Position numbers and translations under genes: made by a program | The notes under the pieces: generated by a model | The model's input: the letters and a program-made list of their open reading frames with translations, nothing else | The model's database searches: none | Told to the model about the DNA's origin: nothing | In this document: positions 1 through 64,000 of the stretch, in pieces | How the letters are laid out: the number at the start of each line of letters is the position of its first letter | How positions within the stretch are numbered: position 1 is the first letter of the stretch | Source: Sclerotinia nivalis | Taxonomy: Eukaryota; Ascomycota; Leotiomycetes; Helotiales; Sclerotiniaceae | Assembly: GCA_029531795.1 (NCBI GenBank) | Contig: JAPEIS010000012.1 | Location: forward strand, 1,240,001-1,304,000 | Direction: 5' to 3' | Length of the DNA stretch: 64,000 bases

Positions 1-1
1 C

Positions 2-625
2 GAGCGGTTCCACCCGGAATGCTTCATATGTTTTACATGTGGTACCGCTCTTCAAGACCTCGAAATCAGCCCAGAACCCGCCGTCTCCCGCGCAGCACGT
101 CTCGATCGTATCAAGCGTCGTGCACAGGGAGAAATCATCCCCGATACTGAAGGTGAAACAGAAGCCGAAGACGGAGATGCTAGACTACGATTCTATTGCC
201 ATCTCGACTGGCACGAACTTTATGCCCCTCGCTGTAAACATTGCAAAACCCCCATCATCGGTGAACATGCCGTTGCACTTGGAGAGCACTGGCACTATGG
301 TCATTTCTTTTGCGCCGAGTGTGGAGATCCTTTCGAACAAGGAATGACGCATATCGAAAAAGATGGATATGCCTGGTGTCTTTCATGCCAGACTAAACGC
401 ACGGAACGCAAAGCCCCGAAATGTAAAAAGTGCAACAAAGCCGTTCTGGGCCAGTACGTACAAGCGTTAGGTGGTGAATGGCATGATGAATGCTTTAGAT
501 GCGGACATTGCGCGGGTGGATTCGATGATGGACAGATTTTCCCTTGTCAGAGGGGAAATAAGGGGGACGGTGGTGAAATTATTGTGCTTTGTACGGGATG
601 CATGGAGAAGGAATTGAAGCAATGA
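2..625 (+). CDS. LIM-domain protein, paxillin-like (5' partial)
   Basis: The reading frame is open from the first full codon of the window to the stop, giving 207 visible residues; the N-terminus lies outside. Three LIM zinc modules are visible. The first is cut at its start (HPECFICFTCG) and its second finger is widened by a charged insertion of roughly 45 residues before the Tyr-Cys-His ligand cluster. The second begins CKHCKTPIIGEHAV and the third CKKCNKAVLGQYVQ, ending in CTGCMEK close to the C-terminus. LIM modules bind proteins, not DNA. Fungal proteins that end in a LIM array like this are paxillin-like (Pxl1 type) and act with Rho signalling and the cytokinetic or polarity actin machinery. 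The Lrg1-type RhoGAPs carry a GAP domain after the LIMs, which is absent here. The family call is good. Which LIM orthologue it is remains inferred. Confidence 0.85.
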   Translation, partial: ERFHPECFICFTCGTALQDLEISPEPAVSRAARLDRIKRRAQGEIIPDTEGETEAEDGDARLRFYCHLDWHELYAPRCKHCKTPIIGEHAVALGEHWHYGHFFCAECGDPFEQGMTHIEKDGYAWCLSCQTKRTERKAPKCKKCNKAVLGQYVQALGGEWHDECFRCGHCAGGFDDGQIFPCQRGNKGDGGEIIVLCTGCMEKELKQ

Positions 626-2192
626 AGGCTTGTATGACTTATGCGTCTATGTTTTCATCTGTATTTCTTGTCTATCGTTTTGCACTGAGGGCAGGGCAGG
701 GTAGGGCTTGGATTTGGATTTGGATGGGCGGTTAGTTCTTGGTTGATTTCAGCATTGAATATTCCTTTTGTGAGCATGAGAGCGAGCGCGTTGGGAACAT
801 AACAAGCAAAGCAAGCATTTTCCTTATGTGTATACATACGTTACTTTTTTAAGAGAAGAGGAGAGTAGTAAGGAGGAAATGGAATGAGTAAATTGATACC
901 ATGTAATGTGCAAGGTGCAATCAGTGGAAGAGTGAGAATGTGCGCAACTGTTCTGTTAGTTCTCAAAACTAACTGTGCCACACCATACCACTCTTGAGTT
1001 TAACACCAATAGATTACCACATCGGGCGGTATTCTTGCTAAATATTTTTGGGATTTTGTTGTATGTCTAGAATGTTTAATGCTGTTATTGATTTGGTATC
1101 TACTGGTTGGGGTTAGCAACTAGCGGTTAGTTGAGTGGATGGTAGGATTAGTTAGTAATGCGATGAAATAGCTGGTAGGTTTTTCATGAGGAGGGAGATG
1201 GATGGATGGTTTTCCTTAAGAATAGAGGTGATGTTGAGATTAAAGGTGATGTTCATTGTGTAATTTGTATGGAATGTGAAGTTCGTTTATCTCAATGGTG
1301 GTGCTTCTGTTGTGTGTTGTGTAGTTACTGACTAGTAGCACTTGCTGGTAACTATAGATTAGGGTTGGAGGCAACACTCCTGTTGTGAACTTGTGATTAT
1401 GTAGATACTTGTATACCTATTAGTACTCAGATAATTAGATTAGATGAGATTGAAAGTGTCACGGAAAACGTCAAAGTTGTTTGTACTTAGACTGACAAAC
1501 GCAATCACATGTAAATAATTAACGATTACCTAATTGATTCTAGTTCAACTCTAGTGCGGGCGCACCTTCCCGATTGTTGAGATTATGCGGAATGTTCCTG
1601 GGCATAAGCGGAATAATTGTAAGGGTCTTCCTAAAAAGCACGAGACCCTTTTTGGAAAATAACAAGGAAATTCACAATCCCCTCATCTTATCTTACATTC
1701 ATCTTCTCCCTTATTCACAACCATTTTATTTTGTTCCTTTCCCTTAGAACATTATTCATTTCACACATACTGAGAGGTTGCGCAGAGGAGTTTCAACCCT
1801 CAATTACATTGCATTACTCCAAAACTACAGAACGAACTACTTTCAGCAGGACGAACCATATTCTTTAGAGATACCCCTATTCCTCTTCGTCCAGCTACGA
1901 TATTTGGAGATATTAATATAATCGAAAGTTTTGGTAAAGCTGGGGCATCAACTCTCTACCACCTGCAGAAACTCAACAGCCATTTGTCTGACGTTATCGC
2001 TGGGTCAATCTTGTAGGAGTATTGTTAAGTCTTCAAAGCTTCAGAGTCCTATCATCTAAAACAAACCCTGATTCAGTAGGTCAGTCATCTCATCCTGTCA
2101 TTTGCAGATTATTAATAGCTTTGAAACAGAAAGTCTACATTGATTCTCAATCCTTTCGCTTGCGGCCGATTTCCTTTCGTAAAATAAACACA
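626..2192. other. Intergenic, LIM gene 3' end to ethanolamine kinase start
   Basis: This holds the 3' UTR of the LIM gene and the promoter and leader of the kinase. CT-rich stretches at about 1680-1760 and 1840-1890 resemble fungal promoter or leader sequence. I see no RNA gene, repeat or convincing ORF. Confidence 0.5.
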
Positions 2193-3591
2193 ATGGCCAC
2201 AACATCAACTCCAAATGCTTCCACTGGCAAGATTCGTTTCATCCCCCTCTCTTACAACTCCGCCGAGTCGCAAACATCAGCCTTACGTCTAATCCTGACC
2301 CTGCGCCCCGATTGGGGACGAACTGATGGGAAGATAGAATTTATACGATTTACGGATGGCATAACAAACACCTTGTTGAAGGTCATCAACAGGAGACCTG
2401 GGCTTTCCGCTGAAGAGATTGATAATGAGGCAGTTCTGCTGCGGGCTTATGGTCAAGGAACCGATTTGATTATCGACCGAGAGCGCGAGACTCAAAATCA
2501 CGAATTACTTACGCAGTTCAATTTAGCACCAGCCTTGCTTGCCCGATTTAAGAATGGAATGCTATATCGATTCATTAGAGGGGCGGTCACCAGTCCTGCA
2601 GACCTCAGAGAGAAAAGGGTTTGGCGTGGAGTAGCTAGACGATTGGCAGAGTGGCATGCGGTTGTTCCGTGTCTTTCAGCGGATCGTGAGGCCCAACCCA
2701 CAGAAATAAATGGTAGTGAACAATTTGCTTTTCCAGCTACATCAAGCAAAATGGATCCTGCTCTGCAAACTGCTATTGACAACATCGCTCCTGGCAAGCC
2801 AGCCCCTAATGTTTGGACGGTGATGCAAAAATGGATATATGCACTTCCAGTGGGATCAGAGGCAGAAAAGACTCGACAGGCAACTTTGCAAAAGGAACTA
2901 ATTCGTCTGGTTGCTGAGCTCAGCAATCGACCGGGTCTTGGTGAAAATAGTGTGAGTGACCTTCGTGAAACCCGATGCGACCATAGTTGTCTTTGCACGC
3001 AATGTAGTGCTACCATAACGATGCATCTCCTGCTGTAGCCTCCCTGCCGCCAAGAATCGTGCTAACATTCTCCAGCTCGTATTTGCCCACTGCGACCTTC
3101 TAAGTGGTAATGTTATTGTGCAACCTCAATCTACTGGCATCACTACCCCGCCTGCCATAGAGACAGTCAGTTTCATCGATTACGAATACGCGACCCCTTC
3201 TCCAGCAGCATTTGATATTGCCAATCATTTTGCGGAGTGGGGAGGATTTGATTGCGAATATCAATATTTGCCCTCATGCGCAGAGAGACTCGATTTTGTT
3301 CGCGAATATATCCGAAGTTACTTTGCTCATTTAAAGCAACCTTGTGATGAAGAAGCAGAGGTTCAGAAAATGTTTACCGAAGTGGATATATTTCGGGCGG
3401 TTCCCGGGTTCTACTGGGGAATTTGGGCCTTGATCCAGGCCACGATATCTCAAATCGATTTTGATTATGCTGCATACGCAGAGATGAGACTGGGAGAATA
3501 TTGGGCTTGGAGGGAGGAGAATGACGGAAGTCGAGCGGCTTCCGGTAAGGAAATGCCCTTGAGAGAGAGAAGATGGGCGCAGGACGCATAA
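2193..3591 (+). CDS. EKI1: Choline/ethanolamine kinase family, probably ethanolamine kinase
   Basis: Two exons, 2193-2951 and 3076-3591, joined across a 124-nt intron (GTGAGT donor, GCTAAC branch, CCAG acceptor) encode 424 residues. The frame is open further upstream, but the ATG at 2193 gives the natural start. The enzyme phosphorylates ethanolamine with ATP, the first step of the CDP-ethanolamine (Kennedy) route to phosphatidylethanolamine, in the cytosol. Visible motifs are the nucleotide-loop-like RFTDGITNTLLKV (residues 52-64), the Brenner motif FAHCDLLSGN with catalytic Asp260 and Asn265, and the choline-kinase motif FIDYEYA followed by FDIANHFAEW. The splice restores the Brenner motif exactly, which supports the intron. 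Choline kinase is the alternative substrate class. The shorter N-terminus and the FAHCDLLSGN form favour ethanolamine. Confidence 0.9.
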
Positions 3592-4110
3592 ATATCGAAT
3601 TCTTTCTGACACAAGGAAAAGTTTTGGAATTTGTTTAGAGCGACTTGCATATTCATGAGGCTTCAACGCCTAAAAGCGTAGCCCAGTAGGGGAAGACTGG
3701 AGTCTTCAACGACAAAAATTCGAGATACCTAATGAAAATTTAAAAGTACATAGCTCGATTTTAATAATACAGAAAAAGCGATGATTTACATTACAACGTC
3801 TTTACAAGTAAATAGCGTGTTATCATTGCACCTTTTTAAGGATAGACATTCCGGAAAGACTACGAAGAGATGTGAGAGCAGTAGATGTTTTTTTGTTCAA
3901 GGGAAAAAAAAGACAAGGTTATATCAATGGCTTGGAAATATGGGATAAATCCGATAGACAGAGGAGGTTGATATGATGGATATGATGGATATCATACCAG
4001 TACAGTAAGTCTGTAGCACGTACATGACTCTGGGAGATCAATAACAGTGAAGGACTACGGAATAATTGTATGGATTGTACGGAGTAATGTGATGGGATAG
4101 GATGGGATGG

Positions 4111-4158
4111 GGGAGTATGGGAGTATGGGAGTATGGGAGTATGGGAGTATGGGAGTAT
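4111..4158. repeat. Tandem repeat, unit GGGAGTAT x6
   Basis: Six perfect head-to-tail copies of an 8-nt unit lie in the 3' flank of the ethanolamine kinase gene. Such arrays vary in length between strains. Confidence 0.95.
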
Positions 4159-5239
4159 GTGTTTCTTTTTCGTTTTCTTTGTGGTTATGATTCATGGATG
4201 TATTTATGCCTATAGGTGTATGGTAGGTAGGTAATTAGATAAGTAAGAGTATGATTGTGGTATTCCTATTGGAGTCGTGGAGAAGAATTGATGGTTGTCG
4301 TGGTTAGTTGTTGACTCTGTGCTTGTGCTTGGGGCTTGGGCTTGTGCTATATGGCGCAAAATTCGAGACTATTATAACATCGGGAATTGGGAAATGCACG
4401 GCTGTGTCCTCTTCGTGGGCTTGTTGGTTGTGTTATATCATACATGTATTTCTTGCTTTCTTTTGCATTGCTTGCTTGCCGGGGCTATGGGCTGTAGTCG
4501 TGGTTGTGGTTGTAGCAGTAGCCTAGAGAAATAAAGTCGGATATGTCCTGGATTGGGATTGTAATGGCTAATTTTTCTATACTTGGCTATCTTTTGCATG
4601 GCGAATCATGATCAGTTATGAGGGTTCATTAGGCTTGGAATCTGAAAATCTTTAGTTTATTTGGAGTTTGTGTCGATATGGGAGGATATGTTAGGTACTC
4701 AGGTAGTTGCACAAATGCTCCGGAAAGCAATTGACTTGGCTCGAATTGCCCAGTTTGGATATCCGTAGCGAATCTTTAGCGGACAAGATTGCTAGAGTTT
4801 GTAAGTGGTATTTGTTAGATGATATTATAGGATTAGCATAGCAGTTATCGTTAGAGATCCAACAGTAGATACTTCGTACTTCGTACTCATGTCTGTGGAT
4901 CCCAATGAGGCGTACGTCACTTGTACATCCTTAACCTTAGTTATGATTGTGAACTTAAGATCCATGGAGCTGGAATGAAGGTCAAGTGGTGGACAAGTTG
5001 AATACACAACAATAGTAGGTTCGCACCATACTTACTATTTTGCGATTAGTATCATCACTGAATTTTGATCTACAACCAGATGATGGGGCCGTGTTGTCTA
5101 CTAGGGTAGGTACTCACGTGCGGCGTCTCAAGCGTTACGCCGATTCTACCCAGTCGGTCCTGCATGGACAAATTGGACTTTTCATGGTAATCAAACAGCT
5201 AAAAGGTTGCCTAGTGACGCTAACCAAATCAACGCCATG

Positions 5240-5298
5240 GATTTATTAATACCGCGGTACCTTTATTAATACCGCAAGCACAGCACAGCACAGCACAG
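5240..5298. repeat. Duplicated 14-mer followed by CACAG array
   Basis: TTTATTAATACCGC occurs twice, separated by nine bases, and is followed at once by about four copies of CACAG. This is a local duplication plus a microsatellite with no evident function. Confidence 0.8.
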
Positions 5299-5469
5299 TA
5301 AAGTAACATTTGAGGAGCAAAAACATTGAAGTTCTCAGCCCGAAAAATAGCAGAGATTGAAAATCCTATTTTGGGTTCTGACCTCAGAATGTTGTTTCAA
5401 AACATTTACGCGTACAAGTATCATGTTTGTGTGACCCTTCTACATTACACAATATTGCGTATTGCGTAT

Positions 5470-5492
5470 ACCGTACGAGTTACTCGTACGGT
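5470..5492. repeat. 11-bp inverted repeat, 1-nt spacer
   Basis: ACCGTACGAGT is followed by one T and then its exact reverse complement ACTCGTACGGT. It could be a dimeric transcription-factor site or a cruciform-forming scar. No adjacent gene is evident. Confidence 0.9.
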
Positions 5493-7539
5493 CGTTGAAT
5501 CTTATGTGATGTGTAAGCTGCAATGCGCATGCTTATACCAGCACTTCGGAACGATCTTCTCCAAATCTTAATCATAGGCGGTCGTGGCGATCTGACCACA
5601 GATCCATTTCTTATTTCATCTTGTACTACTCCATACAATCTCACTCCTCACTCACTAGTTATTTGATACTCTCAGTTATCAATTATAGACTTCATTACCC
5701 CTCATCTTCCATCATTCACACTTATCCTACTGGCGTCAAGGCAAGGCTGACAGCCCACTGCGCCCCTAAACCAGTCTTAGATCTTCGTCGCTCGGTGGCT
5801 TTGTGGGACAGCTTGTCTTGGTGTTGTGTTATCTTCACTGACTCGACTCAATGGTAACTACTCTCTCTGTACGGAGTACATCTCATTGCCTACTTGAACA
5901 TCGAAGATTGAGATAGAGATCGAAGGTTGGATTGCTCGATACACGATCAGGGTTTCTGCAGTGACTCGTAAGGATAGCATCTACTAGGTAGGGTATGTAG
6001 GGTATTTGTAGGGTAGTAGTGAGGTAAATTCAGGTCCAAATTCCAGGAGCCAGGAACAATTTGACGAAATATCTAAAAATACCCGATGCAACATATAAAT
6101 TCCTATTTGCTAGGTTTACGACTTTATGTGGCGACAACGTTAATTCGACGTCAATATCACTTATAATTTATACCAGCAAAAACAATTAAGTCGGCAAATT
6201 TTGTTCTATGTATTGCTACCTTCAATTGAAAACACCGACGGGTATGAGGTACGGCCCCAGTAAGGTACTAACAACGGATATAGACTCTCGTAAGAATATA
6301 GGCTCGGATGTACAAATCATCAATTCAATAGCTCCAGAATCATTTTGTTCCACAAAATGTTCAATGTCTAAAATGTTGACCCAAGGAACTGATGCTTATC
6401 CTAGTCACTCTTACTTTCTCTAGCGACCAAAACCAGCGGGATGCCATACCAAGATGTGTTTTCCGATTTTTGACATTGAGTTTAAATTAGCTTCCCTTCA
6501 AAATGTTTGAGTAAGTTTATTAGTGTATTAAAGCAATGTTATTATTGGCTGCATCGTTTTAAAACTTTCAAAGCTCTCGCAAAGCTGAGGCCGTTTCAAC
6601 AAATCATCTCGAAGGATCATCATACTTCTGCCCTCACAGAGGTTAACACATCACCGTACAAATGTCTATCCTCAATGCTAAGCTTAGGATCAACATCAGT
6701 GTATGAAAATAGCACTACCTGAGCCTCCGGATTTGCAGGACAGGTAGCTATCATCAGCTATGGGCAGTGCTATACTATAATTCCAAGGTGTCACAGTGAG
6801 TGCGTTTCATACCAGATGATCATCTACCACTCCGTGGAAACAATTTTAACGATCTATTCGTTCTTGGTAATTCATAAGTATATTCTCAAAGTTGTAATTG
6901 GGTACCACCGAACTAAATAGTGATTAATAGTATGTCGGAACAACCCTTGTGATCAAACCTAAAGTTGACATTGGAAAGCTAAAGTAAGCAGGAAGAGTGT
7001 TGTATCATTACGCGGTTCTTAGTTCCTTTCAAGATTTGCTTTAAATGAGCACAAAATGATACTAGATGATCCGAAGTGGATGGAGCCAATGGCTTAGTAG
7101 CTTCCGTTTAGGTTCCTCCAACGAACCATGGAGAATCTTTTGAGTTTCTCACTTTCTCGCTTATGTTTTAATCCTAGTCAAGTCAAATCTCAACCGCATG
7201 GCATCCATACATAGATAGTATCATTACACACCCCCCTAATCACTATCGATGGGTGGAGTTTGTTGTTGAAGCGGTCGGGACACCCCACCTCTGGAAACAC
7301 CAGGGATAGTCCTAGCGATTCAAGGCTGAGGATTAGCACGATGCCATGCCCCATTCCTGAATTGGTTATCATCCATGCGCCCGCCTAGAAGGCATATTTG
7401 GTAGGATGAAAATGCTAGTGATCAGGGATATGATGATCTCACTGAACTGCGGACTTGAAGGAACAGCCGGTATAACTCAGTATCCTTTCCCATCAAACCG
7501 TTTTTGTTATATATCATCTAGGCATCACCCAACATAACC

Positions 7540-8872
7540 ATGACTACCACATTCACACCCACAATTTACAACTCTGGGCAGTACTTTTACACAACATCAA
7601 TGGATTCATCAGCGGATAAAGAAGAACGCAAGCGCGAGGTATGTTACTCTCTATTAGGCAACTATAATACACGGACTGATAAAAAGTTATAGTACAATCG
7701 TCTTGCACAAAGAGAATTCCGTATGCATTTTGAGGTCTACATTACGAGCATTAGAACTAATGATGAATTTACCAGGCCGAAGAAGAAAGGAGCACCTTAA
7801 GAACCTCGAGCAAGCCCAAAAAGAACAGAGCTCTGAGCAATCTGAAGAGATTGAACGTTTAAGATATCAAAATGATGAACTCAGAAGAGAGAATGAAGCT
7901 CTCCGGGCACAAATTTACGGTTCAGCATCACAAGGTCTCCTACTCCAACCACTAGGACCGATTTCTTCCGATCATCGACAATACTCTTTATCTCCATCTA
8001 TTTCTGGCGCCTCTATTTCAAATGCTGGTAGCCCTCCAGCTTCTTTGAGTTCGGAAATGATGTCTATGGGCTCAATGCCAATGACGTCTGCGATGATTTC
8101 ACCATCTACGTATGCATATACCGATGCAGCTGCTCTATCTTCTCAGCCATATAATATGGTACATCCATCCGGCCTTCGTCCACATAACTCACAAAGCTCA
8201 CCTGATATATCAGGGTACTCACCCCGATCTACAATGGGGTCTTCCAATTTTCAACACCCATCTCTAAATATCCCTCAAGCCGGCGGACGTGGCAACGTCA
8301 CTGACCAACAATCGAGGACATCTTCTTCAGGACAAAAGTTGGTAGGCCCTATGGACGACGCAGCTTATTCGTGGTATTAACGGGTCTGAAGTATCTCGAT
8401 GGCCATGATGCCTTACGACCGTAAGAAGAGTCGCACTCAAATTCGGGAACTTTTCCGTCCGCTCCTTTCCGATCCCTCGATTTTGAATGGCTCCTCTCCA
8501 GATCGTCATCTCGCCCTTCTTCACTCCATGACCGATATCCTTCCCCCAACCCTCAAGCCCAACAAGTCGCAACTCGCAACTGCTCACTACTATGCTATTG
8601 ATATGATCGCTTCTCCTTCATTACGCGATCGTCTCATGACTTTATCGCGAGATGTGGCGCAAAGCTTCATTCGGGACTTTGGGAGTTGTATCGGGGAGGC
8701 GGATGATGTTGGACAAATCATCATCTGGGGAGAAGATCCTTACAATGAATTAGCGTGGGAAATATCACAACCCTTATTAGGGAGATGGGGATGGTTACTC
8801 GGTCGGGGTTTTGTCGATAGGAGCAACGCGTGGAGGATACAGAGAGGGGCTCTTCCTTTACCTGAATGGTAG
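7540..8872 (+). CDS. bZIP transcription factor with C-terminal DUF3425 domain
   Basis: Exons 7540-7638, 7693-7720 and 7776-8337 are joined by two short introns. The second intron falls inside the basic region, and removing both gives NRLAQREFRRRRKEHLKNLE, the fungal AP-1-type basic motif, followed by a heptad leucine zipper with LRYQNDELRRENEAL. A Ser/Pro-rich linker leads to TAA at 8378-8380. In the same frame, from 8392, comes a complete DUF3425 region (LFRPLLSDPS to GALPLPEW), the usual C-terminal partner of this bZIP class. Joining them needs a third intron, 8338-8391, with a weak GTTGGT donor, a TTAAC branch and an AAG acceptor. This keeps the frame and gives 389 residues. If it is not spliced, the protein ends after the linker at about 224 residues. 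The targets are unknown. Family members often regulate stress or secondary-metabolism genes. Confidence 0.82.
8338..8391 (+). other. Proposed third intron of the bZIP gene (removes in-frame stops)
   Basis: The 54-nt segment starts GTTGGT, carries TTAAC ten nucleotides before the end and finishes in AAG. It contains the in-frame TAA at 8378 and TGA at 8387. It is the only donor I found with the right phase to join the bZIP half to the DUF3425 half. The donor is weaker than the GTATGT-type donors of the two upstream introns. Confidence 0.55.
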
Positions 8873-9170
8873 ATAATGAATTTTTATTTTTTATTCTTTT
8901 TATTTTATTTTTTGGGATTTTGGCGTTGGTTGGATGAGTGGGGTTCGGATCATTCACGCACTCGGGGCTAACGGCAAAGTAAGGAAGGATCCTTACGGAA
9001 TGGACTGACGGCACAATATCTTCCGGCATAGCGAACGGCGTTCCGCATTGAAAATCTGTTGCACATGTATTATGATGGTATTCTATAGATGCATTTCTTG
9101 GATTGGAAACTTAGATAGAGACCATTTCTGGTCGGACAGAACGAAGCGGATGGATATCATGTTTGAAATT

Positions 9171-9244
9171 ACATATACATTTATATCTTCATGCAATGTT
9201 TACCTTTACATATACATTTATATCTTCATGCAATGTTTACCTTT
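9171..9244. repeat. Perfect 37-bp tandem duplication
   Basis: Two identical, directly abutting 37-nt copies begin ACATATACATTTATATCTTC. The absence of any mismatch suggests a recent duplication. Confidence 0.95.
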
Positions 9245-9538
9245 ACTATTACCATTACCATGACAAGTCTACCTCGAAAAGTGACTTCGAAACTTGCTTG
9301 AACATATGGACATGTGGACATGTGATGAGAAGGAGAACCGTGGGATGATACTAACTACATCCGAGAATCCCCATACCAAAGCGTTGGTATGTACGTACTG
9401 TGCCGTACTACTACACTGCAAGCGGATAATTGGTAAAACTTACTAGGTGGTTTGAGAGGTATGTGGTACTATAGTAACCCTTTCTGGGGCTAGGGGATTT
9501 TCGGGATATTGCAACTGTTGGGCTGTTGAGCTGAGCTG

Positions 9539-9570
9539 TTGAGCTATTGAGCTATTGAGCTATTGAGCTA
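9539..9570. repeat. Tandem repeat, unit TTGAGCTA x4
   Basis: Four perfect 8-nt copies are preceded by imperfect GAGCTG-type copies from about 9516. Confidence 0.9.
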
Positions 9571-12500
9571 CACAACTATCATTATCAACCTTTTCTAGCC
9601 CCTCTGTACGTACATATATCCTAGATCCAAACCCCAACGATCAGACATCGATAGTGTTTTTTCTCCCCGCCATCATCCGTTGATATACATTTCGTCCCAC
9701 CCTGTTCTTCTCACTGTAGATATAGTCGCAGAATACCCAAACCCAACCCTCAAGTCCATGGATAGCACATAACGTAAAGCTATCAATAGAGCTATCTGAT
9801 ATTTAAGTTTAAGACAGCTGGGGTGACATGCATACCACCTACCTTGGAACATCGATTGTACCTTTCCAAATTTGGCCTATGTGCGTACCCGATTACTTGG
9901 TACGCTAGAGATGTCAACCTTGGGTCAGATATTGATCAGAAGATTAAGCTTAAAAGAATGATAACTGTACGTACTGCGCATGTGCATTTCACAGATACAG
10001 AAACAGATGAAGTTTATTTGATGTTATTCACGTGCGATGTATTTCACCTTTTTTCAAGCAGGCAGATGGGGATGAAAATGAATGGGGTGAATTATACAGT
10101 ATGAAATCCCGTCCGAGTTCGACGGTTAATGGTGGATAAGGTGGCTTAGCACGCCGTTACTGGATTTCATGGAACGATACTTCCTAAGTTCAAGATCACC
10201 AAACTTCGATTGCAGATCTCGCCCTTCGGTCTTTCGAGTTAGCGTGCACCAACGAATGAGTGAATGAACGACAATGATAAACATCTCGGCAACCAAAATC
10301 ATAAAAATCGCTCATTTCATAACATGGTCACATATGGAGTACGTTCTACATTCTAATATCGTTTGGGAGAAAAGGTACTTCCCATCCTTGGCATATTTAC
10401 CACTTTCTTCAATTGGTTAATCTGAAAGTATAGTAGTATAGTAGTTAACGCTGCTTACTCATCTGTACACATCCAGTATCCAGGGGGATGCGCTATGCAC
10501 TATGCATTACAACACAGCACTCATGTTCTTGGGTCTCGAAACCATCACTTTCATTTTCCCCGCGACTAGCCACCCACTACCCATACAATGAATTTAAAAT
10601 ACACGTTGTAGATATTAAGGTTACATTATAAGGAATCATACTATTCTATTATTCGCTTCTATAGGTGACAGTATAAAGTAAACAGGGTTTCCTCGTACAA
10701 ATCTCGCCCTTCGGGATTATAATCGCAAATTTAAAGAATGCCTTACCGCCATACGGCACAGGGAGGATCGTTTTTTCTATCGATCCTAGTATCCCCTCCC
10801 CTGTTCTTCCGTGGGTGGATTCATTTTCATGGGTTCAGTAGTGAAGTGAAGATACCTGCCAAAGTTCAAAGCCTCTTCCCGCGGCCACTAAGCGAGCTAA
10901 GCATGTAGGGATAGGGATTAAGGTTAATCTGCATTTGCCTCATTTGTGGAATAGTCTGTATTACTATTGTATCCTAGACAATAAGCGGGCTTTAGAACCA
11001 TCCTTTTTATGGAAAAGTTTTTGATTGGTTTGCTCGTTTGGGTTTGGGGGGACCCGTTAGAACGTTTGTTGCTGTTTTCTTGTGGGGTGGTTGGGGGCTG
11101 GATTTTGTCGGTAGGTGCTAGGTACGAAGTATGCACCGTTTGATCTTTTCGTGTCGTGCTAATTCTAAATAATTGGAGTTTTAACAAGAATGAGGTGTGT
11201 ATCTAAGTAGGTATTCCCGGAGTGAAAGTGGGAGGGCTGTTAAATAAGAAAGGTAGATGGGAGATATTGTTAAATGGACATACAGACATATGTTCCTTTG
11301 CCAAATCCTTATTTGGATTGCGGTTGCTTCTCGCGAATTTTGGTAACCATGCTATGGTTATGGTTTATCTACTTATTCATGATGTAGCAGCCGTATGATC
11401 TCAATGGATTGATTTTTTTATTCAGCTAATTCGTGCAGAAAATGCATTTGCTATCAAAATAGTATCCGGCGTTCGAAGTTATCGAAGTCGAAAGAATACA
11501 GTCATGCTTCAGTTTAATACCAAACACCAAGAGATTCCCAATAGAATAACTCTAATGCACATCCCAAGTCAATATCAGCCACTCTCTACGGAGTGCTGGA
11601 TCAGCACAAGGAATGAAAAGTCTAAGAAGATCTGACAACAGCGTACAGGTTGGCGTGCTAATATGCAGCAGCCACGTTGAGTGAGATGAGCCAGCCCCCA
11701 AATAATCAATCTTTAAGTGAAGGATGATAGATGATAAGCTCGCGAGTTATTTCTTTACACCTGAGGAAGAGAACTTTCCATGAACACAGTAAGCCATTTA
11801 TTCGAGACCAAATCAAATGATGGTGGATGCGGGGATGAGGCGTAGGGCTAGGTGGGTTTGAAGAGGAAGTTCGCTGCTGGAATGTCCGGGTTTTGTGGCT
11901 CACATCAGCGGTGCTATTGCTAGAATCATCGATCATGTAGATGGGTGAGGGATCTACGAATTTTTTTCCTAGATCAGTGCAAGACCTGATGAATATCCAG
12001 AGAGCTTTACCGAGATTTCTAGTTTCCGGTATGCAAATGCATTCAAGGAATTTGCTTGCCTCTCACGCATCGAGCAAATCTATCATCTTATTCGATGACA
12101 TACGATTCTCAAATTTCAATCCTCGGTATATGCCGAGCGAAGCGTTGTGTCGTAATGGATGCATAAAGTAAAGGGCGATAATGATCTAATATCCGCAAGG
12201 CTGAGTTTAAAATTCAGCAGTATAATGACGTTGTTATGATTGGTGGGCTTGTACGAGCTGCATGTGTACACCTCAGATATCTCTCGGCAGCGGACTGCTA
12301 TAGTTAGCACCTGCGATTGATTCATGTACGAGCTGGTTTGTGGACGGGATAGGTGTTGGAATGAAGTGAGATTTGAATCGACGAGGATATGCGAGGTGGA
12401 CGATTGTTCTGCGATGTGTGATGCATATTCGCAAAGTATGAATATGGGTATGATACAAAGGAGATGGAAAATTCAATATAAATGCTGATGCTGATGCTCC

Positions 12501-12675
12501 TGGTCTCGATCGATGTATCGATTTGAATTACTTGCGAATGTATGTGATAGAATCTTGGCAAATACATAGCAAAATAGCTGTGGCGTTTAATCTCAAAGTA
12601 TCGTTTCTACTGCACTTTTTGCCCCCAAAGGAAGTTCTTTCATGGGTATATGATGGTATCTGTTGTGAGGGTGGG

Positions 12676-12723
12676 AATGCAGTGAGAATGCAGTGAGAAT
12701 GCAGTGAGAATGCAGTGAGAATG
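12676..12723. repeat. Tandem repeat, unit AATGCAGTGAG x4
   Basis: Four perfect 11-nt units plus a partial fifth lie in non-coding AT-rich sequence. Confidence 0.92.
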
Positions 12724-14320
12724 GAGATGCTATATTATCTCCGTGGTTAAAGGAGATAGGAGATAGGAGGTTCATATTCAAATGTTACATTATGTACCCG
12801 TGTTATTCTCCCATGTGCTTTAGCAGATGCGTATCTATGGTATCATCCGGAAGATGGAATTAATGGAGTAGACCTAGCGACAGCCATATGGAGATGAAAA
12901 CTCTCTCAATATATATCTGAGGTGAGATACCTGCACGTGTGAAGAGATATCTCCAACCGAGAACGGGCACAGAATAATTTTTATCGATGTGAGCTTTATC
13001 CCACCAATTCATTGAATATAGAATATAGCATACAGAAATTTCCTCATCCTCATTTATAACTTCGTGATATTCCCATCTCAATGGAGTGAATGGGCAATCA
13101 ATGCGGTCTTTCAACCCATAGCTAGGCATCCATCCAAAGCAATACCCATTTCCTTCCCAAAAGCATCTAAAAATTGGATTCATATTTGTCCGTCCCGTTT
13201 ACAGATCAGATATCGGGATCTCAATAGTAAACAAGATATACGAATTATAGTCGACAATGAGCACCTAGGTAATTAGTAATCAGGAATCCGTGATTCTTTG
13301 AGATAATTTTCAAATCTTACATTGAATAACATATGTAGCTCATTTAATGAATACATTTTAGACATCGATATCGACTCACTGAATCGTTCTGATGAAAATT
13401 TATTTGAGATATTAAATCTATATTATTTAATAAATCGATGACCTTACAACTAAGACTTACAACCCATCTCCAAAATAAATTCAAACAATGAAATGAATTC
13501 TCACCAAATATTCAAGCGCCTATTCAATCTCCTTGAGATGGATAGACATGTCCCAAAAACTCACCATCTGCATCCGCATCCCATCAAAAACCGAACGCCA
13601 AAAACCCTCGAATCTAGAAACACCCCCACCCCAAGTCTAGATATGAAGATCACAGTTGAGATAAGTATAAACACTTCCTTTCTCGACGCAGCAACATTCC
13701 TTGCATCTCTTAACATTGAGGGAAATTATTAGGGATTTCGAGAAAGTAACTCTTATGTTGATAGTATATCAATATATTCCGGAGTTGGAGGTTGTTGATG
13801 GGTGTTCATTTCTCCATGCCCTGCCCGAAAGTGTGTGTGGCTAGAGTAGAGGCTTTTGAGGTAAATGAGTAATGAGTAGCGGAAGTGTTTAGTGTGTCTC
13901 TGTGAAATCAGTCACAGTGGTTGATGCAGAGATAGCAATTAGTAGCTGGGGAAGCTTGAGGGATTAGGGTAGTGTTGATGGCATTGCGCTCACGAGCAAT
14001 ATGCCGCAAAGTCAAAGCCTGACGTTCTCGTTTCATTCTATAGGAAGAATTGCTGTTAACAGGAAGTTTGACAGTACTAGGAATCTCTGATCCATTGCTA
14101 TATAAACATATATCCCAGCCCAAATGAATGATAATTATAGTACATTCAATACATTGGATATAATCCATCGCATAGGGAAATTGTCCAAAGGAAAAACCAC
14201 GCCCAGCCGGTTTTAGCCCAAACCATTATAATACAGCCCATATCAATTTCCCGTCCCTGTCGAAAACTTTGCCTTGAATCCGAACCCATATACCCAACCC
14301 AGATCATTGACCATATCTCG

Positions 14321-16104
14321 TTATTCATCTTCCATATCATCATCCTCTTTACCATTGATTGTTCCCTCTCCCTTAGATTTTACTTTCTTCCTCTCCATGC
14401 TCCTCAAACAACTGACGAAAAGATGTCTAGATGTCTTTCCTATGTTCTTCGCCCATATATCCAACGTTTCTGTTACCCACATCAACAATTTGCTGAAGAA
14501 GAACAAGCAGACAAATGACGCCGATACCACCACCGCAAACCCGACCCAGTAATCATACAGTGAATACTTGTTCTCAATATCGCTAAGTTGAGTAGAGAAA
14601 TAAGACGTCATAAGTGATACGGGAAGGAAAAGTACCGACAGTTTGGCGAGTAGGGTAGCCGAGCGATTTAGACGTGCCGTTGCTTGCGAGTCTTTTTGAG
14701 AATTGATGCTGAAATACTTGAAATGTGTTAGCTTCTTCAAGATTCAATTGGGCGATAGAGGAATGAGGGTCTTACAGTGTTACTAAGCGCATCTTTTTCG
14801 GCCAGAAATTCACCAGTTTCGCTCAGAATTAATAATTGCAAACGGTCGCCCAGTCTTTCAAATCTCTGACTTGCGGATGCCGCTAGTTTAACTCCACTTC
14901 TCCCATTTTGAGTTGTGAAAGAGCCATCGGGTGTGCCGGATTCCCATGTACTAAAGGGCTTGGGTACCAAAATCCTGGTTATGAGGTTATGGTAGCCTTT
15001 GTACAAATGCTGCATCTGACGAATTCTCTTGCTGAGGAAATGGAGATGAGGAATAATATTCATATCAGGACCTTTGTTGGACTTTCTTCTCATGTCTTCA
15101 AATATAGAGTTCTCTAACTGCTGCAAGCTTCTTCTGAAAAAAGCCACCGTTTTGTAGACAGCTCGCCAGTCATCGAATAGATAGTAAAAAAGGTTGCTTG
15201 CTCCTTCGATACCATTGTTCGGGTGAGCCGTGTTCAAGTCCAGAACTTGTCGGACAGTCTGCATGGATATTGGATCTGCTGTCTCATGTCCCGACTTAGA
15301 CAATTGGCTCAAAACACTCAGAGTGTTTCCACGCAGTGATTTCAGATCCTTCTTCGTCTTCGCGATTGGTATGGTATCTTCGTGTACAGCTATGACTGTA
15401 TTATCATCGCAAAGTATAAGCCATGACCAGAGCCTACACTGGGCTTTATCTGTGAATGGGTTCTGAATTATTGGATTATCGGTTTCCTTCATTGGTGGCG
15501 GATCGATCTCATGCATCCAGTTCGCGCCAACACACATGAAGCGTGCCCCGACATCGACGGATTGATAGTTGATCATTTGCTGAGCAATGGTGTAGTGGCT
15601 TGTAGTTCCTGGATGCGCAAGATGAGTTGCATGTGCTCTGGGCACATTCATACTCGCTCTGCCTGTTTCGATATCATCTCTTTCGAACAGTCTCTCCTTG
15701 TAACTAACTCGATGATCCTTGTGGCTCGAGTTATTGATTGGTGGCAGAGTTTTAATGATAGCCAAAAGCCTCGGGGAGAAGCCATATCGACGTGCAAGAA
15801 CATCGATTGTATCAGTCTGTCGGTTCGGCCCCCAGATATTGCTATCGCATATTAGCAAACACTCTTCAAAATTTGACATCACCACTTACATCCACCGCAC
15901 CGGAGGGCGTTCGCGGTTGGCTGGCGTGGAAGGTTTATCTAGTAGGCTTTCCACTTGATCTGCGTTTAAATTAAAGGCTATCTGAGCCTCAAGTTTACCG
16001 AACTCGACAACAAAGTTGCGACTCTTTTCGTTTCCCGCTCGATCGAGGCTGGCTTCATATGTAGCCTGGTCATCGAAGTCCGCAAAGATTCCGTCCTTTT
16101 CCAT
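14321..16104 (-). CDS. CorA-like Mg2+ transporter family membrane protein, no GMN motif
   Basis: Three exons on the minus strand (16104-15890, 15841-14776, 14716-14321) encode 558 residues. The introns are 48 and 59 nt with GTAAG donors; the second has a GCTAAC branch. The first splice rebuilds VRWINIWGPNRQ, a stretch typical of the fungal CorA-like family. A long soluble N-terminal part ends in a helical region, followed by two membrane segments near residues 449-469 and 484-506 and a short acidic, lysine-rich tail. The architecture (large N-domain plus two C-terminal TM helices) is that of CorA/ZntB transporters. The segment after TM1 reads SYFSTQ, and the Gly-Met-Asn selectivity motif of true Mg2+ channels is absent. 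Ion transport is therefore an inference from fold only. Confidence 0.82.
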
Positions 16105-16686
16105 GATGTATAAGCTTCACACGCATGATATGCGCAAAAATGAAGATTGAAATCATGTCGGGCAACCTCAAGAGCTTATATGTATAGGCTGTGCTGTGTT
16201 GTGCTGTGCTGCGCTTCGTATGATGCCGGTGGGCGGCGCACAAGGCTGATTTTGGAGCTGTGAAACAAGAGGGGTACCTGGTTCGTGGTGGTATTCTAAT
16301 GTTTTCTGGTAGAATGACTGGTTGTCGTTTAGCAATAAATTTTGGTCTTCTCGCCCCTGTTGGCGCTTATCTATTATCAGCTTCAGCATTTTTGATTCTC
16401 AACCAGTCACGCGAGAGCATCAGCAGGGGTAACGTTCACCATAACACACCTTTTTTATTGGTGTTTCTCTTCAAAGATTACTCTTCAATCTAAACTTTAT
16501 TATAGGTTACCAAGAGAGTGGTTCGGGGAAGCGCAAACGCTTTTGTTGAAGTTTGTGGTGTCAGTGTACCACTAATATGGTGCAACGTTCTTCTCGGCGC
16601 CAAGTATCTATCAATAATAGCTACGTTGAACTGACTTACTATGCGCTCTAACTTTATGCTTCGTATACGTACCTTAAGACACCAAA
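16105..16686. other. Divergent promoter region, CorA-like gene and GNAT gene
   Basis: The two genes point away from each other, so this gap of about 580 bp carries both promoters. A TGTGCTG-type microsatellite lies near 16190-16212. I see no RNA gene. Confidence 0.6.
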
Positions 16687-17265
16687 ATGACTTTCAAAAT
16701 CATACACATATCTAGTGAAGAACTTGTGCGCTCTTATGTCGGGAAGTACAAGGATTTTAGGCTTCTATCACTGCAAGTCGCACCGGAAGCTTTTGCTTCC
16801 AATTACTCCAGAGAAGCCGCATTTTCACATGAAGTATGGTACGAACGTCTTGCAAATCCACACGCAGCAACCTTTTTTGCGCTTCAAGATTCTAAGATCG
16901 TCGGTACTATTTCAATCCTCGGCCCATTACTTTATGGTCCAGAAGAAATGACGGCCCTTGGAAATCCATGGCAAGCGATTGGTAATGAGACACCCAATAG
17001 ACAAACAACGGGCCATTATCGAATCAATGGTGTGTTTACTCTACCAGAGGTTCGTGGACGAGGAGTTGGGAAGACGCTTATTGAAACAGCCTTAAGATAT
17101 GCAGGAGGTGAAGCAGCCTTACAGGGCATGACATTTGTGTGCAGTATTGTGGTTGAGTCTGATAATGCTGGAGCTCGGAGATTATATGAGAAGTGTGGTT
17201 TTGTGGTCGTAAAAGAGGTGCCCAATGGAGATGCGACAGTCATTCTCATGAAAGTGCCGGGCTAG
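16687..17265 (+). CDS. GNAT family N-acetyltransferase
   Basis: A single exon encodes 192 residues, the normal size for a stand-alone GNAT enzyme. The acetyl-CoA binding motif RGRGVGKTLIETAL (residues 123-136, pattern R/Q-x-x-G-x-G/A) follows the beta strand YRINGVFTLP, and the late strand plus helix reads VESDNAGARRLYEKCGF, the classical motif B arrangement. The enzyme transfers an acetyl group from acetyl-CoA to an amine, but the substrate cannot be told from sequence. No targeting signal is visible, so it is probably cytosolic. The start ATG follows AGACACCAAA and is the first in frame. Confidence 0.88.
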   Translation: MTFKIIHISSEELVRSYVGKYKDFRLLSLQVAPEAFASNYSREAAFSHEVWYERLANPHAATFFALQDSKIVGTISILGPLLYGPEEMTALGNPWQAIGNETPNRQTTGHYRINGVFTLPEVRGRGVGKTLIETALRYAGGEAALQGMTFVCSIVVESDNAGARRLYEKCGFVVVKEVPNGDATVILMKVPG

Positions 17266-18266
17266 AGTACACAAATTGAACATTCGGCGTGCACTCTTAC
17301 CTCTTTAAATACAAATGTCTTCAAGTAGCTAATCAGCATTGAATATAATAACGGACCAGTACCATGTCCCGTGTGCCGACTTTTTGGGTGTGACGAAGTG
17401 GAAGTCTTGAGACTTCGAAATTGGTAGTAGCGGAGCTATGGATTATAGAAGTGTGATGTGAATCGAGATGGTCTGCCGAATTCTCCAGCGAACTTGTCCA
17501 AAGGAATCCGCAGATACTAGTGTGCTGCACACAAGCAAGATAAACCTAGCATCGCGACCGAGCATCACTACGGTCTCGAGAATATGTAGAAGCAAAATAC
17601 AAAAACACCACAAACTGCAGCCGATGCAAAGAGATTTACCTACCTACGTAGATAAATCCACTTTGTCCCAAATAGAGCGACTGAATGGTGCACCATGAAA
17701 ACGAACGTCAATACTTGCGTCGATGCTTCTGATACCACAAAGTCTCGAAAAGTTTACTCGATAGAGCTGCAATGTGCAGGTGGTGCTTTCCAATCAAGTA
17801 TTTTAGTATGTGCATTCAGGGTCTGGTCCAAGAATACGGCTAGAAATGATAAGTGGATTTGATATCTTGAGTGAGAGTGAATATCCGAAACAAGGTGAAT
17901 ATCCTAAACAAGGTGAATGTTCCAAATCAGATGAATATTTTGAATAAAATAAATATATTAAACAAAGTGAATATTCTAAACAAGATAAATATTTCAAATA
18001 AGATAAATGTTCAAAATATTCAAAACAAGGTGAATGTTCAAACACAGAGTGAATATCCAAAATAGATTCAATACAGAAAAATAATTCAATTCATCAAATA
18101 TTATTATATTCTAGTGTACAGAAGATGAGGTATCATATTTCCTGGGGAATCAAATCCACACATCCCCCAACGCCTAAAACCAAAAGCAGAGATCCGCCAT
18201 ACTATATCGCTAAAATCATTTTTCATAACCCATTATGCATATGCCAACCGTCATCTACCCGATAAT
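17266..18266. other. Intergenic between GNAT and HSP78 3' ends
   Basis: The two genes converge here. The main feature is a degenerate 18-nt minisatellite at 17877-18060. Its repeats keep frames open on both strands, giving low-complexity ORFs that are not genes. Confidence 0.55.
17877..18060. repeat. Degenerate 18-nt minisatellite
   Basis: Eight or more imperfect units of the form GTGAATATCCTAAACAAG follow each other, with one irregular 27-nt unit at 18003-18029. The 18-nt period keeps one frame open and generates asparagine- and lysine-rich translations. Confidence 0.88.
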
Positions 18267-20949
18267 TTACACTTCCACACCCCCCTCGCTCTCGACATCT
18301 AAGCCATTGCCTTCAGCATTAATCTTCACCACCGCCGTTTCGCCAGTCTTCAATTCTCCCCTGATGATTTTATCAGCCAATCCATTACTGATCTCCTTGG
18401 AAATGAGTCTGTTCAGCGGCCGCGCTCCAAATTTCGGATCATATCCTCTGTCGGCAAGCCATTGGCGAACCTCTTGATCTACTTCAAGTATTATTCGTCG
18501 ATCGTCTAGTCTCTTCTGAAGTTCTCGGAGTCGGATATCGACGATATCTCGGAGAGCTTCGTTAGAAAGGCGTTTGAATATTATGAATTCGTCAATACGG
18601 TTGAGAAACTCAGGTGCATCTGTTATTAGTGTTAGTGATACGTGGAAGAGAGTGGTGGCACTGGGGACTAAGTGAACTTACAATTGTGCTGAACAACATC
18701 CATTACGGCGTTGCGGACAGAAGGTGCAATATCACCATTTGGCTCCTCTTTGTAGGGATGCAGGGGGTTGAGTCCAACGAGGATATCTGCGCCAAGATTG
18801 GATGTAAAAACAATCAAAGTGTTGCGGAAATCGACTTTGTGGCCTTGACTGTCTGTTAAGAAACCTTCATCTAATACTTGCAAAAGCAAAGCAGAGATAT
18901 CTCTATGTGCTTTCTCAAATTCGTCGAACAGGAGAACTGCATAGGGCTTTCTTCTGACGGCTTCAGTGAGTTGCCCGGCATCATCGTATCCAACATATCC
19001 AGCAGGACTACCTATCAACCGAGAAATCGTGTGCTTTTCTTGGAATTCGCTCATGTCGAACCGAACAACAGCTGATTCGGTTGAGAACAAAAAGTTTGCC
19101 ATCTTCTTGCAAAGTTCAGTCTTTCCCACACCCGTTGGACCGAGAAAGAAAAACGATGCAAGGGGTCTGTTCTCGCCGTTTAAGCCTGCTCGTTGCATTC
19201 GAACCGCGTTTGCGACCGATCTAAGGGCCTCATCTTGACCACGAACAGATTCTCGCAAAGTATCTTCCATATGAATAAGCTTTTCAGCATGCCCAGAAGT
19301 TAATTTCGTGACAGGAATGCCGGTGACACGTGATACAACAGCTGCAATATCGTCAGCTGTTACAGCATCATGGATCAAAGAGCCTTCGGAAGAAACGCCT
19401 TTCTCTCCATCTTTCGGTAATTTTGCTTCCAATGATGGAATTATAGAATAACGCAGCTCTCCTGCACGACCAAAATTATTTTCACGCTGTGCTTGATCCA
19501 GTTCAACACGAGCTTTCTCGAGATCCTCCTTTGTCTTTTTGATGGCATCAATTTCGGACCTTTCTGCCTCCCACTTTTCTGTTAATACTTTTGCTTCTTC
19601 TTGACATTCTTCGAGATCATTTTCGAGCTTTTCACGCCGTTCCTTACTAGCGATATCTGTTTCCTTTCTTAAACTCTCAAGCTCGATTTGAAGCGTCATG
19701 ATCTTTTGGTCGAGCTGCATAATATCGTCCGGTTTGCTTTCTTGCTGTAACCTCAGGCCACTTGCAGCTTCATCCATGAGGTCTATTGCCTTGTCGGGCA
19801 AGAAGCGATCGGTGATGTATCGATTGCTAAAGGTAGCGGCAGCAACAAGGGCTCCGTCTGTAATGCGAACTCCATGGTGCACCTCATACTTTTCCTTAAT
19901 ACCTCTCAAGATACTAATTGTGTCTTGAATCGTGGGCTCGTTGACTTGGATAGGCTGAAAGCGTCTTGCCAGGGCGACATCTTTCTCAATTTGCCGATAT
20001 TCATTGAGCGTGGTTGCTCCGCAACATTGCAGTTCTCCTCGAGATAGTGCAGGCTTCAAAAGATTGCTTGCGTCAATACTTCCTTCAGCCTTTCCCAATC
20101 CCAGCAAAGTGTGTAGTTCATCTACGAATAGAATCACGCCACCATGAGCTTCTTGAACCTAAGGAGTGTTAGAACAAATTAAGACAACTACAAAATTTCA
20201 AGCAAAAGATGGTAGCTCTTGAAGCAGGTATAATATTAGTTCGGAAGGTGTAGCCTTGTAAGTAGATCTAACTATGAAGCCTACATCGCTAGTTTGTATG
20301 TGTCTCAAGTGTACCACTTGGTTGTGCGTGCTTGAGAACAAACATATCAAGGCATATCCACCGACAAGATACTACCGCAATAAAAATGAATACCCACCTC
20401 TTTCAAAACCGACTTCAATCTTTCCTCAAAGTCACCACGGAACTTTGCTCCAGCAATAAGTTGTCCAAGATCCAACGATATCACTCTTTTGTTTTTCACA
20501 CTCTCTGGCACATCGCCTCTGACTATTCGTTGTGCTAGACCCTCCAATATAGCCGTCTTTCCCGTTCCTGCACTTCCGATCAACACCGGATTATTCTTCG
20601 TTCGCCGCGATAGTACTTGAATAGTCCTATTAATTTCCCCATCTCTGCCAATGACTGGATCTAATTTTCCCTCCTTTGCTCGCGCAGTCAAATCGACACC
20701 ATATTGTTCAAGGGCGGACTTTTGTTCTCCACCACTCATATCCATGCGATGTGTACCACCTGGAGGATGTGGACGTCCATTTGCGTATGTGCGAAGCGCA
20801 GTAAGAGGTGCAAGAGTTCTGTAATTAAATGCATAACTGCTGCGTGAAGCTAAATTAGTCAATGGTCGTCCAGCTCGAACTTGTAGAGGAGCTCCTCTTA
20901 AAAGACGAGAGGAGCTCTCAATTTGTCGCAATACTTTCATATTCCTCAT
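18267..20949 (-). CDS. HSP78: Mitochondrial Hsp100/ClpB disaggregase Hsp78
   Basis: Minus-strand exons 20949-20398, 20158-18682 and 18619-18267 encode 793 residues, close to yeast Hsp78 (811). The first about 55 residues are Arg/Ser/Ala-rich without acids, as in a matrix-targeting presequence. As in Hsp78, the ClpB N-domain is missing and NBD1 follows directly ([22 protein letters not shown]). Walker A1 is GSAGTGKT (about 125-132) and Walker B1 VILFVDE. A coiled-coil M domain spans about residues 324-421. Walker A2 is GPTGVGKT (about 524-531) and Walker B2 [10 protein letters not shown]. The AAA+ hexamer dissolves aggregated proteins in the mitochondrial matrix with mtHsp70. Splicing at the 62-nt intron rebuilds [10 protein letters not shown], a sensor-region hallmark. 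The promoter shares a 545-bp gap with eEF1B beta. Confidence 0.96.
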
Positions 20950-21494
20950 TAATCTTATCGTGAATGTGAGCTTCGTAAGGGGAAAAGAGAGAAAAGAAAA
21001 AGGTAAAAAAAGGAATTGTAATGAACATATCTTGAGTGAAGGGTTTTAAGGAAACATATATATATATATATATGAATATGGGAAGGAACTCTATCTAGAA
21101 TAATCTCGAGCATTCTGAAGCTTTCAGGTTCCCGAGGTTTTCCCCATTAGCCATCTTTCTCAATTTACCTTAGCTTAGGTAAGCAGTTCCAAGTTATGCC
21201 TTATAATCTAGCGGCAATCATTGGGCGTCTGAGATCAGGCCCGCCCCGCCACTACCTATCCAATTTAATTTCACTTTAAGCGATTGTAGACAACACCTAA
21301 GCCAATCAAATTTTCACACTCTGGAAAATGGAAAGCAACCATTTCTGAAGTTCCATTCCCAAAATTTGACTCACCCCACCACTCCTCATCACAATCAACA
21401 TCACCAATTTTTGTTTGTTTTCCTCCTTTCTTAAAAGAGGAAAAATTTCTTCACTTTTAAATATCAAGAAAAAAGACATCTTATATCTTTCAAA
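20950..21494. promoter_or_regulatory. Divergent promoter, HSP78 and eEF1B beta
   Basis: This gap drives HSP78 leftward and eEF1B beta rightward. It has an (AT)n run at about 21057-21074 and an AGGGG stress-response-type element near 20978. CT-rich leader sequence precedes the eEF1B start at about 21410-21490. Confidence 0.6.
21097..21131. promoter_or_regulatory. Possible heat-shock element cluster
   Basis: GAA and TTC trinucleotides are clustered (TAGAA, ATTCTGAAG, TTTC, GGTTC) about 150-180 bp upstream of the HSP78 start. The spacing departs from the canonical nGAAnnTTCn array, so binding by Hsf1 is a guess based on the neighbouring heat-shock gene. Confidence 0.3.
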
Positions 21495-22640
21495 ATGGGT
21501 TTCACAGACTTCCTCAATGATGCTGGTCTTACCAGTAAGCTTCTTCCCCCGCCATGATAGATAGACATAGTCTCTATCAAAGAAATTTGGAAATTTGGAA
21601 ACCGCAGAAATTGACATTACTTAGTGCTCAACAGTTGGTTGGAGACTCGTTCATACATCGTTGGGTATGTGTTTATATTTGTTCCGGATTTTTATCCATT
21701 TTTATTCCTGTCTGCGAGACACCATCTGCGATGTGTCTATTTGCGCATTAGTACCCCTCCTCGAACAATTCCCAATATGATGAGCAACATTGGTCCGTGT
21801 TACTGAGCGGCCTCAAGAACCGCGTTATGGCGATATACCAAGCACCTTGTGCATCTCTGATTTCTCTATTTTCACTACAATCAATTGTTTTTCACATGAT
21901 AGGAACATAATTAACCAAAAATCATAGATACTCCCCAAGTCAAGCTGATGTCGCCGTCTTCAAGGCTCAGCCATCCGCCCCAGATGCCGCAAAATTCCCT
22001 CACGCTGCTAGATGGTACAAGCACATCAACACCTGGACCGAGGAATTTGCTACCCTTCCGGGTGATGCTTCCCAGGAATATACTACATACGGCCCAGAGA
22101 AGACTGAGGCTACCTTGAACCCAGCAAAGGCCCCAGCTGCCGAGGAAGAGGATGATGATGAGGTCGATCTTTTCGGAAGTGATGACGAGGAAGAAGATGC
22201 GGAGGCTATCAGAATCAGAGATGAGCGTTTGGCCGAGTACAAGAAGAAGAAGGAGGGCAAAACCAAGCCTGCTGCCAAGTCTGTTGTCACTATGGATGTC
22301 AAGCCATGGGGTGAGTCTGAAATTCAACTTAGGTGGTGTAAGCAATACTGACTGATCTACAGACGATGAGACCGACATGAAGGCATTGGAGGCTGCCGTT
22401 CGTAGTGTTGAGAAGGACGGCCTCGTTTGGGGCGCTTCCAAACTTGTGGCTGTTGGTTTCGGTATCAAGAAGTTGCAGATCAACTTGGTCATTGAGGACG
22501 ACAAGGTTGGTCTTGATGACTTGCAAGAGGAGCTTGCAGAGTTCGATGATTACGTCCAATCTACCGATATTGTAAGTTGCCCTCTCTTGACTCTATTGAT
22601 AATGGCTAATAAAAATAAGGCTGCCATGCAAAAGCTATAA
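21495..22640 (+). CDS. EFB1: Translation elongation factor eEF1B beta (nucleotide exchange subunit)
   Basis: Five exons (21495-21534, 21625-21664, 21928-22310, 22363-22571, 22620-22640) encode 230 residues. The protein recharges eEF1A by exchanging GDP for GTP during translation elongation in the cytosol. It begins [18 protein letters not shown] and has the GST-C-like N-terminal segment [18 protein letters not shown], an acidic linker ([19 protein letters not shown]), a lysine-rich patch and the C-terminal exchange domain ([18 protein letters not shown] to AAMQKL). All phases close exactly. Introns are 90, 263, 52 and 48 nt. The unusually long second intron carries a U18 snoRNA, matching the host-gene relation known for yeast EFB1 and snR18. 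Confidence 0.97.
21772..21865 (+). ncRNA. snR18: C/D-box snoRNA U18 (snR18) inside eEF1B beta intron 2
   Basis: Within the 263-nt intron there is a C box ATGATGA (21777-21783), a D' box CTGA (21803-21806) and a D box CTGA (21857-21860). Upstream of D' lies TTGGTCCGTGTT (21790-21801), a 12-nt complement to the conserved 25S/28S rRNA segment AACACGGACCAA. By the D+5 rule it points to the A in AAACACGG, the yeast Am649 site guided by U18. Yeast SNR18 also sits in the EFB1 intron (from memory). A terminal stem is not obvious, so the ends are approximate. Confidence 0.9.
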
Positions 22641-23048
22641 AGCGTCATTGCGACTAGGTTTTACTTTCGATTCGCGCTCCGTCCCTGTCCCTGAAATGAT
22701 TTCACGCTGTCTACGGAGGTTTTGACTATGACCAGTCAATAGATTATTATGAGAAAAAATAAGTTTTATGAAATGATGATAATCATGGACTGGGATAGAA
22801 TTGAATTACAAAAATCATAACAAGTACATAAATTTTATATGCAGATTATTCTTGTGATTCATGAATGTGCTAAATTCATTGTTTTATGTGATATTTCGAT
22901 AAGTTTCTTGGTAAAAGATAACCCCGATTGCCCACTACTAGTTCTATCGCGCTTACTATCCCTAAGGAGCCGCACCTTATTAACGAGGGACAAGCTGGGA
23001 CCTTGGACAACCCACGACCATTAACAAAAAACACTGCATTCTCCAAAA
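22641..23048. other. Intergenic, eEF1B beta 3' end to EMC5
   Basis: This is a short 3' UTR plus the EMC5 promoter in about 400 bp. Nothing else is seen. Confidence 0.5.
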
Positions 23049-23549
23049 ATGACTTGGATATCCAAATCAATTACGGGCCTTGGCCTGCTGTTTCTCACAC
23101 ATGCGTATGTATGCCGAAATTCAAATGATGTTGCAATGACTGACAAATTTTACTCCTTCAGTTGTTATTCTGCCCACGAACACTCAGCCCTGCAATCTAC
23201 AGGAACTGCCCATCTATCCTCCATCTCCTCTCACGCTGCGACCACTGTTTCTCTACCAATCGACATATCTATTGAAACCATAGTATCAGTTTTCATTATT
23301 TGCCTTGGCTTGGTATTAGGCACACCTGAATTACGACCTATACAATGGCGCGTCTGGGCAGGTAAAATTGAGCGGGAGGGAGCGAAAGGTTTCATGAATG
23401 CCGATGGCGAGGTGGATAAAGATTTTGTTGGAAACCCTTTCAAAGTTCTTGAGAGTCGACCAGGCTTTATAGACATTAGGAGGCAAAGATATGAATTTGC
23501 GGCGTGGGTCAGAGAAGGAGGGGAACAAACACCAGCACAGGAGTTATAG
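23049..23549 (+). CDS. EMC5: ER membrane protein complex subunit 5 (EMC5 / MMgT-like)
   Basis: Exons 23049-23104 and 23162-23549 encode 147 residues across a 57-nt intron. The intron length is a multiple of three and has no stop, so the unspliced frame is open too. Splicing restores LTHACYSAHEHSAL, the conserved join after the first membrane helix. TM1 is about residues 5-20 and TM2 is the stretch after SLPIDISIET (FIICLGLVLG). The conserved cytosolic part reads PIQWRVWAGKIEREG and RPGFIDIRRQRYEFAAWVREG. EMC5 is a core subunit of the EMC insertase, which places tail-anchored and multipass proteins in the ER membrane. The older name is membrane magnesium transporter. Confidence 0.93.
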   Translation: MTWISKSITGLGLLFLTHAYVCRNSNDVAMTDKFYSFSCYSAHEHSALQSTGTAHLSSISSHAATTVSLPIDISIETIVSVFIICLGLVLGTPELRPIQWRVWAGKIEREGAKGFMNADGEVDKDFVGNPFKVLESRPGFIDIRRQRYEFAAWVREGGEQTPAQEL

Positions 23550-23996
23550 ATGCGAGGAATATGGTCAGAATACTGTATGGTGTTGTTGCTGTGGACGTTG
23601 TGGATTGCATGATCTTGGTCGGGGGCCATGTTGCACATAGTTGAAGGGTATGTGTTTTTGAGTTGCGAATAAATATCACGAAGTGGCCCAAAAGTCCATG
23701 TGTCATGCCATTCAAGCAAAACATTCCGAATTTTCTATTACTCAACATCTTTATCGCTTTTGTCTAGTTCAATCTTCTTTGGTTAGCTGTTTGTGCTGCC
23801 TAAGGTACGTTAAGTAGAGCTGTACAAATGAGGGAGGAACACTTTTCGCTTGGCAAATCAATTCTGAAATGCTCACCTTTCATTTTTTAATTCTTATCTT
23901 CACTTGTTTCGAGAATTATTCACCATCTCGATTATATCCTCCTATCCCTCCCCTTCATTTTGCTATAGCCCCCGAAATTGTAGGAGAAGAATCAAT
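23550..23996. other. Intergenic, EMC5 3' end to MSH5
   Basis: This is about 450 bp with the EMC5 3' UTR and the MSH5 promoter. No other element is recognised. Confidence 0.5.
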
Positions 23997-26900
23997 ATGC
24001 CATCCTTTAAGCGTCGGCGAATTGGTTCTGCTGGGGGTTCTAATCGTCACCATTCCACCAGAGGACAATCGTCAAGGTTTCGGTCAAGCTCATCAAGAAC
24101 GAGCTCTGTTCCCCAAGGTGAGGATCGTTCGTCTTCAATGCAACCCCCTCCTGTTCCATTCAAAAATAGGATATCGATAAAATCAGCATCGTCACATGTC
24201 GCTGCACCGCCATCAGTGCAAGATGAGGACAGTAATCTTGAAGGTGGAGAGAATGAGTCGGATATTCAAGAACGGGAAAATGATGATTCGATGGACGAAA
24301 TTGTCATGGCTGTCGAATTGAAAGAGCGTGGCACCATTGGATGTGCATATTACATCGCGAGAGAAGAGAGATTGTGTATGATGACAGACATCAGTATGGC
24401 TGGACTTGACATGATTGACACTCTAAAAATTCATGTCGAGCCTACTGGTAGGGTCTCACGAGAAATCCTAGGTATCATTCATGCTGATATGCTACAGTAA
24501 TTTTGATAAGCACTCGGTGTGAAGAGGCACTAGAAGAACATCTCCAGAAAGACTCCAAGGGTATTGACAGAGGAGATGCAAGTAAGTCTTTTTAAAAGGG
24601 ATTACTTGCGCTGAGCTGACTTTGCAGGTGAAATATTTGGCTCATATATCCTCGATTCTCGACCGGCCGCGGAGTTTTATTATGAGACAGCGAAGAATAA
24701 ATTGGCCAGCTTAGATATCGGAGGCGCGAGAGACGCGGGCATGATGTTTGTCACTCCTGGTGACGATTTCGCTGGAGATCGCAACCATATCCAGGCAGAT
24801 TTAGGTTGCGCGAGTCGCCAAGGGAAATTGATGAGACTCGCAGGCTGGATCGACTTGGAGAGCAGAATCTCGGTAAGTTATACACCCTGATTTCTTCTCC
24901 CAATGGCATTCAACGGAAATTCAAACAAGTGGATGAAATTGACCTACTATGACCATTGGAATGAAAACTCTTAGTCACATATTAAAACACCATCGCACAG
25001 CTTTACTGACGAGCATATTTCTAGGTTGGCTGTGCCGGTGCAGTACTTAACTACCTTGGAAGACGACGAAGTGTAGATTACTTACCTAATGACGAGGCTG
25101 CATTGATTACATTCAGGATCCGCAACATTGAGATGTTTTCATTGACGGATATGATGTTCATAAACGCAGATACATTATCATCGCTTCAAATTATCCAGTC
25201 CGAGTCTCATCCGAACTCGCATATGCAAGGTCCGAATAAGTCAACTTCGGGATCAAAAGAGAGCTTATCCGTCTTTGGTCTATTCTATCATTTGGCTAGC
25301 ACGCCACAGGGTAAGCAAATACTTCGGAAGATGTTTTTGAGACCAAGTATAGATGTGTCGGTAATCGAGGAAAGACTCTGGACAATAAGTACTTTTCTAG
25401 TTCCCGAGAACCGACCACTATTACAGGAAATCCAGAAGAGTCTAAAGAGTATCAAAGATATCAGAACTGTGGTAATACATCTTCAGAAAGGTGTAAGTGG
25501 AGGCTCCGGTAAAGCAATAGCGGTCAAAAGTGGAATTTGGGGTAGCATTCGCTCCTTCTCCTTCCATTCCCTCAAGATACTTGAAACGTTGCGAAATTTG
25601 GCAGGCGATAAGACAGTGATCGCTGGCAAGGTGAGAATATCTGCAACTTCCAAATTAATTCTTACAAAAGCTGACCCAAGAGCCTAGCTCCTCAACGAAA
25701 GTCGCCCTAATGACCTTCTTGGCATTGGCCAAATCATTACCGAGACGATAGACTTTGAAAGATCGGCCGAGCAACATCGTATCACGGTTAGGCAAGGCGT
25801 AGACCCTGAGCTGGACGAAATGAAAAGAACGTACGATGGCATAGAGAGTTTTCTTGCGGAAGTCCAGAGGAAAATGGCCGATGATATACCTGAATGGGCC
25901 CGCCAATATGTCGAAAATTGCATATACTTTCCACAGCTTGGTTTTTTGACGGTCGTACAGCTCGATCCCGAAACAGGCGAAGGAAAATACAAAGGCGAGG
26001 GGACGGAGGAAGATGAATGGACGCAGACTTTTGTCAGCGATGAGAAAGTCTATTACAAGAACAGGCGTATGAGGGAGATGGACGAGTACATTGGTGATAT
26101 GTATAGTTCGATTGCAGGTAAGTTGTTACTTAACCATTGTTGTGTAGCACGTACTTATTACTCCTGATTCGCTAGGCAGGGAGATCGAGATCATACATGG
26201 ACTTACTGTACGTGTACTGGAGCAAGAAAAGCTTCTCATCACCGTGTCAGATCGATGTGGTGAACTTGATAGCCTTGTTGCACTTGCTCTTGGGGCTATC
26301 AAATATCATTTCAACCCTCCAACTATCACGCAAGCCAACGTAATCGATATTAAAAGCGGACGACATCCACTTCAGGAGCTTACAGTCCCATCCTACGTCG
26401 CAAATGACTGTTATCTCGCAGGTGGATCAGGAAATGGCATTGGCATTGACCAACAGTTTTCTTCAGATACCATCCAAGAGTCAAAAGATATCGAAGGTCC
26501 GAGTATGCTCCTTATGACCGGCCCAAACTATTCCGGAAAGAGTGTCTATCTCAAGCAAACCGCTCTGATTGTTTACTTGGCCCACATTGGCAGTTATGTC
26601 CCTGCTGATAGGGCAGTTGTAGGTCTTACGGATAAGATCTTAACGCGGATCACCACTCGCGAAAGTGTTTCCCGAAACCAGAGCGCCTTCATGATTGACC
26701 TGCAACAGATAGCTCTCTGTACAACACTTGCAACTCACCGTAGCCTTGTGGTTATCGATGAGTTTGGTAAAGGCACCAATTCAACAGATGGGGTAGGCCT
26801 TGCTTGCGGCGTATTCGAATATTTTCTTGGGCTCGATTCTGATCGTCCAAAAGTACTCGGAGCAACCCATTTCCATGAAATTTTTGAGAATGGATTCTTG

Positions 26901-27296
26901 CCCCCAAGACCTGAATTGGCGTTTGGACATATGGAGGTTCACGTCAACAAAGAAGCTGACCTAGCTGATGACCAAGTCACATACCTATACAATTTTGTGT
27001 TGGGTAGAAGCACTTCAAGCTTTGGTACCTCTTGTGCTGCAATGAATGGAATTGACTCTGCTATTGTCGAAAGAGCCGAAGATTTAATATTATTAGCGGC
27101 TCGGGGAGAGGATCTAACGGAAGCTCTTGCGGCAAATATATCGAACAAGGACGCCCAAGACCTAGAGGATGCAGAAAATATTGGGAGACGCTTTTTCGAA
27201 CAAAACTTCCCTATGTCAGGAGGTAATAATACCGCCATCGACGTCCGAAGTATTCTTCGAAACATCCTAGATGTCGAGAGTGAGAGTGAAACGTGA
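23997..27296 (+). CDS. MSH5: Meiotic MutS homologue MSH5
   Basis: Six exons (23997-24447, 24498-24581, 24628-24872, 25025-25630, 25688-26117, 26176-27296) encode 978 residues, with every phase closing. Msh5 pairs with Msh4 as a clamp that stabilises crossover intermediates in meiosis in the nucleus, and it is not a mismatch-repair enzyme. The connector/lever region shows LQIIQSESHP and SKESLSVFGLFYHL, matching MSH5 more than MSH4. The ATPase domain has Walker A TGPNYSGKS (about 720-728), Walker B VVIDEFGKGTN with the MSH5-type FGKGTNxxDG, and ATHFHEIF. The N-terminal about 100 residues are Ser/Arg-rich and look disordered, and no mismatch-recognition F-x-E motif is seen, as expected. In exon 6 the TAG acceptor at 26174-26175 is used, because the later CAG breaks the frame. 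Confidence 0.95.
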
Positions 27297-28747
27297 AACA
27301 AGGTTTCGAAAATTCGGATGTGCAGGACCCATGTTGACCTTTCTCACTAATGTTCGAAATTACGTTGATCAAGTTGATCGCTCCAAATATAGCTCAAAAT
27401 TATGCAGTTGTCGCTTTAGTCCCAACTAAATCACTAAACCCCGCAGAGAGACACAATTTTTGTCTGATAGATGCAAGTTATGATTCAATCTTCAGATTGA
27501 TTTTGAGACATAAAAACTTAATATTTCAAACTTCAAATATATATGGAGTAAGGCATGGTGGGTGTCTGTTCGAACCCTTCAAGCCCACTTGCTGCTCTGG
27601 CAGGGCTGAAATGAAGCATTTGTCTTAATCTGTCATTTACTCTAGTACCAGGAAAAAATTCTATTAATTACTGGGTTATCTTCATTCGATTAAACATTCG
27701 ATCAATTCTTTTAGTTCAGAAATTATGACTATATATTCTTTAAAACAAGCTAGTCGACCGCCACAACCATGATACTCGTCTAGTTTCAGAACTGGCTACT
27801 ATGCCAGTGATACTGATACTCTGTGTCGTTTTCATCTATCTGAATGATTGTGAACGCGAGCCCCGCTAAAGAAACAGAATTATGATGCATACTTTTGTAA
27901 ATAAAGTTAGCAGAGACGAAGTCGTCTTTCTTCTTTTCGATGGGACGTGGTTGAGATTGCAACGCGAATACACTAATAGTTCACGCAGGGCTCGAGGGAT
28001 TAAGATTCTCACTCCTTTTTGGATATTGCGAAAATAGGATGAGGACAAAATATTCTTCAGATAGGATTTATGAAATGCAAAACTTGTTGTCCGATGAATG
28101 AGAGTTGGGCTTGGCTTCATTGTAGAGTCTGAGGGTAAAAGTACTCCTCATCGCGACTTGATCAGACCGTCTGTGCGAGATGTCAAGTAAGTAACGGCAT
28201 CTATGACTAGCCGCAGCGCTGTAACTCCCGGCGTCTATTATTCTTTAGATAGTTGCTAGCAGGGAGGCTTGATGAATATGCATAAATCCTCTCCTACAGC
28301 TCGTTTTCTCTCGTTGCGTTGATCTCTAAGAATAGAACATTCAATTAATTTCAATATGGACGTGTGAGGAGGGGAAAAGTCACATTAATTCAGATGTCTC
28401 TAGCTGATCAATGCAGTACGTTGCGAGTTATGTGGATATCTTCTAGTGGACATTTGAAGTGTATGCTCTTTTTGGGATAATGAAGTTGCCGTTGCCAAGA
28501 AATTTGACAAGTTATAAGGCTGACTGTCATCACTGTTGTTCCCAATTCATTCTCACCATCATCCATTTATCCACTCAATTCCTAATCCAAAGCTGGTCTT
28601 TTTTCAAGCCTAATTTTTTCAAGCAGTTTTTTTCCAAAATTGATCTCCTTCAAAGCTGATCTTTTCCAAAACTGGTCTTTCAGTCCAAACATATCTCCTC
28701 GCCATACCCAATCTTCCTCAAGTTCAACATCGGCATCCAACTTCACA
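27297..28747. other. Intergenic, MSH5 3' end to secreted protein gene
   Basis: About 1.45 kb of AT-rich sequence. The part before 28748 is CT- and CAA-rich leader sequence. I found no other gene. Confidence 0.5.
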
Positions 28748-29434
28748 ATGCAACTGTCAAGCGCTTTCTTCTTGGCTCTTGCCATCGCCACCGTCTCTGG
28801 CTCAGCCGTTAGTTATCTCTTCTAGGTTCTTACCCAATCATCATCTCATCTAATAAATCCCAGGGTACCTCAGAAAGCAAAACCGCTTTAGGAGCTGCCA
28901 AACCCATAGGTATAGGAGCCGCCAGCGGAATAGGTGCAATTCCCGGCTTACGTGCTCGATTTGTACACGGTCCTTACCGCCGCAAGAATTCCTACGAGTC
29001 GACATATACAGAAGGAACAGGAGCTGCTAAGGCTACTGGCGGAGCAAACTCTGGTGAAGGCTACAGTTCTGGCAACGGTTCAGCCCAGCCCAGTGGATCG
29101 GGGGGGGAGGCACCGGCTGAGAGTAGTGTGGCTTCACCCTCGGGATGGACGGGAGGATTTGGAGGAAACACTACTAAAACAGCAGAAGCTGGCTCTGCTA
29201 CGGCGACTGGAACTGGAAATGCTGGCAACGGAGCCGCTTCTGCTTCGGGAGCTGGTGTTGCTTCTGCTACTTCCATTTCTCCAGGTTTGTTCTACCCTAT
29301 TTCGAAATCTTAGTATCTATCTCACTAACTCGGATGCATTAGCTATTCCCACTGGTGGCGCCGCATCTCTATCTAATAACGGAGGCACAGTCGCAGTTGC
29401 TGGTCTCAGTATGGCATTTGCCGTTTTTATGTAA
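28748..29434 (+). CDS. Secreted Gly/Ser/Ala-rich protein, probably GPI-anchored
   Basis: Exons 28748-28807, 28864-29284 and 29343-29434 encode 190 residues; the introns are 56 and 58 nt. The first exon is almost exactly a signal peptide (MQLSSAFFLALAIATVSGSA). The middle is low-complexity Gly/Ala/Ser/Thr with a short basic stretch (HGPYRRKNSYES). The C-terminus has small residues around SLSNNGG followed by a hydrophobic tail ending AVAGLSMAFAVFM, the shape of a GPI-attachment signal. It is likely a cell-wall or plasma-membrane surface protein. I do not recognise a family or enzymatic domain, and no cysteine framework such as CFEM is present. Confidence 0.8.
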
Positions 29435-29761
29435 AGGGCTTTGAACTTCTGTAGTGCTGTGACCTTGTATAAAATCAAGTTGGGTGTCGATATGGATGGA
29501 ACAAGATTGAGTGGTTTGGTATACCTTCCTGATATATATAGGGCGGCGTATCGGGCATTCTTTGAGCGGGTGGGTGGTTTTGGTTTTGGTATTTGTGGCT
29601 TGAGCTGGTCTTTGGTGGCAGACGAAATAATCACTCGTTCTTACTTTTGATGTATCAGAAGATTATTGTCGATAGGCACACGTATGGGGAAGGTGAAGCT
29701 TCAATAGTATATCTCGTGATAATTCGTATTGATTTGCCTAAAGAACTAGAACTATGGAAAC

Positions 29762-30108
29762 GTCGAACTATATAATTTGATTTGATTTGATATATTTATC
29801 GTCATAGGCCGTAGGCCACACGTGCTTGCACGTGTAAACCTTTGCCATCTATTCCAGTTTTTGGACAAATGACGCCCGGGGGAGGCCCCCAGGTGGTATG
29901 CTAGCTAGCTAGATTATATACATTTTCAGGGGTACTAGGGCAGGGTTTACATGATTGCCGTCGTATAATTGAGCAAAGCTTTTAAAGCTTGAGATGCATT
30001 CGTAGTCCGCTTCGTCTACTGGATCACTACCTCTTGATCCCTCTCCCGATCCCCTCATACAGTCGAACTATATAAAGTACGACCGAGGCACTAGCGTCAA
30101 CGCTAGTG
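29762..30108. repeat. Palindrome-dense segment flanked by 14-bp direct repeats, MITE-like
   Basis: GTCGAACTATATAA occurs at 29762-29775 and again at 30062-30075. In and beside this 300-bp interval are ACACGTGC-TT-GCACGTGT (29818-29835), GGGGG-AGG-CCCCC (29878-29890), AAGCTTT-T-AAAGCTT (29976-29990) and CACTAGCGT-CA-ACGCTAGTG (30089-30108). It may be an insertion relic. No ORF is present. Confidence 0.55.
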
Positions 30109-30482
30109 AATTCACGTGATGAATGATGAATATCTCAACAATTATAAAACTGATTGTTCTATTGTATGATTGGAAGGACCTGTTTTGACATGAATATCCA
30201 GAAATGTTTGAGTGTGAGCAGAGATTTTGATCTGCGGATGTTTCTGTCATCGCTTGCCATTCTTGTTGAGAGTGTTTGGGACTGAGGATTTGTTCTGTGT
30301 TTCGTTTCTTTGAAGAAAGTAGTCCGGTTTCTTTTCTTTCACTCATTGGAAACCTGACAGAAGTGATAGAATGAGATACTCATTTCTGGGGGACAGGGTG
30401 CCCCAAAGCTCCGCCTGCAATGCAATAAAGGAGGCTCTTGGATCTATTGGCAATTGTGTTTATTTCGAACGTTGTATTTGTT

Positions 30483-30554
30483 TCATTTTAAATGTCAGGT
30501 CCATTTCAAATATCAAGCCTATTTCAAATATCAAATCCATTTCGAATATCGACT
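30483..30554. repeat. 18-nt minisatellite, four units
   Basis: Four imperfect units of the form CCATTTCAAATATCAAGC run head to tail. The period equals that of the array at 17877-18060 and the two share ATTTCAAATA. Confidence 0.85.
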
Positions 30555-31063
30555 AAGTACTTGAAATGTTAAGTCTGAATTGAACCCTTAGATACACTGC
30601 CCCAGGATTCGAAATACCCAGGAAGATATGTCGGCTACAATACTTTACATTGCGGTTTGGCGTTCCATTCATTTTTTTACCTCGCCGCCCGAATTTTATC
30701 CAAATGCTCAAGCTTGTCGGCAGCAAAATATCCCCTCACATCAAACTGTATTTGTCCACTGTGTAGATTGGAAAGAATGGAAAAATTTCCAGGTCCGAAA
30801 GGAATAGGGGCGATTTGTAAATTATCTGAGGAAGAAGGAAGAAGACCTCTGGATGTTGAAAAGTAAGATTGAAAATGACTTGAGAGTGGATCCCACATTG
30901 GGAAGACGGGGGATGATGAGTCTTCACCGGTCAAATAGTCATGACTCACCGGGCTTTATGTCGCTGTGTATGCACTCCCTTGCAGTGTAAACGCAGTCAT
31001 TTTTACTGAGAAAAAAAGAGATATTATTGAATGTTTTCCTGTGAGGGACAATGAGATCTCCCA

Positions 31064-31108
31064 TTCAATATCTCTCATTGTCAATATCTCTCAATGAGAG
31101 ATATTGAA
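31064..31108. repeat. Perfect 17-bp inverted repeat with 11-nt loop
   Basis: TTCAATATCTCTCATTG (31064-31080) is followed by an 11-nt loop that itself repeats TCAATATCTCT, and then by the exact reverse complement (31092-31108). Confidence 0.92.
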
Positions 31109-32212
31109 AGCCTTCCTTGGCATAATATTTTTATCTTTTCGGCCGAAATTCTGTACAGGGAACTTTAGATTTCCTTCGGCAAGCCATACCGGTAATGCAT
31201 AATGACATTGAACACTTGTGCTGACGTGCGCTGAGATAGGACTTTAGCCTCTGACATTTTGTAAAATTGAAATGGCTACTGTATCTCCAAAAAAACCATG
31301 GCCGAGAGAATACGTGATCATTGAGGGAATTGTTGCGTTGCAGTGGATATGTTTATATGTTGCATTTCTCATCAATCGTTAACCCGCAACATCCGCAGTG
31401 CAATGCGGGAGATGATAAAGCAAAGTTGGAAAAATGAGAAGTTCAGAAACGAACCTGAGGTTGTAATAAGAATTTTCATATCCACTTATAAAATGAAGGG
31501 GTCCCAGGTAAATAGCTTCGGCTGGCCGAACTTGGCGTTGGTATATCCGGGTCCTCGCTTACGATAGGCTATGTATTCGTAATAGCCTTGGATATATCTT
31601 TCCATCTTTGAAATAAAAAGCCCGATTCGGAATTAGGAATTAGATTTAGATTATTTCCGTAGGTACATGGCGGCCGAAAGAATTTGGATGATTGTCTTTC
31701 CAAGGATGAAAAGAGTGACTCCTACTCAATCGAGTTAATCCATCAGCAAATAATCTGATAGAAATTAGATGCGGATTTCTGATTTCCAATCTCATTGCAG
31801 ATCTTCAGGGCAAGACAAGATTGCTACAAAGAGAAGATAAGAATATCTTAGGTGGATCTTCGCCTGAGGATTGTTCGCTTACTAGCTTTGTCTTAGTTCC
31901 TTTAAGGTTATCACAGTCACCGCTTTCATCTCCCAACAAACGGGTGAGGAAGCTCCTTTTTTTTCACACTAGAGCCTCGACTAGTGGCTAAGATGCCCAC
32001 TAGAAAAACGGTAACTCTTTCATCATACACCGGGGCTGCCACTGTGTCATGGTAGCTTGGGAGCTTATCGTCATCGCTCAAGCCGTCAACCTCATTCATT
32101 TATACCATGCGCTCAGCCTTCATCTTGAATCCACTCTTTCCATTCCTGAATGAGCCAGCCCACTATTCTGACTATTTAGCATTCTAGTACAGAGTATAAA
32201 ATGAAATACCTT

Positions 32213-32309
32213 ATTCATTTGAAGAGTTCATACAAGGGTAGCAGGGGTTCTTGATTTTAGGGACATCTTAAGCATCCCTGCCAGGATTGTCCGAACTCTT
32301 CAGATGAAT
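32213..32309. repeat. Imperfect long hairpin upstream of ABC transporter
   Basis: ATTCATTTGAAGAGTTC and GAACTCTTCAGATGAAT pair at 16 of 17 positions. Further inside, ACAA pairs with TTGT and GCAGGG with CCCTGC. It is about 430 bp before the transporter start. Confidence 0.8.
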
Positions 32310-32738
32310 ATGGTAGATTCTGTTGTGTATGAAATCCATCTTTTGTTATTTCTTTGATTGATAAGCTGGGTAAAGATCAGAAGCAAAAAATATGCACCCC
32401 ACCACCACATCTAGAATCTAATACTGTCCCCGCTGATCTCATTCCACGGCACTCTTCCGTGGAGACTAAGCATGCATGAGGACCGCTTGGCAGTGACAAG
32501 AGTACCCCTAATTATCCTCCTCGAATAATTTTCATTCATCGATTTGTAATCTTTCTCAATATCTGAAGCTAATAGTGGACGCTTCACTAGCACTAGCTCC
32601 CTAACATACTTCCACATGTATTTCTAAGCGTCCTTCTTTTTTTAGCATATATATTCAGCCTGTTCAAGTTTAAATTTTCGTTTTGTAAACTTTCCACTCC
32701 ATCTTAGTCACGGCAATTTGCGTGCAACCACTTTCAAA

Positions 32739-35700
32739 ATGTTTGACACACATGCTGAGAGGATGTACGCAGAGAGAGCGGCGGATGGTCGTGAAGGAGC
32801 TCAAATTCCATTGCATTCGGATAATTATCGCGGAGAAGTCGTTCCACCAGAAGAACGCTCGTCCTCCGAGGGTGAGAGAAACAATGATGGAACATGGGGA
32901 GAACATGACCAAGGCGGACCAGTCGATCGCTCAGCTGCTATGCAAGACTACGAACAACTGCGTCAGCAACTCACACATTTATCGAGAACCCGTTCGCAAA
33001 AGAGTGTCGGTACTGCCCGAAGACCTTCGGCGCTGAAGAAAATCGTGACTAACGCTAGTCAACGCTCACGAACGACTGCCGGTGAGGATATAGAGGCGCA
33101 AGAAGGGGAAGGAAAGCTCGAAGAAGAAGAAAAGCTCGAAGAAGAAGAAAAGCTCGAAGAAAATGAAGACACCGCGGCTGAGGATGAGGATGAGGATGAA
33201 TTCGTACTGGGTGACTTCCTCAAAGATGGTCATTTTGAGAAGCGAAACACGAGAGGAAGTGCTAAAAAGGTTGGTGTGATATACAAGAACTTGACTGTAC
33301 AGGGGGTTGGAGCAACTTCAACTTATGTCAAGACTCTCCCGTCTGCTATTATGGGTGTAAGTAATTGTCTGTTCCAAATTCACACAATGTCCCAGGCTAA
33401 TCTATACAATGTAGACTTTCGGACCCGACTTATACAAGCTGTTGGCGCGGTTTATTCCTGCACTCCCTAAACCTGGATCCCATGGCCAGAGACGAGATTT
33501 GATCCACGATTTTACCGGTTGTGTACGTGATGGAGAGATGCTTCTGGTCTTGGGTAGACCTGGCTCTGGATGCAGCACATTCCTTAAAGCTATTTCGAAC
33601 AAGAGGGGTGATTATGCTGCTGTCAATGGAGAAGTCTCATACGGAGGTATTTCTGCTGAAGAACAAGCCAAGCACTATCGAGGAGAGGTCAATTACAACG
33701 AAGAAGATGATCAGCACTTCCCGAGCCTTACGGTTGAACAAACTTTGGACTTCTCACTTCTAAACAAGACGAAAAAGCATGAAAAGGGAGATATTCCCAC
33801 GATAATTACAGCGCTCCTGAAGATGTTTGGTATATCTCACACGCGTCATACCCTAGTTGGAGATGTGAGTTCTCACCTCTTTCCGATTGTGATTATAGGA
33901 AATAGCTTCTAACACTTTTGTAGGCCTTCGTTCGAGGTGTTTCTGGTGGCGAGCGGAAGCGAGTTTCTATTGCGGAGACACTTGCTACCAAGAGCACAGT
34001 CGTTTCTTGGGACAATTCTACCCGTGGACTTGATGCGTCGACTGCATTAGACTATGCCAATTCCCTAAGAGTAATGACCGATATCAGTAACAGAACAACT
34101 CTTGTCACCCTCTATCAAGCCGGAGAGCAAATATACGAGCTCATGGATAAGGTACTAGTGATTGATGAGGGAAGGATGGTATATTCAGGACCAGCAGGTG
34201 ACGCCAAGAACTACTTCGAGAGAATAGGATATTATTGCCCACCGAGACAGACTACCGCAGATTTCCTGACAGCTTGCACGGATCCAGCCGAACGCCGGTT
34301 TCAAAAAGACTTCAGCGGTCCTATTCCGAAAGGCCCTATTGAGCTTGAAAAAGCATTCAGAGAAAGCGAAGATTACAAGCTACTTTTGGAAGATGTTGGG
34401 TCTTATGAAAGGATGCTACATGAAACCGACCACGCGGATGCACGACAATTCAAGGCCTCCGTGGAAGAGACAAAATCCAAGACTGTTGGTTCCCGGTCAC
34501 CTTACACAGTCTCTTTCTTTCGTCAAGTCCTTGCTTGCACAAAACGCGAGATTCAATTGACTCTTGGAGACATGACAACTCTGTACACCAAATTCTTTAT
34601 TATCATTTCCAACAGTTTAATTGTCGGTTCCTTATTTTACGGGCAATCAGACAACACACTAGGAAACTTCTCTCGGGGTGGTACTCTCTTTTTCTCCATT
34701 CTCTTCTTGGGATGGCTTCAGCTATCTGAACTGATGAAGGCAGTCGGTGGTAGACCTATCATCGCCAGACACAAAGATTATGCTTTCTACCGTCCATCAG
34801 CCGTTGTAGTTGCTCGAGTGGTTCAAGATCTCCCGCTGCTACTGCTACAGGTTGTCCCGTTTTCTATTGTAGTGGTACGTATTTGGACATTCGTAGCTGT
34901 GCGGAAATTATACTAACAATCATAGTATTTCATCACCGGACTTGACGTGGATGCTGGAAAATACTTCATCTATGTCCTGTTCATCTACCTTACGACATTT
35001 TGCATCACTTCTTTATATCGTATGTTTGCCGCACTCTCGCCATCGATTGATGATGCTGTTAGGTTTTCGGGTATTGGACTGAACCTTTTGATGTAAGTCG
35101 CACTCATGTTTTTCCGATGACCCCTGTTGACAACTTAAAGTATTTACACCGGATACGTAATTCCTAAACCACAATTAGTATCTGACTATATTTGGTTTGG
35201 ATGGCTTTACTATGTCAATCCTCTATCATACTCATTCGAAGCCGTCATATCAGACGAATTCTACAACAAGAATATCTCTTGCGCTCCGGAACAAACCGTT
35301 CCCAGTGGTCCAGGCTATACGAATTCCGAATTTCAGGGCTGTGCTTCTACCGGTGCTGAGGTCGGAAGCTTGAGTATATCAGGATCTAGATATCTTGAAG
35401 AAAGTTTCAATTACACAAGGTCGCATCTTTGGAGAAATTTTGGTGTCGGTTAGTATTAGTAATCTTTCGTTTAACGTTCCGTACGTTCCGGTATCTAACG
35501 AGTCCCAGTTATTGCTTGGACTGTCCTCTATATCCTCGTCACTGCTATTGCCACTGAAGTGTTTGATTTCACTGCTGGTGGTGGTGGTGCACTCGAATTC
35601 AAGCGTTCTAAGGCTGCAAAGAATAAGGTCAAAGCAGAAAATGCTACACCCGACGAAGAAAATTCCCCGTCTTCTGCCAGTCCACTTCCTACAAGCGGCG

Positions 35701-37798
35701 CCTCTTCCAGTAACACGCTAGAGCCACCTCAAGAGGAAACTCTCAAAGACATCTCTGGCTCGGAAAGCGTATTTACGTGGGAGAACGTTGAGTACACTGT
35801 ACCATACCTTAGCGGCGAACGCAAGATTCTCAACAACGTCAATGGCTATGCAAAACCTGGACTTATGGTGGCACTAATGGGAGCTAGTGGAGCTGGAAAA
35901 ACTACGCTGCTGAACACCCTTTCTCAACGCCAGAAGACTGGTGTAGTGACTGGAGATATGTTGGTTGACGGACGACCATTGGGCACTGAATTTCAGAGAG
36001 GTACTGGATTTTGTGAGCAAATGGATCTTCATGATGGCACGGCTACCGTTCGAGAAGCTCTCGAATTCTCCGCTATTCTTCGACAAGAACATACAGTTCC
36101 AAAAGCGGAGAAGATTGAATACGTAGATAAGATTATTGATCTCCTCGAATTACGGGACATGCAAGATGCTTTGGTCAGATCTTTGGGTGTGGAACAGAGA
36201 AAGAGAGTTACGATTGGTGTTGAACTAGCAGCAAAGCCTAACCTTCTACTCTTTTTGGACGAGCCTACTTCTGGACTCGACTCCCAATCTGCTTATTCAA
36301 TTGTTCGATTTCTGAAGAAACTTTCTGCAGCTGGTCAAGCTATCGTCTGTACTATCCATCAGCCCTCCTCGGTCCTCATTCAGGAATTCGACATGATCCT
36401 AGCCTTGAATCCAGGCGGCAACACTTTCTACTTCGGGCCCGTTGGCGAAAATGGTTCTGCAGTGGTGAAGTACTTTGCTGATCGTGGTGTGCACTGCCCT
36501 CCACAAAAGAACGTCGCAGAATTTATCCTCGAAACTGCTGCCAAAGGTGGAAAGCCCCGTGATGGCAAGAGACTCAACTGGAACGAAGAATGGCTTAATT
36601 CCGAAGAAAATAAACATGTTATGCAGGAGATTCAGCGCATAAAGTCTGAACGTAGCAAAGTTCCAGCTCCAGAGGCTAGTTCCCAACGCGAATTTGCTTC
36701 TCCGGTTACACTTCAAACAACTGAATTAACTAAACGTCTCTTTACTCAATATTGGCGCGATCCATCATATCTCTATGGCAAGCTTTTCACATCTGTTATC
36801 ATTGGTATCTTCAACGGCTTCACATTTTGGCAATTGGGCTACGGTATCATTGATATGCAGAATCGAATGTTCTCCTCATTCTTGATTATACTCATTCCTC
36901 CCACGATCGTCAATGGTGTTGTACCTAAATTCTATCAGAATCGCGCACTTTGGGAAGCCCGAGAACTCCCTTCGAGGATTTATGGTTGGGTTGCATTCTG
37001 CACTGCGAATATCGTCGCCGAGATACCAATTGCTATTGTCGGAGCGGTGATTTATTGGGCTTTATGGTATTGGCCTACTGGTCTCCCAAGCGACTCTTCC
37101 ACATCGGGTTATGTGTTCCTCATGACACTACTTTTCGTAAGTTCCTCCCTTCTTATCCCATCCGTCTATCAAAAATACTAACACCTTCCCAGTTCCTCTT
37201 CCAAGCCTCCTGGGGTCAATGGATCTGCGCCTTTGCACCCTCCTTCACCGTAATCTCCAACGTCCTCCCCTTCTTCTTCGTAATATTCGGTCTCTTCAAC
37301 GGTGTTGTCCGTCCTTATTCTCAAATGTCCGTCTTCTGGCGCTACTGGCTCTACTATCTCAATCCAGCCACATATTGGATCGGCGGTGTTATCTCTGCTA
37401 CCCTCTCAAATGTCTCAGTCCAATGCGCCTCCAAGGAAGCTGCTTATTTTAATCCTCCACCGGGCCAAACTTGTTCCTCTTATGCTAGTAACTTCGTTAC
37501 TTCGGCCGGAAAAGGATATTTGACGAATCCGGACGCCACGGCAAACTGTGGATATTGTCCATATGCCAGTGGAGAAGAATATATGACGACGTTGAATGTT
37601 AGTCCGAGTGATAAATGGAGGTATTTTGGGATTTTCTTGGGATTTTGTATCAGTAATTGGGCGTTGGTTTATTTCTTCATCTACACGGTGAGAATTCGAG
37701 GGTGGAGTTTTGGATTTGCAAGTTTGTTTGGAGGATTAGGGAAGATGATTGGGAAGGTTAAGGGTGTGTTTAGAGGGAAGGAGAAGAAGAGCCAATGA
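32739..37798 (+). CDS. PDR-type full-length ABC transporter (ABC-G, multidrug efflux type)
   Basis: Seven exons (32739-33356, 33415-33864, 33924-34874, 34926-35092, 35141-35448, 35509-37136, 37193-37798) encode 1575 residues, in the size range of Pdr5/Snq2 proteins. The order is NBD1-TMD1-NBD2-TMD2. NBD1 has the fungal PDR variant Walker A GRPGSGCST (about 253-261, Cys in place of Lys) and a degenerate Walker B (SWDNSTRGLDAST), but an intact VSGGERKR signature. NBD2 has a canonical Walker A GASGAGKTT (about 956-964) and Walker B LFLDEPTSGLDSQ, with a degenerate signature (LGVEQRKR). This asymmetry is normal for the family. Such pumps export hydrophobic drugs and toxins across the plasma membrane. 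The N-terminus carries an acidic LEEEEK repeat (about residues 126-145). The exact subfamily is uncertain; the C-terminal part looks Snq2-like. Confidence 0.95.
33114..33162 (+). repeat. In-frame 18-nt repeat coding for KLEEEE
   Basis: Nearly three copies of AAGCTCGAAGAAGAAGAA lie in the first exon of the ABC transporter and encode an acidic coiled tract in the cytosolic N-terminal extension. Length variation would keep the frame. Confidence 0.85.
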
Positions 37799-38754
37799 TT
37801 GAGGGTAGGCAATTGGCAATCGATTGGTTATAGAGGAGGGAAAAGAGGCTTGATATACCAAAGAGACGTTAATATGATTTGATCGAATTGGATTTTGGGT
37901 TTAGTATTGGTTCGAATATCACGACGCATGGAGGTTTATTAAAAATAGGCCGAGGTATGAATGCATTAGGGCGGCAACGTTTCAGGAGTATCATGATAGA
38001 TAATTTAGTTTAATAATGATGGAGGGATATGTTAATGATACGCTTTTGTCTTGCATTTCGTTTCTAGATCCTAAACCACCAAAATCAACGATTGACTGTG
38101 ATTGTTTTGTTCTCCGAAAACACATGAGAATGGATGACCGCATATCTTGAACAAAGATTTGTTGGGCGCAGGATATATCTTCAATTCAGAGCTAAGGGTA
38201 GATGAAAGAAGAGCTTTAAAAATAAAAAATGGTAGAATATATACATACATAAGAGATCTAAGCCGACCACGTAGTTGCCTCCAATTCAATCAGAGCGCCA
38301 ATATCCTCATTTTATTCATTTTATCCATTCAATACTAGAAGAAACCAGCTTCAGCCCGTAGACTCAAATTTTATCCAATATCTCATCTCAAAAATCCACT
38401 CTTCATTCATATCAACCATTCCACACTATCGTCTAAGCACTTCAGACATGTCTATCTAGAAATCAATACAATAGATTGCCAATATACCACCATCCAAACT
38501 TTTCAGAGAATTGAACTTTGAAATCTCGTCTCACTCACTGGCTCATAATCCCATCCCAGTCCCATCCCAATCCCGCGCAAGACCTATCATCCGCACAAAC
38601 ACTGAGCCAAAAAAAACAAAAAAAACCCCCCAGATCATACATACCCCTTAACAATTCATCCCACCATCTCCCCCTCCCCCAAAACCCAAAAACCCAAAAA
38701 CTCCCCCCCTCTCTTCCAAAAAAAAAAATCCAAAAATATAAACGAAGGGAATTG
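37799..38754. other. Intergenic, ABC transporter 3' end to tRNA-Lys
   Basis: About 950 bp, with a homopolymer-rich (A and C runs) segment at 38600-38740 just downstream of the minus-strand tRNA. No gene is recognised. Confidence 0.5.
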
Positions 38755-38826
38755 AGCCCAACGGGGGGTCGAACCCCCAACCTTGTGATTAAGAGTCACA
38801 CGCTCTACCGATTGAGCTAGCCGGGC
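38755..38826 (-). tRNA. tRNA-Lys (anticodon CTT)
   Basis: The minus strand folds as a tRNA. The acceptor arms are GCCCGGC and GTTGGGC with discriminator T, the D arm is GCTC/GAGC and the anticodon stem TGTGA/TCACA encloses loop CTCTTAA (anticodon CTT, Lys). The T arm is GGGGG/CCCCC with loop TTCGAC. There is no intron. Yeast tRNA-Lys(CTT) also has discriminator U. The T loop is six instead of seven nucleotides, so the gene is 72 nt long. Either a base is missing in the C run of the assembly or the gene is atypical. Confidence 0.93.
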
Positions 38827-39553
38827 AGGCTATTGTTATTGCTTCTGTTTCAATTGTTGAGTATTATGTTTGGTTTGTAGTTTGTACTATATCGTTAGGT
38901 ATGGAGCGGGTAGAGAAAATTCTTTAAAGAGTTTGAGGTTAAGCGAGGGGGGTTGTGGAGTTCCTTTGTGGGGGCTAGTTAAGCGTGCTATGTAATAAGT
39001 ATGTATCCGTGCTATGACAAAACATACTATGACAAAATCGCCATTTGAAGAACGTTGAAATGGTCACATCTTTGCTTTGGTTGCAAGTATTTGGATGAGA
39101 CAAGGTGGATTTCATGTGTATATAGGTATTATACTCTATCAAGTTTCAACTGTAGTTCCTTCTCTGATTCCATTCATTCATCCCTACGAGGTATGAGATA
39201 TGAGGTGTATGTATTACTCTTTTCACTGTCATTCAACCACCAATTCACTCATCGCCCATCACTCAAGTACCCTGATTCAATGAATTCCTCACTACCGTCT
39301 CATATTCCTCTCTTAACAACAACAAATACCAGCACCTCTCTTCCCAAAGAGAAATCATAATGCAATCGTTTTCGTTCATAAAACCATACTCATGCCAACT
39401 CGAACGCCACGCCTACAGTAATGCCGTTATCCCAAGCAAGCAATCGCGGAAAAGAAGAAAGGAAGTAAAGAATTGAAAAGCGATTCAAAGTTTTTCAAAA
39501 ACACTATAGAACACTATTAAGCTTTTGTACTCGTATGTGACAATATGCACAAA
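38827..39553. other. Intergenic, tRNA-Lys upstream flank and DUF3405 gene 3' flank
   Basis: About 730 bp, with no feature recognised apart from short low-complexity runs. Confidence 0.45.
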
Positions 39554-42124
39554 TCAAGCCGTTGGGTCACTTTCCGGCAACTGTTCCTCATTTAGACGAG
39601 GTAATCCTTCCACGGGTATTTCTACACCCTTCACTGGATGTAATAACATGGGCGGTAAGCACATTCGGCCTTCTCCGCCTCTCATGTCATTGACATGCTG
39701 CCCATTTCTGCCTTCATTAACAGTTGTTTCAAATTCTTCACCTCCTTCATTATCAACCTTGAAACCGAGCCATCTTCGCCATAAATTGGGTGCGAATCCA
39801 GTGTTGTAGAACCAAGTCATCCCGCGGAGGTTGTGTTCTCGGTCGCCAAATACAGAGGTTCGTGCTCCACCCGTGGCACCATTTCTCCCACCGTTCATAA
39901 TGCTTGCAAGGTACTCAGTTGGCCATTCACGATCAATGAACATTGGATGAGGGACAGAGACAGCTTTGTAACCGTGATGTAAGGCGGTCGTTGGAGCCCA
40001 CATTTCTGTAAAAGCATGATGCTTCATAAATGTGGTTTCACGATGCATAGTATTAAGTAGTTTGCGGGACATCCTCGCAGCTGCAATGATAGTCGCTCGG
40101 CGAGGTGGTAAACCTCCAGTGAGATTATAGCCTGTGACATCTTCTGCAAGAATCCAGGTAGTTCCATCCGGATCAAAAAGTGGATTAAACACAATAAGGT
40201 CAGCATCTTCACCAACACCCCACGTATATTTGTCCTTGTCGTAGCTAGTAGGAGGCACGGGATCATTCTCAGTCTCAAACCAGTCATCCAGATTTGAAGG
40301 ACGCTCGGGTCCCCATACTGGCTTCTCGCCTTTGCGCACCGGTCCGCTCTTCTCGCCCTTCTGACCGCTTATGCCTGACCACATACTGTTTGGGTTGTCG
40401 GTCCCAATCTCGGTTTGTACACGGACCATTTGTTTGAAATCTTCCCATGTGCCATGAACCTCTGGGACATAGAATCTACTATTACGCTCCCAAAGTCCTT
40501 TCCGGGGCTGCTCCTTTGTCCAGACATCAATTTTTGATAGGAAGTGATACCAGTGGCCAGTATATCGAATATCAACTTCCCATTCCCAGAAGAAATCGTA
40601 TTCCTGATGATTATAAGCAAACCATTGCATTGCCATCTGAAGTCCCCGATAAGACCCATGAACCGGTAGACCACGAATAAAGGTGTCAAACAAGCCTTGG
40701 TAGAGCATAAGCATTTGAGTCTCACTCCAGAATGTCGCAATCCCAACAAATTCTTCAGGTAGACAATCTTTCAAATGCTGTTGATATGTTTCTTCATCTG
40801 CGAAGACCGGATGCACGGCAGAGTCCTTGACTTGAACCAAGAGATGAACATCGTATTGGCCGCCTGAACCAATAGACACCTCGGATATCAATGCTCTCAG
40901 CGCCATAATGTCCTCCTCTCGCCACACATATTCATCCCAGAGTCGAATGACAAATGCAGTTCGCGGAAGGTATTTTTTGGGTGGTGCTGCGACGACCTTA
41001 GAGGTGGTATCGACTGCATTTGAAGTGGTGTTGGGAACGGATTCGACCAACCCATCCCTTTCTAGCAGAGCACTATCTTTCTGTTCGGTAAGGGTTGAAA
41101 AGGTAGTGGGCTTTTTAACGACCGGCTCGATTGGTTGAAAGCGCGCCGCATTTCTTTGATGGCATCTCCTCTGAGCATCGGCCCAATCAACCTTTCTGTA
41201 GTCAACCTGACCAGAATGCATCTTCTCGGCGTTTGAATTATCTGCCCAGACAGCGTCTGACCCTTCCATTTCTCCATGTTGGCCCGTTCCAGTGCCCCCA
41301 TATCTCAAACCATATCCATAACCGTAGGGTCCTAATCTGCCATATCGCTCGAAACAAATATCTTCTGGTAAGCCGAGAACTTCATAGGAACCCATGATAT
41401 GGTTCGGGAACCCGCTTGGTCTGCCTTCGTAATATTGTAGTCGTGGTGCACGCACAGTATTCTCGCGATCGAGGAAGCACTCCTGAACGGGCGCATAGTC
41501 GTCGTTGAAAACGCGGGATGTTATGTCAGTATATGGCTGGAATGGTTTACTAGCCGGAAGACTGCGCGCAGGTGTAGCTGTCTCCTCGATTAAGGTCTTA
41601 TTTTGCAGAGGCAACTCATCCTCCTCACGAGGATACTCTGGTTTGTTCTCAGAAAGCGGGACCAATGTCCTTATTCCACCGTAGTATCGCGATAAGAATG
41701 GGAATGATTCCCATAGCGGAGGTGGTGGTGGTGCTAATGCACGACCATCTTGGACTTTTTGCGTTGATATATGGCTCATTCGCACCAAACTTAGCATAAA
41801 TATAACAATGGTAGATATCATGGCTAAACACAGATATCTCATAACCTTAGGAGGTAATCTTTTTGGAGCTGGTCGTTGTGTAGCTGTATTTGCTCTTTTC
41901 CGCAGTATTGGAGCATTGGAATGGTATGAATTCGAAGTCTCTCTTGAAGAGGAAGGCGATGATGGATAGGAAGAATAGTCCGTATCTTCTTCGTCGGATT
42001 CGTCATGGTGTCCATACTTCTCAGCATCATAGTCTCGAGGCGGCTCTTCTTGGACAGGTATGCCTGAATATTGCGTATGTCGTTTGGTAGCCTTAAGAGG
42101 ATTAATGGAATTGAAGCCGGCCAT
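39554..42124 (-). CDS. DUF3405 type II membrane protein, glycosyltransferase-like
   Basis: A single exon of 856 residues on the minus strand. The frame is open five codons upstream, but the first ATG is at 42124 (MAGFNSIN). A cytosolic N-terminus of about 95 residues rich in Ser, Asp and Glu is followed by one membrane helix (about residues 96-114, YLCLAMISTIVIFMLSLV), a proline-rich stem and a large lumenal domain. The lumenal part contains FVIRLWDEYVWREED, YDVHLLVQVKDSA and EWEVDIRYTGHWYHFLSKI, features I associate with DUF3405. That domain is restricted to fungi and resembles nucleotide-sugar transferases. A Golgi type II topology is likely. The acceptor and donor are unknown. Confidence 0.85.
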   Translation of the reverse strand: MAGFNSINPLKATKRHTQYSGIPVQEEPPRDYDAEKYGHHDESDEEDTDYSSYPSSPSSSRETSNSYHSNAPILRKRANTATQRPAPKRLPPKVMRYLCLAMISTIVIFMLSLVRMSHISTQKVQDGRALAPPPPPLWESFPFLSRYYGGIRTLVPLSENKPEYPREEDELPLQNKTLIEETATPARSLPASKPFQPYTDITSRVFNDDYAPVQECFLDRENTVRAPRLQYYEGRPSGFPNHIMGSYEVLGLPEDICFERYGRLGPYGYGYGLRYGGTGTGQHGEMEGSDAVWADNSNAEKMHSGQVDYRKVDWADAQRRCHQRNAARFQPIEPVVKKPTTFSTLTEQKDSALLERDGLVESVPNTTSNAVDTTSKVVAAPPKKYLPRTAFVIRLWDEYVWREEDIMALRALISEVSIGSGGQYDVHLLVQVKDSAVHPVFADEETYQQHLKDCLPEEFVGIATFWSETQMLMLYQGLFDTFIRGLPVHGSYRGLQMAMQWFAYNHQEYDFFWEWEVDIRYTGHWYHFLSKIDVWTKEQPRKGLWERNSRFYVPEVHGTWEDFKQMVRVQTEIGTDNPNSMWSGISGQKGEKSGPVRKGEKPVWGPERPSNLDDWFETENDPVPPTSYDKDKYTWGVGEDADLIVFNPLFDPDGTTWILAEDVTGYNLTGGLPPRRATIIAAARMSRKLLNTMHRETTFMKHHAFTEMWAPTTALHHGYKAVSVPHPMFIDREWPTEYLASIMNGGRNGATGGARTSVFGDREHNLRGMTWFYNTGFAPNLWRRWLGFKVDNEGGEEFETTVNEGRNGQHVNDMRGGEGRMCLPPMLLHPVKGVEIPVEGLPRLNEEQLPESDPTA

Positions 42125-45100
42125 TATGGCCTTGGCCAATATTTATAATTGAAGAAAGTCGATGGGATGTGTCTGATTTGTTATCGCGAAACTAAATATT
42201 ATGTCTATCCAGCAGTATAATTGATCAGTAACATTTCATGCTTGTGTATGCTTGTCCCAAATATTTACTGACTCATTGAAGGTTAGCTCATGAAGCGATT
42301 GTGATAGGTTGAGATGTATTTGTTCAGGAAAATAGAGAGAAGATGTTGGAGGTTTAGTGAGGGTTGAAGTTGCATATACAGTATGATGTAACTGTTGTAT
42401 ATTTTGTTTTGTATATACCGGCAGCATAAAGTGAGCTACATAATATTGTAATGGGTAGCGGTAACAAAATTCGAAAAGTTCCGTTGCACGGCAACCAACT
42501 CCGATTATCCTCGCTGGTACATGAAATAAAATATGGACAAATCAATGAAAGCTTGACAGCCTTCGCCTCAGCCTTGCATTTAGCTTAAATGGGTAAGGTT
42601 AGTGCAGTATCATTATCGGATTATGAAGATTCAAATCTTAAAGACAAATCGTTTAGCGAATGAATGATCTGTCTCGAGAATATATAAATAACCAAAACTC
42701 CAACTTTCAATGACTAAATGAAAGTTAGGTTTGTCTCCAAAGAAATAATGAGTTCCTGAGTAGGGCCTGGCCTATATTTATCATGTAGTATTTATGAATA
42801 CAATCTCACCCTCTTCTTGATGTTTATCACTATGGAATATCACACCTCTTCACCTCTTCATTGAGCCTAAATTCATACGGCATCCAACAGTTCTTGGAAA
42901 AATTCATCGTTCGACATGATTCTGTTTGTAGAACTCCAGGAAGACTCGAATGTAAAAGGAGCTTCGGAATATTTAAAGCTAGGTCGTACATTTGTTTGTA
43001 GACATGGTTTCTATTTACTATCCACCCAACAGTGGATGAAATATTCGACCTCAAGACTCGATTATCATTGATGATACTAGAACATTTGCAATGACCGTTG
43101 ATCTTTCAACCTCTACGGTAGTACATCGCCCAAGACCTGGAACTTTTGACTTTGCCCGATTTACTGAGATAATGCTACGGTGTAGTAGTGGCGAGAACCG
43201 GTACTGCCACGCTTAACGTAAAATGCGGCGATGATCAAACTAAAGATGGAGCCGATGGTAAGAGCTTCTTCCAGATGCTTTTCTTTTTGGATGCCGAGCC
43301 TGTCACTGTCTCTGTCTCAGTCATCTTTCCATCGGATGGAAACCTACTCTGCATAACTGCGACAAGAAACAGATAGTGTTCAGAAGCAAGTATGCCGATA
43401 AGCTCGTACAATTTACTACCACTATCGTAGATGAAGTGAACATTCCTTGTGACGTGTCCATCTGTTCTCCGTAATTTTATGTGTCCAAGCGATTGAATGT
43501 TGTGCGACGTGGAATTCTCGGTAACATACAAAATGGCGCTACGATGCTGCTGCTACTGTATATACTTTCAACTTGAATGATAATTTTGAATTTGGGTCTG
43601 GCAGCTGAGACGTGGAGTTTTATCTTTCTCCAAAAGCTCTTTGGATCATGTGCATTTTGACTTTTTGGGCATTCCCCACATGAATCTAGTCCTAACTTTT
43701 AGTAAATCGAGATTGAGGGGAAGGCCGTATGGAGGTCCTTTTCGCTACCCCTATAATAATCCAGACTTCTCAACTAGCCAGCCATCCCCGGTTCTGAATT
43801 CCATGGCATGCACTTCATCAACGATACCGGTCTGGAGGAAGAAGCAAGCAGATATATCCACATGACTCTAAAATTCAGGGTCCAAAACATTTTGAATTAA
43901 GAAAACCCCAAGTGAAACCGGCAAGATGGTTCCATTATTCCCACTGGCTAGGTATACAAACATTAAACCTTCCATATTGAGTCATGCAAGCCGTGCATAA
44001 GCGCATTCTTTATCTTGGGATTTGCTCAGCTGATTTACCAAAACTGAGCCCGGAAAACCCCCAAGGCATGAACAGCCACATATATCCGGGGTAAGTAAAT
44101 TAGTATAAAGATTGAAAACGTTAATTCTCGATTAGTTCGATAATTGAAGTCGACGATAATACTAAGAATAGGTAGTTTGAGTAATAGCTAATAATGATAT
44201 ATTCTCAAATCAACTTGTTGATCTAATGCTAAAATTCAATCATCAATTATTACTGAACATACTAAATGGGTAATGATGTGATAAGCGAAACTACCCGAAT
44301 GTAGAACCGCTCATTTGTGTTCGCTAGCTTATTTCTTAACTAAAAACCTCTAATGCCTCCTCACATTACACGAAACGAAATAGCACCAAATTCTAAAAGG
44401 CCTTTCTATCTAAGCTGTGGCGAAAGTTTCCCCATGGCGCACATTGAAGCAACCATTCAGAGAGTGCATAAGGTAAGGAAACTCCGTTCCACGTCAACTG
44501 ATATGATGATCTTGGTGTCCCAATCAAATCATGTCTGTGTTACAAGCTCGTGACAAGCATCATTGCAGATGGCGGTCAATTTCAATATTTTGATGCAGGA
44601 ACAACACTTTTTCTCTGACTTCATATGAATTAATATTTTGTTGGGTTCCATCGAATTGCATCGAATCGCATCAATGAAATAACATTTGCATGTTCTAATC
44701 AATGAGCTCATCTCAATTAGGGGTCATGGCAACACTTCTGGCATCTGCAATTACAATCACCTATCAATGCAAAGAAACCGTTGTATCAAACCCGGTACCG
44801 GTGCGTACTATTTCATTAGTTTTTGACTCTTGAGGAGTTATCTCCAAGACAATGTGGGCCCCTAATAAATAAATCCATCTTTCAACGTCAGCTCTTCTTG
44901 GTAGCCACTACTGCAATACATTCCATACCGCTGCAACTGCATTTTCTAATGATGATATGTATCTACGAGACACTTTCATACTTTTTCATTCTTTTTCATA
45001 CTTTTGCCCAACGCTTTCAGGTTTAAATCAAACTCTCCCTAGTGGGAAACTACTTCTCACTATCCACTTTATATATCTTTACGCTCTTATAATTATCAAA

Positions 45101-45772
45101 CCTTTTTTCTCCTCTCCTTTATCCTTTCATATACTTAGTAATCAACCTCTTGTTTTCATAAACCTCAAATATAGTTTTATTATTAACTCTACATAAAGTG
45201 TTGAAAGTTACAACCCGCAATAAACCCAAGCCAAGGCTAAGATCAGGAGACCAGGAAGCAATGCAATGTTGATGCCGGTCTGACGTTGATTGACAGGCCA
45301 TTTGAAAGACCTGATAACGAACAAACAGAACAATCCGAACTTTAAATAAAAACTATATCACCACTTTAAAATCAACAAGTAATAAAAGACTTTCAATCCT
45401 CAATAACACTTCGAATCAAGAAACGCTTCAAACGCACCCTCCCCATCAACAGGTTGATAGTTTCGTTGAGCACTTCCACATTTCTCTTGAAATATCCAGC
45501 AACCTTCTTTCCGAACTCCTACTCATCGATTGTCAACACGAACTCCCGCATCATCAACTTCAATCCAAATATCCTCACGAGATCACCCACGAGATCATTC
45601 ACCTCATTTGTGCTGTTCCACACGTGATTATTAGATCGCATCTCATCTACTCTTATTACTTCCGCATAGCGTTGCAGCTACTGTCTTTAGAACTCTATTC
45701 AAAACTTAGAAATCACTTCCTGGTCAGTTCTTTCCTCACAGTTACCATGTATTTACTAATTATCTTCAGACC
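42125..45772. other. Gene-poor stretch upstream of DUF3405 and luciferase-domain genes
   Basis: The two flanking genes diverge, so both promoters are here. In 3.6 kb I see no protein family, tRNA or snoRNA signature on either strand. A pyrimidine-rich leader precedes the gene at 45773. Confidence 0.5.
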
Positions 45773-46747
45773 ATGAATGGCACCGCCACAACCACCGAGG
45801 CTGCTGTAGCCATCCGAGAACGTCATCCTACACACGATGTCCTAGAAATACCAATGGGTCTTACGCAACAAGACATCATTCAAATCACTCTTACTGGACC
45901 AGGTCTCATCCTCACCATCCTAGGTATCATCATCAGCATCAACCTTTTCCAGCCATCCCTAACCTGCACCATCATTGCGTTGGCACCAATACCATGGATC
46001 ATCTATAACGACTACCACAACTTCATATCCTTAGGTCCAGGAGGAACTCCCTCTACTCTACTAGGATACGTCAAAATCACATATCTCCGCATCTTCGCTC
46101 TTTCCAATCCATACAGCCCGCCAAATGCCTCCGATGATACATATCCTACCATCGGTTACATTCAACGCGCTCGTCCCCACCTTCCTATCCGCAGTGGTCC
46201 GCGTCCCAAAGTCGCCGGTATCGCTCCCCAGAGACAAATAAGCCAATATGGTTCTCGAGCCATGTATCAACTTCTCCGCACCAGCCTCAACAATCTCGCT
46301 CACCGACACTCCGACAAATTCAAGACAGACGTATCATGTTTTGAAAAGAAAGGACTTGCACTCTTCGCCCTCGATCCCATCAATACCACCTGCAAGGGAG
46401 AAATCTGTCATGTGCATCATAGCGACAATAGTTTCCACATGAACCTACACCCCCACGATGCCAAAGTTATCCTGGAAAAGGGTTGGGGCGAAAGACACCC
46501 GATGGCTGGGGCCTCGACACCAAAAGCCATTTCGAATTTCCTGTCCTATCTTCCAAAATCTCTATCCGCGTGGTTCTCACCAAGAGTTGTCCCAGATCAA
46601 TTCGTTCTGATATATGCACCGAGGAATAGAGAGGAGCTAGAAGTTGTATGCCACATCATCGAGGCGGCTACATTTTGGGTCAGTGGCGAGCAAGTGACAC
46701 TTCCTATCGAGAGTGTCCCGTTGGGTGAGGAACCTGTTGGTGCTTAA
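45773..46747 (+). CDS. Membrane-anchored luciferase-domain (DUF5519) protein
   Basis: A single exon encodes 324 residues. Two adjacent hydrophobic segments lie near residues 38-60 and 65-80 (GLILTILGIIISINLF, CTIIALAPIPWII), followed by a soluble C-terminal domain with HVHHSDNSFHMNLHPHDAKVILEKGWGERHPMAG. That stretch is the core of the fungal and bacterial family named Luciferase in Pfam (PF17648, from memory). Despite the name, light production is not implied and the biochemical role is unknown. The end of the domain (PDQFVLIYAPRNREELEVVCHIIEAATFW) is present, so the protein appears complete. The ATG follows a CT-rich leader. Confidence 0.8.
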   Translation: MNGTATTTEAAVAIRERHPTHDVLEIPMGLTQQDIIQITLTGPGLILTILGIIISINLFQPSLTCTIIALAPIPWIIYNDYHNFISLGPGGTPSTLLGYVKITYLRIFALSNPYSPPNASDDTYPTIGYIQRARPHLPIRSGPRPKVAGIAPQRQISQYGSRAMYQLLRTSLNNLAHRHSDKFKTDVSCFEKKGLALFALDPINTTCKGEICHVHHSDNSFHMNLHPHDAKVILEKGWGERHPMAGASTPKAISNFLSYLPKSLSAWFSPRVVPDQFVLIYAPRNREELEVVCHIIEAATFWVSGEQVTLPIESVPLGEEPVGA

Positions 46748-47290
46748 TGCACTTTACTTGAGAGTTGGTTGGAGAATGAAATTACGATTACGGTTGGAAA
46801 CGCGGTGGAGGGCAGATTAAATGAAATGGCAGTGTGGTAGGAAATAAATGATGGCTTACATGGAGTGCACGAAAGGAAACTGGTAGAATTAACGCGGGAG
46901 TATGGGGTCAAAATCGCTGTTTTTGCATACATCAGGAAATACCCTTAAATTGCATTCCATCGCGTTGATTTGTAGCTTACTCTATTGCTATCAATGCATC
47001 ATACTAGCTGCTAGCTCATCATTCAGAATGGTAATATATCAACATTGCGTGGTATCAAATTTTCTTGTAAATCGGTGTTTCAATTTCTGGTATGTTATTT
47101 AAAATGGTATAAAAATTGTAAAGAAATCCTAAATCCCAAATTCAATGTTTAAGGAGTGAGTGTATATCATCATCCATCTTTGCACAACTCACGCCCACGC
47201 TCCAAAACGCATCCACAAATATCAATGGCCCAATATGACAAAAGGAAAATAGGTAAGTAAGCCGCCAGTAGATAACTAGAAGGTCCAAAT
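46748..47290. other. Intergenic between convergent genes
   Basis: About 540 bp between two convergent 3' ends. Nothing but presumed UTRs is seen. Confidence 0.5.
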
Positions 47291-48674
47291 CTAAGACCTC
47301 CTTGCATCACATTCTTCAAGGAACTTGTATATTCCTTCTAAACCCTCATATTCCTCCGATACAGATTGATGTTCGCTGACCTTTGTAAAATATGCGGAAC
47401 CACTTTCGCTGACATCTTCTTCCATTGTTTCATAATCTTCAATCCAGGGATTTTCCGAGAATTCTTCGAGGATATCTTCATATTCATCTTGGTCGGGAGA
47501 AGGGGAGCTAGTTTGTAGACAATGAGATTGAGGGCGCGAGGGCGACTCTGCTTCGGTAGTGGGGGCGAAAGGGAATAGAAGAGCCATCTGTGTTCCAACG
47601 GCGTCATCAAAATTGGCATCTTGATATACGATTCCTCGTTGCACGCCGACTTCATCGCAGAGACGCTCTACAGATTCGGCATCGCAGCCGGGAAACCGGA
47701 CACGCAGGATGTGGTTGTTTTCAAGGGTTATTGGGAGATCGCCGAGAGAGGACAGTTTTTTAAGGTCGTTCATTGTCGCCGCGAGATCTTTTAGAGCGCG
47801 GGAGAAATCGACGGAGAGAATGTCGAGGAAGCCGGATGTGTTGAGAGAGGGAGCGGCTTGTGACATCTTTTGAGTTCCGAAGGGAAGGGCTCCGTCGAGA
47901 GGGGATAGAGCAGTGACAGTTGGGTTAACAAAAAAATCGATATAGGAGCCTGGAGTAACTTTGGAGACAGATTGGATCTTGCGGGCTGTTTCTTCTTGAA
48001 GGGAAGAAACCGCTCTGTAGCGTTTCTCGCCCATAGGAGTCATACCATCGAATTGAGCTTTCTGGCCAGAAAGGAAGAATGCTCGGACAGCTTGTGAGAC
48101 ATTGTTAACCACTTGTGCTGGAGCAGCAGGTGTATGGGAAAAGTATCGAGCACCTGCTCTTCCACCTCCTAAAGTATAACCTCCTGCTGTTCTGGGGAGA
48201 GCTCCACCAGTTAAGTTTGGTCGGAGAGTTGAGGCAAATGGAGCTCGTGCTGTGAGACGTGATACAGCGGTTGCGGTGTTTGATTTTGGGAATGAAGCAC
48301 GGTCATATTTAATGGCTTGTCCGCTGGTGCTCATAAAACGACGTACAGCGGCATTGACAGCACTTTGGGTTGTATACCATCGTCCCTTATTTTGACGGAG
48401 AAGGGCCGCAGGATGAATGGGGTGACGAGGTGAGCTTCTTACGAAAATTGGTTGAAGTTCTGCTGTGACAGGTTTGTTGGTAAAATCTTTGATACGTAAT
48501 TTAATGAGTTTCGTAGTTCGTTGAACTACATTCCTGTAATAGATGTTAGAATACTATGTTGCATTGACGGCAACGAGGACATTGGAATTTCCCATGGAGA
48601 AAGTTGGATTTGGTAGTAACTTACTTTAGCATCCTCACGGCTACAGGTGCCCAGATGCCTCCGGACGATGCCAT
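47291..48674 (-). CDS. Conserved fungal protein, often annotated casein kinase II beta 2
   Basis: Minus-strand exons 48674-48625 and 48533-47291, joined across a 91-nt intron (GTAAGT donor, TCTAAC branch), encode 430 residues. The first exon reads MASSGGIWAPVAVRMLK and continues NVVQRTTKLIKLRIKDFTNKPVT. From memory, proteins with this start are labelled casein kinase II beta 2 subunit in filamentous fungi. I see no CK2-beta zinc motif, so the label may be historical. The basic, Ser/Arg-rich N-terminal region (RRFMSTSG, ARYFSHTP) suggests mitochondrial import. The C-terminal 100 residues are acidic. The function is not established from sequence. It diverges from the snoRNA locus with only a short shared promoter. 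Confidence 0.8.
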
Positions 48675-48900
48675 GATGAATACTGATTTATGAAGTTATT
48701 TACACTCTTTGATTGTTGTAAATGGAAATGGATTCGTACCTTGAAGTCGAGACGGATCTTATCGGGGAATGTCATCGCCACTGCTCAGCCACACCAGTCA
48801 TTGCGTGGCTTAGAAGCTAACTATTTACAGCTTTAGCGCCATGTGTGCGCTAGTGATTAGCGCGAAATAAATTTTTGATCTTGAGCTTTAAAACTTTTCG
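48675..48900. promoter_or_regulatory. Putative bidirectional promoter, conserved protein gene and snoRNA host
   Basis: This short gap separates the minus-strand start at 48674 from the first CT-rich host-gene exon at about 48900. No other promoter candidate for the plus-strand snoRNA series is visible. Confidence 0.45.
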
Positions 48901-49044
48901 TCCTCGACCTGTTTCTTCCAATTGTCACCATCCAGCATTTGCAACCACAACAATATCTTCACTTCCTCATAAATTTGTTTTCTGTTTTCACGATGATTTA
49001 ATTTCTTTTATATGGTAAGAGATCTCTTCTCCTTGTCAGCTGCA

Positions 49045-49129
49045 ATTGCCTCAATGATGAACACAAACACATATTGAACAATCCAACTCTTACACCACAA
49101 TGGAGATTTGTATTTTCTATCTGAGCAAT
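49045..49129 (+). ncRNA. C/D-box snoRNA candidate 1 (host intron 1)
   Basis: C box ATGATGA at 49054-49060 and D box CTGA at 49121-49124, with flanking ATTGC (49045-49049) and GCAAT (49125-49129) able to close the ends. Four nucleotides separate the 5' arm from the C box, which is unusual. The antisense element before D (GATTTGTATTTTCTAT) matches no rRNA segment that I remember, so the target is unknown. Confidence 0.55.
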
Positions 49130-49289
49130 CTTGATTTATATCATCAATTCGAATGCGACGCGGTTGAGCAGACAGCTAACTTCCATCTCAGACGGCTTCA
49201 ATTGCTATTTTAATTCTTCCGCCATTCGCACAAATTTTAATTCAAAAGGTTCGTACATTTCCATTATTCTCTTTTTTTGTACACACCGT

Positions 49290-49383
49290 TGGGGGTGATG
49301 ATGAAAACACATTGGAAAGGCATTCCTCAATCCGAATTATACTGTCGAATCTTTGCATTTAAGTTTCAGCCTTGTCTGACCCA
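49290..49383 (+). ncRNA. snR41: C/D-box snoRNA candidate 2, snR41-like (18S Gm1126 guide)
   Basis: The terminal stem TGGG (49290-49293) pairs with CCCA (49380-49383), the C box is GTGATGA (49295-49301) and the D box CTGA (49376-49379). The 17 nt TTTAAGTTTCAGCCTTG (49358-49374) are complementary to the universally conserved 18S segment CAAGGCTGAAACTTAAA. The fifth position upstream of D pairs with the first G of that run, equivalent to yeast 18S Gm1126, guided by snR41. It sits in an intron with a downstream GCTAAC branch. Targets are from memory of yeast rRNA. Confidence 0.87.
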
Positions 49384-49536
49384 TCGTCCATTACTATTTA
49401 TCATTGAAACATCTTTTCTGTGCCAAAGCTAACCACACATTGGCAATAGGTACATACACTTCCTTTTAGCATCAATTCACTTGCATTACATGACGAACTT
49501 TGAACGAACGGGCGGACAGACTGCGCACTCTTGCTC

Positions 49537-49674
49537 CTACCTCTCATTAAAGCAAGGCGTACAAACCTTGTGAGGGGTAGACAGTTAGGAAGTGCTTGTT
49601 GAGAACTCGTCAGCTGATCTAATGCTCAATTGCTTCTGGATCATTTTGATATGCCGCTCGAAATAGAAACATTG
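49537..49674 (+). ncRNA. Possible H/ACA-like two-hairpin RNA (host intron 3)
   Basis: The first hairpin has stem CTACCTCTCA/TGAGGGGTAG enclosing an upper stem CAAGG/CCTTG. A second hairpin pairs TTGAG with CTCGA and TGATCTA with TGGATCA, and an ACA follows at 49669-49671. The hinge lacks a clean ANANNA box and the pocket-to-ACA distance is longer than usual, so this is tentative. Confidence 0.3.
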
Positions 49675-49740
49675 ATGCTAACATACCTTTTTTTAGGTAA
49701 ATATTGCAATTTTCTCTCCTATTGTTACACAGGGCCATTG

Positions 49741-49822
49741 CATTGAAATGATGAAACTTATTCACACTGTTTGAAGTGGACTACGTCCGCTACTGAACGC
49801 ACTATAAAAATCTGATTTAATG
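49741..49822 (+). ncRNA. C/D-box snoRNA candidate 3 (host intron 4)
   Basis: A seven-base terminal stem, CATTGAA with TTTAATG (one G-U pair), encloses C box ATGATGA (49748-49754) and D box CTGA (49812-49815). Another CTGA at 49793-49796 may be D'. The element before it, GTGGACTACGTCCGCTA, matches no rRNA segment that I remember. GCTAAC and the acceptor follow at 49860-49875. Confidence 0.65.
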
Positions 49823-50049
49823 AGGTATGCTTTACTCTTGTATGACATAGAAGACCAATGCTAACAACACTATAGCCTGACATTTGCCTTATGGTTCCTT
49901 ACATTTTGATTCCATCGAAATGATGTTCGACTATAGATGACAATTGCTGACAATATCATCTCGAATGTAGACAATCCATTAATCTGAAGCTGTTGACAAA
50001 GTTGTCTAAAAATGTAAGCTACTTCTTTCCATTTACCTCTCCACATTCT

Positions 50050-50136
50050 TTGCTCTGATGAACCCAAATATTCGCTGTGTTCTTTCCGAGTCAACCTTTG
50101 ACGAAACACATATTTCACCTTGGAGAACTGAGATAG
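50050..50136 (+). ncRNA. C/D-box snoRNA candidate 4, 25S guide near yeast Um1888 (snR62-like)
   Basis: C box TGATGA (50056-50061, preceded by C and not a purine) and D box CTGA (50128-50131). TTCACCTTGGAGA (50114-50126) is a 13-nt complement to the conserved 25S/28S segment TCTCCAAGGTGAA, the neighbourhood of yeast Um1888 guided by snR62. The D+5 nucleotide here points to a C in that run, so the exact site needs the true rRNA sequence. A terminal stem is weak. The candidate lies between a GTAAGC donor (50014) and GCTAAC (50186). Confidence 0.6.
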
Positions 50137-50199
50137 TACTCATGTTATTCATTTCAACCTTCTGTTAACGATAGTTGGGACTGGAGCTAACTTACATAG

Positions 50200-53100
50200 A
50201 TATTTTGAAAATTGGGGATGGAATATTTTGAGTTAAGGCAATGGAAGTTATAGATAGACATAATACAAAAGATTCTCAGAACATCTCCTGACTTGCCTTA
50301 CCATGTGAAAATCCTCCATCTTGTACTCAAAGGCCGCCTGTGCGTCCGCAATGCTCATTCGCATAACATTTCCCACCAAAATCGACTGAATTAAGGAGCG
50401 CCTCGCGTTCATCTACTGGTACCGCACCACTTGATGATCCTCTTTGAAGTAGCTTCATATTCGAAGACCACTGAACGGATTTATCATCAGAACAGCCTCC
50501 ACGTCGAGGTATTTCGAGGTATTTCGAGCCAAATCGGGCCTGCAAAAGATGCGGAAAATAAAGCCAACCGAGGAGCTTGAGTCTAACTTGCCAAGGGCCG
50601 GTAAAAGCCCAGAAGCTGAATGACTTCTTATCAAAAGCACAACTAGACGGATACTTCTGAGTTTATAGCAAAGATTTATCGACGGCATGTCCAGAAGCCT
50701 TGCTTATCCGATGTACCACATTTCCTTCTCATTTTCTTTTCCTCCAGCACATCTTCTTTAAGCATGCCGAATTCTACTCCCTTTCTTGTGCTGCATCCGG
50801 CCATAAACCCTTGGTTTTCTACCTATACAACAAATCATAATGATGTGCAGCGAATCCATCAGTCAAAAAAGCTGGAGAATATCGCCAAGCAGGTGTATCT
50901 TTTCATCACCATTGCCTTGGTTCGTACTTCCGATTCCACTCTACCGGGAAAGCGACATCCCACACCCGTAATTCCTCCATATAAATCAAACCTGGTAACT
51001 TGCTTTATTTTCACTCTTCTCAGGAATCTCGTATACCTCACTGAATCTTGATTAATGAATGCATCTAGTGTTGTGCTGATGCATCGATCGTATCCGATCG
51101 TATCTGATCGAACCGCTTGGTATAGTCCAGTACAGTACTATCTATGATATGATCACAGATACTCGGAGTTAGTACATCAGTAAGTAGCCTGCTATTTTCA
51201 CAGATATACATTTCTAGTCTCTAGCAACTTCTGTCTTATGACATGGAACCGTGACGGGAATCCGAAGATCGGGATGAAGACTGTCTCAATCCGAACACAC
51301 TGACTCAAGAACGTTCTCAATTTTAACGTCATCTCTCCTTAAGTTCCTGCTACACGCGCCGTGCTAGTAAAATTCAGCTTCGGGATTTCCGTAGTATGGA
51401 ATAGGCCATCCAGTCAACCCACTTTACTTCTATCCTGTCTCTCGGGCCTGGATAAATATTTCAGGTTCATCCGCCTTGGCTCAAAGTTCGCCTGGGAAGA
51501 TTTCCACGTTTTATTGCCTGGATTGTGTGGAATCTACTATCTTCCCTCATCTTGTCTTCTCATAAAAACAGAATTTTCATGTATGAGCAGGTCCAATTGT
51601 TGAAATCAAGGAGAATGAGTACTTATCCTCTGCACTGTGAATCTGCCTAGTCCTCTTCCATCTCTTTGAGGTTGAAAAGTTGGTTTGGAAAGATAATACC
51701 CAGTAGGTCGCAAGGTCGCTACCTACTGGTACTTCAAGCACTTCTTTGGTAGAGAGAACAAACCTTTTATATATGTACTAGGTATACAGATTATAAAACC
51801 GGAGTGATTTACTCATAGTGTTGATGGTGCTAATAACAATGGCGAAGGTAAACCACAAAATTGCTTAATTTATTTAACTGTTGTATTACCTTCCTTTACC
51901 TTCACCTTACCCTCAAAAACCACAATTTTTCATGAAATCATGAATATAATTGCTAGGTATGATGATAATTATACATAAACCCTCCCCGCCGGCCTGGCAA
52001 TTTTGACCGCATCTCGAATCTAGACCAGGACCAAAGGAAAGTGTAAAGAAATTGTGAACATATTACCTAGGTACCTCAAACTGAAAAACAGGATGAAGAT
52101 AGGGAATAAGGAGATTTAATACATACATACATACAACTTCTCCTTCCATAACCCTATACTCTTACATAGAAACATCCCGCAAGATCCCTCCAATTCAAAC
52201 TACCTCTCATCTCTTATCTTCCATCGCACCTATTCCATCTCCATTGCATTTGCCCGAAGAAAAAAAAGGGAAGAAAGCAATTCTCGGCCCTTTTTATATT
52301 CCCTTTACTTGCTAACCTACTAACTTCCTCACTTCCAGTACCTGACTACTTAGCGATTACTTAGCTACTTACTTCCTTCTTTACCTCCTTACTTATTTAT
52401 GTACAATACTTATAATTTTCCATATACCCACAAAGCACCACCACGAATCACCACACCACACTCCAGCAACCCCTCTCCCAAAGAAAAAACCCACGAAGCG
52501 GATGAAACGACGTAAAAAGAAAGGAAGCATCAAAGCATCAAAGCATACTGGACAAAAGTGATCAAAAACACAAGACAATCATTCTGAAAGCCAAATAGAT
52601 ATACATACATGCATACAAAAACCCTTCCAAAAGCGAAAATACCTACCTACCTAGTACCAGTAATCTACAATTTTAATCATGGCTCAATGAGATGTTCGGG
52701 CCGATCAATTATATTATGTATCCAATATGCGAGTATGTCAGAATAAATATAAATTTAGATACCTAGTAGGTTATGGATATCCAAATCCAAATCCAAATCC
52801 AAATCACATTCATTATGAAAGCAAAGAAAAATCACATATCATACTGCGCAGAAAACCTATGTAAAAAAGTGTTCTTCATCTATTCAGCTGGTGATTGACA
52901 TCTTGGTAAAGAAGAAATGCATGATACCTAGTAGACTAAGAGACCTGCAGCTACATCACATAACATAATGAAGCTCTCTGTCTCCTTCCTCTGCTCTTTT
53001 CCTTTCATGCTTTACAAATCCATTGTTTTGTCCAGTCCACTAGTGAACTCGACCTAGATCATGACCACACCCGATCATCCATTCCTCCTAATCTCCATCT

Positions 53101-53594
53101 ACTTGTTTATTTATCCTGTTCATAGTGCAATGAAATCATTGGTTATTGAGAGATATCAGCAAGCAAAGAAGGGAGATCAGAGATGTGAAAGTTATATGAA
53201 AAAAAAAAGGAAATACAATCTTGAAAAGTCCATCCCAATTTACCCATTGTTCCTAAGATTACATGCATGCATGGAGATAACCACCAAGCAGTTCTTCGAG
53301 TACTTTGTTGTAGCAATCGATCTTTTTGAAAAATCTCCCACCAAACCCTTGCTGGATATTTTGTTTTTGATACCACAATCTTCAAGTGTGTTGCCAGCCT
53401 GCCAAAAAAGAGAAATGGCTACCATTGAAAACTTTCGCAAAATAATGGAAAAAAAAAACCTGTCCATCCACTTTTAATGCATTTGATATCAATTGCAAAA
53501 ATAACAGCAATGCTTCTGAGACGCCAGAAAAGCCAGAAAAGTCAGAGAAAGTAAATTCGTTGAATAAAATTGTGTGGAGAGGAAGCGTGTCGAA
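50200..53594. other. Gene-poor stretch downstream of snoRNA locus
   Basis: About 3.4 kb with no recognised gene. The last few hundred bases are the 3' UTR side of the minus-strand Zn2Cys6 gene. Microsatellites include ATAC repeats near 52120 and AATCC repeats near 52780-52805. A GCTAAC, ACTAAC and CCAG series at 52311-52338 looks like an intron end but has no assigned gene. Confidence 0.45.
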
Positions 53595-55924
53595 TTATTT
53601 TGGGATAGGTACAAGAGGTGCTGGAGTTGTCCATGTGCGTGTAGCAAGCTCACACAATCTTCTAATAACATTTGTTGTTCCTGAACCACTTGCCTCATCT
53701 TGGACGAACTTCTTTGCAACCAGAAGCTTACTGCGATTATCACTTTCATCAAAGTGAAGTGGTGTGTCGCTTGGTGTATATTCAGAAACACGTTGTCCAA
53801 TAGCTCGAATGATGGCGATTGAGTACAAGACATCTCGATTCTCCCGGCCATCCAAGAGATTTCGCAAGGTAGCAAGAGTATCGTCGACATCCTTGGCACA
53901 ATTTGGGTCATCTTCTCGAAGGCATACAAAGTTTGCTAATGAGTACCAGAATTCCAATTCTCTCAATCTGTGGTGATCTCCACTTCCTTGGACAGGAGCA
54001 GTGAGCTGATTACTTTCAGCAACTTTACCTGTCAAGAGACATTCAAAAACTGTCAAACGGTGATTGGCCTCAACTGCATCATCCTGAGCAGGGAGCACAC
54101 TCTTAGATTCTGCCCTGGCTTCTTTCTCTTCCTCGGCACCAAGCTTGACCAAACAGGCCAAAGCCCAAACAACTTTTGCTTCAACACTTGCAGTGTGTGC
54201 TATTGCGACAGGATCGGTCACAATTGTCTTCGAGAACTGTAGGAGAAGTGTTCCAAATTTTTCGAGTAATGGCTTATCGCTCATGAGTTTTGCAGCACCT
54301 TTGGCACTGAACCACTTCGATTCGAGGAAACTCTCTAGACCTGGAGAGTAAATGCTATAGTATAGGTGCTTTGCTTCTTCGAGTGCAGATGGGGATTGTG
54401 AAACATCGGGAACTTGGCTGTCGACTGGCGCAGGGGGGTTACCGAATGCTAGAAGATCATCGATGGATCGTTGAGCTGGAAGAAAAGTCGTGTCAGCCGC
54501 TTCGTCCGCAAAATATGCAACTGGAGGGGAAGAGGGGGAACCAGCGCCACCTCTGAGGTGGGTAATATCGGATACTTTAAAGGGATATGGAATTGCACTT
54601 TGCATGTTTTTTTGGTGGAGGCGGAAGTTGAGCATACCTGGTGGAGCAGAGTGAAAAGGGTTGATAACCGGAATTGGAGCAGATGCTTCCAAGTTTGGAT
54701 CAATTGCAGATGAATAGTCATAATGTTGAGCAGCACTTGGTGCAGTAAGGGCAGGATCATATGACATTGTAGCTGGGACACCGTAACCAGTCTGCAGCAT
54801 CTGCGGTTGGTTTCCGTAAGGATTCGCGGTCGCGATCGATGAAGCTTGCGAAGGTGCAGAGCTAGGCGCTGGTTGTATGGCAGCAGGGCCTGGTTGTTGT
54901 TTGAAGATGGGATCGTAACCTAAACATTCACGTTTCGACTTTTGGCAATTTCGGCAGGCAGGATGTTGTTCGTCGCACTGATGAATAAGGTTAGCAGAAT
55001 TTTCAAAAGGATAGTGATGCTGATGATGATGGTCGCGACAATGATGATTTTTATTGATCTGCCAACGAAAACAATGGTGAAAATTGATAATCTCGCTCTA
55101 CTCGTGGGTCCCGGTATCAAGGTCGCTCGTCTCGCTCGCTCATGTGCCTTCGCCTACTTAGGTGATTCGCTTGCATATAGACGAAAAGATTGCCATCGCG
55201 AAGAAACTTAACCTCAACTTCAATCCATCCTTTTGATAATGCGACGAATTTAAAACATCAAGAACTGACCTTAATTCTTCTCTTTCTGCAGGTCAAACAA
55301 CCCGTCTTGGTCCTACGCTTGATCTCCTGATAGAAATAATATACGTTAGCAAGATGCGATGCTCGAATGACGCGATGACGCGATGACACGATTAAATCGA
55401 TAATAACGATTATTTACGATATTACATACCTTTTTATGTCGACCTCCACTCATGACTCGAGAATCTACTGGAAGCGCGTATCGCATATTTGGATCAGATG
55501 TGACATTTGGGTATTGGTGTTGATGTGACGGATGAGGAAGTTGATTTTGATAATAGGGTCCGCCCATTTGAGCAACAGGTGGAGGCAAAGGTGAACCCAT
55601 ATGCTGATGTTGTGCGGCTTGCTGCTGCTGTTGCTGCTGCTGCTGAAGAGGATCTAAAGAACGCATACTTGGAAGAGATAATGATCCGTTGCTTCCGGTT
55701 GGACTCGCGCGATATGGCTCGTTCTGATTACCTGGTGGCGGATAATTATATTGCGAAGTCGACAAAGAAGGCGATGGGTATGAAGTCGGACTTGGGTAAT
55801 TAACTGGTTGCCGCTGTTGATTACCTTGCTGAGAACCAGACATCGATGGAGAAGAGGGCGCCGAACCGTTTTGTTGCAAATGATTTAGATGCGGACTATT
55901 TCTATTATTGTGTTGCTGTGCCAT
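53595..55924 (-). CDS. Zn2Cys6 (fungal binuclear cluster) transcription factor
   Basis: Minus-strand exons 55924-55430, 55326-55270 and 54977-53595 encode 644 residues. The N-terminal 165 residues are low-complexity Gln/Pro/Ser-rich with a ten-glutamine run. Exon 2 is only 19 codons and carries the first half of the zinc cluster (GCLTCRKRRIK). Exon 3 opens with the second half (CDEQHPACRNCQKSKREC), giving the pattern CX2CX6CX6CX2CX6C. The 292-nt intron therefore splits the DNA-binding domain. Then comes GYDPIFKQQPG and a long helical region (SLANFVCLREDD, LLDGRENRDVLYSIAIIRAIG) without the usual fungal-TF middle homology. The zinc-cluster call is secure. Targets and orthologue are unknown, though the preserved KRREC-GYDPIF context suggests a conserved developmental or general regulator. 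Confidence 0.92.
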
Positions 55925-58900
55925 ATTTAGGATTATGACACGGTCGCGCGCGGTGTTGATTATTTGATGTTTTTTTTTGAAACCTTATCTAAGTCAACCA
56001 CGTTAAGGGAAACACGACGAAATTTTAATTGAATTGGAGATATTCAAGTCTTTTCCAAATTCAATCGATCTGCAATTAATGATTCGATATATCCTCGGCT
56101 TGCCGTATAAAACTTAAGGAGTTCCTAGCGAAACTCGTTTACGGGACGAAAAGCGAGCTGTACCGGGTAGAAAACGAGTTAATCGTTAATCTTTGGGAGA
56201 AGATAGAAAGTGTGGAAAGGTAAGGTAGAGTTTAGAAAAGTGGAAGGTTTTGTTGTGGAGAAAAGAAATCGGAATGGGTTTTGAAAGGGAGCCAAAATTT
56301 AATATGATTTGTAGATTAGATTGTACCTTAGGGAAGGCTAGGAAGGCTGGGTAACTCGTATGTGGTCCAGATATAATAAGACGAGATTTCTTAAGGGAGA
56401 GAAAAAGTTTGGTAAAAGGAAAGTTAATAAGAATAAGGTAAAAGGTAAAAGGTAAAAAGTAAAAGGTAAAAGATAAAAGGTAAAAGGTAATAAGGTAGGC
56501 AAATAAAGGTAAAGAGGTAGGTAGATGGGTAGATCCGGTCGGAATAAGAAGTTGCAGCTGCAAGTCTTGCTTTCTAAAGGGTTTTGAATTTGCTGGGACC
56601 TTGAAGTAAGTAGGTAAATTAAAATATTTGCCCGATTTTCGAGGTATCAAATAATTATGAATTCACTTGATCATTCGATTTCTGTACTTTCATTATAGTT
56701 TCTCCTCATAAACATGATAAAATAATTCATTTCCTCATTTTGCGGGGGACTTGAATGGACTACTCTGCACCCGGGTAGCTTAGGTATAGATTATCGACTT
56801 GAAAATTATTACCTTAATAGTGTTTTATTATCCATTTGATCAAGGCTAGCAAATATTATATACAAATAGTGTTTATCTTCACGGTCATTCATTATTGTCT
56901 GGTTCGAGGAAACCTTAAGTTCCCTGACAACTTCCATGGACTAATCCACGATGATATCGAAATGGATCTAGTGAATTTAATAAATGCACCTACCTAGTAT
57001 CTACCTATTCTTTTCATCTGTTTATTTCCACAATTAAGGCTATTTCTCCTTTTTCAAATTCATTTATAAACTCAAACCATTAAAACAAGAAATGAACACA
57101 TTGTCGAGAATCTCAATTTTACTCAGCTTGTTTTTCTTCTTCGCCATCATTTCTATCGCATCTTACTTCTTACTACTTTACCTTACTTCAACTAACATAA
57201 CTGTACGCAGCTCGCCTTTTTCATTCATGCACGACACAACACATAGAGATTCCCTGTCGAAGAACAGCCACTTGAATGACCCCTTCACTCGGATGATGAC
57301 CGTTTAATTCATCTAAGTGCGGTACAGCTTAACTAAAAACAAGCGATAGAACAATTATGGAACATTCGATGCATATTGAGACCTTCGCGAGCTTCGCTAT
57401 AAACCGACGGGAGCGAAAGAGGTAGCACGCGCGAAGATCGTCTCTCCAAGTTGGTTGGGTTGTGTCCTAAATTGGCAATAGTATCCTTTCCACCTATGAA
57501 ATATGGCTGCATTCAAAAGGCACTCTCTCTTACCTACTCCCCTATGGCTCTGAGAATAGACACTGAAGGTAGAAGAGGATACTGGGTTTCATCATCGGTT
57601 ACTCGTTCTCCATGAACTCAGACCATCCCCTATGACATTGGTAATGTCAGACATATCTTCCAAAATCATGTCAGAACATCTACACCAACCAACAGACCCT
57701 TTTATGGGGCCAAGGAAGAATGATCTCCAGTTCCATACACGGGGAAAGAATTACCTTGTTTTTATTCCTCACAAGATCTAATTGGATAGCCTGAGTAGAT
57801 AACCTGGAAGCCACTGCAACGTCGAAACAAACCACCTTGACCGGCTGAGAACCGCATACAGTATAGGATAAAAATACAGGATATTCTCATATTCTCTTCA
57901 ACTCACCTAGCTAATCATCACCTGCAGTTTTTCGACCTAATTGAATCAGAAAAAGACTACGCCGTGCAGGACAAAGCTTGACGCGACCCATTTTTCAATT
58001 TCGTCTCCGCATTATTATCCCGCTCACATCCAAACTCTAATCTTAGATCTCGTACCCGGAATTTGAGCAAAAAGGAGGTCTAACGCACAGCAATTGCAAG
58101 CGTACAATCGATGCATGCCATCTCCCGTAACCCCCTCAGCCTCGTGGTTCGTTATAGTACAGGATAAGTCTAATCGGAATCAAACGATTGTACATGAGAT
58201 CTTCAGTTCTATTCTCTCTACGGTGACATCCTATTTCGGAGCCAAGCTTTTGCCATGTACCAAAAATGTATTCTTGCAGTATTCACATGAACAAGGAGGA
58301 TACAAGAATTCTCATACAATCCGTTTCAGCAAATATTCGAAACGGGATATATGGGTACCTGCACCTGCCCTACCTAAATCGAAGCATGACGCTATCTATG
58401 CTGGCTTGCTTGCTCAAATTGCTTGCTTCGGTTCTACCTCTCTTTTTACCGGATGTGACCGAGTGTGTGCATGGTTTATTAAGAGTTGAAAGGCTGAAGT
58501 GAAAAAATACCTCGCGAAAAGGTCAATTCTGGGATCCAGGGTGTGGATAAGATGTTAGGATGAATATTCATTCATCTACTACAATACCATGAGACTTCTT
58601 CCGCAGCTTAAATACCAAATCTCCAGAATGAAAGCCCGAAAATAATCCTAATTCGCCCGAATTTGGCTCTCTACTTTACCCTCGGAAGTATCGCCAAAAA
58701 AAATGCAACGGAGTACGAAAACTGTCACAGCCATGCTGTACTCATCGATACCATACCTACCGGAACCCTATCCCAAACGGCCAAAACTTGAGACGGCGTA
58801 CCAAAACCGTCCAAAAATGCTGTACTTCTCCAGTACCTCATAGCTTCACCACCATAATCATCATCAGGAGGTAAGATACATACACACATACACAAACCTC

Positions 58901-59947
58901 AACAATCCATCTTCTAGAATCCTTCCACGCAATGGCAGGCTATCTGCATACATCTCGTGAGATTGTCCCCTTGCCGTGCTACACTCACTCATCCACAAAT
59001 AATCTATATCTATATCTATATCTGTATCTAGGTATGTATAGAGTATTTCCAATAACTTACACCGATATCGCGCGTATGTGTAGCATCAAGTGCTATCATT
59101 GCTAGCCAGGTAACTACCATCTATCCACTCATGGTCATTCATTCATCCATTCCTCATGTTATTAGAAACTCTTTTTCAGAACTCGAAAATAGATGCATAT
59201 GGATATGTAGCTTGGGGAGATGGGCAATCTTGTGTTTTTGTTTTTTGTACAACGTTCCTGGTATGTACGTATGATAGCCATTGTATATGGAGATAGAGTT
59301 TGGAGTTTGGAGCATGAAGCATGGAATATAGAGTATGTATGCAGTACACAATAACACCGATCTAAACCGAAATCATATTTACCTATCTGTTGGTTGAACA
59401 ACTTAGCTATTAAAAATTTCGATACCCAAAAACACAAGCAAGCAAGCAAATACCGCCGAAACTTCAGATGAATCGAATCGAATAGATTCAATAAGGTGAG
59501 ATAAGTGATGAATAAGAATTAGATACTCTATGTATCTATATACAAATCCTATATATAATAGACATGAATTTTCTTCCTATTCCACGTCAAAAAAACAGAC
59601 GAGCGAAAACGAGTTGGGAAACGGAAGACGGGCCGGGTATCCAGAAGAATGATATGATGGGAAGGAGGATGGGAGATGAGAGATGAGTTATAATCCGATC
59701 CGAGGTTGTACGATGCATTGTGATTGGAATTTGATTTTGGATTTTTGAGTGTTATGGATGGACGGATGTATGTGTGTATTTTGTGATTTTGATAGTGAGT
59801 GAGTGTTTTAGATGGGTATTGTATAATTAGGATTATGGTATCGTATTAGATGCTAGGGCGTGATATGTAGGTATGATATAATATAATACGATAGGATAGA
59901 ATATGATATGTATGCTCGTAAATTTAATTCTGAGCGCACTCACTCAC
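55925..59947. other. Gene-poor stretch upstream of the Zn2Cys6 gene
   Basis: About 4 kb. It includes the regulator's promoter and leader, a degenerate GGTAAAA array (56437-56495), (TATC)n near 59000-59030 and the 3' flank of CWF19. A 71-codon ORF at 57092 has a hydrophobic start but no recognisable homology. No other gene is seen. Confidence 0.45.
56437..56495. repeat. Degenerate GGTAAAA tandem array
   Basis: About eight imperfect copies of a 7-nt unit lie roughly 500 bp upstream of the Zn2Cys6 start codon. Confidence 0.85.
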
Positions 59948-61972
59948 TCACTCATCCGTAAGTACTTTCGTCCAATCAAATTTCTTCCAACGATTCCTAA
60001 AACCTTCTAATCTTTTATCCCCCCCTCGACTCCATCGGCCCTGTCGTTTAATAACATCAGGCTCAATATCCAACATGCCGCCGATGATTTCCCTCGCGAA
60101 GAGATCTCCCCGGGGCCAACGATTGGCATCTTCCACTATATGTCCCAAGCCACCATCCAGGTCAAACCAAGCGTGAAAATAGGGCATTTCTTTAGCGATG
60201 GATCGGCGAAAGGCTAGTTTCCCAAGACCGTCTCGTGCGCGTGCTGCTGTGTCGATGAGTTTCTTATGCTGTGTCCATTCTTCATCCGAAGAGAGGATGG
60301 CTTCTTTGAAGAAGGCTGGTGCGGTTTCTCCTAGGCTATAAGGCAGTGGTACCGCTTGCATGGCTGCGTGCATCTTTCGGTGTGGTGTTGCGGCATTTTC
60401 GTAAAATACTACATCTCGTCCTTGATCATGGTACATGCGTGTTAGACATTTCATGAAATTCCTAATCTCCTCCCATTCATCGTCATCGCATTCGAGGAGG
60501 TTTGTCCGGTGCTGAATGGGTACAATGACGGCTCCACCATCACTCAATTCCGGCTCTGTCGGGAGCGTAAGATAAACTCGTGTAGCCAGAGAGACGATCG
60601 GCGCAACGGGAGGTTGATTCTTGTCTTCATGATGACACAATTGGCAGGAGTCCAGAATGCGATTCATCTTTTGGAAATCTCCTATGGCTGTATTCCTCAA
60701 GTTGATTTCGGACTTTTGTACGCGTTTCGCAAGCTTGTTTGCGTTGTCATCCATGTAGTCGAGGTCATTGTCGAATTTAGCATCTTTAGCAATGCGTTCA
60801 GCGGCACGCATACCATCACCACCAACTTGCCCTTTCGTCCGTCGTTCTTCACGCACCATGTCTTCGATAGTCATATCTTCATTTTCTTCCACAAGACCTC
60901 TTTCGCGACCCCTCTTGTTGTCGATCGACTTCACTTCTCCACGAGTTCCAGCTAACATTCTATTATCCATCTTGCCCAATACTACAACACCAGGTTCTGA
61001 AGTAGTTGCTAATCCGGCGGAAGCTGCAGCGTTGTATTCTGCCTCAAGTCTCGCAGCATCGGGTGATTTCTTGAGCTTTGCTTTCATCATCTGAGCCTTC
61101 AATCGATTCAGGGCCGTGGCATCGAGCTGAATAGAAGGTGCGCTTGTTTCTTCCATAATCTTCCCCTGCGGTAGCTCTGCTGGCTCATCCTGCTGTGGTG
61201 CCGAACCTCTCCTAATACCCAAATCCAACTTTCTCTCTTGGAACAACTCTCCACTGGGCTTCTCTTTTCCCACATAACCTTTCCCATATAGTCTTCGACG
61301 GTCAAGCTCAATTTGTTCTTCTCGCGCATCATCAAACTCACGTAAACCTCCAAACCGTGCTATAGCTACCTCGTCGATGGGCTTTCCGCTTTGTTCCGCC
61401 TGGGTATACACTGCCTTTAATTTCGTCATTCGCCATTGAGCTCCTGAATCTCCAAATGTGTAATCGACTTCATGTCCTGCCTCGATATCATCCAGCTTTT
61501 TGACCCCTTCATTTAAATCCTGTAAATGGTGATTCAGTTCCTTTTTATGAATTTTCAAATCGTAATCTGGTCTAGGTGCAACTTTTGGCTCTGTGGGCTT
61601 CTTAGATCCTTTCTGTGTATAATCGAATTCGAAAGCTGAAGGGTCCGTCATCCAAGAATCGCGAATAACCTTTGGTCGAACTTCTGCTTCCTCTTCATCT
61701 GGAATTGGTAGATCTTCCTTGGGATCTGATAACTTTTCATGTTTGCGCTTCCTTCTATCATCATCATCTTCATCGTCGTGTCGGGAATGCCTTGATCTTT
61801 TATGTCGATGATCATCTCTATCTTCATCATCGTCCTCCTTAGACCTGTGATGCCGTGATCTATGATGATGTCGATGCTTCCGATCCTTATCTTTGCGCGA
61901 ACTTCTTTCACTCTTCTCCCTCTCTGCCTTTTCCGCCGCCAAACTTTTCTCAAATTCGTCCAAACCGTCCAT
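59948..61972 (-). CDS. CWF19: Pre-mRNA splicing factor Cwf19 (CwfJ family)
   Basis: A single minus-strand exon of 674 residues. The N-terminal about 90 residues are a charged Arg/Asp/His/Lys tract typical of splicing factors (DRKHRHHHRSRHH). The middle has DSWMTDPSAFEFDYTQ, LKIHKKELN and a long helical part. The C-terminal half holds the CwfJ C1 domain, a HIT-like fold starting at CQLCHHEDK with PIQHRTNLLECDDDEWEEI and DVVFYENA, and the CwfJ C2 domain ending PDVIKRQGRWSRGGDKRLEGFRNRWKKFDWTKVL. The protein associates with late spliceosomes and lariat-intron handling in the nucleus. It diverges from GPN1 across a 205-bp gap. Confidence 0.94.
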   Translation of the reverse strand: MDGLDEFEKSLAAEKAEREKSERSSRKDKDRKHRHHHRSRHHRSKEDDDEDRDDHRHKRSRHSRHDDEDDDDRRKRKHEKLSDPKEDLPIPDEEEAEVRPKVIRDSWMTDPSAFEFDYTQKGSKKPTEPKVAPRPDYDLKIHKKELNHHLQDLNEGVKKLDDIEAGHEVDYTFGDSGAQWRMTKLKAVYTQAEQSGKPIDEVAIARFGGLREFDDAREEQIELDRRRLYGKGYVGKEKPSGELFQERKLDLGIRRGSAPQQDEPAELPQGKIMEETSAPSIQLDATALNRLKAQMMKAKLKKSPDAARLEAEYNAAASAGLATTSEPGVVVLGKMDNRMLAGTRGEVKSIDNKRGRERGLVEENEDMTIEDMVREERRTKGQVGGDGMRAAERIAKDAKFDNDLDYMDDNANKLAKRVQKSEINLRNTAIGDFQKMNRILDSCQLCHHEDKNQPPVAPIVSLATRVYLTLPTEPELSDGGAVIVPIQHRTNLLECDDDEWEEIRNFMKCLTRMYHDQGRDVVFYENAATPHRKMHAAMQAVPLPYSLGETAPAFFKEAILSSDEEWTQHKKLIDTAARARDGLGKLAFRRSIAKEMPYFHAWFDLDGGLGHIVEDANRWPRGDLFAREIIGGMLDIEPDVIKRQGRWSRGGDKRLEGFRNRWKKFDWTKVLTDE

Positions 61973-62177
61973 TGTTTTAGAGTTTGTAAATGTGATGTGA
62001 TTTGATGTTTTTAATTATCGGTCGCTCTAGTGCCTGGTCTAGGTAGCGAGAAGCCGATACGGGACCTACTTTAGCTAGATATGAAATTTATTTGAAAGGG
62101 ATCCCACTTCGCCCCGCCAAATTCCTCCATTTACATACACCTCAAGCTTTTTGAAATTAGTCTATAATACCTACAAT
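61973..62177. promoter_or_regulatory. Bidirectional promoter, CWF19 and GPN1
   Basis: Only 205 bp separate the two divergent start codons, so both core promoters must share it. No TATA box is evident. Confidence 0.7.
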
Positions 62178-63456
62178 ATGGCAGATTCTAAGAAACCACA
62201 GGCTGCTAAGCCTGTTTCTATTGTATGTATAGGCATGGCCGGTGAGTTTCTCCAAATTTATATTTGATGAATGCGACCATGAATTGACTTCAACAGGTTC
62301 TGGTAAAACTACCTTCATGCAACGAATAAACTCCCATTTACATGGCAAGAAAGAGCCTCCATATGTTCTCAACCTCGATCCTGCTGTACGAAATGTTCCA
62401 TTTGAGAGTAACATCGATATCCGCGACTCGGTCAACTATCAAGAAGTGATGAAAAGTTACAACCTCGGACCAAACGGAGGAATTCTCACATCACTCAATC
62501 TCTTCGCTACAAAAATTGACCAGATATTAACTGTACTCGAAAAGCGCACTACTCCCGATCCCGAGAAGCCAAATGCGACTCCTATCAAACATATTTTGGT
62601 CGATACGCCAGGTCAAATTGAGGTTTTCGTTTGGAGTGCTTCTGGAAGCATTTTATTGGATTCTTTGGCCTCATCTTTTCCAACAGTCATCGCATATATC
62701 ATTGATACACCAAGAACATCTTCTACGAGTACTTTTATGAGTAACATGCTGTATGCTTGCAGTATTTTATATAAGACAAAATTACCAATGATTTTAGTAT
62801 TCAATAAGACGGATGTCAAGGACGCCGAATTCGCCAAGGAATGGATGACGGACTTTGAATCTTTCCAGGCTGCTCTTAGAGAAGAGGAGGATGCAGGAAG
62901 TTTTGGTGGTCTAGAAGGAGGTGCTGGTGGATTAGGTGGTGGTAGTGGATATATGGGATCATTACTCAATAGCATGAGTTTGATGTTGGAAGAGTTTTAT
63001 AGCCATTTGAGTGTGGTGGGTGTCAGTTCCATGACTGGTGCTGGTATCGATGAGTTTTTCGAAGCTGTTTCAGAGAAGGCCGAGGAGTTTGAGAGAGATT
63101 ATAAGCCAGAATTGGAGCGACGAAGAAAACAGAGAGATGCCGAGAAGGAAGAAAATCGAGAGAAGGAACTGGGCAAATTGATGAAGGATATGGCCGTTTC
63201 GGGAGAGCCTTCATCTAAGGCTAAAGGTCCACCAAACGCCAAACCCTCTACCGATTTGGATACGCTAAGTGATATGGAAGACTCTGATGACGACTTAGCA
63301 GCCGGTGGAGACGATGATGAGGATGGTGGGGATAATGTTGAAGGTTTAAGTTCAAGGTACAAAGCAGCCTTGGCAGATGGAGGAGGCCCATCCAATGCGG
63401 ATGATCACAGCTTCACTCGATATATCAGGGCAAGTCAAATGAACAATATGCAATAA
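62178..63456 (+). CDS. GPN1: GPN-loop GTPase 1 (Npa3/XAB1)
   Basis: Exons 62178-62241 and 62297-63456, across a 55-nt intron, encode 407 residues. The intron splits the P-loop, and splicing gives GMAGSGKTTF (residues 19-28). Other motifs are NLDPAV, the defining Gly-Pro-Asn insertion LGPNGG (79-81), G3 DTPGQIE and G4 FNKTDV. The C-terminal region has a coiled, Lys/Glu-rich helix and a tail of Asp/Glu clusters. Gpn1/Npa3 assembles and imports RNA polymerase II into the nucleus. Its neighbour RPB12, an RNA polymerase subunit gene, ends 375 bp downstream on the other strand. The glycine-rich insert [15 protein letters not shown] lies near residues 228-242. Confidence 0.96.
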
Positions 63457-63830
63457 AAATGTAAAAGGGGCAAAATTGGGGATATGGACAAAGGAGTTTT
63501 AGGCCTAGGGGGTATAGCATTAGTGGCGCATCTTGATACCAAAATATAACTTTCAGTAAAACAAATATATTTCAATATACACTATATTTCTGTCCTAGCC
63601 CTCTATCATACGCCGGCAATCGAGTAGTGACAATCTTTTTATTCCGATGCCCCTCGAGATATGTCTCGTACCATAACCATTACCACTTCATCAAAATCAT
63701 ATCAACATTTCCCAATCCTCTCCTAAATCTCCTCATTTCCCAATCCCCCTCCATATCCCTTGGTCCTCCCATATCCTAACCCATAAGCACTCCCCTCAAA
63801 GCAACCATCCACTCCGTCCACTAAACCCAA
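63457..63830. other. Intergenic between convergent GPN1 and RPB12
   Basis: About 370 bp between two convergent 3' ends, C-rich on its right side. No feature beyond UTRs is seen. Confidence 0.5.
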
Positions 63831-64000
63831 TCATCTCGCCTCAAATTGCACCATCCTATCCCCAAAATCAGCATCTCCCCAAGAAACCTAAAACCCCCAC
63901 CCCCCAAGACAAATCACACATACCTAGAAGTCCTCTCCTTGTACAAAACTCGATGACCACACTCCTTACATCTAATCGGATCACCTCTCTTCAACATGAC
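63831..64000 (-). CDS. RPB12: RNA polymerase I/II/III common subunit Rpb12 (RPABC4), 5' partial
   Basis: The minus-strand frame enters from the window edge (64000-63924), splices across a 68-nt intron with a GTATGT donor, and finishes in 63855-63831. The visible 33 residues read VMLKRGDPIRCKECG and HRVLYKERTSR, then MVQFEAR and the stop. This is the C-terminal half of Rpb12, with the second CxxC pair of its single zinc ribbon. The first zinc ligands lie off the window. The subunit is shared by all three nuclear RNA polymerases. The join R|MVQFEAR at the splice is exact. Confidence 0.95.

Follow-up and report, generated by a model that had tools for sequence, protein, structure and literature searches.

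On the plus strand, positions 49015-50199 look like a non-coding gene that is spliced and hosts box C/D snoRNAs, judging from the sequence of the 64-kb window (the whole stretch of DNA that was analyzed, 64,000 nucleotides). The predicted introns, host exons, and snoRNAs are listed below by their positions in the window.

49015..49191, plus strand: intron A (GTAAGA donor, GCTAAC at 49175, first HAG ending at 49191)
49055..49124, plus strand: box C/D candidate in intron A, from box C to box D (TGATGA at 49055, CTGA at 49121)
49192..49252, plus strand: host exon 2, between introns A and I
49253..49449, plus strand: intron I (GTACAT donor, GCTAAC at 49428, AG at 49449)
49291..49381, plus strand: snR41 homolog (Rfam Afu_455, 61.0 bits, cut-off 48)
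49450..49696, plus strand: intron II (GTACAT donor, GCTAAC at 49677, AG at 49696)
49486..49620, plus strand: snR70 candidate, from box C TGACGA at 49491 to CTGA at 49614-49617 (extent by our own reading)
49697..49970, plus strand: intron III (GTAAAT donor, branch site GCTGAC at 49946, AG at 49970)
49744..49824, plus strand: 5' part of snR51 with box C and the 18S guide (Rfam snR51; 13-bp 18S match)
49825..49875, plus strand: intron B, nested in snR51 inside intron III (GTATGC donor, GCTAAC at 49860, AG at 49875, then CCTGA)
49876..49891, plus strand: 3' part of snR51 with box D CTGA at 49877-49880 and stem (15-bp 18S match when joined, flank duplex)
49971..50013, plus strand: host exon 3, between introns III and C
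50014..50199, plus strand: intron C (GTAAGC donor, GCTAAC at 50186, AG at 50199)
50051..50134, plus strand: Afu_294 box C/D snoRNA (Rfam, 84.5 bits, cut-off 43)

The Rfam search of the 64-kb window at curated cut-offs returned three matches: Afu_294, Afu_455, and one tRNA. With E values up to 1, the region 48000-51500 gave five matches (Afu_294, Afu_455, snR51, snR41, and snoZ101). Rfam snR41 falls on the Afu_455 site with 28.7 bits, below its cut-off of 50, and snoZ101 falls on the Afu_294 site with 26.5 bits (cut-off 44). The snR51 match at 49744-49832 scored 38.3 bits, below the cut-off of 44, a shortfall to which the intron between box D and the rest of the RNA plausibly contributes. A search of 49450-49700 alone, with E up to 10, gave snR70 as the single match (13.0 bits, E 5). 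Its box C and guide core GGGCGGACA are conserved, and the alignment spans 49486-49548 only, stopping well before the CTGA at 49614 taken as box D. The fold z of the RNA at 49485-49620 was -3.55. Thus, snR41 (through Afu_455), snR70, and snR51 lie on one strand in the order of fungal snoRNA gene cluster III, with snR51 below the Rfam cut-off and snR70 at 13 bits only. The targets of snR41, snR70, and Afu_294 are presumed ones, taken from family membership or general background.

The intron map starts from the branch sites. An earlier note on this DNA had listed GCTAAC five times, with an acceptor AG after each copy, and all five are present (49175, 49428, 49677, 49860, and 50186). Five copies were reached in none of 5000 dinucleotide-preserving shuffles of 48900-50199 (mean 0.23, maximum 3), and every other 1300-nt window on both strands of the stretch had at most two, in a comparison that omits plus-strand windows starting between 47500 and 50300. 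That list lacked one more branch site, the GCTGAC at 49946. All six introns have an RCTRAC branch site with the first HAG behind it as acceptor, the final base of the AG lying 9-20 nt from the branch A. For fungal introns, the relevant part of PMC5832005 gives a branch-to-acceptor range of 6-36 nt and the branch consensus RCTRAY.

The earlier note also placed C boxes in four intron bodies, and TGATGA does occur in four (49055, 49296/49299, 49749, and 50056); beyond these, the body of intron II holds a snoRNA candidate with the variant box C TGACGA. By itself, TGATGA carries little weight (0.9 per shuffle on average, at most 6). The spacing between box D and the acceptor is 67 nt for intron A, 70 nt for I, 79 nt for II, 90 nt for III, and 68 nt for C.

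Introns I, II, and III abut without an exon, the AG being directly followed by GT at 49449/49450 and at 49696/49697, so that the two missing interior exons characteristic of cluster III are found here as well. The donor of intron I is either GTACAT at 49253 or GTTCGT at 49249, and with the latter exon 2 would end at 49248. The fourth GCTAAC, at 49860, had been taken in the earlier note as the acceptor signal of the intron carrying snR51. We read it instead as the branch site of the nested 51-nt intron B, with intron III ending at 49970 after GCTGAC. The anatomy proposed earlier is therefore kept for the intronic snoRNAs and revised for the introns, which number six and not five, with three of them abutting and with snR51 split by a nested intron.

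The assignment of intron B depends on what its removal does to snR51. Behind the 18S guide CTGATTTAATGAG, the genomic sequence continues with GTATGC instead of a box D, and there is no CTGA until 49877. In silico removal of 49825-49875 yields CTGATTTAATGAGCCTGA, which supplies box D. At the same time, the match to the 18S of the same genome, of which the first 1058 bases were compared, grows from 13 to 15 bp (18S 94-108). In the joined RNA, the A of GGCTCA, at 18S position 99 by our count, lies opposite the T that is the fifth base before box D. We take this A to be the equivalent of yeast A100. The geometry of a methylation guide, with the target base fifth upstream of box D, is thus present once intron B is removed. 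The 13-bp match alone is nothing special: a match of this length to the same piece of 18S was found in two of 51 other 1190-nt plus-strand windows, and a longer one in none of the 51. When simply aligned with the Rfam consensus for snR51, the RNA scored 60.5 with intron B and 73 without it. Both strands of the window contain 12 intron-like patterns of the intron B class, and (N)CTGA follows only one of them, intron B itself. The snR51 flanks can form an 8-bp duplex (-7.2 kcal/mol), and the minimum-energy fold of the joined RNA is without the terminal stem.

The start of snR51 (49737-49753) recurs at 49909-49925 in intron III with 88% identity over 17 nt, which could be chance or the remnant of a duplicated snoRNA start. 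The loop of the snR70 candidate at 49543-49554 is complementary to the snR51 18S guide at 49813-49824 in 11 of 12 bases; this is probably chance, which by estimate yields about as good a match in 1.5 kb. A whole-genome search with the Rfam snR51 family gave no matches and is uninformative, since none of 14 control genomes matched either. An 18S motif was not found in viral contigs in one scan.

Both ends of the cluster carry box C/D RNAs, the first one without a family match and the last one Afu_294. The candidate in intron A has a 5-bp terminal stem. No Rfam family rose above noise for it; Yar_1 (14.5 bits) and snR69 (14.1 bits) in this stretch were taken as noise. By position only, it would be of the U45/CD17 type. 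It has no match of 9 bp or more to the first 1058 bases of 18S, which counts against the U45 label. A stretch of this RNA presumably pairs with conserved 25S, in agreement with the 26S site listed for Neurospora CD17. Afu_294 is inferred by position to be of the U55 type in the scheme of Luo. By sequence, the two end snoRNAs could not be confirmed as the U45 and U55 of that scheme (PMC3596301).

In agreement with the earlier note, no protein gene was seen in the interval. The longest ATG frame of the predicted spliced RNA, with ends that we assumed at 48880 and 50420, is 26 aa, and this length was matched or exceeded in 310 of 500 shuffles. When six flanking or overlapping frames were compared with Pfam, the one match was the plus-strand open frame at 45713-46744 (Luciferase domain PF17648, 9.6e-21). 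A minus-strand open frame of 420 codons at 47291-48553 lies head to head with the host gene and had no match in Pfam, NCBIfam, or PDB. Among the neighboring frames, there was no NCBIfam match for the two compared and no solved structure for the one compared. The tRNA gene found by Rfam lies farther away, at 38755-38826 on the minus strand (62.6 bits).

Taken on its sequence features, the locus is very probably orthologous to the fungal snoRNA gene cluster III (snR41-snR70-snR51) as found in Euascomycetes. It is of a known kind: the Euascomycete "snoRNA gene cluster III" with its "intron B" has already been published, and the locus is another member. The core of the earlier note, a non-coding multi-intron snoRNA host gene with an intronic snR41, was right. 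The intronic layout of snR41, which the note suggested would be a different expression strategy from that of yeast, had already been reported for cluster III in Euascomycetes, Basidiomycota, and Rhizopus, according to the parts of Luo et al. (2013; PMC3596301) used here. The locus shares with the Euascomycete clusters described there the order of the snoRNAs, all of them intronic, the two missing interior exons, the additional snoRNA introns at both ends, and, at the level of sequence, an intron B that parts the guide of snR51 from its box D. The same source reports short inverted repeats around intron B, whereas no exact inverted repeats of 7-12 bp were found here between intron B and its 45-nt flanks.

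Other fungi offer partial parallels. In Neurospora crassa, cluster III (CD17, CD9, and CD6) likewise has a UHG-like non-coding host with snR41 and snR51 homologs; the snR41 homolog is intronic, and RT-PCR supports the cluster hosts (Liu et al., 2009; PMC2780460, in the sections covered). CD6, the snR51 homolog, is listed there as exon-encoded and with only a 26S target by D', unlike snR51 here, in which the 18S guide can be seen, with box D on the far side of an intron. In Neurospora, the box D belonging to the 18S guide may have been hidden by intron B, which could explain the missing 18S target. The SNR41-SNR70-SNR51 cluster of baker's yeast has the same three guides without introns (PMC3938493; PMC3596301). 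Intron-bearing fungal U3 genes also have a spliceosomal intron within a snoRNA, but U3 stands alone as a gene and does not guide methylation, whereas snR51 here is a guide itself lying in an intron (PMC5832005). As described in PMC8469720, stwintrons are likewise one U2 intron nested in another; there, however, it is a splice signal of the outer intron that is interrupted by the inner one, whereas intron B interrupts the snoRNA cargo. A stwintron was rejected for the present case, in which the signals of intron III at 49697, 49946, and 49970 are whole and intron B lies at 49825-49875.

The splice signals, the order of the snoRNAs, and the complementarity to 18S are observed in the sequence; transcription, splicing, RNA stability, and methylation at the locus are what we infer. 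A non-coding host transcript would carry the U45-type candidate, snR41, snR70, snR51, and Afu_294 in its introns, and the guides would be released by splicing, debranching, and trimming to their boxes, as in the known pathway for intronic box C/D RNAs. Because there are no exons between introns I, II, and III, these would be removed stepwise from the 5' side or through one donor with successive acceptors (after Luo, 2013). For Euascomycete cluster III, 42 spliced EST products have been described, of which 18 lacked intron I, 14 lacked I and II, and 10 lacked all three, and the part of the paper dealing with them offers both readings (PMC3596301). The 51-nt spliceosomal intron B would sit between the 18S guide of snR51 and box D, so that box D and the full 18S pairing would be gained only after its removal. 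Joining of the intron III donor to the intron B acceptor would give an excised piece without box D.

This last product is what the layout of the earlier note implies, with five simple introns separated by exons and snR51 wholly within an intron ending at 49860-49875. The five GCTAAC with their AG are indeed present, and the intron III donor could in principle join the intron B acceptor. Since no CTGA is found after the 18S guide before 49877, however, such an intron would release an RNA without a properly placed box D, and two of the supposed exons would have zero length. We rejected this layout on the missing box D and the abutting introns and regard it as extremely unlikely. Just as unlikely is a yeast-like route in which the guides would be cut endonucleolytically out of an unspliced polycistronic transcript and the intron signals would be vestigial. 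S. cerevisiae and its close relatives do make the cluster from unspliced transcripts (PMC3596301, in the part concerned), but the six introns here are well formed, with close branch-to-acceptor distances and an even spacing from box D to acceptor, and snR51 would again be left with no placed box D.

The Rfam score below the cut-off could also mean that snR51 is a decaying pseudogene without box D, its sites being unmethylated or served by another guide. This is very unlikely, as box C, both guide regions, and the CTGA directly after intron B are all intact, and the fit to the family improves when intron B is removed. Moreover, a genome search with 49740-49832 found no second copy of this 5' part among the best candidates scored.

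It is conceivable, although we consider it unlikely, that intron B is a control point, its splicing deciding whether the one snR51 gene gives a working guide. No proposal of snR51 control through intron B was found in the portions of the literature on snR51 and introns that were covered. If true, the extent to which the 25S site and the A100 equivalent in 18S are methylated would track splicing efficiency or growth state, and filamentous fungi would have an intron-gated ribosome heterogeneity. The latter reading is suggested because yeast A100 is only partly methylated, to an extent probably limited by the amount of snR51 (PMC3938493, in the passages concerned).

With the corrected map, cluster III is resolved to the base in one more filamentous fungus, at a locus of the sort that can escape annotation by ORFs and even a search at Rfam cut-offs. 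Within the locus, it is the split guide that merits an experiment: snR51 here is a testable case of a guide RNA that would need to be spliced together before it can work.
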